Shown: one piece after another, positions 1 to 64,000 of the stretch
How the letters are laid out: each line of letters begins with the position of its first letter
Position numbering within the stretch: position 1 is the stretch's first letter
NCBI RefSeq assembly: GCF_001426225.1
Contig: NZ_LMRT01000014.1
Location: forward strand, 1,004,327-1,068,326
Origin: Allobosea sp. Leaf344
GTDB lineage: Bacteria; Pseudomonadota; Alphaproteobacteria; Rhizobiales; Beijerinckiaceae
Length of the DNA stretch: 64,000 nt
Direction of reading: 5' to 3'
Made by a program: the position numbers and the translations under genes
The notes under the pieces: model-generated
Database searches by the model: none
What the model was told of the DNA's origin: nothing
The model's input: the letters and a program-made list of their open reading frames with translations, nothing else

Positions 1-51
1 GACGATCATCCCCACGCATTGAGTCAATTGCGTGAAGGTAGCCAGACACGT

Positions 52-267
52 CTAGAGTGCGAAACCCGGCCGGGCCGCCTCGCCCGGACGCCGCGCGGCA
101 GCCGCCGCATTCAGCCTGGGCGCGCTCTGGCCGCGATCATGACCGGTCACGCAGTCATATTGCAGCATCGCCTCGAGCAAAATGGCCCGGTCCGTCTCAT
201 TGGCGGTCTCGAGCAGTTTCAGGGCGCGATGATAATCGAGAGGCGAGCGGATCGTGATCGAGCCCAT
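52..267 (-). CDS. small hypothetical protein under an EcfG-type promoter
   Basis: This encodes 71 residues that I do not recognise. The first 45 residues look helical and acidic, and the tail is rich in alanine and arginine. The ATG at 267 was chosen over an upstream start because AGGTG lies just before it and because an exact GGAAC-N16-CGTT promoter ends about 36 nt upstream, at 303-327. There is no signal peptide or membrane segment. The promoter suggests induction by the general stress response. The existence of the gene rests mainly on that promoter, so confidence is moderate. Confidence 0.5.
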   Translation of the reverse strand: MGSITIRSPLDYHRALKLLETANETDRAILLEAMLQYDCVTGHDRGQSAPRLNAAAAARRPGEAARPGFAL

Positions 268-302
268 GATGCACCTGTGCGGCGGTGAGGTCCTCCCGCG
301 CC

Positions 303-327
303 AACGCATCGCGGGCGCTTTGGTTCC
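303..327 (-). promoter_or_regulatory. EcfG-type general stress promoter (GGAAC-N16-CGTT)
   Basis: On the minus strand GGAAC (327-323) and CGTT (306-303) are separated by exactly 16 nt, which is the known alphaproteobacterial EcfG consensus. It points at the small gene starting at 267. Sequence match only. Confidence 0.65.
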
Positions 328-354
328 ATGGAATTTTACGGGGGCCGTGCAGCC

Positions 355-1386
355 CTAGGGCAGGCGGAACAGCGCTGCTTCGTCGGCCGTCTCGCGGAGC
401 CCCTTATAGGAGGCGTGGCGCAGCTTTCCGTCGCCCGTCCAGCCGCGGAAGGCGATCTCCGCCGCCAGCTTCGGCCGCACCCAGACCACGCCCTTGCGCG
501 TCATCTTCGCAGCGGGCTTGTCGGCCCTGATCCGGTCGAGACGCTGCCGCAGCGCGGTGGCCGTGGCATGGGTGAAGCCCGTGCCGACGCTGCCGACATA
601 GGCCAGCCCGTAATTGCCCTGCGCGGCGAGCAGCAGGCCGCCCATGCCGCCCAGCGCCGCCGGGGACGGCTCATAGCCGAGGATCAGGAAGGTCTCGGTC
701 TGGATGCACTTGATCTTGAGCCAGTCGCCGCCCCGGCCCGGACGATAGGGCGCGTCGCGGCGCTTCGCGATGATGCCTTCCAGCCCCAGCCGGCAGGCCT
801 GGGCGAGGAACGCCGCAGGGTCGCCCTCCACCTCCTCGCTCAGCCGGATGCCGGCGCCACCCGCTCCCGCATCGAGCTCGCCTTCTAGGATCCGCCGCCG
901 GTCGTCCTGCGGCATGCGCTGCAGGTCGTGGCCGTTGAGGTAGAGCAGGTCGAAGGCGTAGAGCACCGCCGCCCCGGCCTCGCGCCTGCCGCCCCGGCCG
1001 CCGAGCGCCGCCTGCAGGGCGCCGAAATCGGAGGCGCCGCGCGCGTCCAGCACGACCGCCTCCCCGTCGAGGATGAAGCTCGCCGCCGGCATGGCGCGCG
1101 CCGCCGCCTCGATGGTCGGGAAGCGATGCGTCCAGTCATGGCCGCCGCGCGTGATGATCCGCACCGCGTCCAGCCGCTTATGCACAGCCAGGCGATAGCC
1201 GTCCCATTTCACCTCGAAGGCCCAGTCGGGTCCCGCGGGCGGCCTCGCGCTCAGCAGGGCAAGGCAGGGCTCGACCCGATCCGGCATCGGATCGGCGAAG
1301 AGATCGACCTCGCCGGCCGGCCGGGCTCGCCCGCTGCGGACGATCTCCACGGCCGGTCCGGCGCGCAACACGCGACGCGCACACAT
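355..1386 (-). CDS. stand-alone ATP-dependent DNA ligase, LigD/LigC ligase-domain type
   Basis: This 343-residue protein is probably an ATP-dependent DNA ligase that seals nicks or breaks in the cytoplasm. The nucleotidyl-transfer motif KWDG (K60 to G63, K60 being the AMP-accepting lysine) is followed by an EGIIAKR motif IV, a WLKIKC motif V and a C-terminal OB-fold region. It lacks the nuclease and primase domains of full LigD, and no Ku gene is visible. The ATG at 1386 is preferred over a GTG at 1398 because GGAG lies about 8 nt before it and the upstream start would overlap that site. A near-EcfG promoter lies just upstream. The family is clear; a role in non-homologous end joining is inferred. 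Confidence 0.85.
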   Translation of the reverse strand: MCARRVLRAGPAVEIVRSGRARPAGEVDLFADPMPDRVEPCLALLSARPPAGPDWAFEVKWDGYRLAVHKRLDAVRIITRGGHDWTHRFPTIEAAARAMPAASFILDGEAVVLDARGASDFGALQAALGGRGGRREAGAAVLYAFDLLYLNGHDLQRMPQDDRRRILEGELDAGAGGAGIRLSEEVEGDPAAFLAQACRLGLEGIIAKRRDAPYRPGRGGDWLKIKCIQTETFLILGYEPSPAALGGMGGLLLAAQGNYGLAYVGSVGTGFTHATATALRQRLDRIRADKPAAKMTRKGVVWVRPKLAAEIAFRGWTGDGKLRHASYKGLRETADEAALFRLP

Positions 1387-1415
1387 ACGCAACTCCACAA
1401 CGCAACGGAGTCGCG

Positions 1416-1440
1416 AACCGGCGGCTGAGCGAATCGTTCC
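1416..1440 (-). promoter_or_regulatory. near-consensus EcfG promoter (GGAAC-N16-GGTT)
   Basis: On the minus strand GGAAC (1440-1436) is followed after 16 nt by GGTT (1419-1416), one mismatch from CGTT. It ends 30 nt before the preferred ligase start at 1386. Just upstream lies a 14-bp palindrome at 1451-1464 (CCGGAGGCCTCCGG). Functional status is inferred. Confidence 0.4.
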
Positions 1441-1474
1441 GTCTGCGGCGCCGGAGGCCTCCGGGCCGCGGCGC

Positions 1475-1987
1475 TCAAGACGCGGCGGAAACCCGATGCC
1501 GGGCCATGTGCTGCAGGAAATCCATCTTGCCGAGATCCAGCCCGGCCCTGCGCAGCAAAGCGTAGGCCATGGTCACGTGGAAGAAGAAATTCGGCATGAT
1601 CCAGTCGCGGATATCCTCTTCGGAGGACATCGCGAACCGCACGCCATTGGGCAAGGTGAGGTCGACGGGACGCTCGGCCGGAGCCCAATCCGTCGGGCCG
1701 GCCTGATCGAGATGGGACCGCACGGCGGCGATGCGCTCCCGGACCTCCGCGAGCGAACGATAGGTCGCCTCTTCGAGAGGCAGGGTCTTCCCGGCCACCT
1801 GGTTCAGCGCCAGGAGCACCTGGTTGAGAGCGACGCGCAGTTGCAGCTCCAGCGGGAACATGTCCTCGGCCAGCCTCTCGCCGAGCACGCCGTCGGCCAT
1901 CCCGGCCCGCTGGGCCTTGCCGATGAGATGATCGAGCGTGCCGAGCATGTCGGCGAAGCTGGCATGCGCCGCGTGAGCATAGGACAT
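1475..1987 (-). CDS. DUF1993 family protein
   Basis: A 170-residue cytoplasmic protein matching the DUF1993 family, whose members are predicted four-helix proteins of the DinB-like fold class with no settled function. Typical features are the N-terminal helix around FADMLGTLDHLIGKA and the C-terminal segment ending in a phenylalanine-rich FFFHVTMAYALLR stretch followed by KMDFL. Length fits the family. It is divergent from the small gene at 2109, so the roughly 120 bp between them probably holds both promoters. No signal peptide is seen. The family call is good but the role is unknown. Confidence 0.8.
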   Translation of the reverse strand: MSYAHAAHASFADMLGTLDHLIGKAQRAGMADGVLGERLAEDMFPLELQLRVALNQVLLALNQVAGKTLPLEEATYRSLAEVRERIAAVRSHLDQAGPTDWAPAERPVDLTLPNGVRFAMSSEEDIRDWIMPNFFFHVTMAYALLRRAGLDLGKMDFLQHMARHRVSAAS

Positions 1988-2108
1988 GGCGCCTGTTCTG
2001 GCAGAACGCGGCCTCCGGCGCCACGAAAAGCCGCCCTCGCGAGGTCACAAAATGACCACGCCGAGCGGGTCCGCTCCGAAGGTGACTCGACAAGGGAAGG
2101 ACCGTGCG

Positions 2109-2336
2109 ATGGACAAAGAGCTGGCGAAGGTGATCGCGGACTCGAACAGCGAGGCCGTCGAGCGCGCCAGGCAGGCCGCAGCCGAACCCTCCACGCTCGA
2201 CAGGATCGGCGACACCGCCACGCAGCTCGACACGCTGGACCAGATCGTCGAACTCGGCGGCGTCGTCATCAGCGGCCTGCGGGCCACCGGCGATTGTATC
2301 GCCGCCATCTGCGACGCGGTGCCGACCCTTGATTAG
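2109..2336 (+). CDS. small hypothetical protein
   Basis: A 75-residue protein not recognised from any family. The N-terminal half is charged and probably helical, and the C-terminal half is hydrophobic and glycine-rich with two cysteines near the end. The ATG at 2109 was preferred over upstream starts because AAGGGAAGG precedes it closely. It is the first of three close plus-strand genes (2109, 2367, 2753) with gaps of about 30 and 23 bp, which suggests one operon. No function is proposed. Confidence 0.55.
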   Translation: MDKELAKVIADSNSEAVERARQAAAEPSTLDRIGDTATQLDTLDQIVELGGVVISGLRATGDCIAAICDAVPTLD

Positions 2337-2366
2337 CGCAGGCCCCGCGCCCCGCGGAGTTTCGGC

Positions 2367-2729
2367 TTGAAGGCGCTTCTCGCCGGCCTCTGGGCGATGA
2401 AGGCGTCGCTGTTCGGCTTCTTCGCGGCCTTCGCAGCGAGTTTCCTGAGCTTCGGCTATGTCAGCCTCGTTCTCTACGCCCTGGTCTCGCCTGTGCTGAC
2501 GCAGCTCTATCCGCCGCTGGAAAGCTGGCGTGGCCCCTGGGTCTGGCCGGTCCTGGTCGGCGTCGCGATCCTCTGGTCCTTCAGTTTTCCGATCGCCGGT
2601 GTCGTCGATTTGCGGCTCGCTGCGACCCAGGCGTCGAAGCGAACCCGATGGCTCAGCTACCTCGCCATTCTCTGGCTCGGCGCGCTCGCATCCTGGCTCG
2701 TGGTGCTCGGGCTCAACTGGCCGGGCTAG
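2367..2729 (+). CDS. small integral membrane protein, unknown
   Basis: A 120-residue protein with about three hydrophobic segments, at residues 10-45, 58-82 and 95-118, and almost no catalytic-looking polar residues. The start is a TTG at 2367 with GGAG 8 nt upstream; an ATG at 2397 is the alternative and would shorten the first segment. It sits between two other small unknown genes with short gaps and is probably co-transcribed with them. I do not recognise the family. Confidence 0.6.
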   Translation: MKALLAGLWAMKASLFGFFAAFAASFLSFGYVSLVLYALVSPVLTQLYPPLESWRGPWVWPVLVGVAILWSFSFPIAGVVDLRLAATQASKRTRWLSYLAILWLGALASWLVVLGLNWPG

Positions 2730-2752
2730 CCGGTCGCAACAGGAGTTTTCCG

Positions 2753-3385
2753 ATGCAGATTCGACATCTCCGCGTCCTGATCGGCTCTCTGGCGCTCGTG
2801 CTCGCCTCGCCCGCGATCGCCGCACCGAAAATCGTCCTGGACTACCGCAAGCCGACCGACCAGCGACCGCCGGCCGTGACGGCCGAGATTCGCGCCATGC
2901 TCGCCGGCGCCCTGCCCGGCGAGGCGAAGGATGTCACGGTGCTGGACCATCTCCGCGGCAGTTTTTCGCAGCCGGGCTTCAGCGAGGACATCTATCTCGT
3001 CGCCGACAAGGCGCCCGTCGCCGCCCAACCCTTCGCGCAAGGGCCGGCCCAACGTCTGGTCACGATCAGGGAGGGCAGGACCACCGTCTGGAGGCTGCCC
3101 GAGGAGCTGCGCTACCAGCGCATCGCCGGCATGGTCGATGCCGACCGCGACGGCCGTAGCGAGCTTTTGCTGGAAGCCGGCTTCTACAATATGGGGCAAT
3201 CGACCGTCTCGGTCGATCACCTCGCGCTCGCCGCGAATGGGAGCGTCGCCATCCGGCACAGTCTCAAGGACGTCGTCACCGATGGCTGCGACAACCCCGT
3301 CGGCAAGCGCGAGAAGCGCGCGAGCACGATCGCGCTGGGTGATGACGGACAACTCGTGGCGAAGCCGTACAGGCAGCGATGCTGA
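2753..3385 (+). CDS. exported hypothetical protein with a DADRDG motif
   Basis: A 210-residue protein with a clear Sec signal peptide (about residues 1-23, cleaved after an AIA motif), so it is probably periplasmic. Around residue 130 it has a DADRDGRSELLLE segment like the calcium-binding loops of VCBS/FG-GAP repeats, and it has two cysteines in the last third that could form a disulfide. AGGAG lies 7 nt before the ATG. It ends the three-gene plus-strand group. Function unknown; calcium binding is only inferred from the motif. Confidence 0.65.
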   Translation: MQIRHLRVLIGSLALVLASPAIAAPKIVLDYRKPTDQRPPAVTAEIRAMLAGALPGEAKDVTVLDHLRGSFSQPGFSEDIYLVADKAPVAAQPFAQGPAQRLVTIREGRTTVWRLPEELRYQRIAGMVDADRDGRSELLLEAGFYNMGQSTVSVDHLALAANGSVAIRHSLKDVVTDGCDNPVGKREKRASTIALGDDGQLVAKPYRQRC

Positions 3386-3720
3386 TGGCTGCCCCCGGCC
3401 CCGCTCGTCGGCGTGACGCGCCGGCATCGGCGGCACCTAGATCCAGCCGGTGCGCCTGAAGCGGAGATAGAGCAGCGTGCAGACGATGGCGATCACGCCC
3501 AGCCCGATATGGTACTCATGAAGCCGGCAGGGCGTCGCCGCGAAAGCCGCTCGGGCTCTACGGCGACCGAACGGTATGGGCGGCCCGCAAAGTCGTTCCG
3601 ATGCACGGCTGATCGCCGGCTTTCCATGTCGCGCCGAGGTGACGTCGACAATTCTTTCGGCCGAGCCGCAACAATCCACCATTGCGGCAGTTGTCTTATC
3701 GGCACAACCGGAAGTTAGTC
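3386..3720. other. 335-bp gap with no confident gene
   Basis: The minus strand carries an open frame ending at 3437 whose last 28 or so codons encode a hydrophobic stretch plus a basic tail, like a tiny membrane protein, but no convincing start or ribosome site was found. The plus strand should hold the promoter of the response regulator gene at 3721, with CCGGAAG as its likely ribosome site. A GGAAC and a CGTT occur on the minus strand but 21 nt apart, which is too far for an EcfG promoter. Confidence 0.4.
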
Positions 3721-4077
3721 ATGGCAATTCTCGTCCTTGTCGTCGAAGACGAGCCCATCATCCGCATGAACGCCGTCGGCATCATCGAGGACGCCGGATA
3801 TGACGTCGTCGAGGCGTCCAACGCCGACGAGGCCATAACTCTGCTTGAGACGCGCCCGGATATCGGCGCGGTCTTCTCGGATATCGAAATGCCCGCAGGC
3901 TCCATGGACGGGCTGAAGCTGATCCAGGCGATCCGCAGGCGCTGGCCGCCCGCGACTCTCATCCTCGCCTCCGGCCGCGTGTCGCCTTCGGTGGCGGACA
4001 TGCCCCGCGACACCGTCTTCCTCAGGAAGCCCTATACCGAGGATGATCTGATCGCGGCTCTCCCCGCCGCCGCCTAA
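3721..4077 (+). CDS. single-domain response regulator (receiver only)
   Basis: A 118-residue receiver domain with no output domain. It has the acidic pocket around residues 9-11 (EDE), the phospho-acceptor D54 in VFSD, the conserved serine at 84 in LASG and the lysine K103 in RKPYTEDD. Such proteins act by protein contact or as phosphate sinks in signalling. The ATG at 3721 gives the standard receiver N-terminus. The HWE kinase gene converges on it and the two overlap by 4 bp at their 3' ends, so they probably work together, though they cannot share a message. Confidence 0.88.
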   Translation: MAILVLVVEDEPIIRMNAVGIIEDAGYDVVEASNADEAITLLETRPDIGAVFSDIEMPAGSMDGLKLIQAIRRRWPPATLILASGRVSPSVADMPRDTVFLRKPYTEDDLIAALPAAA

Positions 4078-5129
4078 TGGGCGAGCTTCGAGGCCCTGAT
4101 CCGCAGCGTCACGATCAGCCCGCCCTCGGACCAATCATAATCGATCGAGCCGCCGAGCTGGCCGGACACACTGCGTTCGACGAGGCGGCTGCCATAGCCC
4201 TTCGGCCGCTCCCCCTCCCCCACGGCCGGGCCGCCACGCTCCGTCCAGACGATCCTGATATGGTCGCCGTCATTGCCGCCGGAGATGTCGAGCTGGCCGG
4301 TGTCAGCCGACAAGGCGCCGTATTTCAGCGAGTTGGTCGCCAGCTCGTGGAAGACCAGAGCCAGCGTCGTCGCCGTCGCCTCGCCTACGCCCATGCGCGG
4401 AACGGCAACGCGGATGCGCCCGCTGAAGGCGCTCGTCTCCTCATAGGGAGACAAAAGGACAGCCACCAGATCGCCGAGCAGTGCCGCCGTCCCCTGATGT
4501 CCGGGAAGCGGGCGGACCAGATCATGCGCACGACCGAGCGCCGCCAGGCGGGCAGTCAGGTCGCTGGCCATTTCCGTGGCCGTCGTGGTGGAGCGGGACG
4601 TCAGCTGCGTCAGCCCCATCGCGATCGCCAGCAGGTTCTTGACCCGATGGCTCATCTCGCCGGCGAGGAGCTCATGGCCCTCCTCGGCCTGCTTGCGGCC
4701 CGTCACATCGAGAAAGATTCCATAGGCCAGCCCCATATGGACGGCGGCGTCGTCGCCGATGCCGCGCGCCGAGATCCAGCGGATCTCCTCTCCGACCATG
4801 ATGCGGAAATCGATCTCATAGGCGCCGACGATCGCCCGCGTGGCGACGAAGGCCGCGCGGACGCGCTCGCGGTCCAGCGGGTGAACATGCGCCGACAGGT
4901 CCTCGAACGTCACCGAGTCGCTCGGCGGCAGATTCCACAGAGCGAAGCCGTGCTCGTCCATGGCGAATTTGTCGGTCGTCACATTCCACGACCAGAGCGC
5001 GACACCCGCCGCGCTGATCGCCAGGCGCAGGCTGGTTGCGCTCCAGGCGCTCGGATTGGATTGGGGCAAGGGCTGGATGTTCCTGCGAAGCGTGAGAGTG
5101 CCGTCCGATGTATCGGAAATCGACGCCAT
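4074..5129 (-). CDS. HWE-family sensor histidine kinase with PAS domain
   Basis: A 351-residue soluble sensor kinase. Residues about 35-145 form a PAS domain ending in DVTGRKQAEE. The kinase core starts with the phospho-acceptor H161 in SHRVKNLL, followed by the N-box HELATNSLKYG and the WTERGG motif that defines HWE kinases. No membrane segment is present, so the signal is probably cytoplasmic (light, redox or a ligand). HWE kinases are frequent in Hyphomicrobiales and some feed PhyR-EcfG general stress signalling. The convergent receiver gene is the likely partner. The PAS cofactor is not deducible; the cysteine typical of LOV domains was not seen. Confidence 0.9.
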   Translation of the reverse strand: MASISDTSDGTLTLRRNIQPLPQSNPSAWSATSLRLAISAAGVALWSWNVTTDKFAMDEHGFALWNLPPSDSVTFEDLSAHVHPLDRERVRAAFVATRAIVGAYEIDFRIMVGEEIRWISARGIGDDAAVHMGLAYGIFLDVTGRKQAEEGHELLAGEMSHRVKNLLAIAMGLTQLTSRSTTTATEMASDLTARLAALGRAHDLVRPLPGHQGTAALLGDLVAVLLSPYEETSAFSGRIRVAVPRMGVGEATATTLALVFHELATNSLKYGALSADTGQLDISGGNDGDHIRIVWTERGGPAVGEGERPKGYGSRLVERSVSGQLGGSIDYDWSEGGLIVTLRIRASKLAH

Positions 5130-5308
5130 TCCCTAAGACTTTGAGGTGGAGCGCATGAGGGCGACGTGCGCCGGCGAGGAACGCGCCGAAGGCGGCTGGT
5201 CCGGGCCTGGAGATTTGCCTGCCGACATTCCTCCCCCTGAATGCTCGGAACGGGATGACCACGCCCCGGCGCCCGCACTGCACGTCGGTGCGATACCGCG
5301 TCCTGTCT

Positions 5309-5572
5309 CTATCGCAACTGGCTGTCTTTGCTGCCGCGGCGGTTATAGGCCGATGCGAAGGCAGGACGATCCTGTCGCGACTGACAGTCGACGCACAGCA
5401 CGGCGCCGGGCATCGCGACGCGCCGTGCCTCCGGAATTTCCTGGCCGCAATGCTGGCAATGCGTCTCGCCCGGGCCGGTCGGCAGTCGAGAGCGCGCGAG
5501 CCTGACGGCATCGGACACGGAATCGTCGATCTGGTCCTGAACCGCCCCGTCCGGAGCCCAACCGCTGGCCAT
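5309..5572 (-). CDS. DksA/TraR C4-type zinc-finger small protein
   Basis: An 87-residue protein of the YbiI-like DksA/TraR family. The C4 zinc finger is a CxxC pair, 17 residues, then a second CxxC (HCQHC to CVDC), and the N-terminus is a short acidic helix (residues 10-30). The long coiled coil of true DksA is missing, so RNA polymerase binding in the secondary channel is uncertain. The ATG at 5572 has AGGGAGA before it and lies 22 nt after an exact EcfG promoter (5594-5618). Expression in the general stress response is therefore likely. Confidence 0.82.
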   Translation of the reverse strand: MASGWAPDGAVQDQIDDSVSDAVRLARSRLPTGPGETHCQHCGQEIPEARRVAMPGAVLCVDCQSRQDRPAFASAYNRRGSKDSQLR

Positions 5573-5593
5573 GACAAGTCTCCCTGGCAAATC

Positions 5594-5618
5594 AACGGAA
5601 ACCGCCGCGGTCTGTTCC
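5594..5618 (-). promoter_or_regulatory. EcfG-type general stress promoter (GGAAC-N16-CGTT)
   Basis: The minus strand reads GGAAC (5618-5614), 16 nt, then CGTT (5597-5594), an exact consensus. It is placed 22 nt before the start codon of the DksA-like zinc-finger gene, a normal distance for a short leader. Confidence 0.7.
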
Positions 5619-5833
5619 CCTCTGACCGCCACACAGAGGCAGTTGCCGGTCCGCTGAAGAGTGGAGGCCAGTCCCGCGATAAGCCGCCGTCGCGGGAGCG
5701 GCGCAAACCCGACGCTCGCGAACCGCGCAGCCACCGCCTTATCGAAACGATGAATTGGTCGGTCTGTCGGAGTGGGCGGCAGCCGGCGGTGTCGCAGCGA
5801 CCTCCCGCGACCGGCCAGTCCCTGGCAAAACAA

Positions 5834-5910
5834 TGGCGAGCCCGGCTGGATTCGAACCAGCGACCAGCAGCTTAGAAGGCTGCTGCTCTATCCATCTGAG
5901 CTACGGGCCC
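5834..5910 (-). tRNA. tRNA-Arg (TCT)
   Basis: A 77-nt cloverleaf on the minus strand with acceptor arms GGGCCCG and CGGGCTC (one G-T pair), a TTCGAATCC T-loop, anticodon loop CTTCTAA giving anticodon TCT, and an encoded CCA end. It reads AGA codons. Confidence 0.95.
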
Positions 5911-5975
5911 TTCAAGCGCGTGAGCCGCGCCTGTCTCGCTATCATCCGCACCGCGAAAGCCGCGCGGCGCCGGCC

Positions 5976-6281
5976 TCAATGGGTCCACTGCCCCATGCGG
6001 CCATATTTGAAATTATCGGCATAGGCCATCGCGCGCCGCTTCGGCTCGTTGGGCCTCTCGACCCGGAAAGCGATGCCGTTGCGCGTGGCGTAGGCCACCG
6101 CCTCGGCCTCGCTGTCGAACCAGAGCTTGACCTGGCTGTTCATGTCGCCGGAGGCCGTCCAGCCCATCAGCGGCTCGATCTCGCGCGGCCGCTCCGGCTC
6201 GTATTCCAGCAGCCAGCGATCGGTCTTGGCGGTGCCAGATTGCATCGCCGTGCGGGCGGGTTTGTAGATCCGTGCGGTCAT
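5976..6281 (-). CDS. complex I NDUFS4-like protein (ETC complex I subunit region family)
   Basis: A 101-residue protein of the ETC complex I subunit conserved region family, the bacterial counterpart of mitochondrial NDUFS4, an accessory subunit of NADH:ubiquinone oxidoreductase found in alphaproteobacteria. Diagnostic parts are the N-terminal ARIYKPARTAMQSG, the central W-L-E-Y-E-P and LMGWTASGDM segments, and the Y-A-DNF-K-GRMGQWTH end. The ATG at 6281 gives the family N-terminus. It sits between tRNA-Pro and tRNA-Arg on the same strand and may share their transcript. No other nuo genes are in the window, as is usual for this gene. Confidence 0.9.
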   Translation of the reverse strand: MTARIYKPARTAMQSGTAKTDRWLLEYEPERPREIEPLMGWTASGDMNSQVKLWFDSEAEAVAYATRNGIAFRVERPNEPKRRAMAYADNFKYGRMGQWTH

Positions 6282-6340
6282 GATCCGGCTCTGTACCACC
6301 TGCGTTGCATTCGCCCGCCTGCGCGGGACGGCTGAGAGAA

Positions 6341-6417
6341 TGGTCGGGGCACCAGGATTCGAACCTGGGACCCTCTGCTCCCAAAGCAGATGCGCTACCG
6401 GGCTGCGCTATACCCCG
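6341..6417 (-). tRNA. tRNA-Pro (TGG)
   Basis: A 77-nt cloverleaf on the minus strand. Acceptor arms CGGGGTA and TGCCCCG pair, the anticodon loop TTTGGGA gives anticodon TGG, the T-loop is TTCGAATCC and CCA is encoded. It lies about 60 bp upstream of the NDUFS4-like gene. Confidence 0.95.
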
Positions 6418-6519
6418 ACGACCGTTCTCTCGGCGTTGCGGTTGGCTATCACGTCGCACCCTTGCGCCGCAAGGTGAAAGCCCCCGCGCCTCCCCGTCCC
6501 GCCGCCTCCGGCCCCGGGC

Positions 6520-6993
6520 CTAGCGCTTGAACAGCGCGTGCTCCACCCGGTCCCCCGGCTTGATGCCGAGCGTCTCCGAGACCCCGCCATTGATCTCCAG
6601 CACCGACAGCACCGGCTCGCCGGAGGGAATGGTGCGGGTCGAGAGCGGCTCGGTGCGCTCGGCGATGCGGGCGATCGTGCCGTCGGCGCGGATGAACAGC
6701 ATGTCGAGGCTGATGAAAGTGTTCTGCATCCACATCGCCACCGGCTCGACGCGCTTGAAATCGAAGAGCATGCCGCGATCGGCCGGCATGTAGTTGCGGT
6801 GCATCAGCCCCCGCGCGCGCTGCTCCGGCGTGCGCATCACCTCGACCTGGAAGAGATGGCGCTTCTCGCCGCTGACGATCGCCAGGGTCTCGAGCCCGGC
6901 GGCCGGGGCGGCCTGCGCCAGCACGGCCGGCGCGGTGAACGCCAGCGCCATCAGCGCGAGACAGGCGGCAACACAGGTTCTGACGGCGCGCAT
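6520..6993 (-). CDS. exported DUF192 family protein
   Basis: A 157-residue protein with a Sec signal peptide (residues 1 to about 27, ending VLAQA) and a DUF192 domain. The domain motifs are [16 protein letters not shown], the RGMLFDF strand, [15 protein letters not shown] and the C-terminal [21 protein letters not shown]192 proteins are small beta-rich periplasmic proteins of unknown function. Length is typical. It is divergent from the large exported gene at 7189, and the two share a roughly 195-bp intergenic region. Confidence 0.88.
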
Positions 6994-7188
6994 CGCTTCA
7001 CTCCAGGCATCACGGCTCTCTTTAGAGCCAGTCCCGGCCCCGCACCAGAGCAGGATGGCAGCGGCTTTCCGGCGGTTTCACGGCCAGGGCGCGGCCGGGC
7101 GCGGCGGCGGGATCGCCCGCGACGGGCCGTGCCTCTTTCCTTGACCGGCGGCTTGCGGCAGGGTCGCCGCCTCACAGGAGTGACTCGC

Positions 7189-9021
7189 ATGCGTCCGACC
7201 CTTCGCAACCTGCTCCGCGGCGGGCTCTTGAGCTTCGCGGCGGCGGCCGGGCTCGTCCAGGCGGCTTCGGCCGCCGATTTCCAGCTCGACAATCTCCGCT
7301 TCGGCGTCGGCGGCGTCTCGGTGCTGGCTCCGCGGGTCGAGGTCAAGGGCGCGACGCTGGAGCGCGACGCCTTCCGCGCCGCTCTCGACGGTTCGAGCGG
7401 CGAGCCGGCCGTCGCGCGCATGACCAAGCTCGACGCCCGCGAAATCCTGGTCCCCGAGCTCGTCATCGAGCAGACTATCGGGCCGCAAAAGCAGGTGACG
7501 CGCTATTCCGGGCTGCGCCTGCAGGATATCGCGGGCGGCAAGGTCGCCCAGCTCGAGGCCGCCAGCGGCACCCTCGCCGCCACCGGCGCGCCGACCGGCA
7601 CGATGACCGGCACTTTCCGCGCCACCCGGATCGAGGCGCTCGACCTCAGGCACGCCGCCCGCGTTCTGACGGAAAGTGCCGCCCCCGGTGCGCAGGAGCC
7701 GATGCTGCCGGTGTTCGGCCGCTTCGAGCAGGATGGCTACGCGCTGGACATGGGCGCCGCCGGCAAGATCTCGCTCGGCAAGACCAGCGGCCGCGGCCTC
7801 TCGGCCAAGGTCGGCGAGCAGCCGCTGCACACGCTGTTCACGCGGCTGATGGAGCTGGCGGCCGAGCAGGAGAAGGCCGGCGCCTCGGCCAGGCCCGATC
7901 CGGAGAAGGCGGCGGAAGGGCGAAGCCTCGCCCTCGCCATGCTCTCGCTCTACGAATCGATCTCCTATGGCAGCGGCGAAAGCCGCGACCTCGCCATCGC
8001 CGTCACCGCCCCGCCCAAGCCCGGCGCGGCACCGGAGCCGGTCGAGATGAAGGTCGCGCGGATCGCCTATGGCGAGGCTGCGCCCGATCGGTCCGGCTTC
8101 GGCATCGAGGGCCTGTCCTTCGCCGGCGGCGGCGCGAAGGGCTCGATCGCCGTGATCAGCCATTCCGGCTTCTCCTTCGGCAATGTCCTCACCGAGCTGA
8201 AGGCGCTGCTGTCCCGCCCGGAGGCCGATCTCGCCCTGGAGACGCTGGACTATCGCCGCTTCATCCCGACGCTCGGCACGATCCGCCTGGCGGGGCTCTC
8301 GGTCACGGCGCCGCAGGAGGCGCGCAAGGGCCGGCCCGCGCTGCCGCCCATCACCATCGGGCTGGACCGGTTCGAGCTGAAGGCCGCCGAGCAGTTCAAC
8401 GGCGTCCCCACCAGCATCGCGCTCACGCTCGACGGGCTGAAGGCGCCGGTGGTCGAGGGGCCGAACAATCCCGCGGCGAAGGATCTGCTCGCCATGGGCT
8501 ACCGCATGCTCGACCTCTCGGCGAAGCTCGACCTCGCCTGGGACCAGCCCAGGAGCGAAATCGCGATCCGCAGCCTGTCGCTGGGCGGCGCCGGCATGGC
8601 CCGCTTCGAGGCCAAGGGCACGCTCGGCAACATCACCAAGGACCTCTTCGCCAGCGACGTCGCCCTCGCCCAGGTCGCGGCTCTGGGTGCGACCGTGCGC
8701 TCGCTGGACGCGACGCTGCAGAATCAGGGCCTGTTCGAGAAGCTTCTGGAGAACGAGGCGCGCAAGGCCGGCCGCAAGCCCGAGGATCTGCGGCGCGAAT
8801 ATGCGATGATCGCCAGCCTCGGCCTCTCGGCGATGCTCGGTCCCTCCGAGGCCGCCAAGACGCTGACCGCCGCGGTCGCCCGTTTCGTGGCGCGGCCGGG
8901 GACGCTGAACGTGCAGGCGCGGCCGAAATCCGCCGGCGGTCTCGGGCTGGCCGATGTCATCGCCCTGACCGACCCGACCGAGATCCTCGAGAAGATCGAT
9001 CTGCAGGCCAATGCCGAGTGA
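7189..9021 (+). CDS. large exported hypothetical protein
   Basis: A 610-residue protein with a Sec signal peptide (residues 1-29, ending ASAA). The rest has no membrane segment and is rich in short beta-like stretches with repeated small residues. Two parts resemble each other loosely: the early DNLRFGVGGVSV region and the middle FGIEGLSFAGGG region, both followed by a segment on a threonine-rich strand. The ATG has ACAGGAG 9 nt upstream. It overlaps the acetyltransferase start by 11 bp, so the two are probably translated together. I do not recognise the family; a periplasmic or outer-membrane-facing role is inferred from the signal peptide only. Confidence 0.75.
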   Translation: MRPTLRNLLRGGLLSFAAAAGLVQAASAADFQLDNLRFGVGGVSVLAPRVEVKGATLERDAFRAALDGSSGEPAVARMTKLDAREILVPELVIEQTIGPQKQVTRYSGLRLQDIAGGKVAQLEAASGTLAATGAPTGTMTGTFRATRIEALDLRHAARVLTESAAPGAQEPMLPVFGRFEQDGYALDMGAAGKISLGKTSGRGLSAKVGEQPLHTLFTRLMELAAEQEKAGASARPDPEKAAEGRSLALAMLSLYESISYGSGESRDLAIAVTAPPKPGAAPEPVEMKVARIAYGEAAPDRSGFGIEGLSFAGGGAKGSIAVISHSGFSFGNVLTELKALLSRPEADLALETLDYRRFIPTLGTIRLAGLSVTAPQEARKGRPALPPITIGLDRFELKAAEQFNGVPTSIALTLDGLKAPVVEGPNNPAAKDLLAMGYRMLDLSAKLDLAWDQPRSEIAIRSLSLGGAGMARFEAKGTLGNITKDLFASDVALAQVAALGATVRSLDATLQNQGLFEKLLENEARKAGRKPEDLRREYAMIASLGLSAMLGPSEAAKTLTAAVARFVARPGTLNVQARPKSAGGLGLADVIALTDPTEILEKIDLQANAE

Positions 9022-9742
9022 GGATGCCGGGGCGCTGCCGCCCGAGGACGCGGCCTGGCGCCCGCCCCGGCTCGCGGCCTGGTGGGCGGGGCTGCCCTCT
9101 CACGCTCGCAGCCTCTTGCGCAGGCGGCTCAACCCGGACAACCAGACGCGCCTGCACCTGGCGCATCTGCTCGCGCGCAGGCCCGGCCAGTTCCGCATCG
9201 GCGCCTATAGCTATGGCTGTCCGAAGGTGCGCTTTCCCGAAAGCGGCGCCAGGCTGACGATCGGCCGCTATGGCTCGATCGCCGACGGCGTCGAGATCCT
9301 GCTTGGCGGCAACCACCGGACGGATTGGGCGACGACCTATCCCTTCCCCGCTCTGCCGGGCCTGTGGCCCGAGGCGGCCGGCGTTCCCGGCAGCGAGACC
9401 GGCCGTGGCGACGTCGTCATCGGTCACGACGTCTGGTTGGGCTCGCAATGCATGGTGCTCTCGGGGGTCAGCATCGGCCATGGCGCCGTCGTGGCGGCGC
9501 GCGCCGTGGTGACGCGGGACGTGCCGCCCTATGCCATCGTCGGCGGCAATCCGGCGAGGCTGCTGCGGCTGCGCTTCGACGAGGCGCAGATCGCCGCGCT
9601 GCTGGCGAGCCGCTGGTGGCGGCTGCCGCGCGAGCGGCTGCTGCCTCTGCTGCCGCTGCTGATGTCGGACCGGATCGCCGAACTCGCCGCGCTGGCAGCG
9701 CCGGACGCGACGGGATCCTCCGAAATCGATGACGTAACGTAA
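9011..9742 (+). CDS. CatB-like hexapeptide O-acetyltransferase
   Basis: A 243-residue left-handed beta-helix acyltransferase of the xenobiotic/chloramphenicol acetyltransferase (CatB) type, which moves acetyl from acetyl-CoA to a hydroxyl group. The family signature is clear: the strand SYGCPKV, GGNHRTDWATTYPF with the likely catalytic histidine, then hexapeptide turns DVVIGHDVWLG, VLSGVSIGHGAVVAARAVVT and the YAIVGGNPARLLR end. Its neighbours are a methyltransferase, an acyltransferase and a glycosyltransferase, so the acceptor is probably a surface polysaccharide sugar rather than an antibiotic. Confidence 0.87.
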   Translation: MPSEDAGALPPEDAAWRPPRLAAWWAGLPSHARSLLRRRLNPDNQTRLHLAHLLARRPGQFRIGAYSYGCPKVRFPESGARLTIGRYGSIADGVEILLGGNHRTDWATTYPFPALPGLWPEAAGVPGSETGRGDVVIGHDVWLGSQCMVLSGVSIGHGAVVAARAVVTRDVPPYAIVGGNPARLLRLRFDEAQIAALLASRWWRLPRERLLPLLPLLMSDRIAELAALAAPDATGSSEIDDVT

Positions 9743-9819
9743 AATTCGGTTGTATTGTCGAGTGCGATCGACCATGGGAGCTTGCGCCTCGCGAAGGCGT
9801 CTCACCATGGCGTCGCCTC

Positions 9820-10650
9820 ATGCACCTCTCCGCCTATGACAAGGCCTGCGTCTTCCGGGCGGCCTATCTCGCCGCCCATGAGCAATCGGAGCTGACCGTA
9901 CTCGATGTCGGCTCGGCCATGGTCGAGGGGCAGGATCTCGCCAATCGCATGGCCATGGACAATCCGGCCTGGCGGATCATCGGGCTCGATATCGAGCCGG
10001 GGCGCAATGTCGATGTGGTGGTCGCCGACCCCTATGATTGGCGGGAGGTCGCGAGCGCATCGGTCGACGTCGTCACCTGCTCGGAGGTGTTCGAGCATGC
10101 GGAGTATTTCTGGATCACCATCCTCGAGATCGCCCGGGTGCTGAAGCCCAATGGCCTCGCCTTCATCACCTCCCCGGGCGGCGGGCCGCGCCACCGTTTC
10201 CCGGTCGATTGCTGGCGATTCTATGACGACGCCTTCCCGGCGCTGGCCCGCTATGCCGGGCTGAACCTGCTCGAAGCGCAGATGCAATGGGTGCCGGCCT
10301 ATCGCAAGGGGATCCAGTGGCGGGATTCCAGCGCCGTGATGCAGAAGCCGGAGCGGGACGCCGCGGGCACGCTGGAGGAGACGCTGCGCCAGAGCATCGG
10401 CAGGAGCCTGCGCGGCGCCAGGCCGGCGCTGGCGGAGCTGCAGGCGCTCCTGGCCTCACCGGCGCTGCCTGCAGCGGAGGGCGGCAGCAGCCCGCTTCGC
10501 CCGCAGGAGGGACAGAACGCCTTCGCCGCGCGCGAGGCGCAGCTGCTCGCCCAAGGCAGCTCGCTGCTGATCAAGACGCGGCTGGTGCTGCGGCAGCTCC
10601 GCGAGATCAGGCGCATCGTCGCGACGCCGCTGCGGGACCTGCATCTCTGA
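9820..10650 (+). CDS. class I SAM-dependent methyltransferase
   Basis: A 276-residue protein. Residues 24-130 form a Rossmann-type methyltransferase core: motif I is VLDVGSAMVEG (less glycine-rich than usual), motif II is the acidic GLDIEPG loop, and DVVTCSEVFEHAEYFW followed by VLKPNGLAFITSPGG form motifs IV and V. The FPVDCWRFYDDAF segment is common in glycan- and lipid-linked methyltransferases of this type. The C-terminal 100 residues are helical and not recognised. It follows the acetyltransferase by 78 bp. The substrate is unknown; a surface polysaccharide is inferred. Confidence 0.85.
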   Translation: MHLSAYDKACVFRAAYLAAHEQSELTVLDVGSAMVEGQDLANRMAMDNPAWRIIGLDIEPGRNVDVVVADPYDWREVASASVDVVTCSEVFEHAEYFWITILEIARVLKPNGLAFITSPGGGPRHRFPVDCWRFYDDAFPALARYAGLNLLEAQMQWVPAYRKGIQWRDSSAVMQKPERDAAGTLEETLRQSIGRSLRGARPALAELQALLASPALPAAEGGSSPLRPQEGQNAFAAREAQLLAQGSSLLIKTRLVLRQLREIRRIVATPLRDLHL

Positions 10651-10670
10651 CGGAAGGCGGCCAGGCCCGC

Positions 10671-11726
10671 TCAGGCGGCGGCGATCAGCCGTCGCTTGAG
10701 GCCGAGCGCGGGTTTTTCCACGAGATGCCAGGACAGCCAGGCGACCGCGACGGTGACGATCAGCGCCGGCCAGAACAGCATCAGCGCGCCGGCGGCGGGA
10801 AACAGGGCGTAGCTCGCCTGCTGGATCGGCCAGCCATAGAGATAGACGCCATAGGACAGATCGGCCGAGGGCTCGCTGCGCCAGCGCGTCAGCAGCGGAT
10901 CGAGGGCGAGGACCAGGACGCCCCAGGCCGTGGCGAGGTAGAGGGCGGGCTTGTAGAGCGGCGTCGGCGACAGCAGGACGAGCGCCAGGAGGACCAGTGC
11001 GAGCCCCGGCAGGGAGAGCCGCACGCGCTCCCGGAACAGATAGATCAGCCCGCCGGCCAGGAAGATCAGCGGCAGGCGCAGCGCGGTCTCGACCCCCTTC
11101 GGCCCCTCCGGCGCCACGACCTCGCGTGCCACGGCCGCGACCAGCAGCAGCCCGCCCGCCGCGAGCGCCAGCCTGGGCCGAGCCATCAGCCCGATCAGCC
11201 CGCCGACCAGCACGCCGAGATAGCACAGCGTCTCGTATTTCAGCGTCCAGACCGTGCCCATCGGAAAGGGCAGCGGGTTCCTGTCGAAGACGCCGGGCAG
11301 CGCCGAGGCGCTCTTGAAGGTGGTCAGCGTGCCGGTGATGAAGCGTCGCAGCTGCGGATCGGCGAGATAGGCGCCGAGATCGAGGCGCGTCAGCGCCGCG
11401 CCGAGGCCGAGCGCCACGACCAGCGTCGCCGCGATCAGCCCGGGCGCGATCCGCAGCGTGCGGGCGACGAGATAGTCGCGCCAGCCGCGGCGGTCATAGC
11501 TCATCGTCACGAGAAAGCCGGAGATCGCGAAGAAGCCGTTGACCGCATGCTCGCCTAGCGTGAAGCCGGTGCTCTGCGCCCAGGGCTCGTCCTCGACGCG
11601 CCCGGTGGCGACGCTGAAGGCGTGGGAGACGACGACGGCGAGCGCCAGGACGAGCCGCAGCAGGCCGAAATGATTATGTGGCCCGGTGAGGGCCTGCGCC
11701 ACGCTGGCGCCACGCAATCGCGTCAC
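10671..11726 (-). CDS. membrane acyltransferase, OafA/YrhL type
   Basis: A 351-residue integral membrane protein with about ten hydrophobic segments and the acyltransferase 3 signature: N-terminal FGLLRLVLALAVVVSHAF with the essential histidine, then EHAVNGFFAISGFLVTMSY and a later VWTLKYETLCY motif. Such enzymes acetylate or otherwise acylate surface sugars from the cytoplasmic side. Its start overlaps the end of the glycosyltransferase gene by 4 bp, so the two are translationally coupled. No SGNH domain is fused. Confidence 0.9.
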   Translation of the reverse strand: MTRLRGASVAQALTGPHNHFGLLRLVLALAVVVSHAFSVATGRVEDEPWAQSTGFTLGEHAVNGFFAISGFLVTMSYDRRGWRDYLVARTLRIAPGLIAATLVVALGLGAALTRLDLGAYLADPQLRRFITGTLTTFKSASALPGVFDRNPLPFPMGTVWTLKYETLCYLGVLVGGLIGLMARPRLALAAGGLLLVAAVAREVVAPEGPKGVETALRLPLIFLAGGLIYLFRERVRLSLPGLALVLLALVLLSPTPLYKPALYLATAWGVLVLALDPLLTRWRSEPSADLSYGVYLYGWPIQQASYALFPAAGALMLFWPALIVTVAVAWLSWHLVEKPALGLKRRLIAAA

Positions 11727-12613
11727 GGCAGACCCTCCAGCCCTTCGCGGGCGAGGGCCGAGCGGCCCCGCATCCAGGCCAGCGCCCCGGCCGCCGAGCC
11801 GGCATGGGCCGCCATCTTCTCGCGCTGCAGGAGCAGCCCGTAGCCGGCCGCCTTGGCGAGGTTGGCGAGGATCCGCGCCGGTGACGGATGCGGCAGCCCG
11901 TATTTGCGGGCGACATAGCCCTCCGACCAGGCGAGGTGCCAGCGCGCCTTGAAGCGCCGCGCCGGCGAGGGTGCGGAGGAGCGGCCCCGCATGTGCAGGG
12001 CCACCGCGTCATGGACATGCACCAGGCTATGGCCGGCATCGCGCAGGCGGCGGCAGAGATCGTCATCCTCGTAGAACAGGAAGATCCGCGGATCGAAGCC
12101 GCCGATCCGCAGGAAGGGCTCGCGCCGCACCAGCAGACAGGCGCCGGAGAGAAAGGGCAGGCAGGCATCGCCCTCGGGCATCGCGTCGCCGCGCCCGCGG
12201 TTGAGATGCTCCGGCGAGAGCAGCGAGCGCATCGGCAGGAACAGCCGCCCCGAGGGCTCGACGATGCGCGGCGCCAGCAGCGCGGCCTCGGGATAGCGCG
12301 CGGCGGCGTCCAGCAGCGCCGCGACCATCCCGGGCTGGACCTCGCAATCCGGGTTCAGGATCAGCACGAATTCCGTGTCGCAGGCCGCGACGCCCCGGTT
12401 GTTGGCCCGCCCATAGCCTTCATTGCAATCGTTGCGCAGCAGGGTCGCGCCATGCGCGGTCGCGATCGCGCAGCTCTCGTCCCGGCTGGCATTGTCGACG
12501 ACGATGGCCGGCACGCTGTCGCGCGCCAGCGCATCCAGACAGGCGGGCAGCACGGCTGCACTGTCGTAGCTGACGATGACGGCTGAGACCCTGTCGGGCG
12601 GCGGCTGGAGCAT
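11723..12613 (-). CDS. family 2 glycosyltransferase
   Basis: A 296-residue GT-A fold glycosyltransferase (GT2, rhamnosyltransferase-like). The N-terminal VSAVIVSYDSAAVLPACLDAL binds nucleotide sugar, VVDNAS carries the first aspartate, and ILNPDCEV is the DxD-like metal site. LFYEDDDLCRRL is the acceptor-side ED motif. The last 60 residues carry a short hydrophobic stretch that may touch the membrane. It overlaps the acyltransferase by 4 bp. Together they probably build and decorate an extracellular polysaccharide or O-antigen; the sugar is not known. Confidence 0.9.
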   Translation of the reverse strand: MLQPPPDRVSAVIVSYDSAAVLPACLDALARDSVPAIVVDNASRDESCAIATAHGATLLRNDCNEGYGRANNRGVAACDTEFVLILNPDCEVQPGMVAALLDAAARYPEAALLAPRIVEPSGRLFLPMRSLLSPEHLNRGRGDAMPEGDACLPFLSGACLLVRREPFLRIGGFDPRIFLFYEDDDLCRRLRDAGHSLVHVHDAVALHMRGRSSAPSPARRFKARWHLAWSEGYVARKYGLPHPSPARILANLAKAAGYGLLLQREKMAAHAGSAAGALAWMRGRSALAREGLEGLP

Positions 12614-12689
12614 CTGCGTTTTCTGTCCGTCCGTGCTCGCGGCAGCAAGCGGAATCCGTTCGGCCGCCGCGAAAACCCCTGCGGATGCG

Positions 12690-12995
12690 TCAGCGCCCCG
12701 CCAGCCTCGCCAGCTCCTGCTGCACCCTCGCCCGCTCGCCGGCCCCGCAGGCTCTGGGCGCGCGATAGGCGCTCACGGCGTAGCTGCGCGAGGCCGCTTG
12801 GAACCTCGCCCGCTCGCCGCGCTCCATCTGCGCGACGATGCCGCCGCGATCGACCCGCAGGCCGCAGTCATAGCCGCGCGAGGCCTGGGCGGCCGCGAAT
12901 TCCGGCGTCCCGGGCGGAGGCATCGGTGCCGACACGCAGCCCGGCAGGACGAGCAGCGACAGAGCCGCCGCACCGAGCCCCGCAAGCCGCCGCAT
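12690..12995 (-). CDS. small putative lipoprotein
   Basis: A 101-residue protein with a signal peptide ending in the lipobox LPGC (cysteine near residue 19), followed by a proline-rich linker and a charged region with two more cysteines that may pair. The ATG at 12995 is preferred over a GTG at 13004. It starts just after the stop of the neighbouring lipoprotein gene, so the pair is probably coupled and lies downstream of aspS. I do not recognise a family. Confidence 0.65.
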   Translation of the reverse strand: MRRLAGLGAAALSLLVLPGCVSAPMPPPGTPEFAAAQASRGYDCGLRVDRGGIVAQMERGERARFQAASRSYAVSAYRAPRACGAGERARVQQELARLAGR

Positions 12996-13008
12996 CGCCG
13001 CCACAGGC

Positions 13009-13380
13009 TCAGAGCCCGTCGAAACGTCCGGCGCGCACGGCCGACATCTTCTCGCCGATCGCGACGCGCTCCTCGGACGTGCAGCGCTCCGGCCTTATCC
13101 CCTGGTTGATCGTCTGCGCCTCGGAGACGGTGACATAGGTCGAGCGCGCGCTGGCGATCTGCTCGGCCGTCGCGCCCCGCGCCTCCTCCGCCTGGAGGAA
13201 GCGGGTCAGCGTGTCACGCTTCGGCGCCCCGGCCTTGCAGGCGATGGAGCGGGAGACAAGCGTCGCCAGCTCCGTCGCACGCTGCGCGCTCGGATTGGCG
13301 GCACCGACGCAGGCCGAGAGCGGCAGGGCCAGCAGGCAGGCGAGCGCGATCGGGCGCGCCGTGATGCGGTGACGGATCAT
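13009..13380 (-). CDS. small putative lipoprotein
   Basis: A 123-residue protein with a signal peptide and lipobox LSAC (cysteine at about residue 24). The mature part is helical and charged, with two further cysteines at about residues 48 and 100. It starts 4 nt after the aspS stop and ends just before a second lipoprotein gene, so an aspS-lipoprotein-lipoprotein transcript is likely. The family is not recognised; a role in the envelope is inferred from the lipobox. Confidence 0.7.
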   Translation of the reverse strand: MIRHRITARPIALACLLALPLSACVGAANPSAQRATELATLVSRSIACKAGAPKRDTLTRFLQAEEARGATAEQIASARSTYVTVSEAQTINQGIRPERCTSEERVAIGEKMSAVRAGRFDGL

Positions 13381-13384
13381 GCGC

Positions 13385-15166
13385 TCAGTTCTTCTCGGGC
13401 AGGTTGAGGCGGATATGCAGGTCGCGCAGCTGCCGCGGCCCGACCTCGGACGGCGCGCCCATCAGCAGATCGACAGCCTGCTGGTTCATCGGGAACAGGG
13501 CGACCTCGCGCAGATTGGTGGCGCCGGCGAGCAGCATGATGATGCGGTCGACGCCGGCGGCCATGCCGCCATGGGGCGGCGCGCCATATTGGAAGGCGCG
13601 GTACATGCCGCCGAAGCGCTCGATCACCGTCTCCTCGCCATAGCCGGCGATCTCGAAGGCCTTGACCATCGCCTCCGGCCGGTGATTGCGGATGCCGCCC
13701 GAGGCCAGCTCATAGCCATTGCAGGCGATGTCGTACTGGAAGGCCTTGATCGCCAGCGGCTCCTGCGTCTGCAACGCTTCGAGCCCGCCCTGCGGCATGG
13801 AGAAGGGGTTATGCGAGAAATCGACCCGCTTCTCCTCCTCATTATACTCGTACATCGGGAAATCGACGATCCAGGCGAAGGCGAAGGCGTTTTCGTCGAT
13901 CAGCCCGAGCTCCGAGCCGACCTTGTTGCGGGCGGCCCCGGCGAATTTGTAGAATTTATCGGGATTGCCGGCGGCGAAGAAGCAGGCATCGCCGCCCTTC
14001 AGCCCCATCTGGGCGATGATCGCGGCGACGCGCTCGGGCCCGATATTATTGGCGATCGGCCCCTGCCCCTCCCCATCCTCCTTGACCATGAGATAGCCCA
14101 GCCCGGGCTGGCCCTCGCCCTGCGCCCAGGAGTTCATCCGGTCGCAGAAGGCGCGGGAGCCGCCCGCCGGCGCGGGGATCGCCCAGACGCGGTTCTTCTC
14201 GTCCTCGAGGATGCGGGCGAAGACCTTGAAGCCGGAGCCGCGGAAATGCTCCGAAACGTCCTGCATCTCGAGCGGGTTGCGCAGGTCGGGCTTGTCGGAA
14301 CCGTATTTGCGGATCGCCTCGGCATAGGGAATGCGCGGCCAGTTCCGGGTAACGCTCTTGCCGTTGCCGAATTCCTCGAACACGCCGGCGATCACCGGCT
14401 CCATCGTCCGGAACACATCCTCCTGCTCGACGAAGCTCATCTCGACGTCGAGCTGGTAGAACTCGCCCGGCAGCCGGTCGGCGCGCGGATCCTCGTCGCG
14501 GAAACAGGGCGCGATCTGGAAATAGCGGTCGAAGCCGGCCATCATCAGCAACTGCTTGTACTGCTGCGGCGCCTGGGGCAGCGCGTAGAACTTGCCGGGA
14601 TGCAGCCGGCTCGGCACCAGGAAGTCGCGCGCGCCCTCCGGCGAGGAGGCGGTCAGGATCGGCGTCTGGAACTCGGAAAAGCCGGAATTCTTCATGCGGT
14701 TGCGCAGGGAATCGATCACCTTGCCGCGCAGCATGATGTTGTTGTGCAGCTTCTCGCGGCGCAGATCGAGGAAGCGGTATTTCAGCCGCGTATCCTCGGG
14801 ATAGTCGAGATCCCCGAAGACGGGCAGCGGCAGCTCGCCCGCAGCGCCCAGCACCTCGATCGCCGTCGCGAAGACCTCGACCGCGCCGGTCGGGAGATTG
14901 GCGTTCTCCGTGCCGGCGAGCCGCGCCTTCACCTTGCCGTCGATCCGCACGACCCATTCCGAGCGCAGGGTCTCGGCTTCCGAAAAGGCCGGCGAATCCG
15001 GATCGATCACCACCTGGGTCATGCCGTAATGATCGCGCAGGTCGATGAACAGCACGCCGCCATGGTCGCGGATGCGGTGGCACCAGCCGGAGAGCCGGAC
15101 GGTGGCGCCGATGTCGCTTTCGCGCAGCGCGCCGCAGGTGTGGGATCGATAGCGATGCAGGGTCAC
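13385..15166 (-). CDS. aspS: aspartate--tRNA ligase
   Basis: A 593-residue class II aminoacyl-tRNA synthetase of the bacterial type that charges tRNA with aspartate. The N-terminal OB fold (residues 1-105) contains [20 protein letters not shown]. Motif 2 is [11 protein letters not shown], followed by [15 protein letters not shown] insertion domain lies between about residues 290 and 420, and motif 3 is [11 protein letters not shown]. The GTG at 15166 gives the family start ([11 protein letters not shown]). Alphaproteobacterial AspRS is often non-discriminating and works with GatCAB, which is not visible here. A hairpin lies in the leader. Confidence 0.95.
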
Positions 15167-15185
15167 GGGAACCGTCTCTTTTTCG

Positions 15186-15221
15186 AAAAACGCCGAGCGG
15201 CCGGCTTGCGGCCGGCCTCTC
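15186..15221 (-). promoter_or_regulatory. hairpin followed by a T-run in the aspS leader
   Basis: Read on the minus strand, GGCCGGC and GCCGGCC (15217-15211 and 15205-15199) form a 7-bp stem with a 5-nt loop, extended by three more pairs after a mismatch. Eight nt later comes TTTTT (15190-15186), about 20 nt before the start codon. It resembles an attenuator, but no leader peptide or T-box was found. Confidence 0.3.
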
Positions 15222-15351
15222 CGAGCGTCCGTTAGCACACTCAGCCGGGCGGCTTGTCAAGGATGGAGAGCATCATGGGCAACGCTGCGCGCAAACCAGA
15301 CCTGCCATGGCGGACTCGACGCGCGGCCCCCTCCTCCGTTAAGCCCGTTTC

Positions 15352-16491
15352 ATGAGCCTCATCACCACCACCCAGGATCTCGCCGACGCGTGCGCGCGCC
15401 TCGCGACCCATCCCTTCGTCACCGTGGACACCGAGTTCCTGCGGGAGACGACCTATTACCCCAAGCTATGCCTGATCCAGCTCGCCTCCCCCGACGAGGC
15501 CGTGCTGGTGGACCCGCTCTCGCCCGATCTCGAACTGTCGCCCTTCATGGCGCTGATGGCCGATCCCGCGGTGGTGAAAGTCTTCCACGCCGCGCGCCAG
15601 GATCTCGAGATCATCTGGATCATCGGCAGGATCATCCCGACGCCGCTCTTCGACACGCAGGTCGCCGCCATGGTCTGCGGCTATGGCGATTCGGTCGGCT
15701 ACGAGCAGCTCGCCAATGATCTCGCCAAGGCGCGGATCGACAAATCCTCGCGCTTCACCGATTGGGCGCGCCGCCCGCTGACCGATGCGCAGCTGGTCTA
15801 TGCCGAGTCGGACGTCACCCATCTCCGCGACATCTACCTCGCCCTCGCCGCCGATCTCGCCCAGACCGGGCGGGCGAGCTGGGTCGCCGAAGAGATGGCC
15901 GTGCTCAATTCGCCCGCCACCTACGAGGTCAAGCCGGAGAATGCCTGGCTCAGGCTGAAGGGCCGGGTCCGCAAGCAGAAGGAGCTGGCGCTGCTGATGG
16001 AGCTGGCGGCCTGGCGCGAGCGCGAGGCGCAGAGCCGCGACGTGCCGCGCCAGCGCGTGCTCAAGGACGATGCGCTGATGGATATCGTGCAGCGCGGGCC
16101 GCGCTCGGCCGAGGCGCTGGGCGAGCTGCGCTCGGTCCCCAACGGCTTCGAGCGCTCGCGGGCGGGCGGCGAGGTGCTGGCGGCGATCGAGCGTGGGTTC
16201 GCGCTGGATCCCAAGAGCCTGCCGGCGCTGGAGCGCGACCGCGGGCGCGGCGGCAATGGCGCGGTGCTCGACCTTCTGAAGGTGCTGCTCAAGGCCGTGG
16301 CCGATGCCGAGCGCGTGGCGCCGAAGATCATCGCCTCGACCGACGATCTCGAAGCGATCGCCGCCGATGACGACGCCGACGTGCCGGCGCTGCAGGGCTG
16401 GCGCCGCGGCGTCTTCGGCGAAAAGGCGCTCGCTCTGAAGAACGGCCAGCTCGGCCTGCGCATCGTCCGCGGCCGCGTCACCGTCGGCTGA
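15352..16491 (+). CDS. rnd: ribonuclease D
   Basis: A 379-residue 3'-to-5' exoribonuclease acting on tRNA and other stable RNA ends. The DEDD exonuclease domain fills residues 1-190: exo I is VDTEF, exo II lies around [13 protein letters not shown], and exo III is [17 protein letters not shown]-type helical domains follow (about 210-290 and to the end). The ATG matches the family N-terminus. It is divergent from aspS across 185 bp. Length is typical of alphaproteobacterial RNase D. Confidence 0.94.
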
Positions 16492-16561
16492 GCGCCCTCC
16501 CGCCGCATTGGCGACCGGGAAGGCCGGCGGGGCTGCGCGAGCCCTCGCCCCGCGGGAACGG

Positions 16562-17374
16562 CTAGGTCGCCGCCTCTTCCGCCGCGCGCTTGGCCTCGCG
16601 CTTCTTCTCGACATAGCGCACGGAATGCACCGAGAGCTCGTAGAGCATCAGCATCGGCACCGCGAGCATCAGCTGCGAGATCACGTCCGGCGGGGTCAGC
16701 ACCGCCGCGACCACGAAGACGAAGACGATCGCATAGCGCCGCTTGTCCTTCAGGAAGGCGGAATCGATGATGCCCGCCTGGCCGAGCAGCGTCAGGATCA
16801 CCGGGAGCTGGAAGGAGACGCCGAAGGCGAAGATCAGCGTCATGATCAGCGAGAGATATTCGCTGACCTTCGGTAGCAGCGCGATGCCGGCCTGGCCCTC
16901 GGTCGCTGCCTGCTGCATGCCGATCGAGAATTTCATCAGCACCGGCATGGCGAAGAAGAACACCATCGCGGCGCCGGCGACGAAGAAGATCGGCGTCGCG
17001 GCGAGATAGGGCGCGAAGGCCTGGCGCTCGTTCTTGTAGAGCCCCGGCGCCACGAATTTGTAGATCTGCGTGGCGATTACGGGAAAGGCGAAGAAGCCGG
17101 CGCCGAAGGCCGCGATCTTGATCTGCGTGAACAGATATTCGAGCGGCGCGGTATAGATCAGCTGCACGTTGGCGCCCGGCCCCGCCGCCCAGACATAGGG
17201 CAGGACCAGCAGATTGTAGATCTGCGTCGCGAAGGCGAAGCAGACGAAGAACATCACGAGAAAGGCGATCAGCGAGCGGATCAGCCTCGAGCGCAGCTCG
17301 ATCAGATGGTCGATCAGCGGGGCACGGGACGCCTCGATCTCGTCCTCGCCCTCCCGCGTATTGACGACGCTCAT
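16562..17374 (-). CDS. tatC: Sec-independent protein translocase subunit TatC
   Basis: A 270-residue membrane protein, the receptor core that binds twin-arginine signal peptides with TatB. The N-terminal [16 protein letters not shown] is the conserved cytoplasmic entry, followed by six membrane segments, the [12 protein letters not shown] stretch and [17 protein letters not shown] in the last third. The C-terminal tail is highly charged. Its start overlaps the end of tatB by 4 bp. It ends the tatA-tatB-tatC operon. Confidence 0.96.
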
Positions 17375-17898
17375 GCCGTGCTCCCGTCTTCGCCGGCGGC
17401 CTGTTTCGGCTTGCGGGCACGCTTGGCCCTGGGGGCCGCTTCCGGCTGGGGCTCGGGCTCCGGCGCGGCGATCGGCGCCGGCTCGATCACGATCTCCGGC
17501 AGCGGCTCGGGCCCCGGCAGCTTCGCCAGCAGCGCCTCCGCCTCCTTCAGCGCGACATCGTCGGCGCCGGTCGGCAGCGGGTCCGCCAGCGCGTCGGAGG
17601 GCCGGAAATCATCCATCGGCTTGAAGCCTTGCGGCGGCGCCGGGTTGATCGCGGTGGAGTCCGGGTTGATCGCGGTGGAGACCGAGCCGCCGACCTCCTC
17701 GACCTGCTTCTTCAGATCATGGAGCTCCGCCTCGCGCATCGCCTCGTTGAACTGGCCCTGGAACTCGCCCGCCATGCGGCGCAGCTTCCCGACCGTCTGG
17801 CCCACGGCGCGCATGGCTTTCGGCAGGTCTTTGGGGCCGATCACGACGAGCGCGACGGCCCCGATCAGCATGAACTCGCTCCAGGCGATGTCGAACAT
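17371..17898 (-). CDS. tatB: Sec-independent protein translocase subunit TatB
   Basis: A 175-residue protein with the single N-terminal membrane helix of TatB ([21 protein letters not shown]), the [13 protein letters not shown] hinge and an amphipathic helix to about residue 65. The rest is a proline- and alanine-rich tail ending in basic residues. It has an internal 7-residue duplication ([14 protein letters not shown]), encoded by a 21-bp tandem repeat. It lies 46 bp after tatA and overlaps tatC by 4 bp. Confidence 0.95.
17640..17681. repeat. 21-bp tandem duplication inside tatB
   Basis: Two adjacent 21-bp units (17640-17660 and 17661-17681) differ only at the last base. They keep the frame and double a seven-residue STAINPx unit in the disordered tail of TatB. 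This is probably a recent replication slippage. Confidence 0.85.
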
Positions 17899-17944
17899 CG
17901 ACGGTTCGTCCTCTCAGCCTCCCGCCATGGCGGGCAGGACGGCC

Positions 17945-18184
17945 TCAGGCCTTGGTCTCGGCCTTGGCCGTCGCGGCTGCGTTGCTGGCCGCGGTATGGT
18001 CGATCACCTTGGGATCGACCGGAGTCGTCGCCGTCGGCGGCGTCTCGTCCTCGGCCATGCCCTTCTTGAAGGACTTGATGCCCTTCGCCACGTCGCCCAT
18101 CAGCTCGGACACCTTGCCGCGCCCGAACAGCAGCATCACGACGACGCCGACGACGATCCAGTGCCAAATGCTCACGCCACCCAT
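17945..18184 (-). CDS. tatA: Sec-independent protein translocase subunit TatA
   Basis: A 79-residue pore-forming subunit of the Tat system. It has an N-terminal membrane helix ([18 protein letters not shown]), the [23 protein letters not shown] hinge and amphipathic helix, and a short acidic-alanine tail. The ATG at 18184 follows a strong GGAGGAGG site. It is the first gene of tatABC. The ABC ATPase gene ends 76 bp upstream, where scpB would usually end. Confidence 0.95.
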
Positions 18185-18217
18185 GGCGACCTCCTCCAAA
18201 TTCTCTGCGGCAGCCAA

Positions 18218-18232
18218 GGGCTTGAAAAGCCC
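18218..18232 (-). terminator. weak hairpin between the ABC ATPase and tatA
   Basis: GGGCTT and AAGCCC (18218-18223 and 18227-18232) form a 6-bp stem with a 3-nt loop downstream of the ABC ATPase stop on the minus strand. There is no T-run, so termination would be partial at best. Confidence 0.3.
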
Positions 18233-18260
18233 CGGGTCAGGTCCGACGATTTCGCGGAAC

Positions 18261-19301
18261 CTATGTGTCCCCCGCCGGGAACACAAGGACTTCGTCGGTC
18301 AGGATATCGACACCGACATCATCCCCCTCGCGCAGCGGCCCCGCCAGCGACAGCCGCGCGGTCAGCGGCCGGTCGAAACCCGGCACGACGAGCTGGACAT
18401 GGTCGACCTCGCCGAGGAAGCGCCGCGTCACGATGCGCCCGGGCAGGCAGAACCCCGCCGCCTTGAGCCGGATGGCGTGCGGGCGGATGCAGACCACGGC
18501 CCGCGCGCCTTCCGCCAGCCCGCGCGCCGGGAACCGGCCGACGGGCGTATCCACCGCCCCGCGCAGCACCTGCCCCTCGATCTCGGTGAAGTCACAGAAG
18601 AATCGGGCGGCGAACAGGCTGTTGGGCTGGCGATAGAGCGTCTCGGCGGTGCCGATCTGCACGATGCGGCCATGGCGCATCAGCACGATCCGGTCGGCGA
18701 TGCGCATGGCATCCTCCGGATCATGCGTCACGATGATCGAGGTCGCCCCGGTCTCGTGCAGCAGCGCCGCCGTCTCGTCGCGCACCACGTCGCGCAGCCG
18801 CCGGTCGAGATTGGAGAAGGGCTCGTCCATCAGCAGCACGCCGGGCCGCGGCGCGACCGCCCGCGCCAGGGCGACGCGCTGCTGCTCGCCGCCCGACAGC
18901 ATATGCGGATAGGCGTCGACGAGCTCGCCGAGCCCGACGCGCGAGATCGCCCGCATCATCGAGGCCTCGGCCGAGCGCTCGTCCAGCCCGCGCAGGCCGA
19001 AGCGGACATTCTCGCGCACGGTCAGATGCGGAAACAGCGCGTAATCCTGGAAGACCAGCCCGACGCCGCGATTCTCCGGCTCGATGAAATGCTCTGCCGA
19101 GGAGACGTCGCGGCCCTCCAGCAGCACCCGCCCCTCGCTCGGCCGCTCCACCCCGGCCGCCAGGCGCAGCAGCGTCGTCTTGCCGCAGCCGGATTGGCCG
19201 AGCAGCGCCACGATTTCCCCCGGCTCGATCGAGAGCGTGACGTCGTTGAGCGCGGTGACCTCGCCGAAGCGCTGCGTCACCCGCTCGAAGCCGAGCGCCA
19301 T
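18261..19301 (-). CDS. orphan ABC transporter ATP-binding protein (FbpC/PotA-like)
   Basis: A 346-residue ATPase subunit of the iron(III)/spermidine/thiamine importer type. Walker A is GQSGCGKTT, the Q-loop is [10 protein letters not shown], the signature is LSGGEQQR, Walker B is VLLMDEP and the switch histidine is in [13 protein letters not shown]-like regulatory domain follows from about residue 245. No permease or binding protein is adjacent. It is inserted between scpB and tatA, which are usually neighbours. The ATG at 19301 lacks a clear ribosome site; a start at 19373 is possible. Substrate unknown. Confidence 0.88.
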
Positions 19302-19426
19302 CGGGATCGAGGCGCCGGCCGTGCCGCGCCGCCCCCAACTCAACCACCGCGCCACGCTCTCGCTACGAACCACCCGCTCGGCTCCGCTCTCGTCTCGCAG
19401 CCATCAGGGTGATGGGCGAGCCTCCG

Positions 19427-20140
19427 CTACTCCTCCGCCCTGTGCGGTGCGGCGTCGCCATCGTCAAGCGGCGTGAACAGATCGCCGAGCGGATCCTCGT
19501 CCGCCCGCAGCCCCGGATCATCGTCGGGGACCGGCACCGTCATGTCGCGCGTCAGCCGGCCCTCGATGATGCCGGCGCCCTTCAACTCCTCGAGCCCGGG
19601 CAGATCGTCGATGCGCTCGAGCCCGAAATGCTCGAGGAAACCCGGCGTCGTGCCGAAGGTGACCGGCCGCCCGGGCGAGCGTCTCCGCCCCCTGAGCCGC
19701 ACCCATCCCGCCTCGAGCAGGATGTCGAGCGTGCCGCGCGCGGTGGCGACGCCGCGGATCTCCTCGATCTCCGCCCTGGTGACCGGCTGGTGATAGGCGA
19801 TGATCGACAGGATTTCGAGCGCCGCCCGCGACAATTTCCGCGGCGGCTCGGCCTCCGCGGCCAGGAGATAGCCGAGATCCGGCGCGGTCCGGAAGGCATA
19901 GCCCCCCGCCACCGCCTGGAGATTGACGCCGCGCGGCGCATAGAGCGCCGTGAGCCGCGCCAGCAGGCGCTTTATGTCGAGCCCGGCCGGGACGGAGCGC
20001 GCCAGCTCCTCGGCGCCGAGCGGCCGCGCGGAGGCGAACAGCAGCGCCTCGACGATCCGCAGCCCCTGGGCGAAGGCGTCCTCCTCCTCGCCGGGCTGCC
20101 CGTCCCCCGCTACCTCGGCCACATCCGCCTCGCGCATCAC
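19427..20140 (-). CDS. scpB: segregation and condensation protein B
   Basis: A 237-residue winged-helix partner of Smc and ScpA, which compact and separate the chromosome. The first winged helix spans about residues 25-100 (LRIVEALLFASARPL). The second holds LSRAALEILSIIAYHQPVTRAEIEEIRGV, the family hallmark, followed by TLDILLEAGWVRLRGR and TTPGFLEHFGL. An acidic tail of about 40 residues follows. It overlaps scpA by 4 bp, so the two are coupled. Confidence 0.95.
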   Translation of the reverse strand: MMREADVAEVAGDGQPGEEEDAFAQGLRIVEALLFASARPLGAEELARSVPAGLDIKRLLARLTALYAPRGVNLQAVAGGYAFRTAPDLGYLLAAEAEPPRKLSRAALEILSIIAYHQPVTRAEIEEIRGVATARGTLDILLEAGWVRLRGRRRSPGRPVTFGTTPGFLEHFGLERIDDLPGLEELKGAGIIEGRLTRDMTVPVPDDDPGLRADEDPLGDLFTPLDDGDAAPHRAEE

Positions 20141-20949
20141 AGCGGCAGGCTCGGCGGGCGGGCGGAGCGGCGGCGCAGATAGAGCGGCGCGAAGGCCGTG
20201 TCCTGGCGCAGATCCAGGACGCCTTCCCGCACCATCTCCAGCATCGCCGAAAGCGCCGAGGCCTTGACCGTCGCGCTCATCGCCTGGAGCGGCAGCCCAT
20301 GCGCCGCCATGTAGCGGGTGAGATAGGGGTCGATCTCGGTCCAGTCCCCGGCCTCGCCGACCAGCCGCTGCAGCGCCTCGCGGGCCTCGACCAGCGACCA
20401 GACCAGCCGGTGACCGACCGAGATATGGCCCTTCACCTGCTTCTGCCGCTGCTGGGCATAGGCCGCCAGCAGATCGTAGAGCTCCGCCTCCCAGACCGGC
20501 CGCGCGCCAGCGATGACCGCTTCCGGCGCGCCGCGGGCGAAGACGTCGAGGCCGAGCCGCTGGCGCGAGGCGAGCTTGCGGGCGGCGGCGCGGATCGCCT
20601 CCAGCCGGCGCAGGCGCAGCGCCAGGGAGGTGGCGAGATCGGCGGCGCTCGGCTCCTCCCCGCGCGGCGGTTCCGGCAGAAGCAGGCGCGATTTGAGATA
20701 GGCGAGCCAGGCCGCCATCACGAGATAATCGGCGGCGAGTTCGAGCCGCAAGGCGCGCGCCTCCTCGACGAAGACGAGATATTGCTCGGCCAGCGCCAGG
20801 ATCGAAATGCGGTGGAGATCGACCTTCTGCCGGCGCGCCAGGTCGAGCAGCAGGTCGAGCGGCCCCTCATAGCCGTCGACATCGACCATCAGCGCCGCCT
20901 CGCCCTCGCGGCGCGGCCCGTCCTCCTCGAACGGCAGCTCAGCGTTCAT
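20137..20949 (-). CDS. scpA: segregation and condensation protein A
   Basis: A 270-residue kleisin that bridges the Smc heads. The N-terminal helical domain contains VDGYEGPLDLLLDLARRQKVDL, the clearest family signature, then YLVMAAWLAYLKSRLLLPEP. The C-terminal winged helix (residues about 210-270) includes VREGVLDLRQDTAFAPLYL. The ATG at 20949 was chosen because it starts at the family boundary; the upstream frame is not conserved-looking. It follows nagZ closely (about 120 bp). Confidence 0.94.
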   Translation of the reverse strand: MNAELPFEEDGPRREGEAALMVDVDGYEGPLDLLLDLARRQKVDLHRISILALAEQYLVFVEEARALRLELAADYLVMAAWLAYLKSRLLLPEPPRGEEPSAADLATSLALRLRRLEAIRAAARKLASRQRLGLDVFARGAPEAVIAGARPVWEAELYDLLAAYAQQRQKQVKGHISVGHRLVWSLVEAREALQRLVGEAGDWTEIDPYLTRYMAAHGLPLQAMSATVKASALSAMLEMVREGVLDLRQDTAFAPLYLRRRSARPPSLPL

Positions 20950-21070
20950 GCCGCCCGCCCCCCTGTCCAAGCGCACGCTCCCGGCCCCGTTCCCGCGCCG
21001 CCGGGTTCGGCCCGGCCGGCGGGAACCGGGAGATCGCGCGATGCCGCAGCCCCGCGCCAAACTCCGATGT

Positions 21071-22078
21071 TCAGCCCGCCAAGGCAAGCGCCGCGGCGAT
21101 CCGCGCCCGGGCGTCCTCCCTGTCCAAAGGCTCCGGCACGTGCCGGATCCGCGCCAGCGCCATCGTCGCCCGCCGCGCCCGCGCCCCGGTCATGGCCGGC
21201 ACCGCGCCGGCGACGGCGACCATTTCCTCCATGATGCCGTGGCAATGCAGCACCAGATCGACCCCCGCCCGAATCGCCGCGCGCGACTTCTGCGCGAAGC
21301 TGCCGGACAGCGCCTTCATCGAGATGTCGTCGGTCATGATCAGCCCGTCGAAACCGAGCTCGCCGCGCATGATCTCCTGCACCACCTTGCGCGAGATCGT
21401 CGCCGGCCGCTCGTCCAGCGCCGTGAACACGACATGCGCCGTCATCGCCAGCGGCATGTCGGCCAGATGGCGGAAGGGCCGGAAATCCTGCGCCCGCAGC
21501 TCGGCGAGGGAGGCATCGACCACCGGCAGATCATGATGGCTGTCCGCCCGCGCCCGGCCATGCCCCGGCATGTGCTTGATCACCGGGAGGACGCCGCCGG
21601 CCAGGAGGCCCTCGGCCGCGGCCCGGCCCAGCCGCGCCACCTCGTCGGGATCATGCGCATAGGCGCGGTCGCCGATCACGTCATGACTGCCCGCCACGGG
21701 GACGTCGAGCACCGGCACGCAGTCGACATCGATGCCGACCGCCTTCAGATCATGCGCCATCAGCCGGGCCGAGAGCCTGACCAGCTCGCGCCGCTCGACC
21801 GGGTCGTTGACCGCGAGAAAGCGCCGCGCCGCGGGATAGGCCGGCCAATGCGGCGGCCCCATGCGCTGCACCCGCCCGCCCTCCTGGTCGATCAGGATCG
21901 GCGCGTGCCAGCCGACACAGTCGCGCATCTGCGCCGTCAGCGCCGCCACCTGCTCGGGATCGCTGGTGTTGCGCTTGAACAGGATGAAGCCCCAGGGGCG
22001 GGCATCCCTGAAGAAGGCCCGTTCGTCGGGGGTGAGGCTCGTGCCGAGGCAACCGGCGATGAAGGCGCGCGAGGTCAT
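21071..22078 (-). CDS. nagZ: beta-N-acetylhexosaminidase
   Basis: A 335-residue cytoplasmic GH3 glycosidase that removes N-acetylglucosamine from anhydromuropeptides during cell-wall recycling. The substrate motif KHMPGHG is at about residues 168-174, the Asp-His acid/base dyad is DSHHDLP (around 179-184) and the nucleophile is D250 in MTDDISM. Length fits NagZ, not the longer secreted GH3 enzymes. There is no signal peptide. It sits in the conserved nagZ-scpA-scpB order. Confidence 0.94.
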   Translation of the reverse strand: MTSRAFIAGCLGTSLTPDERAFFRDARPWGFILFKRNTSDPEQVAALTAQMRDCVGWHAPILIDQEGGRVQRMGPPHWPAYPAARRFLAVNDPVERRELVRLSARLMAHDLKAVGIDVDCVPVLDVPVAGSHDVIGDRAYAHDPDEVARLGRAAAEGLLAGGVLPVIKHMPGHGRARADSHHDLPVVDASLAELRAQDFRPFRHLADMPLAMTAHVVFTALDERPATISRKVVQEIMRGELGFDGLIMTDDISMKALSGSFAQKSRAAIRAGVDLVLHCHGIMEEMVAVAGAVPAMTGARARRATMALARIRHVPEPLDREDARARIAAALALAG

Positions 22079-22171
22079 GCGGCAGGCCTAAAGCAACCGG
22101 GCCGAAAGGGAAATCCGCTTCTCGACGATCCGGCGCGCCAGGGCCGGTCGGCCCGTGGCGCGCCAAGCGGA

Positions 22172-23281
22172 TCAGCGCATCTGCTGCGACATGTTCGCGT
22201 TGAAGGCGTCGAAGGGCAGCTCGGCGATGCGGAACCAGAGCTGCTCCTTCTTCCAATAGGGCAGCCAGGAATCATAGAAGGTCTTGAAGGCAGGGTTGCT
22301 GGCGGCGAGCTCCGCATAGAGCGCCATCGCCTCCTTGAACGCCGCCTGCATCACCTCCTGCGGGAAAGGCCGCAGCTCCGCGCCGGACGAGACCAGCCGC
22401 AGCAGCGCATCGGGATTGCCATGGTCGTATTTCGCGACGCAGAGCGCATTCGCCTCGGCACAGGCCGATTCGAGCACCGCCTTGTAGCTCGGCGGCAGCG
22501 CGTTCCATTTCTCCAGATTGACCAGGAAGCTGACATTGGCGCAGCCCTCCCAGAAGCCGGGATAATAATAATATTTGGCGACGCGCTGGAAGCCGAGCTT
22601 CTCGTCGTCGAGCGGCCCCGAGAACTCGGCCGCGTCGATCGTGCCGCGCTCGAGGGCGGGATAGATGTCGCCGCCGCCGATCTGCTGCGGCACCACGCCG
22701 AGCTTGCTGAGGATGCGGCCGCCGAGCCCGGCGATGCGGAACTTCAGCCCCTTGAGATCCTCGACGGTCTTGATCTCCTTTCGGAACCAGCCGCCCATCT
22801 GCGCGCCGGTATTGCCGGAGGGGATGGTGAACAGGTTGTGCGTCTTCATGAAGGCGCGGCACAACTCCAGCCCGCCGCCCTGGTAGAGCCAGGCCGCGTT
22901 CTGCCGGGTGTTCAGCCCGAAAGGCAGCGAGGTCTCGAAGGCGAAGGCCGGGTCCTTGCCGATATAGAAGCTCGACAGCGTGTGGCTGCATTCCACAGTG
23001 CCGTTCTGGACGGCATCGAGCGCCTGCAGCGCCGGGACGATCTCGCCGGCCGCGAAGACCTGGATCTGGAACTGCCCATCCGTGGCCTCGGCGACGCGCT
23101 TGGCGACATGGGTCGAGATGCCGAACAGCGTGTCGAGGCTCTTGGGATAGCTCGAGGTCAGCCGCCAGCTGATCTTGGGCTGCGACTGCGCCAGCGCCGG
23201 GCTCACGATGGCGGGCGTGGCGATGGCTGTGCCCGCGGCGGCCGCGCCTGCGGCTGCCGTGACGAAATGGCGACGATCCAT
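22172..23281 (-). CDS. orphan TRAP transporter substrate-binding protein (DctP family)
   Basis: A 369-residue periplasmic binding protein of a TRAP transporter. The N-terminus MDRRHFVTAAAGAAAAG is a Tat-type signal with twin arginines and a hydrophobic stretch ending in ALAQ. The binding domain has the family segments LEDLKGLKFRIAG-like (VEDLKGLKFRIAGLGG), PQQIGGGDIYPALERGTIDAAEF and GFWEGCANVSFLVN. Keto-acid or monocarboxylate ligands are usual for this subfamily. No DctQ or DctM gene is near. It is inserted between nagZ and the SPOR gene. Confidence 0.9.
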   Translation of the reverse strand: MDRRHFVTAAAGAAAAGTAIATPAIVSPALAQSQPKISWRLTSSYPKSLDTLFGISTHVAKRVAEATDGQFQIQVFAAGEIVPALQALDAVQNGTVECSHTLSSFYIGKDPAFAFETSLPFGLNTRQNAAWLYQGGGLELCRAFMKTHNLFTIPSGNTGAQMGGWFRKEIKTVEDLKGLKFRIAGLGGRILSKLGVVPQQIGGGDIYPALERGTIDAAEFSGPLDDEKLGFQRVAKYYYYPGFWEGCANVSFLVNLEKWNALPPSYKAVLESACAEANALCVAKYDHGNPDALLRLVSSGAELRPFPQEVMQAAFKEAMALYAELAASNPAFKTFYDSWLPYWKKEQLWFRIAELPFDAFNANMSQQMR

Positions 23282-23439
23282 GGTGCTTCCTCGTTTGTCT
23301 CGGACGCCGGCTCGCCTCGGAGCGGGAGCGTCGGCGCGACAGGAGGCTACTCCCGCCGCGCGAGCGGTTGAAGCGCCTGCACGCAGCCGGCGCATGCGTC
23401 GCCGGCATTGCGGGCGCCCGGCGCTGGCCCGCCACGCAC

Positions 23440-23469
23440 AAAAACGCCCCGCGCGGAGGCGCGGGGCGT
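23440..23469 (-). terminator. rho-independent terminator of the SPOR gene
   Basis: ACGCCCCGCG and CGCGGGGCGT (23444-23453, 23460-23469) form a perfect 10-bp stem with a 6-nt loop, and on the minus strand it is followed by TTTTT (23444-23440). It lies 43 bp after the SPOR gene stop. Confidence 0.85.
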
Positions 23470-23511
23470 CGGGTCTCTGTCGGTTCGCCTACGCGGCGGG
23501 GGTGAAAAACC

Positions 23512-25242
23512 TCAGTTCTTCGAGATGAAGCACTGGCCGCCGGCGGCCTGCAGCTGCGTGCACATGGTCGCGGCGTTCTCGCGGCTATAGGGGCCGATGC
23601 GCAGCCGGTAGACGGTCTTGCCGCCGGCGAGATCGGTCTTGCGGATGATCGGCGCCTGGCTGCCCAGCACATCGGGATATTTGCGCTGCAGGGCCGCGAA
23701 GGTCGCACGGGCCTCGGCCTCGCTGCCCGGCGCGCCGAGCTGCACGGTGAAGTCCCCGGTGCCGCTGCGGATCGCCTGGGTGGCGGAGGGCGTCGCGGCG
23801 GCGGGCGCCGGCGTGGTGGCGGCCGGAGCGGCGTTCGCCGTACGCAGCGGCGGGGCGGGCGTCGTCGCCGCCGGCGCGGGGGTCGTGGCGCGATCCTGCA
23901 CCTTGGGAGCGTCCGCGGCCACCGGAGGGCGCGGACGCGGCACGGGGGCGAGCTGCGTCGCGGCATTGCCCGGAGTGGCCGCGGCACCCGGAGACGGGGT
24001 CGAGCCGGTGACGATGCCCGCCGCGGCGGCGCCATTGGCCGGAGCCGCCGGCGTGCCGTCGGGCCGGATCGAGACGGTGCGGACCTTGCGCGGCTCGCCC
24101 AGCCCCGGAACCGGCGGGACCGGCGTCAGCGCGGGCTCGGAGGGGGTCGGCAGCCGGTCCGGCACGCCGGGGGCCGAGGCCAGCGGATTGCTCGCGGTCT
24201 CGCCTGCGCCGGTGCCCGGGCCGGGCAGGATCACGCGGGCCGGCATGCTGCGCGCCGCCTGCTGCACGTCGACGGGCTGCTCCTCCCGGCTCACCACTTT
24301 GGTCTCGGCCTGCGGCGCCTGTGCGGTCCGCTCGTAGATCTGCTTGTTCTGGTTCGGAATTTCCTTGCCGCCCGGATTGACCGGTTCGACCTTCATCGGC
24401 GCGGTCTCGGCGGCGATCACGGGCGGCTTGCCGTCGCTGCCGACGCTCGGCGCCCGAAAGGTCATGGCCGCCCCGACGCCGACGACGCCGACCGCGATCA
24501 GGCCGACGGCCGTCCACAGCCCCTTGCGCGACCGGCGCGGCTTGAGGACCGGCAGATCCTCCTCCGGACCCAGCCCCTGCTCGCCCTGCCCGCTCTCGCC
24601 ATAGGCGTCGGCATAGGCGGGATCCGGCTCATAGCCGTTCGGCTGGGCATAGCCGCCATCCTGCGGATAGCCCTGATCCTGGCGATAGGCGCCGTCCTGG
24701 CCATGCGTCTGGCGCTGCGCATAGCCCTGCTCGTGCTTATGCGCGGCGAGCTGGTCGAGGTCGCGCGGGCCGGCTTCACCGACCGGCTGGCCCGGGCCGC
24801 GCCCATAGGTTTGCGGGCCCGGCTCGTCATCATAGGCCGGCTCCGCCGGCGGCACATAGACGGCGGCCTGGGGCTTGGCGGGGGTGCCGCCATCGTTGCG
24901 GCGCAGCAGCGCCTCGAACTCGTCGAGCGCGCCGCGCAGCTCGGCCGGAGGGGCAGCCTCCGGCGCAGCCGGGAAGGAGGGCTCGCGCCGGCTTTCCGTC
25001 CAGGCGGCGGGTGGCGCCACCGGCGGCGCGGCGGCCGCGGCCGGCGCCGTCGCAGGCGCGGCCGGACGGGAAGTTCGCGGCGCGAACAGATCCTTCAGCG
25101 GATCGTCCTGGCCGACGATCCGCGTCAGCTCCGCAAGCGGATCGCTCGCCTGGCCCGGCCGTGGCGCCTGGGCCGCGCCGCGCAGCTGCCGCTCGAGATC
25201 TTCGAGATCGAGGGCGAAACGGTTTCTTGCTGGCTCACTCAT
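23512..25242 (-). CDS. SPOR domain-containing membrane protein
   Basis: A 576-residue inner-membrane protein anchored by one helix near residues 240-265 (LWTAVGLIAVGVVGVGAAM). The cytoplasmic N-terminal part is acidic and tyrosine/glutamine-rich. The periplasmic part has a long proline-alanine linker, and a SPOR domain fills the last 75 residues (FTVQLGAPGSEAEARATFAAL to the C-terminal CFISKN). SPOR domains bind denuded peptidoglycan at division sites. It sits between argS and nagZ, its usual place in alphaproteobacteria. The start at 25242 or 25254 is not settled. Confidence 0.9.
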   Translation of the reverse strand: MSEPARNRFALDLEDLERQLRGAAQAPRPGQASDPLAELTRIVGQDDPLKDLFAPRTSRPAAPATAPAAAAAPPVAPPAAWTESRREPSFPAAPEAAPPAELRGALDEFEALLRRNDGGTPAKPQAAVYVPPAEPAYDDEPGPQTYGRGPGQPVGEAGPRDLDQLAAHKHEQGYAQRQTHGQDGAYRQDQGYPQDGGYAQPNGYEPDPAYADAYGESGQGEQGLGPEEDLPVLKPRRSRKGLWTAVGLIAVGVVGVGAAMTFRAPSVGSDGKPPVIAAETAPMKVEPVNPGGKEIPNQNKQIYERTAQAPQAETKVVSREEQPVDVQQAARSMPARVILPGPGTGAGETASNPLASAPGVPDRLPTPSEPALTPVPPVPGLGEPRKVRTVSIRPDGTPAAPANGAAAAGIVTGSTPSPGAAATPGNAATQLAPVPRPRPPVAADAPKVQDRATTPAPAATTPAPPLRTANAAPAATTPAPAAATPSATQAIRSGTGDFTVQLGAPGSEAEARATFAALQRKYPDVLGSQAPIIRKTDLAGGKTVYRLRIGPYSRENAATMCTQLQAAGGQCFISKN

Positions 25243-25340
25243 GGCATGATCCATTCCAGCACGGGCACACCCGACGAATGGAACGCCGAACGCCGCATGC
25301 GGTCAATCTGACCTCGTGCGCGCTGCCGGCCGAGCGACCT

Positions 25341-27104
25341 TCAGCGCATCTCTTCCGGCGCCGCGACACCCGCGACAGCCAGACCGGAAGCAAGGACGCT
25401 GCGCACCGCATGCACGAACGCCAATCTCGCTTCAGTCGACTTTCGATCAGTTTGATTAACGAACCGTAATTGCGGCGACTCTTTGCCCTTGTTCCACAGC
25501 GAATGGAAGGCGCTGGCCAGTTCGTGGATGAAGAACGCGATCCTGTGCGGTTCATGCGCCGCGGCCGCGCCCTCAATGACCCTGGGATAGGCGGCGATCA
25601 ACTTGATGATCGCGATCTCCGCCTCGTCCGTCAGCAGGCCGAGATCGGCCGCGGCCAGAGCGGCCGGCGCCAGATCGAGATCCGGGAAGGCCTCGCGCGC
25701 CTGCCGGAAGATCGAGGCGCAGCGGGCATGGGCATATTGCACGTAGAAGACCGGATTGTCCTTCGACTGCTCGACCACCTTGGCGAGGTCGAAATCGAGC
25801 GTCGCGTCGTTCTTGCGGAAGATCATCATGAAGCGCACGGCATCGCGGCCGACCTCGTCGATGACCTCGCGCAGCGTGACGAAATCGCCGGAGCGCTTCG
25901 ACATCCGGACCTGCTCGCCGTTCCGCAGCAGCCGCACGAGCTGGCAGAGCTTGACGTCGAGCGCCCCCTCGCCGCCGGTGACGGCCTTCACCGCCGCCTG
26001 CATGCGCTTGACATAACCGCCGTGGTCGGCGCCCCAGACATCGATCATCTGGGTGAAGCCGCGCAGGAATTTGGAGCGGTGATAGGCGATGTCGTTGGCG
26101 AAATAGGTGTAGCTGCCGTCCGATTTCAGGAGCGGCCGGTCGACGTCGTCGCCGAAGCGGGTGGCGCGGAACAGCGTCTGCTCGCGATCCTCCCAATCCT
26201 CGTCCTTCTGCCCCTTGGGCGGCGGCAGGCGGCCCTCATAGACCAGCTCCCGCGCGCGCAGATCGGCGATGGTCGCGCCGACCTCGTCCGCCCCGCCATC
26301 GACCGCCTGCAGCGAGCGCTCCGAGAAGAACACCTCGTGGACGACGCCGAGCGCGGCCAGATCCTCGCGGATCATCGCCATCATCCCGCTGATCGCGGCA
26401 GCGCGCACCGGCGGCAACCATTCCGACTCGGGCTTGGCCAGAAGCGAGACGCCGTGCTGCGCGGCGAGCGAGCGGCCGACGGCGACGAGATAGTCGCCGG
26501 GATAGAGCCCCTCGGGGATGGTGATCGTCTCGCCCAGCGCCTCGCGATAGCGCAGGAAGGCCGAGCGGGCGAGCACATCGACCTGCGCCCCGGCATCGTT
26601 GATGTAGTATTCGCGCGTCACCGCATGGCCGGCGAAGGCGAGGATATTGGCGAGCGCGTCCCCGAAGACGGCGCCGCGGCCATGGCCGACATGCATCGGC
26701 CCGGTCGGGTTGGCGGAGACATATTCGACATTGATCTTCGGCAGCGGCTTCGCCTCGCCCCTGCCATAGTCCAGCCCGGCCTCGACGGCGTGCTTGAGGA
26801 TGGCGGTGAAAACCGCGGGCTTCAGCGTCAGATTGATGAAGCCGGGGCCGGCGATCTCGGCCGAGGCCACCTCCGGCGCCTCGCGCAGGATCTCGACCTG
26901 CAACTTCGCGAGATCGGCCGGCCGCATCCCGGCCGCCTTGGCCATCACCATCGCCGTGTTGGTGGAGATGTCGCCATGGGCCGGATCGCGCGTCGGCTCG
27001 ACCACGAATTTCGGCAGGTCCCCGCTGATCCCGATGGCGCCCGAAGCGACCAGCGCCGCATTCGCCGCCTGCACACGTTCAGCGATGATCTTGAAGATTT
27101 CCAT
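25341..27104 (-). CDS. argS: arginine--tRNA ligase
   Basis: A 587-residue class I synthetase that charges tRNA-Arg. The N-terminal additional domain (residues 1-110) is followed by the HIGH-equivalent [12 protein letters not shown] after the NPTGPM segment, and the KMSKS-equivalent is [12 protein letters not shown]. The C-terminal anticodon-binding helical domain ends in [10 protein letters not shown]. It ends about 100 bp before the SPOR gene and begins downstream of dgt, in the conserved dgt-argS-SPOR order. A 21-bp inverted repeat lies in the gap to dgt. Confidence 0.96.
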
Positions 27105-27144
27105 GGTTCCGCCTTGGCCGATCGGTGGTCATCGCTTCGCAGCC

Positions 27145-27246
27145 CCCGGCCGGAGGCGCCGCGACAGCGGCGAGCGATGGTTCAGGAGGTTCGCCCGCAA
27201 TCGGGAGCGACCTGCGCGACACCGCGTCGCGGCGCCTCCGGCCGGG
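27145..27246. repeat. perfect 21-bp inverted repeat between dgt and argS
   Basis: The arms 27145-27165 and 27226-27246 are exact reverse complements (core CCGGAGGCGCCGCGAC) around a 60-nt centre, filling most of the 179-bp gap. A shorter 7-bp inverted pair (27130-27136 with 27173-27179) overlaps it. The transcript from dgt into argS would form a long stem. It may be a repetitive extragenic element; no second copy was noticed in the window. Confidence 0.75.
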
Positions 27247-27283
27247 CCGGGAGGGCCCGACCGCCGGAACTGCGCGCCCGCCC

Positions 27284-28513
27284 CTATCGCAGCGCGGGAG
27301 TGGCGTCAAACAGGCGCCGGTGCTCATCCAGCGCGTACCAGTCGGTCATCCCCGCGATATAGTCGGCGATGCGCCGCGCCCGCCGCGCCTCGTCCAGCCC
27401 CGCGCAGCTCGTCGCCCATTCCGGTGGCAGCGCGGCGGGATCGGCCATGAACCGCGCGAACAGGTCGCGGACGACCTGCGCCGCCTGGTCCCGGATCAGC
27501 TGGATGCGGCTATGCCGGTACATATTGGGGTAGAGGAAGGCCTTGATCTCGCGATCGGCCTCGGCGAACGCCGCGGAGAAGGCGATGACGGGCGCCCCGG
27601 CCCGGCGGATGGCGTCGGCATCCTGCGGCGCCAGCGCCATGATCCGCGCGCGCGATTGCGCCAGCACATCCTCAACGAAGCGCGTGATCACCCGCCGCAC
27701 CAGCTCGTTCGTGGCCCTTGCCGGCTCCAGCACCGGATGCAGCAACGCGATCTCGTCGAGCAGCGCGGCCAGCAACGGCACGATGCGGAGATCCTCGAGC
27801 GCGAACAGCCCGGCCCGCAACCCGTCATCGATGTCATGGGCGTTATAGGCGATGTCATCGGCCAGAGCCGCCGCCTGCGCCTCGGCCGAGGCGTAGCTGT
27901 CGAGCCAGAGATCCTGCCGGGCCTGATATTCGACGATGGCCGCCGGGATGCCGCCGTCGCGGTAGCGCTCGGTCGGCCGGCCATCCGTTTCGAGCAGCGG
28001 CCCATTATGCTTCACCAGCCCCTCGAGCGTCTCCCAGGTCAGGTTGAGACCGTCGAAGCCGGCATAGCGCCGCTCGAGCCGCGTCACGATCCGCAAGGTC
28101 TGGGCGTTGTGGTCGAAGCCGCCGAAGCCGCTCATGCAGGCGTCGAGCGCATCCTCGCCGGTATGGCCGAAACAGGTATGGCCGAGGTCGTGCGCCAGAG
28201 CGAGCGCCTCGGCCAGATCCTCGTCCAGCCCGAGCGCCCGCGCCAGCGCCCTCGCGATCTGGCCGACCTCGATCGTATGCGTCAGCCTCGTCCGGAAATG
28301 ATCGCCCTCATGCGAGACGAAAACCTGCGTCTTGTGCTTCAGCCGGCGGAAGGCGGTGGAGTGGATGATTCGGTCGCGGTCGCGCTGGAAGGCGCTGCGC
28401 GTCGGGGAAGCCGGCTCCGCCACCAGCCGGCCGCGGCTGCGGCTGGAGCGACAGGCATAGACCGCCCGCCAGCGATCGCCGGGCTCCAACTCGCGGCTCT
28501 CGAACTCCCGCAT
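27284..28513 (-). CDS. dgt: deoxyguanosinetriphosphate triphosphohydrolase-like protein
   Basis: A 409-residue HD-domain nucleotide hydrolase that cleaves dNTPs into nucleosides and triphosphate, limiting dNTP pools. The N-terminal [27 protein letters not shown] is the family hallmark, the metal site uses [22 protein letters not shown] and a later [12 protein letters not shown]. The ATG at 28513 fits the family N-terminus. It is the first gene of the dgt-argS-SPOR run and is divergent from erpA. Confidence 0.93.
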
Positions 28514-28785
28514 GGCGGTCCTGTCATCCCCGGCGCGCCGCATTGAGGTTAGCGACCCTCATCCAAGCCGGGCCCCGGACGATCGCGCGCCGCGGCACCC
28601 GTCAGGATACGAGGGTCGAGGCTCCCATGCGACGGCCTGTCCTGTCACTGAGGCGCCGCTTGTAGAGGCGCGCCTGCGCAATTACCTTTGGGAGCAAGTC
28701 AGGTGCAAGCCTCGTCCGGCGACAGAGCCTCGCGCTCGCCGCCTTTTCGACGCGGTCCCACCATCCCAGCGATCCGGGAGTTGTC

Positions 28786-29136
28786 ATGTCGACCGATCTT
28801 CAGCTGAATCCGCGCGGCATCGCCGTGACCGACAAGGCCGCGAGCCGCATCCTCTCGGTGATGGCCAAGGAACCGGCCGGCTCGATGCTGCGGGTCAGCG
28901 TCGCCGGCGGCGGCTGTTCGGGCTTCCAGTACATCTTCGACATCGACCGGGAAAAGGCCCCGGGCGATCTGGTGATCGAGCGCGACGGTGCGACGGTGCT
29001 GATCGACGAGACCTCTCTCGATCTCCTGGAAGGCTGCACGATCGACTTCGTTGACGATCTCGTCGGCCAGTCCTTCAAGATCACCAATCCGAACGCGACC
29101 AGCTCCTGCGGCTGCGGCACGTCCTTCGCGCTCTGA
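28786..29136 (+). CDS. erpA: iron-sulfur cluster insertion protein, ErpA/IscA family
   Basis: A 116-residue A-type carrier that passes iron-sulfur clusters to target proteins. The three conserved cysteines are C44 in GGGCSGF and C108 and C110 in SSCGCG near the C-terminus. The family segments VSVAGGGCSGFQY and FVDDLVGQSFKITNPNA are intact. It is divergent from dgt, the usual arrangement in alphaproteobacteria. ErpA is preferred over IscA because no other isc genes are near; sequence alone does not settle this. Confidence 0.9.
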   Translation: MSTDLQLNPRGIAVTDKAASRILSVMAKEPAGSMLRVSVAGGGCSGFQYIFDIDREKAPGDLVIERDGATVLIDETSLDLLEGCTIDFVDDLVGQSFKITNPNATSSCGCGTSFAL

Positions 29137-29234
29137 GATACCGCGCCGTTCGGGCGCTCCGACTTCGCCGCTCGGCGCTCGGGCATTCAAGGCCGGTCGG
29201 CCGGGCCCGGTGCAAAGCGCCTTGACCGGCCCGC

Positions 29235-29849
29235 TCAGTGCGAGACCGGCGCCCCGCCCTGCTCCAGCCGGATTTCGGCGGCCATCAGCCCCTTGGGGCC
29301 CGGTCCATAGCGCACCAGCACGATTTGGCCCGGGATCAGCTCGACCAGCCCGTAGCGGCGCATCGTCTCCATATGCACGAAGACGTCGGGCGAGCCCTCG
29401 CCCTTGGAGACGAAACCGAAGCCGCGCAGCCGGTTGAACCATTTCACCACCATGCGCTCGAGCCCGCTGGTCGGCGTCACCGTGACATTGGTCCGCGGCA
29501 TCGGCAGCTCGGCGGGATGGCGCGCCGCCGTCGTGTCGATCGACAGGACCCGCACCGCCTGGCGGCCCCGCGGCTTCTCGATCGCTTCGAGTACGATGTG
29601 AGCGCCTTCGGCTATGGCATTGAAACCGTCGCGCTTCAGGATGGTGACATGGACCAGGATGTCGGCGCCGCCATCCTCCGGCACGACGAAGCCGTAACCC
29701 TTGCTCACGTCGAACCATTTGACGTAGCCGGCCAGCTCGACGCCATTCTCCTGGCCGAGCCCCTCCGGCCCATCCAGTCGCATGACGCGGTTGAGCGACT
29801 GGATCGGACCCATGGGTGGACGCCCGTTATCGCCGAACTCGTCCGACAT
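29235..29849 (-). CDS. protein with two cold-shock domains
   Basis: A 204-residue protein with two cold-shock (OB-fold) domains that bind single-stranded RNA or DNA. Domain 1 (about residues 40-105) has RNP1 KGYGFV and RNP2 DILVH, and domain 2 (about 130-200) has RGFGFV and DVFVH. The N-terminal 38 residues are disordered. The ATG at 29849 follows a GGGGTGAG site. Such double-CSD proteins are typical of Hyphomicrobiales. It is divergent from the LysE gene. Cold induction is not shown by the sequence. Confidence 0.9.
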   Translation of the reverse strand: MSDEFGDNGRPPMGPIQSLNRVMRLDGPEGLGQENGVELAGYVKWFDVSKGYGFVVPEDGGADILVHVTILKRDGFNAIAEGAHIVLEAIEKPRGRQAVRVLSIDTTAARHPAELPMPRTNVTVTPTSGLERMVVKWFNRLRGFGFVSKGEGSPDVFVHMETMRRYGLVELIPGQIVLVRYGPGPKGLMAAEIRLEQGGAPVSH

Positions 29850-29988
29850 GTGCCGCTCACCCCCGCCCGAATGGCTTGATTCGTGCAGCGAAGATACCAT
29901 CGCTGGGGAGTCGGGATACAGCCCGCCGGCGTTCATCCACATGCGGAATGACATTTTTGCCATAGTCGCTGACGCAAGGGAGGCTTAT

Positions 29989-30015
29989 GCTTCGCACTAG
30001 GACATTATGCGAAGC
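29989..30015. repeat. 7-bp inverted repeat in the lysE leader
   Basis: GCTTCGC (29989-29995) and GCGAAGC (30009-30015) are exact reverse complements 13 nt apart. They lie between a possible early ATG (29987, with AAGGGAGG before it) and the family start at 30047, so they may form a leader hairpin or an operator. Confidence 0.45.
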
Positions 30016-30046
30016 TGATGCAGCGCAGGGAGTTGCCGAAATCGCC

Positions 30047-30679
30047 ATGCCCGATGCAACGACGCTAGCCCTGTTCAGCCTCGCCAGCTTCGTCCTGACG
30101 GTGACGCCGGGCCCCGATATGCTGCTGATCGCGTCCCGTAGCCTGAGCCAGGGCCGGATGGCCGGGCTCGTGACCTATCTCGGCATCGCCTGCGGCAGTT
30201 ACCTCCAGGCTTTCGCGGCGGCGCTCGGGCTGTCGCAGCTCTTCCTCCTGGTACCGGCGGCCTATGACGTCCTGCGCTGGATCGGCGCCGCCTATCTCGC
30301 CTGGCTCGCCTTCGTGACGTTGCGCGCCGCGACGCCGCTCGCCTCCGGGATCGGCGCCCAGCCGCGCATGCCGAACCGGCGGATCTTCCTGCAGGGCTTT
30401 CTGACCAATCTGCTCAACCCCAAAATGGCGCTGTTCATGCTGGCGCTGCTGCCGCAATTCCTGAAGCCGGAAGCCGGCTCGGTGCTCCTGCAGGTCATGG
30501 TCCTGGCGACGATCCTCAATCTCGCCGGGCTGCTGACCAACGGCATCGTCATCCTCGCCGCGGGCCGGCTCGGCCATGCCCTGGCCGCGCGCCCCGCTCT
30601 GGCCCGGCTGCCGCAGAGGCTGATGGGCGCGGTGTTCGGCGCGCTGGCGCTGCGCCTGGCCCTCGCCTCGCGAGATTGA
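30047..30679 (+). CDS. LysE family amino-acid or metabolite exporter
   Basis: A 210-residue inner-membrane exporter of the LysE/RhtB family with about six hydrophobic segments. The family hallmark VTPGPDMLL is at about residues 17-25 and NPKMALFMLALLPQFL is at about 120-135. The ATG at 30047 gives the standard N-terminus; an in-frame ATG at 29987 has a better ribosome site and would add 20 residues. Five bp after its stop comes a small PAS-like gene, so they are probably co-transcribed. Substrate unknown; amino acids are usual. Confidence 0.88.
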   Translation: MPDATTLALFSLASFVLTVTPGPDMLLIASRSLSQGRMAGLVTYLGIACGSYLQAFAAALGLSQLFLLVPAAYDVLRWIGAAYLAWLAFVTLRAATPLASGIGAQPRMPNRRIFLQGFLTNLLNPKMALFMLALLPQFLKPEAGSVLLQVMVLATILNLAGLLTNGIVILAAGRLGHALAARPALARLPQRLMGAVFGALALRLALASRD

Positions 30680-30683
30680 CGCG

Positions 30684-31061
30684 ATGCACCCGACGGTCGG
30701 CAAGGTCGTCGAAGAAATCCCCCACGGGCTTCTCGAAAGCCCGTTCGTGCCGGTCGTGCTTTCGACGGTCGGAGTCTTCGACGCGCGCTATCTGCGGGCG
30801 AGCCCGGCCTTCCTCTCGCTGGTCGGCTGCAGCTGGGAGGAGATCGCCTCGGTCCCGCTGGTCGGACAGGGCGCGGCCCTGAGCAATCCGGCGCGTGACC
30901 GCCGGCTGATGCTGCTCGATCTCGAAGGCGGCTATCTCGCCGAGCGCGCCACACTGCGCCATGCCTCGGGCCGGCTGATCGAGACTGTGATCACCGCGCA
31001 GCGCCTGTGGATCGACGGCACGGCGCTGGATCTCGAGATCTTCCAGCCGCTGCCGCGCTGA
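30684..31061 (+). CDS. small PAS-like single-domain protein
   Basis: A 125-residue protein that looks like an isolated PAS sensor domain: helical start, then FDARYLRASPAFLSLVGCSWEEIASVPL, a typical PAS core, and a beta-rich C-terminal half ending LDLEIFQPLP. No output domain follows. It begins 4 bp after the LysE stop. Isolated PAS proteins usually act with a partner kinase or regulator, but none is adjacent. The call rests on pattern only. Confidence 0.65.
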   Translation: MHPTVGKVVEEIPHGLLESPFVPVVLSTVGVFDARYLRASPAFLSLVGCSWEEIASVPLVGQGAALSNPARDRRLMLLDLEGGYLAERATLRHASGRLIETVITAQRLWIDGTALDLEIFQPLPR

Positions 31062-31072
31062 TCAGGCGGCGC

Positions 31073-31831
31073 TCAACCGGCCAGCGGGCCGAGCGCGGCC
31101 CCGATCTCGGCGCGCACCACCAGATCGGCGATCGCGTCGAGCTCGGTCGGCTCGCGGTTGACGATGACGAGCCTGGCGCCCTTGCGCTTGGCGATCACCG
31201 GGAAGGTCGCGGCCGGAAACACCACCAGCGACGACCCCACCACCAGGAACAGCTCCGCCTCCATGGTCAGCGCATGGGCCTGGCGCATCTGGGCCTGGGG
31301 CATCGCCTGGCCGAAGGAAATGGTCGCGGATTTCACCGGCCCGGCGCACATCATGCAGGCCGGTGGCTCGCCGCTCGCCTCGAAGGCCGGGCGAATCGCA
31401 GCGAGCTCGTGCCGCCAGCCGCAGGCCAGGCAGGTGGCATAGGTGCCGTTGCCATGGAGTTCGACGACGCGCTCCTCCGGCACGCCCGAGGCCTGGTGCA
31501 GCCCGTCGATGTTCTGCGTGATCAGCCCCGGCGAGCGCCCCTCCTCGACCAGCCGCGCCAGCGCGGCATGGCCGCGATTGGGCGCCGCGTCGCGATAATG
31601 ATCGTCCATCGCGAATTTGCGCCGCCACGCCTCGATCCGCGCCTCGCGGCTCGCCAGGAAGGCCTCGAACGGGATCGGCTTGTTCGTCATCCAGGGCGAA
31701 CCCGGCGTGCGGAAATCGGGCACTCCCGATTCGGTGGAGATCCCCGCGCCGGTGAAGGCGACCACCGAGCGCGCGCGGTCGAGCAGAGCATGGAGCTCGG
31801 TGATCGCGTCTGATGTCTCGTCCTGCATCAT
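31073..31831 (-). CDS. NAD-dependent protein deacylase, sirtuin family
   Basis: A 252-residue sirtuin that removes acyl groups from lysine using NAD. Visible motifs are GAGISTESGVPDFRT (NAD site), TQNIDGLH, VELHGN with the catalytic histidine, the zinc-binding pairs CLAC and CMMC, and SFGQAMP and VGSSLVVFPA in the C-terminal Rossmann part. The ATG at 31831 (or 31828) has AGGA before it. It is divergent from the aminotransferase gene. Deacetylase versus desuccinylase activity cannot be assigned. Confidence 0.92.
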   Translation of the reverse strand: MMQDETSDAITELHALLDRARSVVAFTGAGISTESGVPDFRTPGSPWMTNKPIPFEAFLASREARIEAWRRKFAMDDHYRDAAPNRGHAALARLVEEGRSPGLITQNIDGLHQASGVPEERVVELHGNGTYATCLACGWRHELAAIRPAFEASGEPPACMMCAGPVKSATISFGQAMPQAQMRQAHALTMEAELFLVVGSSLVVFPAATFPVIAKRKGARLVIVNREPTELDAIADLVVRAEIGAALGPLAG

Positions 31832-31929
31832 CCATCCTGGTTGGGGCGTGGTCCCCTCATGATATGGGGCGGGGCCGCCTTGCCTTCCAGGCGATTGACG
31901 CCGCCGCTGCGTCATCCCAAAGCTGGCCG

Positions 31930-33102
31930 ATGCAGCACGCGCCGTTGAATCCCGACCTCCTCGACACCGCCACCCCGCCGATCCCGCAGGCCCAGGGCTG
32001 GGCCCGCGCCTATGACGGCAAGGCCGGCCCGCTGATCGACCTGTCGCAGGCGGTTCCCGGCGCGCCGCCCCCCCAGCCGCTCCTGGACCGGCTGGGCGAG
32101 GCCGCGGCCTCGCCGGATGCGACACGCTACGGGGCGATCACCGGCGACATGGCGCTGCGCGAGGCCTATGCGGCGGAGCTCTCGCGCATCTATGGAGGCG
32201 CGATCGCGGCGCCGGAGACGCTGATCACCTCCGGCTGCAACCAGGCCTATGTGGTGACGATGATGGCGCTGGCCCGGGCCGGCGACAATGTGCTGCTGCC
32301 GACGCCCTGGTACTTCAACCACGAGATGACGCTGACCATGCTCGGCATCGAGCCGCGCGCGCTGCCCTGCGACCCGGCTTCCGGTTTCGTGCCGGCCGTC
32401 GCCGATGCCGAGCGGCTGATCGACGAGCGCACCCGCGCCATCGTCCTGGTCACCCCCAACAACCCGACCGGCGCCGTCTACCCGCCGGAGACGATCGCCG
32501 CCTTCGCCGCGCTCTGCGCCCGCCGCGGCCTCTGGCTGGTGCTGGACGAAACCTATCGCGACTTTCTGCCTGCGGCGGTTGAGAGGCCGCATCAGCTGTT
32601 TTCCGCAAGCGGCTGGCAGGATTCCGTGATCGGGCTCTACAGCTTCTCGAAGGCCTATGCCGTTCCCGGCTGGCGGCTGGGCGCGATTACCGCCGGCGAG
32701 CGGGTGCTGGCGCAGATCGCCAAGGTGCAGGATTGCGTGCAGATCAGCCCGGTCCGCGCCGGGCAGGCCGCGATCCTCTGGGGGATCGACGGCGTCCGCA
32801 GCTGGCGCGAGGCCAACCGCGCGGAGATCAACGCCCGCGCCAGCCTGTTCCGCGAGACCATGGCACCGCTGGCGGGCTGGCGGGTGCTGGCGGCGGGGGC
32901 CTATTTCGCCTATGTCGCGCATCCCTGCCAGGCGCCCGCGGCCGATGTGGTGCGCGATCTCGTGCAGCAGCGCGGCGTGCTGGCGCTGCCCGGCCCCTAT
33001 TTCGGTCCGGGACAGGAGCAGCATCTGCGCATCGCCATCGCCAATGTCGGCGCCGACCGGATCGCGAGCCTCGGCGAGCGCCTGAGCGGCTTCGGCACCT
33101 AG
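31930..33102 (+). CDS. class I/II aminotransferase
   Basis: A 390-residue PLP-dependent aminotransferase. The TPNNPTG segment (about residues 175-181) with the PLP-contacting asparagine, LDETYRDF with the pyridine-nitrogen aspartate D206, the Schiff-base lysine K241 in SFSKAY and R249 in PGWRLG are all present. The C-terminal HLRIAIANV holds the carboxylate-binding arginine. The ATG at 31930 gives a normal N-terminus. Amino donor and pathway are not deducible. Confidence 0.9.
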   Translation: MQHAPLNPDLLDTATPPIPQAQGWARAYDGKAGPLIDLSQAVPGAPPPQPLLDRLGEAAASPDATRYGAITGDMALREAYAAELSRIYGGAIAAPETLITSGCNQAYVVTMMALARAGDNVLLPTPWYFNHEMTLTMLGIEPRALPCDPASGFVPAVADAERLIDERTRAIVLVTPNNPTGAVYPPETIAAFAALCARRGLWLVLDETYRDFLPAAVERPHQLFSASGWQDSVIGLYSFSKAYAVPGWRLGAITAGERVLAQIAKVQDCVQISPVRAGQAAILWGIDGVRSWREANRAEINARASLFRETMAPLAGWRVLAAGAYFAYVAHPCQAPAADVVRDLVQQRGVLALPGPYFGPGQEQHLRIAIANVGADRIASLGERLSGFGT

Positions 33103-33120
33103 CCGCGAGAGGTGGCCGCC

Positions 33121-33513
33121 TCAGCGAAACATCCCGGCATAGCGGTCGCGATAGGCATAGGCGAGCAGGCCGCCGCAGAGGACGAGGATCAGCGCGACCG
33201 GGATGCCGACCGTGTTGATGGTCAGGTGAAACGCCACGATCACCGCCATCACCGGCGCGAGCAGCGCCAGCCCGAAAGCCGGGACGATGTTGAGCAGCAG
33301 GCTCAGCGCCCCGAGCAGGTTCACCGTCTTCAGCATCGGCCAGAAGAAGCCGGAATTCTGCAGCGCCGCCTCGAAGACCCGCCCCTGTTCGGTGACCGGC
33401 GGATGGATCAGATGCTGCCCGCTCGCCAGCCACCAGAACCCGTCGACGGCGCTGACGGAAAACAGCAGGCCGAGCACCAGGCGCGGCGCGGTCACGAGCA
33501 GAAAATGGCGCAT
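33121..33513 (-). CDS. small membrane protein, DoxX-like
   Basis: A 130-residue integral membrane protein with about four hydrophobic segments and a short basic C-terminus (YAYRDRYAGMFR). The first segment LLVTAPRLVLGLLFSVSAVDGFWWL and the following QHLIHPP resemble DoxX/DoxD-like proteins, but no diagnostic motif is certain. It converges with the aminotransferase gene, their ends 18 bp apart. Function unknown. Confidence 0.6.
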   Translation of the reverse strand: MRHFLLVTAPRLVLGLLFSVSAVDGFWWLASGQHLIHPPVTEQGRVFEAALQNSGFFWPMLKTVNLLGALSLLLNIVPAFGLALLAPVMAVIVAFHLTINTVGIPVALILVLCGGLLAYAYRDRYAGMFR

Positions 33514-33671
33514 GGTCGCCCCCCCGGTCGACAGTCTCGCCGAGACCTATCGCCGCAGGTAAAACCCTGTCAATCCATGACCTTACGGCATGTTGTTCGC
33601 GGATCGCGGCCATCCGGACCCGGGCTGCGAGCCGCGCCTGAACCGCGCGCGGCTCCCCGGCGCCCGATGGC

Positions 33672-35255
33672 TCACATGGTGGCGCCGATCTGCCAGGGCA
33701 CGAACTCGACATCGCCATAGCCGAGCTGCTCGGACTTGCTGCGTTCGCCGGAGGCCACCCGCAGCAAGGTCTCGAAGATCTCGCGGCCCTTGGCTTCCAG
33801 CGTGACGCCGTCGAGAATATCGCCGCAGTTGATGTCCATGTCGTCGATCATCTTCTCGTAGATCGGCGTGTTGGTGGCGAGTTTCACCGAGGGGGTCGGC
33901 TTGCAGCCATAGGCCGAGCCGCGCCCGGTGGTGAAGGCCAGGATATTGGCGCCGCCCGCCACCTGCCCCGTGGCCGCGACCGGATCGTAGCCCGGCGTGT
34001 CCATGTAGACGAAGCCCTTGTCCTTCACCTGCTCGGCATAATGATAGACCGCCGCCAGCGTCTTGGTGCCGCCCTTGGCCGCGGCGCCGAGCGACTTCTC
34101 GAGGATCGTCGTCAGCCCGCCGGCCTTGTTGCCGGGCGACGGGTTGTTGTTCATGTCCATCCGGGCGCGGGCGGTATAATCCTCCCACCATTTGATGATC
34201 GAGACGAGCTTCTCGCCGGTCTCCCGGGTCGCGGCGCGCCGCGTCAGCAGATGTTCGGCGCCGTAGATCTCGGGCGTCTCCGACAGGATCGCCGTGCCGC
34301 CATGCTCGACCAGAATGTCGACGGCGGCCCCGAGAGCGGGGTTGGCGGTGATCCCGGAATAGCCGTCCGAACCGCCGCATTGCAGCGCCAGCATCAGCTC
34401 CGAGGCCGGCACGGTCTCGCGTACGGCGCGATTGGCGATCGGCAGCATGGTCTTGAGGGCATCGATGCCGGCGGCGACCGCCTTGCGCGTGCCGCCGGTC
34501 TCCTGGATCGTCAGCGTGCGGAAGACATCGCTCTCCTCGACGCCATAGGCGTCCTTCATCCGCTTGATCTGGAAGCCTTCGCAGCCCAGCCCGACGACGA
34601 GCACGGCCGCCATGTTGGGGTTGCAGGCATAGCCCCAGGTGGTGCGCTTCAGCACCTCGAAGCTCTCGCCATTATAGTCGATGCCGCAGCCGGTGCCGTG
34701 GGTCAGCGCGATCACCCCGTCGACATGGGGGTAATCAGCCAGAATGCCTGAACGCTTGACCTCCTCCGCCATGAAACGTGCGGCCGAGGCGGAGCAGTTC
34801 ACGGAGGTGAGGATGCCGACATAATTGCGCGTGCCGGCCTTGCCGTCCTTGCGGCGGAAGCCTTCGAAGGTCGCCTGCTGCTCGATCGGCAGCACGAATT
34901 CCGGCTTGGCCTCGGCACAGAAGGCGTAGTCGCGCTCGAAGGCGTGGAAGCCGGTATTATGCTCGTGGACCCAGTCGCCCGGGGCGATCTCCTGCGTCGC
35001 GAAGCCGATGATCTGGCCGAATTTGCGAATCGGCTCGCCCGTCGCGATCTTCGCCAGCGCCATCTTGTGGCCGCGCGGGATCCGCTTCAGCGCCGTCACG
35101 CCCTGGGCGGTGACGCCGAGATCGACCGGATCGACCGCGACCGCGACATTATCCGCGGCGTTGAGCTTGAGCATGCGCGGGGGGATGGCTTTGTCGAGCA
35201 TCGGCTTGCAACCATGGCTGGGAGCTGCGGAGCCCGCAGCGACAGACACAGACAT
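33672..35255 (-). CDS. UxaA-family hydrolyase (altronate/galactarate dehydratase)
   Basis: A 527-residue sugar-acid dehydratase of the UxaA/GarD family, which removes water from D-altronate or D-galactarate with an iron cofactor. An N-terminal SAF domain (about residues 20-110) is followed by the long catalytic part with GTRNYVGILTSVNCSASAA, ALTHGTGCGIDY, ALQCGGSDGYSGITANP, and TPGYDPVAATGQ with GCKPTPSVKLATNT near the end. The ATG at 35255 has GGGAGG before it. No other hexuronate genes are visible, so the substrate stays open. Confidence 0.9.
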   Translation of the reverse strand: MSVSVAAGSAAPSHGCKPMLDKAIPPRMLKLNAADNVAVAVDPVDLGVTAQGVTALKRIPRGHKMALAKIATGEPIRKFGQIIGFATQEIAPGDWVHEHNTGFHAFERDYAFCAEAKPEFVLPIEQQATFEGFRRKDGKAGTRNYVGILTSVNCSASAARFMAEEVKRSGILADYPHVDGVIALTHGTGCGIDYNGESFEVLKRTTWGYACNPNMAAVLVVGLGCEGFQIKRMKDAYGVEESDVFRTLTIQETGGTRKAVAAGIDALKTMLPIANRAVRETVPASELMLALQCGGSDGYSGITANPALGAAVDILVEHGGTAILSETPEIYGAEHLLTRRAATRETGEKLVSIIKWWEDYTARARMDMNNNPSPGNKAGGLTTILEKSLGAAAKGGTKTLAAVYHYAEQVKDKGFVYMDTPGYDPVAATGQVAGGANILAFTTGRGSAYGCKPTPSVKLATNTPIYEKMIDDMDINCGDILDGVTLEAKGREIFETLLRVASGERSKSEQLGYGDVEFVPWQIGATM

Positions 35256-35340
35256 GCGCCTCCCGCGCCTAGTTTTCAATCGGTTGAATGAAAGCCCACG
35301 GTTGACTGCAAGCACGCTGCGCCCCCCGGCGCCCTGACGC

Positions 35341-35367
35341 AAAAAGCCCGGCCTCGCGGCCGGGCTT
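35341..35367 (-). terminator. rho-independent terminator of the phasin gene
   Basis: AAGCCCGGCC and GGCCGGGCTT (35344-35353, 35358-35367) form a perfect 10-bp stem with a TCGC loop. On the minus strand the stem leads into TTTTT at 35345-35341. It lies 45 bp after the phasin stop and before the dehydratase gene. Confidence 0.88.
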
Positions 35368-35412
35368 CGATCATCTGGAGTGGTCCGGGCTGCCTGAGCA
35401 GCCGGCCTCAGC

Positions 35413-35754
35413 TCACTTGGTGGCCGGAACGGCCTTGGCGACGATGCCCTCGAACGGCTTGTAGGCGTCCTTGGCCAGGGCGGTGTAGAGCTCGCCCATC
35501 TTGGTCATCTGGGCGACGGCGCCCTCGAAGGCGGTCTTGACGTAGTCGGCCTGGATCTCGATGGCCTTGTCCAGGGTCTTCACGCCGGCCAGCTTCTCGA
35601 GCGTGGCGGTGGAGGCCTCGAAGGACTTCTTGGCATAGTCGGTCGCCTCGACGGCGATCGTCTGCACGCCCTTGGAGGTGACGCCGAAAGCCTTCAGGGC
35701 CGCATCGACGTTCTCTTTGGAGGCCTTCTGGATGGTGTCGAACTGCTGCATCAT
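35413..35754 (-). CDS. phasin family protein
   Basis: A 113-residue amphipathic helical protein of the phasin family (Phasin_2 type), which coats polyhydroxybutyrate granules. The family pattern is the long run of alpha helix with VTSKGVQTIAVEATDYAKKSFE and KAIEIQADYVKTAFEG. There is no signal peptide or membrane segment. The ATG pair at 35754 and 35751 is preceded by GAGGGAA. The gene has its own terminator and a promoter whose spacer carries a TGC-N3-GCA palindrome like PhaR sites. PHB synthesis genes are not in the window. Confidence 0.9.
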   Translation of the reverse strand: MMQQFDTIQKASKENVDAALKAFGVTSKGVQTIAVEATDYAKKSFEASTATLEKLAGVKTLDKAIEIQADYVKTAFEGAVAQMTKMGELYTALAKDAYKPFEGIVAKAVPATK

Positions 35755-35857
35755 GTCTGTTCCCTCGGCACCGCGGTGCCGCCTCTTGCTGACGAGCCGA
35801 ACGGCTCGGGTTCCTCGCCCCAAGGTCGGATGAGCCTGTCATCACCGGGACCGCCCT

Positions 35858-35886
35858 CATATTGTGCAGCGCACAATGAATGTCAA
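35858..35886 (-). promoter_or_regulatory. phasin promoter with probable PhaR-type operator
   Basis: On the minus strand TTGACA (35886-35881) and AATATG (35863-35858) are 17 nt apart. The palindrome ATTGTGC-AGC-GCACAAT at 35861-35877 covers the spacer and the -10 edge. PhaR repressors of alphaproteobacteria bind TGC/GCA palindromes with a 3-4 nt centre, so autoregulated granule-responsive control is inferred. Confidence 0.6.
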
Positions 35887-35930
35887 GGGCACATTGCGCT
35901 GCGGCATTCCGGAACCCGAGCGTTCAAATT

Positions 35931-35953
35931 TTACGGGCTTAACGGGTCCGTAA
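35931..35953. repeat. 6-bp inverted repeat upstream of the D,D-carboxypeptidase gene
   Basis: TTACGG (35931-35936) and CCGTAA (35948-35953) are reverse complements 11 nt apart, and TTAA-N7-GTAAC occurs within, one base off a CtrA-type TTAA-N7-TTAAC site. It lies about 100 bp before the start at 36048. Possible operator; weak evidence. Confidence 0.35.
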
Positions 35954-36047
35954 CCGCGTCGGCCTAACCTCCCTCACTGTGTCCTCCGCGCCACGCCGTT
36001 GCGGGCCGAGGGACAGGGGACGTGAGTTCTGGGGTTGAGGCGAGTTC

Positions 36048-37712
36048 ATGGTTTTTGGTTGCGTTGGTTCCCGGCGCGCGCGGCTTCGCGCGGTCGTCGG
36101 CCTGATCGGCATCGTGGCGGTGGCGCTGAGCGCGGCCTCTCCCGCGGAAGCGGCGCGCAAGAAGAAGCGCCCGGCCGCCGGTGGCTATTCCCCGCCCTAC
36201 GCCGCCATGGTGGTGGATGCCCGCACGGGCCGCACCCTGCACGCGGTCAATGAGGATGCGCCGCGCATCCCGGCCTCGATCACAAAGGTGATGACGCTCT
36301 ATCTGCTGTTCGAACAGCTCGAGCGCGGCCGCTTCTCGATGGATTCGGAATTCACCGTCTCGTCCTATGCGGCCCGCCAGGCCCCGTCCAAGATCGGCTT
36401 CAAGCCGGGCGAGACGATCGAGGTGCGCGACGCCATCATGGCGCTGATCACCAAATCGGCCAATGACGTCGCCGTCGCCATCGCCGAGAACGTCGCGGGC
36501 TCCGAGGACGAGTTCGCCAGGATGATGACGGCCCGCGCCCGCGCGCTGGGCATGAGCCGCACCGCCTTCTACAACCCCCATGGCCTGCCCCACAGCCCGC
36601 CGAACATCACCACGGCGCGCGATCTGACGATCCTGGCCCGCGCCATCCAGGAGCGTTTCCCGCGCTATTATCCGATGTTCTCGGCCCGCGCCTTCAACTT
36701 CGCCGGCGGCTCCTACCGCAACCACAACAAGCTGCTCGGCCGGGTCGAGGGCGTCGACGGGATCAAGACCGGCTACACCCGGCTGTCGGGCTTCAACCTG
36801 ATGACCTCGGCCAAGTCCGAGGGCCGCCACATCGTCTCGATCGTGCTCGGCGGCCGCTCCGGCGCGCAGCGCGACCGGATCATGGCCGATCTCGTCGTCG
36901 CGACCTTGCCCAAGGCCGCGACCTCGGGCCGCGCCTCGACCCTGGTGGCGGAGGCGCCGGAGCCCGAGGCACCGCGCCGTGCCCCGGCGCCGGTCGCAGC
37001 GCCTGTGCAGCCCGCCGCGCAGGTCGCCGCTCTGCCCGAGCCGGCGCCCCGCCCCGTGCCGCGCCCGCAATTCGAGCAGGAGGCTCCGCTTCCGGCCGCG
37101 GCCCGCGCCTATGCGCCGACCACCACGCCTGTCGCTCCGCCGCGCCCGGTCGGCGTCAACGCGCCGCCGCTGCAGCTCTCCAACATGCGCCCCGTCGCCG
37201 CCACCACCACCACCCCCTCGGCGATGCGCTGGTCGATCGGCGCGCCCGCCGCCGATGGCAAGGTGCTGCGCCCGCCGGCGAATGTCGACGTCACCTCCTC
37301 GATCGCCAAGCTCCCCGAGCCTGCCGCCGAGACCCGCCCGGTCGCTGCCGTTCGCGCCGAGCCCGCCCCGGTGACCGCGATCGCCAAAGCCGCTCCCGAG
37401 AAGCAGGCCGCCGAAAAGCCCCAGGCCGAGAAGGCGGAGTCGCGGTCCGCCGCTCTGGTCGCCGCCGGCAAATGGGTGATCCAGCTCGGCGCCACCGATG
37501 ACGAAGCGAAAGCCAAGGAGATCCTGGCGCGGGCCCGTGCCAAGGCCGCCGGTCCGCTGGCCGATGCCTCGGGCTTCACCGAGAAGGTCGAGAAGGGCGG
37601 CTCCACCCTTTTCCGCGCCCGTTTCGCCGGCTTCGACGACTCCAAGGACGCGAATAACGCCTGCGCCCGGTTGAAGCGCGACGGCTTCGCCTGCTTCGCC
37701 ACCCGCAGCTGA
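36048..37712 (+). CDS. D-alanyl-D-alanine carboxypeptidase with C-terminal SPOR domain
   Basis: A 554-residue low-molecular-weight penicillin-binding protein that trims the terminal D-alanine of peptidoglycan peptides in the periplasm. The signal region is residues 1-36. The S11 catalytic motifs are SITK (S77, K80), SAN (137-139) and KTG (240-242). After residue 300 comes a proline-rich linker of about 170 residues, then a SPOR domain in the last 75 residues that should direct it to division sites. The DacA C-terminal membrane-anchoring domain is replaced by this linker and SPOR. Confidence 0.93.
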   Translation: MVFGCVGSRRARLRAVVGLIGIVAVALSAASPAEAARKKKRPAAGGYSPPYAAMVVDARTGRTLHAVNEDAPRIPASITKVMTLYLLFEQLERGRFSMDSEFTVSSYAARQAPSKIGFKPGETIEVRDAIMALITKSANDVAVAIAENVAGSEDEFARMMTARARALGMSRTAFYNPHGLPHSPPNITTARDLTILARAIQERFPRYYPMFSARAFNFAGGSYRNHNKLLGRVEGVDGIKTGYTRLSGFNLMTSAKSEGRHIVSIVLGGRSGAQRDRIMADLVVATLPKAATSGRASTLVAEAPEPEAPRRAPAPVAAPVQPAAQVAALPEPAPRPVPRPQFEQEAPLPAAARAYAPTTTPVAPPRPVGVNAPPLQLSNMRPVAATTTTPSAMRWSIGAPAADGKVLRPPANVDVTSSIAKLPEPAAETRPVAAVRAEPAPVTAIAKAAPEKQAAEKPQAEKAESRSAALVAAGKWVIQLGATDDEAKAKEILARARAKAAGPLADASGFTEKVEKGGSTLFRARFAGFDDSKDANNACARLKRDGFACFATRS

Positions 37713-37776
37713 TCGTCAGGGATAGGAGAACTCGATCATGTCGTCCCATTCCCACACCCTGAACCAGCCGCTCTCC

Positions 37777-38487
37777 TCACTGAAGAAGGACGTCCTTGGC
37801 CTGGTTGACGCGGGCGGCAAGCCAGCCACTGCCCCCGGCATCCGGGTGGATGCGCTTCATCAGGGTCCGGTGGGCCTCGCGGACCGCCTGCTCGCCCGCC
37901 CCCGGCTGAAGCCCCAGGATCTCGTAGGCCTCCTGCTGCGACATCGCGCCAGGGCCCGGCGCGCCGCCCTGCCCCGCGTCGCGGTGACGATCTGCGTCTT
38001 CACGCCAGCCGGGCGTCCGGCGGTCGAGATAAGCCTCTAGCAGCCGCGCCCCGTCCTGGTCCTGCGCCAGCAGCTCGCGCAGCAGGACCTTGATCTCGGT
38101 CATCGTCAGGCTGTCCAATTCCCGCCCGGCGAAGGCGCCCTGCCGGACCGCGCCGGTCATGCCGCCGCTGTCATGGTCCAGCTCCATGGCCAGCCAATCC
38201 GAATTGACCTTCGAGCGCGCGCCGGGGGTCGCCGCCGCGCCGTCCCAGGGCCAGCGCAGGCCGCCGGGACCGACGGCGCTCCAGCCGAGCAGCCAGGTTC
38301 CGAGCCCGCCCATCAGCATCGCCATGTCGAGCCGGCCGCGCAGCATCAGCAACGCCGCCACGCCCAGGGACAGGACCCCGCCCCCGGTCTTCACCGCCTT
38401 GGCCAGCATTTTGGGATTGGCGCTCGCGAACAGCTTCGACAGCCACCAGATCAGGATCAGGACCGCCACCCCGTACAGCAGGCTCAC
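37777..38487 (-). CDS. membrane-anchored J-protein (C-terminal DnaJ domain)
   Basis: A 236-residue protein with two or three N-terminal hydrophobic segments (about residues 1-20 and 35-70), a middle acidic region with MTEIKVLLRELLAQDQDGARLLEAYLDRR, and a C-terminal J-domain (about 175-236) with the HPD tripeptide in KRIHPDAGG that stimulates DnaK ATPase. This order resembles the Pam18/TIM14 and DjlA types. Its start overlaps the end of a VWA-domain gene by 4 bp, so the two are coupled and probably act together. The exact job is unknown. Confidence 0.88.
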   Translation of the reverse strand: MSLLYGVAVLILIWWLSKLFASANPKMLAKAVKTGGGVLSLGVAALLMLRGRLDMAMLMGGLGTWLLGWSAVGPGGLRWPWDGAAATPGARSKVNSDWLAMELDHDSGGMTGAVRQGAFAGRELDSLTMTEIKVLLRELLAQDQDGARLLEAYLDRRTPGWREDADRHRDAGQGGAPGPGAMSQQEAYEILGLQPGAGEQAVREAHRTLMKRIHPDAGGSGWLAARVNQAKDVLLQ

Positions 38488-39233
38488 CGCTTGCCCCCAT
38501 CCATCGCCGTGAGCAGGCCCCTCGCCCCGGGGCTGGCATCGGCCAGCCGCTGCAGCGCCTCGCGCCCGCCGCTGGCATAGGCCGCCGCGCCGCGCAGCAG
38601 CTCCAGCAGCGAGGCCGGGGCGTGCACGTCGAAGCGCGCATGCGCCCCGCCCGTCAGGCGCGCCATCATGGCGAAGGCCGCGCTCGCCGCGGGATCATGG
38701 CCCTCCTGGAACAGGAAGCCGCGAATCCCGCGCAGGCCCAGCTCCCCCGCCAGGGCCGCCAGCGCGTCGACATTCTCCTCCATCGCATCCCCGACCAGCA
38801 CGAAGGCGCGGATCGGCACCGTCGCCGCCTCGTCGCGGATATGCTTCAGCACGCGGTGGATCTGCGTCTGTCCGCCCTCGCAGGCGATCCGGCTCATCAG
38901 CCCGGTGAGGCGTTGCGGCTCGCCGACCCAGCCGGAGGCGCGGCATTCCATCATCCCGCGGAAATAGACGAGTTGCACCGCCAGGCCGCCGCTCCCGGCG
39001 GCGACCTCGAACATCCGCGCCTGGAGCGAGCAGGCGAGGTCCCAGGTCGGCTGGCGGCTCATCGTCGCGTCGAGCGCGAAAACCAGCCGCCCGGCCTGGC
39101 CGGTGGCCAGCGGCGCCAATTGCTTCGCCGCGCCGAGAAAGCGCTCGATCTCGCCGGGCGCGGACTTCCCCGCGGGGACGCTGGCCTGCGTCGCCCTCAC
39201 CCTGTCCACGGCACGGTCGGATCTGTCGCTCAT
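38484..39233 (-). CDS. VWA domain-containing protein
   Basis: A 249-residue cytoplasmic protein. A von Willebrand A domain fills residues about 45-210, with a MIDAS-like metal motif DATMS (D55, a DxTxS variant of DxSxS), LVYFRGMMECRASGW, and VPIRAFVLVGDAMEENVDAL. The C-terminal part is helical. The ATG at 39233 has GAGG upstream. It overlaps the J-protein gene by 4 bp. VWA proteins usually act as adaptors in complexes. The partner of this one is probably the J-protein; no AAA ATPase gene is adjacent. Confidence 0.86.
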   Translation of the reverse strand: MSDRSDRAVDRVRATQASVPAGKSAPGEIERFLGAAKQLAPLATGQAGRLVFALDATMSRQPTWDLACSLQARMFEVAAGSGGLAVQLVYFRGMMECRASGWVGEPQRLTGLMSRIACEGGQTQIHRVLKHIRDEAATVPIRAFVLVGDAMEENVDALAALAGELGLRGIRGFLFQEGHDPAASAAFAMMARLTGGAHARFDVHAPASLLELLRGAAAYASGGREALQRLADASPGARGLLTAMDGGKR

Positions 39234-39318
39234 CGCCTCGAATGCACCTTCGTCATCGCTCTGATATTGGCCATCGCCCCGGCATTTGCTACCCCGCCAC
39301 CGTAGAGGAGGCCGCATC

Positions 39319-40167
39319 ATGCCGGGCGTCGCAATCGTTGAAACCGTCGCCGCCCTCAGGCAGGCCGTCGCGGGCTGGCACGGAGTGGGCGAAAGGGTGG
39401 CGCTGGTGCCGACGATGGGGGCGCTGCACGAGGGCCATATCGCGCTGGTGCGCGAGGCGCAGCGCCATGCGCGCCGCGTCGTCGTCTCGATCTTCGTCAA
39501 TCCCACGCAATTCGCGCCGCATGAGGATTTCAAGAAATATCCCCGTACCTTCGAGAGCGATTGCGCGATGCTCTCCGAGGCGAATGCCGATGCGGTGTTC
39601 TTCCCGTCGGTGGAGGAAATGTATCCGCAGGGCTTCGCGACGCGCATCCTGCTGCTCGGCCCGGCCGCCGTCGGCCTCGACGACCGTTTCCGCCCCACCC
39701 ATTTCGAAGGCGTCGCGACGATCTGCTGCAAGCTGTTCACCCAGAGCCGCGCCGATTGCGCCGTCTTCGGCGAGAAGGATTATCAGCAGCTCAAGGTCGT
39801 CACCCGCATGGCGCGGGATCTCGATCTCGGCATCACCATCATCCCGCTGGCGACGGTGCGCGAGGCGGACGGGCTCGCTCTCTCGTCGCGCAACCGCTAT
39901 CTCTCGGCGCAGGACAGGGCGCTGGCGCCCCTGCTGCATCAGGTGATGCAACGGCTGGCGGCACGGCTGCGCAATGGCGAGCCGCTGTTCCAGGCGGTCG
40001 GCGAGGCGCAGGGCGAGATCATCGGCGCGGGGTTCGAGCTCGATTATCTCGAGGCGCGCCATGCCGAGACGCTGGCGCCGGTCACCGGGCTGGCGGACGG
40101 GCCGGTGCGGCTGCTGGTCGCGGCGCGGCTGGGCGCGACACGGCTGATCGACAATATCCCGGTCTGA
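39319..40167 (+). CDS. panC: pantoate--beta-alanine ligase
   Basis: A 282-residue enzyme that joins pantoate and beta-alanine with ATP to make pantothenate, the precursor of coenzyme A. Family motifs are VPTMGALHEGHIALVREA with the nucleotide-binding HxGH, VSIFVNPTQF, RPTHFEGVATICCKLF, FGEKDYQQL and the KMSK-like LSSRN segment. The ATG at 39319 follows GAGGAGG. PanB is not visible. It converges with the DUF1489 gene. Confidence 0.95.
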   Translation: MPGVAIVETVAALRQAVAGWHGVGERVALVPTMGALHEGHIALVREAQRHARRVVVSIFVNPTQFAPHEDFKKYPRTFESDCAMLSEANADAVFFPSVEEMYPQGFATRILLLGPAAVGLDDRFRPTHFEGVATICCKLFTQSRADCAVFGEKDYQQLKVVTRMARDLDLGITIIPLATVREADGLALSSRNRYLSAQDRALAPLLHQVMQRLAARLRNGEPLFQAVGEAQGEIIGAGFELDYLEARHAETLAPVTGLADGPVRLLVAARLGATRLIDNIPV

Positions 40168-40179
40168 ACGGCGCGGGAG

Positions 40180-40617
40180 CTAGAGCAGGCCGAGCTCGGC
40201 GAGTTCCCGGCGCAACGCTTCCGGCATCAGGCCGAAGCCCTCGCCGCTCTGGGCGATGTCGCGGGGCCGCTCGGCCTCGGCGAGATAGCGCCAGCCCTGG
40301 AACGGACGGCAGGGGCGCGGTTCCACCGGCACCACAATGGGCTCCAGCACGAGATGACAGCGCCCGATGCCGTCGCCATCGGTGAAGGGGCGCACGGCGA
40401 GCAGGCGCTGCCGCGCCGAGACCTGGCCCTTGATCACCCAGAACAGCGAGCCGTCCGCGACGAGCTCGTCCACCCGCTTCGGCACCATCCGCGTGGTATG
40501 GGTCTGCTCCTGCGGCCGTCCGAGCCGGCGGCGCTGCAGCATCTGCTCCTCGATCCACTCTTCCAGGTCGCGAATCGATTCGGCACCGACACAGAGCTTG
40601 AGCAGATGGAGAGGCAT
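40180..40617 (-). CDS. DUF1489 family protein
   Basis: A 145-residue cytoplasmic protein of the DUF1489 family, common and conserved in alphaproteobacteria with no known role. Typical stretches are the N-terminal MPLHLLKLCVGAESIRDLEEW, THTTRMVPKR and GSLFWVIKGQVSARQRLL, followed by RCHLVLEP and a RPFQGWRYL segment. Start at 40617 gives the family N-terminus. It converges with panC, ends 13 bp apart. Confidence 0.85.
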   Translation of the reverse strand: MPLHLLKLCVGAESIRDLEEWIEEQMLQRRRLGRPQEQTHTTRMVPKRVDELVADGSLFWVIKGQVSARQRLLAVRPFTDGDGIGRCHLVLEPIVVPVEPRPCRPFQGWRYLAEAERPRDIAQSGEGFGLMPEALRRELAELGLL

Positions 40618-40776
40618 GGCGCCGAACCTAGCCCGGAACAGGCAACCCGGCCAGCACCTGCGGCGTTTCTCCACAATCGCGAGGGTGCGCAGGCGGCGAT
40701 GGGTCCGCCCGGGCGGCGCCTGCTATGTGTCGGTCCCGGGCCGGGAATCGGGCGGACCGGAGCAAGGGAGGATTTC

Positions 40777-41559
40777 ATGCGCGGATTGGCAGGCAAGGCC
40801 ATCCTGGTCACCGGCTCGACGGCCGGCATCGGCTACGCCATCGCCGAGCGGCTGGGGGCGGACGGCGCCCGGGTGCTGATCCATGGGCGTGACCAAGGCG
40901 AGGTCGACGCCGCCTGCCGGACGCTCGGCGCGGCTTCGGCGGGCGCGACCGGGGACCTGATGGAGCCTGCGACCGCGCAGGCCCTGGTCGATGCGACGGT
41001 GGCGGCCTTCGGCCGGATCGACGGCCTGGTCGCCAATGCCGGGATCTATCCGCGCGGCGTGCTCGGCGAGACCACCGCGGAGTTCTTCGACAAGGTCTTC
41101 GCGGTGAACACGCGGGCGCCGCTGCTCGGTGCCGAGGCGGCGATCCGCGCCTTCCGCCTGCAAGGATCGCCGGGCGCGATCGTGGTGATCGGTTCGATCA
41201 ACGCCCTCTGCGGCCAGGCCGATCTCACGGTCTATTCCATGTCGAAGGGGGCGCTGACCACGATGACGCGCAACCTCGCCGATGCGCTCGCGCCCGAACG
41301 GATCCGCGTGAACTGCCTCAATGTCGGCTGGACCTTCACCGCCAATGAGGATGCGACGCAGCAGAAGGAAGGGCGCAAGCCCGGCTGGCAGCACGAGGTC
41401 TCGCCGCTCTTCGCCCCCAGCGGCCAGATCATGCAGCCGGCCGAGATCGCCGCTCACACCGCCTTCTGGCTGTCGGAGGAGAGCGCGCCCGTCTCCGGCC
41501 AGATCTACGAGGTCGAGCAATATCCGCTGATCGGGCGCAACCGGATGGCCGAGAGCTGA
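40777..41559 (+). CDS. short-chain dehydrogenase/reductase (SDR)
   Basis: A 260-residue classical SDR that oxidises or reduces an alcohol/carbonyl with NAD(P). The cofactor motif TGSTAGIGYA, VANAGIYP, GSINALCGQADLTVYSMSKGAL with the active YxxxK, and NVGWTFT are present. Unusually for SDRs, the C-terminal part holds a longer loop (EDATQQKEGRKPGWQHE) that may cover the substrate. AGGGAGG precedes the start. Substrate unknown. Confidence 0.9.
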   Translation: MRGLAGKAILVTGSTAGIGYAIAERLGADGARVLIHGRDQGEVDAACRTLGAASAGATGDLMEPATAQALVDATVAAFGRIDGLVANAGIYPRGVLGETTAEFFDKVFAVNTRAPLLGAEAAIRAFRLQGSPGAIVVIGSINALCGQADLTVYSMSKGALTTMTRNLADALAPERIRVNCLNVGWTFTANEDATQQKEGRKPGWQHEVSPLFAPSGQIMQPAEIAAHTAFWLSEESAPVSGQIYEVEQYPLIGRNRMAES

Positions 41560-41586
41560 ACGCGCGGGGCTCGCGAAGTGCTCCGC

Positions 41587-43572
41587 CTATTCCCCCAGCA
41601 CCACCACCCGGGCGCCTTCCGCGACCTGCCCGCCCGGCACGCCCGCGACCTCGCTCACCGTCCCGTCGCGCGGCGCGGTCAGGACATGCTCCATCTTCAT
41701 CGCCTCGACGATGGCGAGGCGCTGGCCCTTCACCACGGCATCGCCCGGCGCGACGAACAGCGCGATCAGCTTGCCGTGCATCGGCGCCTTGACGACGCCG
41801 CCGCCGCCCGCCGCGGCATCGAGATCCACGGCGAAGGGATCGAACAGCGCCACTGCCGTCTGCCGGCCGCGATGCAGCGCGAGATAGGTGCCGCGCTCGG
41901 CCCGGGCCAGCGCGATCTCATGCTCGCCCTCCGCGATCTCGTGCCCCGGCAGCGTCACCCGCGCACCGTCCTCGCTCCATTCGATCCGCGCGTCGAACCG
42001 CTCGCCATCGATCAGCAGCGGCAATCCGAGCGCCGGCTGCGGCATCAGCGCGAAGCCGTCGGCGACGGCCCAGGGCGAGCGCGCCTCGGCCGATCCGCGC
42101 GAGAACGCTTCCGCCGACCCGGCCGCCTGCCGCTCCTCCTCGAGCTGCAGGGCGGCGGCTGCGACCGCCGCCGCGTCGAGCGGCTGCGGCTCTGCGCCGA
42201 GCGCTGTGATGTTGCGGTCGATGAAGCCGGTATCGAAGGGCCCGCTGCGGAAGCCCTCCGCCTCCGCCAGCTTCTTCAGAAAGGCGAGATTGGTGCGCGG
42301 ACCGGCCACCACGGTCTGCGAAAGCGCCTGCGCCAGCCGGTCGAGCGCCTCGTCGCGCGTCGGCGCGTGGCAGATCACCTTGGCGATCATCGGATCGTAG
42401 AACGGCGTCACCACATCCCCGGCCTCGACGCCGGTATCGATGCGGATGCCCTCGCCTTCCGGAAACTGCAGCGCCCAGAGCTTGCCCGTCGAGGGCAGGA
42501 AGCCCTTCTCCGGATCCTCCGCATAGAGGCGGGCCTCCACCGCATGGCCGGTCGCGGTGACGTCCGCCTGTTCGAAGCCGAGCGGCTCCCCCGCCGCCAC
42601 ACGCAGCTGCAGCTCCACCAGATCGAGCCCGGTGATCGCCTCCGTGACGGGATGCTCGACCTGCAGCCGCGTGTTCATCTCCATGAAGTAGAAGCGGTCC
42701 GGCCGCAGCCCGTCGCGCCCATCGGCGATGAACTCCACCGTCCCGGCCCCGACATAGCCGACGGCCCGCGCCGCCTCGGTCGCGGCCCTGCCCATCGCTT
42801 CCCGCACCTCCGGCGTCATGCCCGGCGCCGGCGCTTCCTCGATGACCTTCTGGTGACGGCGCTGCAGCGAGCAGTCGCGCTCGAACAGATGCACGACATT
42901 GCCATGGCTGTCCCCGAACACCTGGATTTCGACATGGCGCGGGCTCAGCACGTATTTCTCGACCAGCACGCGGGCATCGCCGAAGGCGCTCTGGCCTTCG
43001 CGCTGGGCGCTGGCCAGCGCCTCGGCGAAATCCTCCGGCCGATCGACCTTCTTCATGCCCTTGCCGCCGCCGCCGGCGACCGCCTTGATCAGCACGGGAT
43101 AGCCGATGCGCGCCGCCGCCTCCGACAGGAATTCGACGCCCTGCTCGGCGCCGTGATAGCCCGGCACCACCGGCACAGCGGCCGTCTCGACCAGCGCCTT
43201 GGCGGCGTCCTTCAGGCCCATGGCGCGGATCGCCGAGGCCGGCGGGCCGACGAAGACGATGCCGGCCTGCGCACAGGCCTCGGCGAAATCGGCATTCTCG
43301 GAGAGGAAGCCATAGCCGGGATGGATGCAGGACGCGCCCGATTCCCGCGCGACGGCGAGGATGGTCTCGGCGTCGAGATAGCTCTCCCGCGCCGGAGCGG
43401 GCCCGATGCGCCAGGCCTCATCCGCCATCTGGACGAACAGCGCTTCGCTGTCGGCGTCGGAATGCACGGCGATGGTGCGCATCCCCAACCGCCGCGCGGT
43501 CCTGATTACGCGGCAGGCGATCTCGCCGCGATTGGCGATGAGGATGGAAGGGAGTTTGGCGACGAGCGACAT
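41587..43572 (-). CDS. methylcrotonyl-CoA carboxylase alpha subunit (biotin carboxylase/carrier)
   Basis: A 661-residue biotin-dependent carboxylase alpha subunit. The ATP-grasp biotin carboxylase domain (residues 1-450) starts with PSILIANRGEIACRV and has GGGGKGM and EMNTRLQVEHPVTE; a linker follows, and the biotinyl domain at the C-terminus carries the EAMKMEH biotin-lysine motif. The partner beta subunit lies 2.3 kb away at 45869-47476 on the same strand. The pairing with isovaleryl-CoA dehydrogenase nearby suggests methylcrotonyl-CoA as substrate; sequence alone does not exclude acetyl- or propionyl-CoA. Confidence 0.88.
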   Translation of the reverse strand: MSLVAKLPSILIANRGEIACRVIRTARRLGMRTIAVHSDADSEALFVQMADEAWRIGPAPARESYLDAETILAVARESGASCIHPGYGFLSENADFAEACAQAGIVFVGPPASAIRAMGLKDAAKALVETAAVPVVPGYHGAEQGVEFLSEAAARIGYPVLIKAVAGGGGKGMKKVDRPEDFAEALASAQREGQSAFGDARVLVEKYVLSPRHVEIQVFGDSHGNVVHLFERDCSLQRRHQKVIEEAPAPGMTPEVREAMGRAATEAARAVGYVGAGTVEFIADGRDGLRPDRFYFMEMNTRLQVEHPVTEAITGLDLVELQLRVAAGEPLGFEQADVTATGHAVEARLYAEDPEKGFLPSTGKLWALQFPEGEGIRIDTGVEAGDVVTPFYDPMIAKVICHAPTRDEALDRLAQALSQTVVAGPRTNLAFLKKLAEAEGFRSGPFDTGFIDRNITALGAEPQPLDAAAVAAAALQLEEERQAAGSAEAFSRGSAEARSPWAVADGFALMPQPALGLPLLIDGERFDARIEWSEDGARVTLPGHEIAEGEHEIALARAERGTYLALHRGRQTAVALFDPFAVDLDAAAGGGGVVKAPMHGKLIALFVAPGDAVVKGQRLAIVEAMKMEHVLTAPRDGTVSEVAGVPGGQVAEGARVVVLGE

Positions 43573-43668
43573 GGCGGCGATCCTGACCCGATCCTCGTCC
43601 TTATAGCGGGACGGCGCGGGCTGTCGCGGCCTTCTTGCGCAAACCGGATTGCGCGGCTCTCCCGAGGG

Positions 43669-44328
43669 TCAGGCCGGCTCGGGCAGGACGGGCCCGGCGC
43701 GCCGGTCGCGGCGCACGGAGCGCCAGATCGCCCAGCTCGCCTGGAAGCAGAGCCCCGCCACCAGCAGATCGAAGACATATTCGGGCCAGCGCACGGGGGC
43801 GACCCGCGCGACCAGCCCCAGCAGCGCGAAGCCCGTGGTCGAGATCACGTCGTTGCGGCTGGAGAGCCAGGTCGCGCGGATCACCGGATTTTCCTCGCCC
43901 CGGAAGCGCCAGAGCAGGCCGACGATCAGCAGGGCGATGGCGACGGCGCTGGCGGCGGAAAAGCCCAGCGCCCAGATCTCGATCGGGCGCGGATTGAGGA
44001 TCTTGGCCCAGAGGTCGTAGAGCGTATGCAGCCCCGCCAGCGCCATCACCGAGCCGATGGCGAGCGCCGCCAGCTTCTCGGCCCGCGCGTCCCGCCCGAA
44101 GACCAGCGCGGCGATGCCGTAGAGGATGACGTCGTAGACCCAGTCGACGCCATCCTTGAACAGTTGCTGATTGCCCAGCGACAGCGCCACCAGCACGACG
44201 CCGATGGCGAAGACCAGGATGCCGAGCGCGATGCCCCAGATCGTCACGACATAGGCGCGCGCCATCGCCGGTGACGGCGTCGTCTCGGCGGCATCCGCCC
44301 GGTCCTGTTCGCCTGCCGACACGGCCAT
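43669..44328 (-). CDS. membrane protein, cation-diffusion-facilitator-like
   Basis: A 219-residue protein with about six hydrophobic segments after a short charged N-terminus. Weak likeness to CDF metal transporters comes from RATWLSSRNDVISTTGFALLG near residue 165, which sits where the second metal-site helix should be, but the CDF HxxxD residues are not all there. It lacks the cytoplasmic domain of most CDF proteins. It is flanked by the MCC alpha and an SDR gene. Function is uncertain; metal transport is only a possibility. Confidence 0.55.
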   Translation of the reverse strand: MAVSAGEQDRADAAETTPSPAMARAYVVTIWGIALGILVFAIGVVLVALSLGNQQLFKDGVDWVYDVILYGIAALVFGRDARAEKLAALAIGSVMALAGLHTLYDLWAKILNPRPIEIWALGFSAASAVAIALLIVGLLWRFRGEENPVIRATWLSSRNDVISTTGFALLGLVARVAPVRWPEYVFDLLVAGLCFQASWAIWRSVRRDRRAGPVLPEPA

Positions 44329-44411
44329 CCTTCCTGCACGGGGAGATCGGCAAAGAGCCGCCACTGATGCACCCCGCCGGGAATCGCCCGGCGGGAGCGC
44401 CGCGGGAGCCT

Positions 44412-45173
44412 TCAGCCGCGGCCGACGAACGGCATTTTCGAGGCCATCACCGTCATGAACTGCACATTGGCTTCGATCGGCAGGCTGGCCATGTGCAGCA
44501 CCGAGGTGGCGACATGGTTCACATCCATCACCGCCTCGACCTTGATCGAGCCATCGGCCTGCTGCACGCCCTGCGTCATGCGCTGCGCCATCTCGGTCAG
44601 CGCGTTGCCGATATCGATCTGGCCGACCGCGATGTCGTATTTGCGCCCGTCCAGCGAGGAGGTCTTGGTCAGGCCGGTGATGGCGTGCTTGGTCGCGGTA
44701 TAGGCGACGGAGTTCGGACGCGGCGCATAGGCCGAGATCGAGCCGTTGTTGATGATGCGGCCGCCGCGCGGCTCCTGCGCCTTCATGATCTTGAACGCCT
44801 CCTGCGTACACAGGAAGGGCCCGGTGAGGTTGGTGTTCACCACCGCCTGCCACTGCGCGAGCGAGAGATCCTCCAGCATGATCGAGCCTGGCGCGTTGAC
44901 GCCGGCATTGTTGAACAGCACGTCGAGCCGGCCGAAGGCCTCCTTGGTCCGCGCGAACAGCGCCTGCACCGATCCCTGGTCGGTCACGTCGGTCGGCACC
45001 GCCAGCGCCTGGCCCGCCGCCGCGCCGGACAGGCCGATCGTTTCCTCCAGCGCCTCGGCCCGGCGCCCGGCCAGCACGGTGCGATAGCCGTCCTTCAGGA
45101 AGTGCAGCGCCACCGCGCGGCCGACGCCCGATCCCGCGCCGGTGATGATAGCGACCTTGTTGTGCCCAGCCAT
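44412..45173 (-). CDS. short-chain dehydrogenase/reductase (SDR)
   Basis: A 253-residue classical SDR. The cofactor site is [10 protein letters not shown], the DVTDQGS loop contacts the adenine, NNAGVNAPG is conserved, and YTATKHA carries the catalytic YxxxK with the serine in [10 protein letters not shown]. It lies in the minus-strand run between MCC beta and MCC alpha genes. A role in branched-chain acid metabolism is possible from the context but not shown by the sequence. Confidence 0.88.
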
Positions 45174-45340
45174 GCGTTGTCCTCGTTGGTGATCGGCTTT
45201 TGCCTAAACCGTTTGAAATAACGGGACGACCATAGCAGCGCCCGCCGCAGGCTGAACAGCCGCCAGCGCAGTGCGGCCTTGCTCGCCGCAGGACATCATG
45301 CGCGCGCCGGCGCGGGCGGGCTGCGCCGACGCTGCCCTAA

Positions 45341-45778
45341 TCACCGCAGCGGGACTTCGCCGCTCTCCTCGCCGTCCCAGTAATGGATGCGCTCGGCGCT
45401 GACCTTCAGCATCACCATGCCGGGCGTCTCGATCCCCTGCGGGAACCAACGCTCGAGATCCTCCACCCAATGCTCGGCGAAGGCGGCCTTGTCGCGGATT
45501 ACCTGTGCGCGCCCGGCGATGTGGATGAAGATGCCGGGCTTGCCCAGCAGGCTCTTGGCGCCGGAGAATCCGAGGCCGACATGCGGATCCCGGCCGATCT
45601 CGGCGATGAACCGCGCCGATTCATAGGCGAAGAACCAGGAATCGCCGTCGTAATCGACGTCGCGATTATTGCTCATCGGGCGGCCGGCGAGCCCGCCGGT
45701 CTCGCTCTTCGTCGACAGCATGCAGAAATCGATGTCGCGCATCTCCTCGGAGATGTCGCTGAGGCTCATATCGGCCAT
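45341..45778 (-). CDS. pyridoxamine 5'-phosphate oxidase-like flavin protein
   Basis: A 145-residue split-barrel protein of the pyridoxamine phosphate oxidase-like family (general stress protein 26 type), which may bind FMN or F420. Typical parts are the helical N-terminus MRDIDFCMLST, the RPMSNN loop, DGDSWFFAYESARFIAEI and GKPGIFIHIAGRAQVIRD. True PdxH residues for pyridoxine are not seen. It lies alone between the SDR and MCC beta genes. Role not known; binding of FMN or a related flavin is likely. Confidence 0.8.
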   Translation of the reverse strand: MADMSLSDISEEMRDIDFCMLSTKSETGGLAGRPMSNNRDVDYDGDSWFFAYESARFIAEIGRDPHVGLGFSGAKSLLGKPGIFIHIAGRAQVIRDKAAFAEHWVEDLERWFPQGIETPGMVMLKVSAERIHYWDGEESGEVPLR

Positions 45779-45868
45779 GGCTGGTCCTGGGGCTGGAGGC
45801 GACGCTCGCCGTCGCGCGTCCCAACCGAATGCCGCAGGCGGCTTTCGGTTCCGCAGGCCGGCGCCGCC

Positions 45869-47476
45869 TCACATGCGGAAGACGCCGAAGCGCGTCGCCG
45901 GGATCTCGGCGTTGAGGCAGGCGGAAAAGGCGAGCGCCAGCACGCGCCGGGTCTCGGATGGCAGGATGATGCCATCGTCCCAGAGCCGGGCGGTGGCATG
46001 GTAGGGCGAGCCCTCCTCCTCGTATTTCGAGCGGATCGGCGCCTTGAACGCCTCCTCCTCCTCGGCCGACCAGCTCTGGCCGTCGCCCTCAATATTGTCG
46101 CGGCGCACCGTGGCGAGCACGCTCGCCGCCTGCTCGCCGCCCATCACCGAAATCCGCGAATTCGGCCAGGTGAACAGGAAGCGCGGCGAATAGGCCCGGC
46201 CGCACATCCCGTAATTGCCGGCGCCGAAGGAGCCGCCGACCAGCAGCGTGATCTTCGGCACCCGGGCCGAGGCGACCGCGGTGACCAGCTTGGCCCCGTC
46301 CTTGGCGATGCCGCGCGTCTCGAAATCACGGCCGACCATGAAGCCGGTGATGTTCTGCAGGAAGAGCAGCGGGATCCGCCGCTGGCAGCAGAGCTCGATG
46401 AAATGCGCGCCCTTGAGCGCGCTCTCCGAGAAGAGAATGCCGTTATTGGCGATGATGCCGATCGGCATGCCGTGCAGCCGGGCGAAGCCGGTGATCAGCG
46501 TCGTGCCGTAGAGCTTCTTGAACTCGTCGAATTCCGAGCCGTCGACCAGCCGGGCGATCACTTCCCGGATGTCGTATTGCTTCTTGAGATCGGTCGGGAC
46601 GACCGCCTCCAGCTCCTCCACCGGATAGAGCGGTTCGACCGGCTCGGCGATGTCGAGCTCCGGCTGCTTGACGCTGTTGAGATTGGCGGCGATCCGCCGG
46701 GCGATCGCCAGCGCATGGGTGTCGTCGCCGGCATAATGGTCGGCGACGCCGGAGAGCCTGGCATGGACGTCGGCCCCGCCCAGATCCTCGGCGCTGACCA
46801 CCTCGCCCGTCGCCGCCTTCACCAGAGGCGGGCCGCCGAGGAAGATCGTGCCCTGCCGGCGCACGATGACGGTCTCGTCCGACATCGCCGGCACATAGGC
46901 TCCGCCGGCGGTGCAGGAGCCCATCACCACCGCGATTTGCGGGATGCCCTCGGCCGAGAGCGTCGCCTGATTGTAGAAGATCCGGCCGAAATGCTCGCGA
47001 TCGGGAAACACCTCGGTCTGGTGCGGCAGGTTGGCCCCGCCGGAATCGACGAGATAGATGCAGGGCAGCCGGTTCTCGCGGGCGATTTCCTGCGCCCGCA
47101 GATGCTTCTTCACCGTCATTGGGTAATAGGTGCCGCCCTTGATCGTCGCATCGTTGCAGACGATCATGCATTCGCGCCCGGCGACGCGGCCGATGCCGGC
47201 GATCATGCCGGCACCATGGACATCCCCCTCATAGAGGCCGAAGGCGGCGAGCGCGCCGATCTCGAGGAAGGCCGAGCCCGGATCGAGAAGGCGCAGCACC
47301 CGCTCGCGCGGCAGCAGCTTGCCCCGCGCGGTGTGGCGCTCGCGCGATCTGGCGTTCCCGCCGCGCGCGGCGACGGCACGGCGCTCCTCCAGCTCGGCCC
47401 GCAGCCCGGCCCAGGCCGCCGCATTCGCCTGGATGTCGGCCGATGTCAGATCGACCTTGCTCTCGATGACCGGCAT
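45869..47476 (-). CDS. methylcrotonyl-CoA carboxylase beta subunit (carboxyltransferase)
   Basis: A 535-residue carboxyltransferase that moves carboxyl from biotin to the acyl-CoA. The crotonase-like fold shows [56 protein letters not shown] and, in the C-terminal half, [13 protein letters not shown] and [22 protein letters not shown]. The GGTYYP and SGGANLPHQ segments are typical of methylcrotonyl- rather than propionyl-CoA carboxylases. It is 2.3 kb from the alpha subunit on the same strand, with SDR, CDF-like and flavin genes between them. Confidence 0.9.
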
Positions 47477-47545
47477 GTCGCGCCCTTTGCTGCAACCCGT
47501 TTGCGCAGGGTTATGGACCGCCGCCCCGGCGCTGCCAACAGGGGC

Positions 47546-48247
47546 TCATGCCAAGACGGTGGGCCCAAAGATGCGCTCGAACTGCGCCCGCAGCACCGCA
47601 TCCACCTCCGGCATGGTGATCGGCAGGCCGAGATCGACCAGCGAGGTCATGCCCTGGTCGCTGACCCCGCAGGGGACGATGCCGTCGAAATGCCCGAGAT
47701 CGGGCTCGACATTCAGCGAGATGCCGTGGAACGAGACCCAGCGCCGGACGCGAATGCCGATCGCGGCGATCTTGTCCTCAGCGCCCTCGCCCTTGTCGGG
47801 CCGCCGCACCCAGACGCCGACCCGGTCCTCGCGCCGCTCGCCGCGGATGTTCATCGCCGCCAGCGTGCCGATCAGCCAGGCTTCCAGGGCCGCGACGAAG
47901 CGCCGGAGATCCGGATCGCGCCGCTTCAGATCGAGCATGACATAGGCCACGCGCTGCCCCGGCCCGTGATAGGTGAACTGCCCGCCCCGGCCGCTGCGAT
48001 GCACGGGGAAACGCTCCGGCGCGACCAGATCCTCGTCCCGCGCCGAGGTCCCCGCCGTATAGAGCGGCGGATGCTCGACCAACCAGACGCGTTCCGCGGC
48101 CAGGCCGTCTGCGATCAGCGCCGCCCGGCGCTCCATCTCGGCCACGGCCGCCTCATAGCCCGTGAGGCCCGGCTCCACGACCCATTCGACCGGCTCGGAG
48201 CCGGGCTGCGGCCAGAACATTTCGGCCAGCGTCTCGCGCGTCTTCAC
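47546..48247 (-). CDS. lipB: octanoyltransferase LipB
   Basis: A 233-residue enzyme that transfers octanoyl from acyl carrier protein to lipoyl domains. Family motifs are [51 protein letters not shown] with the catalytic K159, and [12 protein letters not shown] with the acyl-accepting cysteine C193. It is divergent from the FliN-like gene across 113 bp. Length is typical. Confidence 0.95.
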
Positions 48248-48360
48248 CTTGCCTTAACCCTGTTTCGCCAAGCATCGAGCACCGGCCCCATCCCCTGATG
48301 AGCCGGCTGCGGTTCCTGCGCCGAAAGGCGCGGCCGGGCAAGCGGCAAGGCCGGGACGGC

Positions 48361-48669
48361 ATGACGGCGCAGGATGCGCAGGACGACGCTGGAGAGTTGA
48401 TTGTGAAGGCCGATCTCGATCTCGTTCCCGTCGAATTGACCGTCGTGCTGGGCCAGGCCCGGATGCCGATCTACAAATTGCTGCGCATGGGCCGCGGCGC
48501 CATCATCGAGCTCAACGCCACCGAGACCGACGAGGTCCAGATCCTCGCCAACAACCACCCCTTCGCCAAGGGCAATGTCGTCGTCGCCGGCTCGCGCATC
48601 TCCGTGGAGATCACCGAGATGCTGAAGCGCCCGAACGTCTACACCCTGCAGACCGTCGCGGCGGCCTGA
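48361..48669 (+). CDS. lone FliN/SpoA-type flagellar motor switch-like protein
   Basis: A 102-residue SpoA (surface presentation of antigens) domain protein. The core motif VPVELTVVLGQARMPIYKLLRMGRGAIIEL and KGNVVVAGSRISVEITEM match the FliN C-ring module. The ATG at 48361 gives a compact protein with an acidic start; an upstream frame to 48298 would add a basic stretch. No other flagellar genes are in the window. It may be an extra copy or a stray part of a flagellar set located elsewhere. Confidence 0.82.
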   Translation: MTAQDAQDDAGELIVKADLDLVPVELTVVLGQARMPIYKLLRMGRGAIIELNATETDEVQILANNHPFAKGNVVVAGSRISVEITEMLKRPNVYTLQTVAAA

Positions 48670-48801
48670 GCGCGACGCGGCGGAGCCTTTGCGACAATCC
48701 CGTCGCAAACTTCATCTCCGGACTTGTGGCGGCGAAAGCGATTTGCTAGACCCGCGCCGCTCCAGAGATCACCGCGACAGCGCGGACCTGCTGTAGCCGC
48801 T

Positions 48802-48886
48802 GCGGTCATGGCGGAATTGGTAGACGCACTACCTTGAGGTGGTAGCGGGGAGACCCGTGGAGGTTCGAGTCCTCTTGACCGCACCA
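48802..48886 (+). tRNA. tRNA-Leu (GAG)
   Basis: An 85-nt type II tRNA with acceptor arms GCGGTCA and TGACCGC, the long variable arm typical of leucine tRNA, anticodon loop TTGAGGT giving anticodon GAG, and an encoded ACCA end. It reads CTC codons. A strong terminator follows at 48908. Confidence 0.95.
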
Positions 48887-48907
48887 GTTTTGGGTGCAGA
48901 CCCGCAG

Positions 48908-48934
48908 ACGGCGGCCCTCACGGGTCGCCGTTTT
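48908..48934 (+). terminator. rho-independent terminator of tRNA-Leu
   Basis: ACGGCGGCCC and GGGTCGCCGT (48908-48917, 48922-48931) pair along all 10 positions, one as G-T, around a TCAC loop, followed by TTTT. It lies 22 nt after the tRNA end. Confidence 0.88.
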
Positions 48935-49040
48935 GCTTTGTGGCCGGGCGCTGCCGTCTCCGTCTCGTCATGCTGCGTTGCAAGAAGCCGGCTTGGCTGA
49001 CACAAGACCTTGCGCCCCCTCGAATCGCGGAGCCGGACCG

Positions 49041-50447
49041 ATGAGCGACATCGAACACGTGCCCGACGAACGGCTCGGGCGCCCGATCCGCGACGAGACC
49101 GGGGCCTTCGATACCGCCCTGGTCGAGCAGGTCTCGCAGGCGCTCGCCCTCTCCGATCTGACGACGCTGCGGGCGGTCGTCGCCGACATGCACGAGGCCG
49201 ATCTCGGCGCGCTGCTCGAGGCGCTCGACCCCGAGGAGCGGCCGCGGCTGATCTCGGTGCTCGGCTCGGATTTCGACTTCACCGCGCTGACCGAGGTCGA
49301 TGATTCCGTCCGCGAGGAGATTCTGGAGGAGCTCTCGGCCGAGACGGTGGCCGAGGGCGTGCGCGATCTCGACACCGACGACGCGGTCTACATCCTCGAG
49401 GATCTCGACGAGGCCGACAAGCAGGAGGTGCTGGACCGGCTGACGCCGACCGAGCGAATCGCGCTGCAGAAGGGCCTCGACTATCCCGAGGGCAGCGCCG
49501 GCCGCCGCATGCAGAGCGAGGTGGTGGCGGTGCCGGCCTTCTGGACCGTCGGCCAGACCATCGACTATCTCCGCGACACCCGCGACGTGCCCGATCGCTT
49601 CTTCGAGATCTTCGTCGCCGACCCCTCGCATCATTTCGTCGGCACCGTCCGGCTCGACCGCCTGCTGCGCACCAAGCGCCCGGTGATGGTGTCGGAGCTG
49701 GTCGAGGAGGACAACCGCGCGGTCAAGGCGACGGAGGAGATCGAGGACGTGGCGCGCATGTTCCAGCGCTACAACCTGATCGCCGCCCCGGTGCTCGACG
49801 ATGACGGTCGGCTGGTCGGCGTCCTCACCATCGACGACATCGTCGACGTGATCGAGGAGGCCGCCGATGACGACGTCAAGCAGCTCGGCGGCGTCGACGC
49901 CGATGAGGAGCTGTCGGACACAGTCGCGCGGATTTCGCGCAGCCGTTTCCGCTGGCTGTTCGTGAACCTCGTCACCGCCTTCCTCGCCGCCTCTGTGATG
50001 AGCCTGTTCGAGGCGCAGCTCTCGCAGCTGGTCGCCCTGGCGATCCTGGCGCCGATCGTCGCCAGCCAGGGCGGCAATGCCGCGACGCAGACGATGACCG
50101 TCACCGTGCGCGCTCTGGCGACCCAGGAACTCGGCGCCTGGAACATCCGCCGCTTCTTCACCCGCGAGCTGATCGTCGCGCTGATGAACGGCTTCGCCTT
50201 CGCACTGATCACCGGCGTGGTCGCGATGCTGTGGTTCGGCAATACCGGGCTCGGTCTGGTCATCGGCCTGGCCATGGTGATCAACCTGGTCGCGGGCGCG
50301 GTCGCCGGCGTGACGATCCCCGTGCTGCTCGACCGTTCCGGCATCGACCCCGCGGTCTCGTCGGGGACCTTCGTCACCACGGTGACCGATGTCGTCGGCT
50401 TCTTCGCCTTCCTCGGCACGGCGACCGTGCTTCTGAACCTGCATTGA
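49041..50447 (+). CDS. mgtE: magnesium transporter MgtE
   Basis: A 468-residue magnesium channel. An N-terminal superhelical domain (about residues 20-150, ending in the YPEGSAGRRMQSEV segment) is followed by two CBS domains (about 155-280, with RYNLIAAPVLDDDGRLVGVLTIDDIVDV) and five membrane helices from about 310 with LAPIVASQGGNAATQTMTVTVRAL forming the pore. The N and CBS domains sense cytoplasmic magnesium and close the channel. No M-box riboswitch was seen in the 154 bp upstream. Confidence 0.95.
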   Translation: MSDIEHVPDERLGRPIRDETGAFDTALVEQVSQALALSDLTTLRAVVADMHEADLGALLEALDPEERPRLISVLGSDFDFTALTEVDDSVREEILEELSAETVAEGVRDLDTDDAVYILEDLDEADKQEVLDRLTPTERIALQKGLDYPEGSAGRRMQSEVVAVPAFWTVGQTIDYLRDTRDVPDRFFEIFVADPSHHFVGTVRLDRLLRTKRPVMVSELVEEDNRAVKATEEIEDVARMFQRYNLIAAPVLDDDGRLVGVLTIDDIVDVIEEAADDDVKQLGGVDADEELSDTVARISRSRFRWLFVNLVTAFLAASVMSLFEAQLSQLVALAILAPIVASQGGNAATQTMTVTVRALATQELGAWNIRRFFTRELIVALMNGFAFALITGVVAMLWFGNTGLGLVIGLAMVINLVAGAVAGVTIPVLLDRSGIDPAVSSGTFVTTVTDVVGFFAFLGTATVLLNLH

Positions 50448-50507
50448 GCGCGACGAAAATCGGTAACGTAAACCGGCCGTCAAGTTTTCTCCGCAATCTT
50501 CACGGAT

Positions 50508-51425
50508 ATGCGTTCAGGTCTCATGGTCACATCCCTTTTCAAACTCGCGATCACCGCTGCCGTCGTCGCGAGTTTCGGCGGCTGCGTGGCGCTGGACAAT
50601 TACCCGCAGAAGGGTGACGCACGCCCGCATCCCGGCGTCGCGGCGGCCCATCGCTACCCCGTTCACGGCATCGACATCTCGCGCTGGCAGGGCGAGATCG
50701 ACTGGGCTTCGGTCAAGGCCGCCGGCACGCGCTTCGTCTTCATGAAGGCGACCGAGGGCGGCGACCACATCGACCCCTCCTTCCTGCGCAATTGGGAAGG
50801 CGCGCGCCGCGCCGGCATCCCCCGCGGCGCCTATCACTTCGTGTTCTGGTGCCGTCCGGCGCATGAGCAGGCGGTCTGGTTCAAGCAGCACATCCCCAAT
50901 GATCCCGATGCGCTGCCGCCGGTGCTCGACGTGGAGTGGAACGGCCATTCCCGCACCTGCCCGCAGAAGATCGACCGGGCGCTGGCGCTGGAGAAGATCC
51001 AGCTGATGCTGACCGAGCTCGAGCAGCTCACCGGCAAGAAGCCGGTGATCTACACCGACATCACCTTCCACAAGGACGTGCTGGAGGGGCAGTTCAACGA
51101 CTACCCCTATTGGATCCGCTCGACGGCCGCCCTGCCGGAGACGCGCTACAACAACCGGCCCTGGGCCTTCTGGCAGTTCACCACCACCGGCCGCATCCCC
51201 GGCATCCGCGGCGATGTCGACCGCAACGCCTTCTTCGGCAGCGAGGAGCAGTTCCAGGGCTGGATGCGCGGCGATTTCGATGCCGGCACCCGCAGCTGGC
51301 GCCGCCGCGCCCCGCAGCCCGCACCGGCGCCGGCCGCGCCGCCGCCCGTCGCGCTCATTCCCGGCAGCGCCGCCCCCGTCCCCGCCTCGCTGCAGGCCAG
51401 CGGAGCCCAGCCGGAGGAAGGTTAA
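50508..51425 (+). CDS. GH25 lysozyme, possible lipoprotein (copy 1)
   Basis: A 305-residue secreted muramidase of GH25. The signal region (to residue 26) ends in SFGGC, a weak lipobox, so it may be lipid-anchored. The catalytic domain has GIDISRWQGEIDW, KATEGGDHID, RGAYHFVFW, PPVLDVEW with the active acidic pair, KKPVIYTD and FWQFTTTGRIPG, all typical of GH25. A proline/alanine-rich tail of about 40 residues follows. An in-frame ATG at 50523 is an alternative start. The next gene is a close paralog. Confidence 0.9.
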   Translation: MRSGLMVTSLFKLAITAAVVASFGGCVALDNYPQKGDARPHPGVAAAHRYPVHGIDISRWQGEIDWASVKAAGTRFVFMKATEGGDHIDPSFLRNWEGARRAGIPRGAYHFVFWCRPAHEQAVWFKQHIPNDPDALPPVLDVEWNGHSRTCPQKIDRALALEKIQLMLTELEQLTGKKPVIYTDITFHKDVLEGQFNDYPYWIRSTAALPETRYNNRPWAFWQFTTTGRIPGIRGDVDRNAFFGSEEQFQGWMRGDFDAGTRSWRRRAPQPAPAPAAPPPVALIPGSAAPVPASLQASGAQPEEG

Positions 51426-51454
51426 ACCCGGGCGGCCTTTGCCGCCTCTGGGTT
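51425..51454 (+). terminator. hairpin just after GH25 copy 1
   Basis: AACCC-G-GGCGGC (51425-51436) pairs with GCCGCC-TCT-GGGTT (51441-51454) around a CTTT loop, beginning at the last base of the stop codon. No clear T-run follows. It may end part of the transcripts, separating the two copies. Confidence 0.4.
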
Positions 51455-51544
51455 AACCAAGGCTGAATCCGACATCCTCAATCCTGGCGATGCTAAGGGG
51501 GCCTTAACTCTCAGGCCCCAATCAGGATGGTGAAGGAGGGGCGC

Positions 51545-52468
51545 ATGCCGGAACTCACCACCATCCTCTCGCGTCTGGCCGGCCGCATCATGGCCGGCGG
51601 GCTGCTGATCGCCCTGACGACGCCCGCTTTCGCGCTCTATCCGAAGAAGAGCGACGCCGACCCGCATCACGGCGTGCGCGACGCCAGGCGCAAGGCGATC
51701 CAGGGCATCGACGTCTCGCGCTGGCAGGGCGAGATCGACTGGGCCAAGGTCAAGGACGCCGGCACCCGCTTCGCCTTCATCAAGGCGACGGAAGGCGGCG
51801 ACCATCTCGACCCCAATTTCCGGCGCAACTGGGCCGAGGCCCGCAAGGCCGGCGTGCCCCGAGGCGCCTATCATTTCGTCTGGTGGTGCCGCCCGGCCAA
51901 GGACCAGGTCCGCTGGATCAAGAAGCACATCCCGCGCGACGCCGATGCCCTGCCGCCGGTGCTCGATGTCGAATGGCAGAATAATTCGCAATGTGACCGC
52001 AAGATCTCGAAGGAGCTGGCGCTGGCCAAGATCCGCGAGATGCTGAAGGGGCTGCACGAGCATACCGGCAAGAAGCCGATCATCTACACCGACATCAACT
52101 TCCACGAGGATGTGCTGGAGGGCGAGTTCAACGACTACCCCTATTGGCTGCGCTCGACCGCGGCGCCGCTGCGCCATCGCTACCAGCGCGCGAAATGGGA
52201 GTTCTGGCAGTTCACCACCACCGGCCGCGTGCCCGGCATCACCGGGGATGTCGACCGCAACGCGTTCTTCGGCTCCGAAAGCGAATTCACCGCCTGGCGC
52301 GAAGGCCGTTTCGAGATCGGCAGCCGGACCTGGCGCGGCGGCAGCAAGGTCGCCGGCAGCAAGGCCCCCGCCACCTCGGCCGGCTCGCGCGCGCCGAAAG
52401 CGGCCGGTGGCGTCGCCCTGCGCCCCCCGCCACGGCCGGAGAAGCAGCGCACGGCACATAACGACTGA
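51545..52468 (+). CDS. GH25 lysozyme (copy 2, tandem paralog)
   Basis: A 307-residue secreted GH25 muramidase highly similar to copy 1 through the whole catalytic domain (GIDVSRWQGEIDWAKVK, PPVLDVEW, FWQFTTTGRVPG). Its signal peptide ends AFA and lacks the cysteine, so this copy is free in the periplasm or secreted. A 60-residue lysine- and alanine-rich tail follows. The ATG at 51545 is preceded by AAGGAGG at ideal spacing; an ATG at 51527 is the alternative. A TTAA-N7-TGAA box, one mismatch from a CtrA site, lies at 51453-51467. Confidence 0.92.
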   Translation: MPELTTILSRLAGRIMAGGLLIALTTPAFALYPKKSDADPHHGVRDARRKAIQGIDVSRWQGEIDWAKVKDAGTRFAFIKATEGGDHLDPNFRRNWAEARKAGVPRGAYHFVWWCRPAKDQVRWIKKHIPRDADALPPVLDVEWQNNSQCDRKISKELALAKIREMLKGLHEHTGKKPIIYTDINFHEDVLEGEFNDYPYWLRSTAAPLRHRYQRAKWEFWQFTTTGRVPGITGDVDRNAFFGSESEFTAWREGRFEIGSRTWRGGSKVAGSKAPATSAGSRAPKAAGGVALRPPPRPEKQRTAHND

Positions 52469-52549
52469 CGCGCCGCGGCGGCGGCCGTCATCGGAACGTC
52501 ATGTGCCGGGCGCAGGGCTCCGGCACCTGCCATCCCGCATAGCGCCGCC

Positions 52550-53560
52550 ATGCTCGCCTCGCACCAAGTCCCAGACGTGCAATCCGCGATGGGTATCGTC
52601 TGGGCCTACCGGTTCGACGCCGAGGGCACGCCCGGCCTGATCGACCGCGCCGCCATTCCCGATCTCGATCCGCGGAGCGGCTTCGTCTGGCTTCATCTCG
52701 ATCTCGTCCACAGCCGCGCCAAGGCCTGGGTCGGCGACCAGCTCTGGCTTCCGGCAGCGGCCGAGGAGGCCTTCCTCGCCACCGACACCCATCAGCGGCT
52801 CGACCATTCCGCCAATCTGGCCTGGGGGGTCACCCATGATCTGGTCCGCGATGTCGCCGCCAATTCCGACAAGGTCGGGGCGCTGCACTGGATCATCGGC
52901 GAACGCTTCCTGCTGACCGGGCGGCGCGAGGCGCTGCAATCGATCCGCCTGATCGCCGACGCGCTGAATCGCGGCGAGGAGGCGCAGAGCCCGACGGATC
53001 TGTTCGAGCAGATCCTCGAATACATCATCGACGACATCACCCATGCGATCGTTCGGCTGATGGAACAGACCGACGCGATCGAGGACCAGCTGCTCGACGA
53101 GCGTCTCGGCGAGGTGCCGCAGCGGGTCGGCAGCGTGCGCCGCACCGCGGTGCGCATCCACCGCCAGCTCAACGGGCTGCATGTGCTGTTCCGCCGCCTC
53201 GCCGACACCCATGCCAACCGCAAGGCGCCCGACGAGATGAAGGCCTTCGCCGCGCGGCTGATCCAGCGCATCGACGGGCTGCACCATGATGTCAGCGCCG
53301 TGCAGGACCGCTCGCGCCTGCTTCAGGACGAGATGAGCGCCCGTTCCGCCAGCCAGACGAACCGCCAGCTCTACACGCTGTCGATCCTGACCGCGCTGTT
53401 CCTCCCCGCCACCTTCATCACCGGCCTGTTCGGCATCAACGTCAAGGGCTTGCCCTGGGTCGAGGCCGATCTCGGCGCGCTCTTCGTCGCGCTCGCCTGC
53501 ATCGGCGCCGCCCTGCTGACGCTCGTGCTGCTGCGCTGGCGCGGCGTGGTCGGCGGCTGA
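52550..53560 (+). CDS. CorA/ZntB-family divalent cation transporter
   Basis: A 336-residue transporter of the CorA superfamily with a large N-terminal cytoplasmic domain, the long stalk helix and two C-terminal membrane helices. The pore signature is GIN in FGINVKGLPW, and LPATFITGLFGINVKGLPW is closer to the zinc-efflux ZntB type than to magnesium CorA. The ATG at 52550 is used; another lies 39 nt inside. It is 81 bp after the second lysozyme gene. Cation choice is inferred. Confidence 0.88.
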   Translation: MLASHQVPDVQSAMGIVWAYRFDAEGTPGLIDRAAIPDLDPRSGFVWLHLDLVHSRAKAWVGDQLWLPAAAEEAFLATDTHQRLDHSANLAWGVTHDLVRDVAANSDKVGALHWIIGERFLLTGRREALQSIRLIADALNRGEEAQSPTDLFEQILEYIIDDITHAIVRLMEQTDAIEDQLLDERLGEVPQRVGSVRRTAVRIHRQLNGLHVLFRRLADTHANRKAPDEMKAFAARLIQRIDGLHHDVSAVQDRSRLLQDEMSARSASQTNRQLYTLSILTALFLPATFITGLFGINVKGLPWVEADLGALFVALACIGAALLTLVLLRWRGVVGG

Positions 53561-53682
53561 GGCCGCCGCTCGCCCGCTTTCGCAAAGCCCGCCTGCGCGG
53601 TCCTGCGCGCTGACAAGCTGTCAGGGCGCGCTATAAGGGCTGAAACCGGCGCGCCCGCCGCGCCGCCAGCCGGGAGGATCTC

Positions 53683-54855
53683 ATGCTCGCCAACGCACCC
53701 CGCCCCTTCAATTTCGATCTCGGCGAAACCGCCGACGCCATCCGCGACACCGTCCACGGCTTCGCCCAGGAAAAGATCGCCCCGCGCGCCGAGGAGATCG
53801 ACCGCACCAACATGTTCCCGCGCGATCTCTGGCCGCAGATGGGCGCACTCGGCCTGCATGGCATCACGGTCAAGGAGGAGGATGGCGGCTCCGGCCTCGG
53901 CTATCTCGAACATTGCGTCGCGATCGAGGAGGTCAGCCGCGCCTCGGCCTCGGTCGGGCTGAGCTACGGCGCCCATTCCAACCTCTGCATCAACCAGATC
54001 GCCCGCCACGGCACTGCGGCGCAGAAGGCGAAGTACCTGCCCAAGCTGATTTCCGGAGAGCATGTCGGCGCGCTCGCCATGTCCGAGCCCGGCGCGGGCT
54101 CCGATGTCGTCTCGATGAAGACCAGAGCGGTGAAGCAGGGCGACCGCTATGTCCTGACCGGCAACAAGATGTGGATCACCAACGGCCCCGTGGCCGAGAC
54201 GCTGGTGGTCTATGCCAAGACCGATCCGGAGGCCGGCGCCCGCGGCATCACCGCCTTCCTGATCGAGAAGGGCATGAAGGGCTTCTCCACGGCGCAGAAG
54301 CTCGACAAGCTCGGCATGCGCGGCTCCGACACCTGCGAGCTGGTCTTCGACGGCTGCGAAGTCCCCGAGGAGAATGTGCTCGGCCAGGTCGGCCGCGGCG
54401 TCAACGTGCTGATGTCGGGGCTGGATTACGAGCGCGTGGTGCTCGCAGCCGGCCCGCTCGGCATCATGCAGGCGGCGCTCGACGTGGTCATGCCCTATAT
54501 CCACGAGCGCAAGCAGTTCGGCCAGGCGATCGGCGAGTTCCAGCTCGTCCAGGGCAAGGTCGCCGACATGTATGTGATGATGAACGCCTGCAAGGCCTAT
54601 GTGTACAGCGTCGCCAAGGCCTGCGACCGCGGCGAGACCACGCGCGAGGATGCGGCCGGGGCCATCCTGATCGCCGCCGAGAAGGCGACGCAGATCGCGC
54701 TCGACGCCATCCAGCTGCTCGGCGGCAATGGCTACATCAACGACTACCCGACCGGGCGCCTGCTGCGCGACGCCAAGCTCTACGAGATCGGCGCCGGCAC
54801 CAGCGAGATCCGGCGCATGCTGATCGGCCGCGAGCTGTTTCAGAAGACGAAGTAA
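53683..54855 (+). CDS. isovaleryl-CoA dehydrogenase
   Basis: A 390-residue acyl-CoA dehydrogenase that oxidises isovaleryl-CoA in leucine degradation, using FAD. Family segments are [44 protein letters not shown] with the catalytic glutamate at about E250, placed as in isovaleryl-CoA dehydrogenases rather than at the C-terminal site of other acyl-CoA dehydrogenases, and [32 protein letters not shown] (split here only in reading). The next gene starts within its stop codon. Confidence 0.92.
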
Positions 54856-55373
54856 TGCCGCTCTATTTCGCCTATGGGCTAAACATGGACGCAGCCGGCA
54901 TGGCGCAGCGCTGCCCGCGCGCGACCAGGCTCGGCCTCGCCAGGCTCGAGCGCCATCGCTTCATGATCACCGGCGATGGCTACGCCTCCGTGGTGCGTGA
55001 TCCCCGGGAGACGGTGCATGGCGTGCTCTGGGATTGCGCTTTGGGCGATATCCGCACCCTCGACAAATTCGAGGACATCGCCAGCGGGCTCTACGTCAAG
55101 ATCAGCCAGCCCGTGATCGTGCCCGGCGGCGCCAAGCGGGCGCTGGTCTATATCGGCCGCAGCGCGACGCCGGGCCGCCCCCGGAACGGCTATCTCGAAC
55201 AGGTCATCGCCGCGGCCCGGGAGCAAGCGCTGCCAGAGGCTTACATCCAGGCGATGAATCGTTTTCTCAGCAAGCCGTCTTTGGATCTGAAGCCGGTGTC
55301 TCAGCCCGAGCCGGCGGATCTGCCGCCCGGCCCGGTGCCCGGCGTGCGCCCCCGCGCCTTCGCGCCGAAGTGA
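54855..55373 (+). CDS. gamma-glutamylcyclotransferase family protein
   Basis: A 172-residue protein with the gamma-glutamylcyclotransferase fold. The N-terminal [12 protein letters not shown] is the substrate-loop motif (usually FAYGSNM), and LDKFEDIASGLYVK carries the conserved acidic residue region. The C-terminal 50 residues are proline-rich. Its ATG overlaps the stop of the isovaleryl-CoA dehydrogenase gene (TAATG), so it is translationally coupled. The enzyme may act on glutathione-derived or another gamma-glutamyl compound; this is not certain. Confidence 0.82.
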   Translation: MPLYFAYGLNMDAAGMAQRCPRATRLGLARLERHRFMITGDGYASVVRDPRETVHGVLWDCALGDIRTLDKFEDIASGLYVKISQPVIVPGGAKRALVYIGRSATPGRPRNGYLEQVIAAAREQALPEAYIQAMNRFLSKPSLDLKPVSQPEPADLPPGPVPGVRPRAFAPK

Positions 55374-55383
55374 CGCGCAGGGC

Positions 55384-55566
55384 CTATTTCCACAGCATCG
55401 CCGCCAGCCTGACGGCGAAGACGAGCCCGAAGGCCAGGATGATCGTGCCGACCACGCGGTGACGCTTGGCCCTGTCCGGGAACTGGCGGGCGACGATCTT
55501 GCCCAACGGTTTCCGGAACAGGAAGGCGATCACCAGCAGGATGACGAGGATATTGACCGGGCTCAC
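55384..55566 (-). CDS. small two-helix membrane protein
   Basis: A 60-residue protein with two hydrophobic segments (VNILVILLVIAFLF and VGTIILAFGLVFAVRLAAML) separated by a basic turn. It overlaps the rhodanese gene by 4 bp at its start, so it is coupled to it. I do not recognise the family. A role with the rhodanese is inferred from position only. Confidence 0.7.
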   Translation of the reverse strand: MSPVNILVILLVIAFLFRKPLGKIVARQFPDRAKRHRVVGTIILAFGLVFAVRLAAMLWK

Positions 55567-55991
55567 GCCGTGGCCTTCGGCGCCTGGTCACGCGGCTCGG
55601 CCGCCTCGAACGGGGCTCCGGCCTTCTTCCAGGCGCCGAAGCCCCCGGCGAGATGCGCGACGGGCGCCAGCCCCATCTCCTGCGCCGCCTTCGCCGCGAG
55701 CGCCGAGCGCCAGCCGCCGGCGCAGAAGAACACGAATTGCTTGTCCTCCTGGAAGACCGGCTTGGCATAGGGGCTCTCCGGGTCGATCCAGAATTCCAGC
55801 ATGCCGCGCGGGCAATGCACGGCGTTCGGCATGCGCCCCTCCCGCTCCAGCTCGCGCGGATCCCGCAGATCGACGAAGACCACGTCGCTGCGCCCCAGCA
55901 GCGCCTGCGCCTCCTCCACCGACAGCGTCGTCACGCTCGCTTCCGCCTCGGCCAGAAGCGCCTTGTAGCCCTTGGTGATGGTTTGCGGCAT
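55563..55991 (-). CDS. rhodanese-like sulfurtransferase
   Basis: A 142-residue single-domain rhodanese. The active loop FFCAGGWRSA carries the sulfur-accepting cysteine C90; VVFVDLRDPRELEREGRMPNAVHCPRG and LAGGFGAWKKAG are typical. It is cytoplasmic. It ends in a 4-bp overlap with a small membrane-protein gene, and its start faces the DUF599 gene. Substrate (thiosulfate or another sulfur donor) unknown. Confidence 0.92.
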   Translation of the reverse strand: MPQTITKGYKALLAEAEASVTTLSVEEAQALLGRSDVVFVDLRDPRELEREGRMPNAVHCPRGMLEFWIDPESPYAKPVFQEDKQFVFFCAGGWRSALAAKAAQEMGLAPVAHLAGGFGAWKKAGAPFEAAEPRDQAPKATA

Positions 55992-56101
55992 GGCGGCCTC
56001 CTCTCCGGAACGGCGGCACCGTGGCCGCTGCCGCCGGCTGCGTCAATCGCGCTTGCCGCCTCGGCCTCGGCACCCCACTGTGCCGCGGGGGGAGGCAGCT
56101 C

Positions 56102-56827
56102 ATGGCCGGATTCGCGACGCTCGATCTCATCGCCTTCATCGTCTTCCTCTTCTCCTGGATCGGCTATCACGTCGCCGTCGAGGGCGGGCCCCATGCCGCC
56201 CACAGCCTGAACGCCCGGATGAGCCTGCGCCGCGCCCGCTGGATCGAGGAGGCGGTGCAGCGCGACAACCGCATCATCGACACGCAGGTGATGAACGGGC
56301 TGCAGAACGGCACCGCCTTCTTCGCCTCGACCTCGCTTCTGGCGATCGGCGGCGCCCTCAGCCTGCTGCAATCCACCGACCGGGTCGTGCAGGTCTTCGA
56401 GGACCTGCCTTTCGCGACCCCGACCACCCGCGCCGCCTGGGAGATGAAGGTGATCGGGCTCGCGGTGATCTTCGCCTATGCCTTCTTCAAATTCGCATGG
56501 TCCTACCGCCTGTTCAATTATTGCGCGATCCTGCTCGGCGCGATCCCCAATGCCAGGCTGAAGGAGGAGACGGCGACGCGCGAGGCCGTGCGCGAGACCA
56601 TCGCCATGAACATCGCCGCCGGGCGCCATTTCAACCGGGGCCAGAGGGCCTTCTTCTTCGCCCTCGCCTATCTCGGCTGGTTCCTCGGCGCCTGGGCCTT
56701 CCTGGCCGCGACGCTGGCGGTGCTGACCGTGATGTGGCGCCGGCAATTCGCCTCCGATTCCTCCCGCATCTTCACCGATGATCCTGCGCCGGGAGACAGG
56801 GCCGCCACGCCGCCGAACGGTCCCTGA
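56102..56827 (+). CDS. DUF599 family membrane protein
   Basis: A 241-residue integral membrane protein of DUF599 with about four hydrophobic segments. Family stretches are GYHVAVEG near the start, IDTQVMNGLQNGTAFFASTSLLAIGGAL and FKFAWSYRLFNYCAILLGAIPN, followed by HFNRGQRAFFFALAYLGWFLG. The ATG at 56102 follows GGGAGGCAG. No function is known for the family. Confidence 0.88.
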   Translation: MAGFATLDLIAFIVFLFSWIGYHVAVEGGPHAAHSLNARMSLRRARWIEEAVQRDNRIIDTQVMNGLQNGTAFFASTSLLAIGGALSLLQSTDRVVQVFEDLPFATPTTRAAWEMKVIGLAVIFAYAFFKFAWSYRLFNYCAILLGAIPNARLKEETATREAVRETIAMNIAAGRHFNRGQRAFFFALAYLGWFLGAWAFLAATLAVLTVMWRRQFASDSSRIFTDDPAPGDRAATPPNGP

Positions 56828-56886
56828 AGGCCGCATGCGTCGCTGCATGGTCTTGACGAAAGCGCCGGCGGGCCGCTGATGGCGCC

Positions 56887-57159
56887 ATGACCATCGATCC
56901 CGAAACGCTCGAGACCACCCTCCTCGCTCTGGCGGCCGAACGCGGCCCCGGCAAGACCTTCTGCCCATCCGAGGCCGCCCGCGCCCTCGGCGGGCCGCAT
57001 CCCGATGGCTGGGGGCCGCTGATGCAGCCGATCCGCCGTGTCGCGATCCGGCTGATGAAGGAAGGCCGCATCACCATCACCCGCAAGGGACGCCCCGTCG
57101 ATCCCGACGATTTCAAGGGCGTCTACCGGCTGACGGTCGCGGAGGCCGATCGCGAATAG
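56887..57159 (+). CDS. DUF3253 family protein
   Basis: A 90-residue DUF3253 protein, probably a winged-helix fold. The family signature is KTFCPSEAARALGG, then WGPLMQPIRRVAIRLMKEGRITITRKGRPVDP and FKGVYRL. It is a short plus-strand gene of unknown role, 59 bp after the DUF599 gene, and may be co-transcribed with it. Confidence 0.85.
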   Translation: MTIDPETLETTLLALAAERGPGKTFCPSEAARALGGPHPDGWGPLMQPIRRVAIRLMKEGRITITRKGRPVDPDDFKGVYRLTVAEADRE

Positions 57160-57211
57160 TCGGCGAAGGGCGAATGGCGAGTGGTGAGTGGCGAGGGGGC
57201 CGGCCCTGTCG

Positions 57212-58000
57212 TCACGGCGCCGGGAACAGCGCGTTCGTATAGCCCGCCAGCCTGTAGACCAGCAGCCCCAGCCATTCCTTCAGCCCGTCATCGGCGACGC
57301 TCAGGCCCCGCGGCGCGCGCAGATAGGGCCTGACGTAATCGCCCGGCTTGTTCTCGGTGAGCCAATCCACCGGGAACGCCTCGACCGGGAATCCGGCCTG
57401 GCGGAACACGCCCATGGCGCGCGGCATATGCCAGGCCGAGGTCACCAGCAGCCAGCGTTCACCGGGCTTGGGCTCGACGAGGCGGCGGGTGAAGACGGCG
57501 TTCTCGACCGTGTTGCGCGAGCGATCCTCCATCACCAGCCGCTCTTCCTTTAGGCCGAGGCTGAGGAACAGCGCCCTCGCCCCATCCGCCTCGGTCATCG
57601 TGACCTGCGTGACGAGATGCGCCGCGCCGCCCGCAAACACGATCTTCGCCTCCGGATGCAGCCGCGCCAGCTCCACGGCCTTGGTCATCCGCGCCGCGGC
57701 GTAGTTCAGCACGACATCGCCGCGCCCGATGCCGACGGCGCCGCCGAGCACGATGATGCCCGTCACCGGCCCCTTCGCCGCATCCTGCTGCGGAAAGCGG
57801 TTTTCGAGCGGCAGCACCAGCAGTCGCGGCAGCGGGCTGAAGGATAGCAGCAGCAGGATGGCGAGGCTCACCAGCCCGAGCCAGCGGCCGATTCGTGCGA
57901 AGCGCGTGAACGCGAGCAGCGCGGCCAGCGCCCCGAGCAGGATCACCAGATTGACCGGCGACAGCACGAACCAGGCGATCTTGGACAGGACGAAGAACAT
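57212..58000 (-). CDS. YdcF/ElyC-type membrane protein (DUF218)
   Basis: A 262-residue protein with two N-terminal membrane helices (about residues 1-60) and a DUF218 domain of the YdcF/ElyC/SanA type facing the periplasm. Motifs are GIIVLGGAVGIGRGD, ARMTKAVELARLHPEAKIVFAGG, EDRSRNTVENA and LVTSAWHMPRAMGVFRQAGF. In other bacteria these proteins act in envelope and peptidoglycan precursor homeostasis. The ATG at 58000 follows GGGAG. Confidence 0.9.
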   Translation of the reverse strand: MFFVLSKIAWFVLSPVNLVILLGALAALLAFTRFARIGRWLGLVSLAILLLLSFSPLPRLLVLPLENRFPQQDAAKGPVTGIIVLGGAVGIGRGDVVLNYAAARMTKAVELARLHPEAKIVFAGGAAHLVTQVTMTEADGARALFLSLGLKEERLVMEDRSRNTVENAVFTRRLVEPKPGERWLLVTSAWHMPRAMGVFRQAGFPVEAFPVDWLTENKPGDYVRPYLRAPRGLSVADDGLKEWLGLLVYRLAGYTNALFPAP

Positions 58001-58085
58001 GCAAAAGCGCTCCCGCACGCCGCCACAGGCTTAACCGCCGGAATGCCGGCGGGCCGCTAACGCCGCCTGAAAACGGCCGCGCGCC

Positions 58086-58652
58086 TCAGCGGAAGATTTC
58101 CGGCCGTGCCTGCGGCCTGCGCGGCGCCGGGCCGGGCCGCGCCGCGGGTTCGAGCTCGATGGCGCGGCGCGCGACCTCGCGCAATTCGCAGCCCGCCTGC
58201 CGGCCCGGCTGCAAAGCGGGCGCCTGCTGGCCCGCATAGAACAGGCATTTCTGCGCGACATAGCCTTCCCACGCCAGTTGCAGCGTCACGAAACGCGCGC
58301 GCTGGCCGGCGTCCAGGCTGCGCCCCAGCACCTGCCCTGCCAGCGTCAGCCGCTCGCGCCAGACCGCCTCCTCGCGCTTCGCGCAGCTTTGCTCGGCCCG
58401 GCTGCGGTCACCGCGCCCGTCGCGCACGCAGGCGATGGCGATGCTGCCGATGCAGCCCTGCGGAGCCCCCTGCGACTGGCGCAGGCAGGCCAGCAGCTGG
58501 GCCCGGTCCGCGGCCAGAGACGGGCTCGATGGCGGCGACGGGCCGGCCGGCGGCCCCTGCGCCAGCACCGGCGCCGAAAACCCGCTCGCCGAAATCGCCG
58601 CCAGCAGCACGAAGGCTGCGGCGGGCGCTGCACGGAGCTTGCGGCGGCGCAT
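58086..58652 (-). CDS. exported LprI-like (DUF1311) protein
   Basis: A 188-residue exported protein with a Sec signal peptide (to about residue 32, ending VLAQ). The mature part has paired cysteines in a pattern like LprI/DUF1311 lysozyme-inhibitor proteins (CLRQSQGAPQGCIGSIAIAC, then C in EQSCAKREEAVWRERL, QKCLFYAG and GCELREVARRAIEL). A proline-rich tail ends it. It starts 2 bp after the glutathione S-transferase stop. Family likeness is fair, function unproven. Confidence 0.75.
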   Translation of the reverse strand: MRRRKLRAAPAAAFVLLAAISASGFSAPVLAQGPPAGPSPPSSPSLAADRAQLLACLRQSQGAPQGCIGSIAIACVRDGRGDRSRAEQSCAKREEAVWRERLTLAGQVLGRSLDAGQRARFVTLQLAWEGYVAQKCLFYAGQQAPALQPGRQAGCELREVARRAIELEPAARPGPAPRRPQARPEIFR

Positions 58653-58654
58653 CG

Positions 58655-59275
58655 CTAGACCACCGGCAGCAGCAGCGCCGGCGCGGCGGCCGGCCGCGCG
58701 GACACCGTCTCGTACCAGCGGCGCAAATTCGGCCGGGGCCGTTGCGGCACCGGCATGTTCAGCCAGCGATGCACCCCGCAGCCGATCACGATATCGGCCA
58801 TGCCGAAGCGCTCGCCGCCCATGAAGCCATGGCTCGCGAGATGGGCTTCCAGAATGTCCAGCCGCGCTTCCGTCCTGGTGATCGACTCGGCGACGGCCTC
58901 GGCCGGCGCGCGCTGGGCATCCTTGCGCACCAGCCCCCAGAAGGCCGGCGTCAGAGCGGGCTGCAATTCCGTGACCATCCAATCCAGCCAGCGATCGGCA
59001 TCGGCGCGCAGCGCCGGATCCTCTTCCCAGATCCAGCCCGCGCCGTAACGGGCGGCGAGATAGCGCACGATGCTGTTGGATTCCCAGATGACGACGTCGC
59101 CATCCTCCAGCACCGGGATCAACCCGTTGGGATTGCGCGCGAGATAGGATGGCTCGCGATTGCCGCCGAAGGCGCCGCCGACATCGATGCGCTCGAAGGT
59201 CTGGCCCACCTCCCCCGCCGCCCAGACGACCTTCTGGACGTTGATGGAGCTGATGCGCCCCCAGATCGTCAGCAT
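58655..59275 (-). CDS. glutathione S-transferase family protein
   Basis: A 206-residue two-domain glutathione S-transferase. The N-terminal thioredoxin-like part has WGRISSINVQKVVWAAGEVG, NPNGLIPVLEDGDVVIWESNSIVRYLAARY with the cis-proline and ES motif that bind glutathione, and the all-helical C-terminal part follows from about residue 85 with GMADIVIG. The ATG at 59275 follows GGAGG. It probably shares a transcript with the LprI-like gene downstream. Substrate unknown. Confidence 0.92.
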   Translation of the reverse strand: MLTIWGRISSINVQKVVWAAGEVGQTFERIDVGGAFGGNREPSYLARNPNGLIPVLEDGDVVIWESNSIVRYLAARYGAGWIWEEDPALRADADRWLDWMVTELQPALTPAFWGLVRKDAQRAPAEAVAESITRTEARLDILEAHLASHGFMGGERFGMADIVIGCGVHRWLNMPVPQRPRPNLRRWYETVSARPAAAPALLLPVV

Positions 59276-59429
59276 GCAAACCTCCGCAAATCCGTGATCC
59301 CCGCTATCCCGCGAGCATCCACGGCTGAACACGCCTCAGGCCGGGGCATGGCGCAGCTGCCCCTGACGGCTTGCCGCGATGAAGCATGAGTTTCAGCCCG
59401 GCGACAACCCCGGCCCGGGCGGCCGGCGC

Positions 59430-61430
<2,001 letters not shown>

Positions 61431-61479
61431 GCGTGGCGTCTCCCGGCGGTCTGACAAGACTATGCGTGCCGGGGTTTAT

Positions 61480-61501
61480 TGGACGCCGGCTCCGGCGTCC
61501 A
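61480..61501 (-). terminator. hairpin upstream of the pccA start
   Basis: TGGACGCCG and CGGCGTCCA (61480-61488, 61493-61501) pair around a 4-nt loop, and on the minus strand AATAAA follows. It lies between the hypothetical gene at 61616 and pccA and may be a terminator or part of the pccA leader. Confidence 0.45.
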
Positions 61502-61588
61502 CTCATGCGAAAGTTTGGGCTGCGGCGCCAGACCTTTGCCAAGCCGGCCGCCAGCCTCGGGAGGCGCGGCTTCGCTCGGGAGCGGCGG

Positions 61589-61608
61589 CTGCCCTTTCGG
61601 GAGGGCAG
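61589..61608 (-). terminator. hairpin after the hypothetical gene at 61616
   Basis: CTGCCCT and AGGGCAG (61589-61595, 61602-61608) form a perfect 7-bp stem with a 6-nt loop, 7 bp after the stop of the hypothetical gene. No T-run follows, so termination strength is uncertain. Confidence 0.45.
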
Positions 61609-61615
61609 TCTCGCC

Positions 61616-62053
61616 TCAGCTCGCCAGAAGAGCGCGGTGCTGGACCGCATGCGCCGAGGGCGCGACGCATTTCTGCATGGCGAAGCCGATCAGCGCCTCG
61701 TCGCAGCGCTCCGCCTCGCGCACGATCTCGAAGGCGATGCGCCGCGCCGTCGCCGTCGGGCCTTCGCCGGCACCGAGCGACGTCATCAGCCAATGCGCCT
61801 TGTCGCGATCGATCACCCCGGTCGGCCGGCTCTCCCAGACCGCGAAATCGACGATTGTCGCGACGAGATAATCGGCGAAGGCCGGGCAGGCCTTCGGCAC
61901 GGCGCGCTCCAGCGCGACCAGTACATCCACGGCATCGCGCGTCATCACCTCATCGGCGAAGACGTCGTTTTGAAGTATTGCGACATCCGCGGCGTCGATC
62001 TCATGATGATCCATCACGCGGTCGACGAATTCACGAAGCTTATGTCCGATCAT
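61616..62053 (-). CDS. hypothetical cytoplasmic protein
   Basis: A 145-residue acidic, mostly helical protein with no signal peptide or membrane segment. Distinct stretches are the N-terminal MIGHKLREFVDRVMDHHEIDA, a run of DVADVLVALERAVPKACPAF-like helix and WLMTSLGAGEGPTATARRIAFE. I do not recognise the family. It is isolated between pccA and the HAD gene, with a hairpin after it and a 16-bp palindrome about 100 bp before it. Confidence 0.7.
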   Translation of the reverse strand: MIGHKLREFVDRVMDHHEIDAADVAILQNDVFADEVMTRDAVDVLVALERAVPKACPAFADYLVATIVDFAVWESRPTGVIDRDKAHWLMTSLGAGEGPTATARRIAFEIVREAERCDEALIGFAMQKCVAPSAHAVQHRALLAS

Positions 62054-62361
62054 GGCTCAACCCCTGCCCGGCTTGTTTTTGTGCCGGTGTGTCCCTGTTG
62101 TAGGAACACTATGATCCGACACTCGCCAGCAGGTGGTTAACGCCGAAATCTGAACGCGCGTTCAGGTTAAACAGGCCTGATCGGATGTGGTTGCGAGGAT
62201 GTTACTGCGGGTCTTCCGCTGTCGGCCGGGAGGCCATGGCGCAAGGACAGGCGCAGCCGCTGCCGCCGGGCCGGGCGGGTCCGACCGAAGATCCGTCACC
62301 ACGCCTCGACGGTATCGCCGCGCGTCGCGGAGGGGGCCGGGGGCAGCGGCGCGGGCAAGGC
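62054..62361. other. 308-bp intergenic region
   Basis: Upstream of the hypothetical gene at 62053 and downstream of the HAD gene at 62362. It holds a perfect 16-bp palindrome at 62150-62165 flanked by GGTTAA elements, but no open frame with a convincing start. The rest of the sequence shows nothing recognisable. Confidence 0.5.
62150..62165. repeat. perfect 16-bp palindrome CTGAACGCGCGTTCAG
   Basis: The sequence equals its own reverse complement. It is flanked by GGTTAA at 62135-62140 and GGTTAA at 62165-62170, and lies about 100 bp upstream of the hypothetical gene start. It looks like a dimeric repressor site, but the binder is unknown. Confidence 0.6.
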
Positions 62362-63036
62362 TCAGGCCGGCGCGCTGGCCTCGTCGATGACGGCCTGCAG
62401 ATCGGCGCAATCCGTCAGCACATGGCGGGCCCCCAGTGCGACCAGCCGCTCCACCGGCTGGAAGCCCCAGGCCACGGCGACGGGCAGCACCCCGGCCGCC
62501 AGCGCCATCTCGATGTCGAAGGAGGAATCGCCGACCATCGCCGTTCGCGACGGGGCCGCGCCCGTTTCGGCCATGGCCTGCAGGATCATCGCCGGATGCG
62601 GCTTGGAGGGCGCGTCATCGGCCGATTGCAGGGTGGAAAACAGCGAGCCCCAGCCATGGCGGGCGACGATATAGTCGAGCCCGCGGCGCGATTTGCCGGT
62701 GGCGATCCCCAGCCGCAGCCCCGGCCTCGCGGCGAGGCGCTCCAGCATCTCCGCCACGCCGGGATAGAGCGGCTCGGCCAGGGCCGGATCGCTCTCCGCC
62801 TCCACCCGCATCGCGTTGAAGACCTGCTTGTAGGTCTCGGTCAGCACCGGGTCGGGCCGGTCGAGCCCGGCGAGCTGCATCAGCGCGATGTCGAGCGTCA
62901 GCCCGACGACGCCGAGCCCGGCCGCCCGGCCCGGATGCGGCAGGCCGCAACGCGCGAAAGCCTCGATCTGGGCGCCGAGGATGATCGCCTCGGAATCGAT
63001 GAGCGTGCCGTCGAGGTCGAAGATGATGAGATCCAT
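62362..63036 (-). CDS. HAD-family phosphatase, phosphoglycolate phosphatase-like
   Basis: A 224-residue HAD hydrolase. Motif I is DLDGTLIDSE with both catalytic aspartates, motif II is GIATGK, and the motif III/IV region has SKPHPAMILQ and VGDSSFDIEMA. A helical cap of the Gph type lies between motifs I and II. Substrate is not certain: phosphoglycolate, pyrophosphate and sugar phosphates are all possible. It sits between the pseudouridine synthase side and the hypothetical gene, on the minus strand. Confidence 0.9.
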   Translation of the reverse strand: MDLIIFDLDGTLIDSEAIILGAQIEAFARCGLPHPGRAAGLGVVGLTLDIALMQLAGLDRPDPVLTETYKQVFNAMRVEAESDPALAEPLYPGVAEMLERLAARPGLRLGIATGKSRRGLDYIVARHGWGSLFSTLQSADDAPSKPHPAMILQAMAETGAAPSRTAMVGDSSFDIEMALAAGVLPVAVAWGFQPVERLVALGARHVLTDCADLQAVIDEASAPA

Positions 63037-63132
63037 GGCGGGGCTGTTAGCGCGATTCAGCCGCTGCCGCCACGGCGCTGGAGCAGGGCCGCCTTGCCCA
63101 GGGCGGCGGCCGGGCCGCATCGGTGCGGCGGC

Positions 63133-63663
63133 TCAGGAGCGGCCCTCCCGGCCGCAGGCCTCCAGCGCCTGGCGCAGCAGCTCGCCCGTGAGCCCCTGCT
63201 GGCGCACATCCTTCCGGCATTCCGCGCGCTGCGCGATGTCGGGACGCTTGCCGCCGAAACAGGCGACCAGCGCCTGGCGGCGCTCCGCCCCGACGAGGCC
63301 GCTTCTGTCCGCCTCCTCCTTGCAGGCCGCGCGCGCCGCCGCCATGGTCGGCCGGCCGTCGCGGGTGACGCCGTCCCTTGCATAGAGCCGGACATGCGGG
63401 AATTTCGCCTGCAGACAGTCCCGCATCGCCTGGCGCAGATCCTCCCCGGTCAGCGCGATATTATCCGACAGGCAATCCTGCCGCGCCCGCGCCCGCTCGG
63501 CACGCGGGATGCTCTCGACCCTTCCCTCGGTCGAGGCGGACACGGCCATGGTCGAGGCGGCGGACACATCGGCGGCAGCGGGCGGCGCCGTCTGGGCCCC
63601 GGCGGGACCGGTCAGGAGAAGCGAAAACAGGCAGAGAGAGGCCGGGGCGAGCACGCGAAACAT
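63133..63663 (-). CDS. exported protein with three PsiF-like repeats
   Basis: A 176-residue exported protein with a Sec signal peptide (to about residue 23). Three copies of a motif follow: a cysteine, about 8 residues, L-x-G, about 7 residues, then a second cysteine. They are at about residues 63-85 (CLSDNIALTG to DCL), 116-138 (CKEEADRSGLVG to ACFGG) and 150-172 (CRKDVRQQGLTG to ACG). This matches the PsiF repeat of phosphate-starvation-inducible proteins, which usually occurs twice. Each repeat probably closes a disulfide in the periplasm. Function unknown. Confidence 0.75.
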   Translation of the reverse strand: MFRVLAPASLCLFSLLLTGPAGAQTAPPAAADVSAASTMAVSASTEGRVESIPRAERARARQDCLSDNIALTGEDLRQAMRDCLQAKFPHVRLYARDGVTRDGRPTMAAARAACKEEADRSGLVGAERRQALVACFGGKRPDIAQRAECRKDVRQQGLTGELLRQALEACGREGRS

Positions 63664-63775
63664 CGGGGCACCTGCATCCAGGGTTGCGAGAACACAACTA
63701 GAACACGGCCCCACCGGTTCTGCAAGCGTTCTTTACGTAACGTCAGAACAAAACCGGCTGACGCTCCCTCGCGTC

Positions 63776-64000
63776 TCACTCGTCCGGCGCATCGACGATC
63801 GGATCGTAGCGCTCATCCTCGAAGCCGAGCAGGTTCCAGGATTGGCGCATATGCGGCGGCAGCGGCGCGCTGACATCGATCGTGCCCTTGCCGCGCGGAT
63901 GCGGCAGCACGATGCGGCGGGCCAGGAGATGCAGCTTGTTCTGGATGCCGCCGGGCAGTTCCCAGTTCTGGATGTTGAAATATTTGGGATCGCCGACGAT
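63776..64000 (-). CDS. RluA/RluC-type pseudouridine synthase, C-terminal part (cut by window)
   Basis: The last 74 residues of a pseudouridine synthase. They start with IVGDPKYF, the conserved GDxxY segment after the catalytic domain, continue with NKLHLLARRI and LPHPRGKGTIDVSAPLPPHM, and end at an acidic tail. The 5' part lies outside the window. The family modifies uridine in 23S rRNA. Confidence 0.85.
   Translation of the reverse strand: MVGDPKYFNIQNWELPGGIQNKLHLLARRIVLPHPRGKGTIDVSAPLPPHMRQSWNLLGFEDERYDPIVDAPDE

Follow-up and report, generated by a model that had tools for sequence, protein, structure and literature searches.

Gene content of the locus

The genes described here, from a Bosea genome, lie in a window of 64,000 nucleotides (the whole stretch of DNA that was analysed), to the left of a tRNA-Arg(TCT) gene (5834-5910, minus strand) which, by synteny with relatives, is the conserved edge of a variable region. 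The gene at 355-1386 (minus strand) encodes a stand-alone ATP-dependent NHEJ (end-joining) DNA ligase of 343 aa. The protein scores 313.3 bits against TIGR02779 (cut-off 227.75), matches PF01068 and PF04679 and has both the nucleotidyltransferase and the C-terminal domain. Its nearest solved structure is the ligase domain of M. tuberculosis LigD (1vs0, E 5e-48), the alignment to which covers residues 52-333, across the catalytic and C-terminal domains. The sequence contains KWDG, which we take to be the K-x-D-G nucleotidyltransferase motif. Upstream on the same strand lies a gene for a DUF1993 protein (1475-1987; PF09351), followed by three plus-strand ORFs of 75, 120 and 210 aa (2109-2336, 2367-2729 and 2753-3385) that match no family in Pfam or NCBIfam.

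A single-domain receiver (3721-4077, plus strand; PF00072) is convergent with a gene for a PAS-HWE histidine kinase of 351 aa (4074-5129, minus strand), whose HWE_HK domain is above the cut-off (PF07536, 54.2 bits against 22.8). Kinases of the HWE class feed PhyR in other species. Nearest to the tRNA is the gene of a DksA/TraR-family C4 zinc-finger protein of 87 aa (5309-5572, minus strand; NF008243, 126.7 bits with a cut-off of 96; PF01258), and at the opposite end is a 71-aa ORF (52-267, minus strand), a possible gene with no Pfam or NCBIfam match. None of the six window proteins compared with PADLOC matched a defence gene.

Promoter boxes in the window and in the genome

The promoter form of the general-stress sigma factor EcfG (a GGAAC -35 word, 16-17 bases and a CGTT-like -10 word) is present in two exact GGAAC-N16-CGTT sites and one GGTT site, all on the minus strand. 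The exact sites are placed as the sequence-only reading had claimed, 36 nt ahead of the ATG of the 71-aa ORF at 267 (box at 303-327) and 22 nt ahead of the zinc-finger ATG at 5572 (box at 5594-5618); the distances run from the final base of the box to the A of the ATG. The one-mismatch site reported ahead of the ligase gene is likewise present, as GGAAC-N16-GGTT at 1416-1440, 30 nt from the ATG at 1386. The kinase and the receiver lie between the exact boxes.

In 100 dinucleotide shuffles of the window the exact pattern occurred 0.17 times on average, and two or more times in 2 of the 100; the earlier estimate of about 0.5 chance sites was thus conservative. When one mismatch is allowed, 9 sites are found and 8.64 expected, so that the ligase box is unremarkable by count alone. 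The closeness of the two exact sites, previously held to be notable within 6 kb, loses its weight at the scale of the genome, in which 60 exact sites form 20 pairs no more than 5,291 bases apart; clustering on its own is therefore weak evidence and was dropped.

The attribution of the box form to EcfG is supported. The genome encodes phyR-nepR-ecfG, with PhyR at 378 bits (cut-off 240), NepR at 50.7 bits in Pfam (cut-off 25.7) and an adjoining ECF sigma factor, and the exact box is both over-represented (60 sites, 32 for the reversed control pattern) and preferentially located ahead of gene starts. EcfG promoters tolerate variation in the -10 word, for which 14 versions are given in the available part of one study (PMC7083833), and the GGTT of the ligase box is therefore acceptable. 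A further candidate, the symmetric GGAAC-N18-GTTCC as a bidirectional promoter, was set aside: it occurs 8 times in 18 NHEJ or zinc-finger loci, with 0-2 occurrences at other gaps, but its total over 61 genomes (232) is hardly above that of the reversed control (197).

Conservation of the boxes in relatives

Among 43 Bosea copies of the ligase gene, 37 carry a full box (GGAAC-N16/17-NGTT) in the 90 nt ahead of the start and six lack it; GGAAC alone is present in 41 of these 43 upstream 90-mers, compared with 5 of 125 windows taken from the gene itself. The spacing is N16 in 33 copies and N17 in four, no other value between N8 and N26 being seen more than twice. The spacer is mostly variable (13 of 16 columns below 0.61 bit, the pattern-defining positions being fixed by the selection of rows), with the exceptions of a G after GGAAC (21/21) and a C at box position 10 (17/21). 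Since the ligase copies are related and partly paralogous, 37 of 43 does not represent 43 independent events. Left out of the 43, from 30 loci, are L065-L069 (LigD-type or broken copies), and further listed ligase places are also outside; the broken copy L067 has the box as well. The ligase of most Rhizobiaceae loci lacks a box of its own; of 80 loci, an N16 box was found in only eight (six Bosea and two Rhizobiales), the two Rhizobiales having the same box as the Bosea copies. The ligase box, which looked the weakest of the three, is, as a putative promoter, the best supported after comparison.

The conservation of the zinc-finger box holds only in part. Eight of the 30 orthologs, most of them near ligases, have a box of the form GGAAC-N16/17-N(A/G)TT ahead of them; in 22 it is absent, and in 12 of the 30 a different, RpoH-looking element stands in its place. 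Six of the eight boxed zinc-finger genes have a ligase at most 10 kb away, compared with 2 of the 22 unboxed ones (p = 0.001). Overall, 12 of 42 zinc-finger places are at most 10 kb from a ligase. In both counts closeness is underestimated on short contigs, and the distances cover 42 of 46 places and part of the listed ligase places. The third box stands ahead of an orphan: the 71-aa ORF (G+C by codon position 0.69/0.53/0.76) gave one weak partial match in 60 other Bosea genomes and, in 296 further genomes of the order, no match at all.

The kinase-receiver pair and the accessory region

Of 39 other copies of the kinase with at least 60% identity, 34 were examined for box and receiver, five kinase fragments being left out. 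The receiver adjoins the kinase in 28 of these 34, so that the receiver described at first as "lone" is in fact the usual convergent neighbour of the kinase. No EcfG box was found in the scan ahead of the kinase and the receiver in the window, nor ahead of any of the 34 other kinase copies. The gene set recurs in pieces in other genomes: kinase, receiver, DUF1993 (82% relative adjoining the pair) and a ligase piece are together in G039, kinase, receiver and ligase pieces in G047 and G028, and kinase and zinc finger in G034. An initial view of the kinase and receiver as mere bystanders was accordingly revised, the pair being recurrent and sometimes near ligase pieces or the zinc finger. It is best read as a travelling two-component pair, which shares a neighbourhood with the boxed genes but probably not their promoter class.

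The region left of tRNA-Arg is best read as accessory DNA carrying the ligase and the zinc finger. A search of the region for att-like copies of the 3' end of tRNA-Arg gave none in this genome, the best exact match being 12 bases on the other strand. In the relative L215, a second stretch of 50 bases resembles the tRNA end (88%).

End-joining genes behind general-stress boxes

Boxes are also found ahead of other end-joining genes. In Bosea, 12 of 13 ku genes are boxed, the single miss (L169) being a locus row with a cut-off start, and of the 8 ligD ORFs in the loci compared, 3 have a box directly at their own start. In the genome under study an exact box lies between two divergent ku genes, the box of the second being no more than a one-mismatch version (CATT in place of CGTT); GGAAC-N16-GGTT precedes a two-gene ligD stretch, and an exact box precedes a gene that resembles exonuclease III by its sequence. 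The ku genes of this genome are elsewhere on the contig of the ligase. In Rhizobiaceae and relatives, ligase orthologs stand directly behind ku, and all 21 leading ku genes near or upstream of the ligase have GGAAC-N18/19-TT, which is the RpoE2 form in print (the accessible part of PMC6011840 gives GGAAC-N18-TT, citing Sauviac 2007).

From these data, the Bosea ligase appears to carry a conserved general-stress switch, as the Bosea ku genes do, and break repair is probably switched on together with stress. The explanation that we consider likely is that an accessory NHEJ ligase and a zinc finger, each behind its own predicted EcfG promoter, belong to a genome-wide, stress-induced NHEJ regulon. 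Under stress, PhyR would sequester NepR and set EcfG free; RNA polymerase with EcfG would then transcribe the ligase and, at other loci of the genome, ku, the ligD operon and exonuclease III. End-joining capacity would rise when replication is halted and no sister copy is at hand, and the ligase might seal Ku-held ends as a partner of, or an alternative to, the multidomain LigD. The dependence on EcfG, the partnership with Ku in Bosea and the role of the zinc finger are what we infer.

Other explanations

Three other explanations have been weighed. The two exact boxes could be chance matches, which would leave the ligase box as the sole promoter; the 32 genomic sites of the reversed control pattern, the orphan nature of the 71-aa ORF and the 22 zinc-finger orthologs that are boxless would fit. 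This is nonetheless quite improbable, since a lenient rule places 32 of the 60 exact sites ahead of a gene start, compared with 266 of 2304 positions drawn at random from these stretches (11.5%, a rate that would account for about 4 of the 32 by chance), and boxed zinc-finger genes are associated with ligases as described above. Alternatively, the ligase box could be conserved for another RpoE-type ECF sigma factor with a similar -35 word, GGAAC-like words being common to several ECF groups (E. coli RpoE, in the part available of PMC8103513), but N16/17-CGTT is the published EcfG form, as far as the accessible sources go, and boxes of this form also surround phyR-nepR-ecfG in this genome, so that such a factor is very unlikely.

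The sequence-only reading had gone further and proposed a general stress response island. In its full form, the whole set of genes enclosed by the boxes, among them kinase and receiver, would be one stress-sensing unit feeding PhyR. The kinase is of the class for which such a role is described in the available parts of PMC12148442 and PMC5898713. Moreover, 5 of the 13 HWE kinases of this genome have an exact box no more than 5 kb away (11.1% of the genome lies that close), two of these five belonging to the phyR locus; a further HWE kinase from the cluster stands about 0.4 kb behind ligD, and for 4 of the 39 other kinase copies a ligase piece or zinc finger lies at a distance of 5 kb or less (rough expectation about 0.5). 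The remaining 35, however, have none so close; the boxes are missing from kinase and receiver alike, the kinase reaches only 16.7 bits on the PhyK model NF051872 (cut-off 750), and accessory genes cluster anyway, which makes proximity of the kinase weak evidence. The island is thus improbable, and the earlier interpretation is partly supported: the EcfG-type box form and the ligase box hold, the zinc-finger box holds in part and the gene set recurs in pieces, but the boxes give no support for EcfG control of the whole set.

A more speculative and rather unlikely extension of the NHEJ regulon is a travelling stress-repair module, in which ligase and zinc finger, with their own EcfG promoters, would be wired into the stress response on landing (for example at tRNA-Arg). 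The zinc finger might be a partner of the repair machinery or of RNA polymerase at breaks, the Bosea ligase would have departed from the ku row while retaining stress control through a private promoter, and the kinase-receiver pair might be a further travelling piece adding a stress input.

If the regulon is real, end joining in Bosea would be tied to stress by many separate promoters and not by one operon. For a patchy, multi-copy ligase with a conserved private promoter, regulation appears to follow the moving gene, a case that the conserved box makes directly testable. Stress-induced, error-prone joining bears on the survival of drying by soil bacteria and on their uptake of foreign DNA.

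Comparison with known systems

With respect to the multidomain LigD, the ligase described here is without polymerase or phosphoesterase domain. The zinc finger exceeds the cut-off of NF008243 (PRK11019) over its entire 87 aa; an EcfG box precedes only a minority of its orthologs. In Sinorhizobium meliloti, RpoE2, which belongs to the EcfG group of stress sigma factors, reportedly drives ku and ligase genes, a system similar to the present one in its type of sigma factor and its GGAAC box (N18-TT there); our literature search returned nothing on S. meliloti RpoE2 together with NHEJ, and the available part of PMC7719229 makes no mention of stand-alone ligases or stress sigma factors. The control of ku and ku-ligD by EcfG is already known in other Alphaproteobacteria: in the accessible parts of the respective papers, ku-ligD is EcfG-dependent in Sphingopyxis granuli TFA (PMC7083833) and ku in Sphingomonas melonis Fr1 (PMC6599016). 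These systems and that of Bosea are alike in having NHEJ genes behind general-stress GGAAC boxes, whereas the Bosea ligase is free-standing, away from ku and in a patchy accessory region. Likewise, while in Rhizobiaceae a ku-ku-ligase row has one box at its head, in Bosea the ligase stands alone with a box of its own.

EcfG Boxes in the Window and in the Genome

The three EcfG-type boxes (GGAAC-N16/17-CGTT-like) proposed by the sequence-only reading lie where it placed them, all on the minus strand with start codons 22-36 nt downstream: at 303-327 before a 71-aa ORF, at 1416-1440 before the ligase gene (GGTT for CGTT) and at 5594-5618 before a zinc-finger gene. Exact boxes are rarer by chance than it had estimated, its expectation of about 0.5 per window comparing with 0.17 in shuffles. 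The one-mismatch pattern occurs 9 times in the window, equal to chance (8.64); one such box (1414-1438, plus strand) overlaps that of the ligase. The whole genome (4.35 Mb) holds 60 exact boxes against 32 for a reversed control pattern, 32 of the 60 being upstream of a gene start, compared with 11.5% of random positions, and 20 pairs of exact sites are as closely spaced as the window's two. The downstream genes, named by us from sequence alone and not by family searches, resemble those expected of a general stress response: they include glycogen enzymes, exonuclease III, a ferritin-like protein and a general-stress pyridoxamine-oxidase-like protein. PhyR, NepR, an adjacent ECF sigma factor and a HisKA_2/HWE kinase form one locus of the same genome.

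The Putative Ligase Promoter and the End-Joining Genes

The window ligase (355-1386, minus strand) is a 343-aa NHEJ ligase-domain protein of a type that is patchy, occasionally multi-copy and frequently broken across 61 Bosea genomes. Its box proved to be conserved in relatives: GGAAC occurs within 90 nt upstream in 41 of the 43 Bosea copies read, followed by NGTT at N16 or N17 in 37, any other spacing being found in at most two. Eighteen of the 43 were fetched only once the pattern had been noticed, and 12 of these carry the N16 form. The -10 word of EcfG promoters is reported to be flexible (PMC7083833). Since 25 upstream flanks, when sorted by DNA similarity, make up 16 groups, one of them consisting of the window's flank alone, the promoter appears to travel with the ligase gene despite changing surroundings.

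Boxes are also found at ku and ligD. Scanning 120 nt upstream of the 13 ku ORFs in the Bosea loci revealed a box for 12; the sole miss is truncated by the locus end. In the window's own genome an exact box lies between two divergent ku genes, and the ligD stretch (locus L168, 8382-11752 onward) shows in succession a GGAAC-N16-GGTT box, a small ORF, ligD and an HWE kinase. Both-strand boxes of the form GGAAC-N18-GTTCC are flanked by divergently oriented genes of the ku, zinc-finger or SDR-like type (L159 12080-12107, L160 10167-10194, L163 8783-8810, L158 9687-9714 and L162 7135-7162); the one at the ku gene is kept in several genomes, and no genome-wide over-representation of this form was found.

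Outside Bosea, 80 ligase loci were fetched from at least 333 listed, and in 8 of them the ligase has its own N16 box. In other surveyed loci the end of a ku gene lies directly upstream of the ligase; 12 of 14 plus-strand ku-tail motifs have an in-frame ku start giving at least 268 aa. This ku is often the second of two, and no box was found before the 17 second ku genes examined. GGAAC-N18/19-TT, the form reported for RpoE2 (PMC6011840), precedes all 21 leading ku genes, against a background of 1.6% of 130-base windows. Several Rhizobiaceae loci (L085, L088, L097 and others) show two consecutive ku genes followed by a stand-alone ligase, and in such rows the stretch around the GGAAC upstream of the first ku is strongly conserved.

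The Zinc-Finger Gene

The zinc-finger gene (5309-5572, minus strand) encodes a DksA/TraR-family C4 protein present in 32 of the 61 Bosea genomes. The conservation of its box held only in part, an EcfG-like box being found in 8 of 30 orthologs. A ligase lies within 10 kb of 6 of the 8 boxed copies, compared with 2 of the 22 unboxed ones, and in two genomes (G019 and G018) the zinc finger adjoins the ligase, 258 and 471 bases apart, with boxes on both genes. CTTG-N19-CCATCTT-like elements precede 9 of the 30 orthologs, and a looser version precedes another 3; because the element resembles, by eye, the CTTG-N18-CCTATCT before one groES of the window's genome, it is probably an RpoH-type promoter. 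This RpoH-looking element replaces the EcfG box in these 12 of 30 orthologs (e.g., at loci L022, L023 and L027), and a change of sigma factor is possible.

The Kinase-Receiver Pair and the Genomic Place

The receiver (3721-4077, plus strand), earlier described as lone, is instead the partner gene of the HWE kinase (4074-5129, minus strand), since a receiver of the same type lies within 800 bases in 28 of 34 other kinase copies (a count that excludes three repeated loci, L316-L318), 22 of the 28 being convergent as in the window. The convergent pair (window 3721-5129; loci L283-L315) recurs in Bosea, patchy and multi-copy. No EcfG box was found before the window kinase or receiver, nor within 150 nt upstream of the 34 other kinase copies read. 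Of 39 other kinase places (at least 60% identity), 4 have a ligase piece or zinc finger no more than 5 kb away (G039, where a DUF1993 relative is also found, G047, G028 and G034), and for 5 of the 13 HWE kinases of the window's genome the distance to an exact box is below 5 kb. For these reasons the link of the pair to the boxed genes is suggestive and not established. A kinase of the same cluster lies about 0.4 kb downstream of ligD in the window's genome, and among the 6 other loci first compared that contain a ligase-cluster member, 1 (L170, where the ligase is a fragment) also holds such a kinase.

Twenty relatives were compared around a conserved NDUS4-like gene to the right of a variable stretch, and none has DNA resembling window 1-5820. 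Both flanks are visible in 15, and are 0.1-2.1 kb apart in 14 and 6.7 kb apart in one, against about 9 kb in the window's genome. The stretch, which covers about 9 kb left of tRNA-Arg(TCT) (5834-5910, minus strand), ends at this tRNA, whose 3' end faces it; the ORFs examined include no recognised integrase. A methyl-accepting chemotaxis protein is encoded immediately left of the window.

Comparison With Known EcfG-Dependent End Joining

The best supported reading is that EcfG would drive transcription of the free-standing NHEJ ligase, which would be part of a stress-induced end-joining regulon; we infer both the EcfG dependence of the ligase and its partnership with Ku. According to two reports, ku-ligD (PMC7083833) and ku (PMC6599016) are each under EcfG in another member of the Alphaproteobacteria. 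While these published cases concern ku-ligD or ku, the ligase in Bosea stands free, apart from ku, and has a conserved box to itself; this arrangement is what the present comparison adds.
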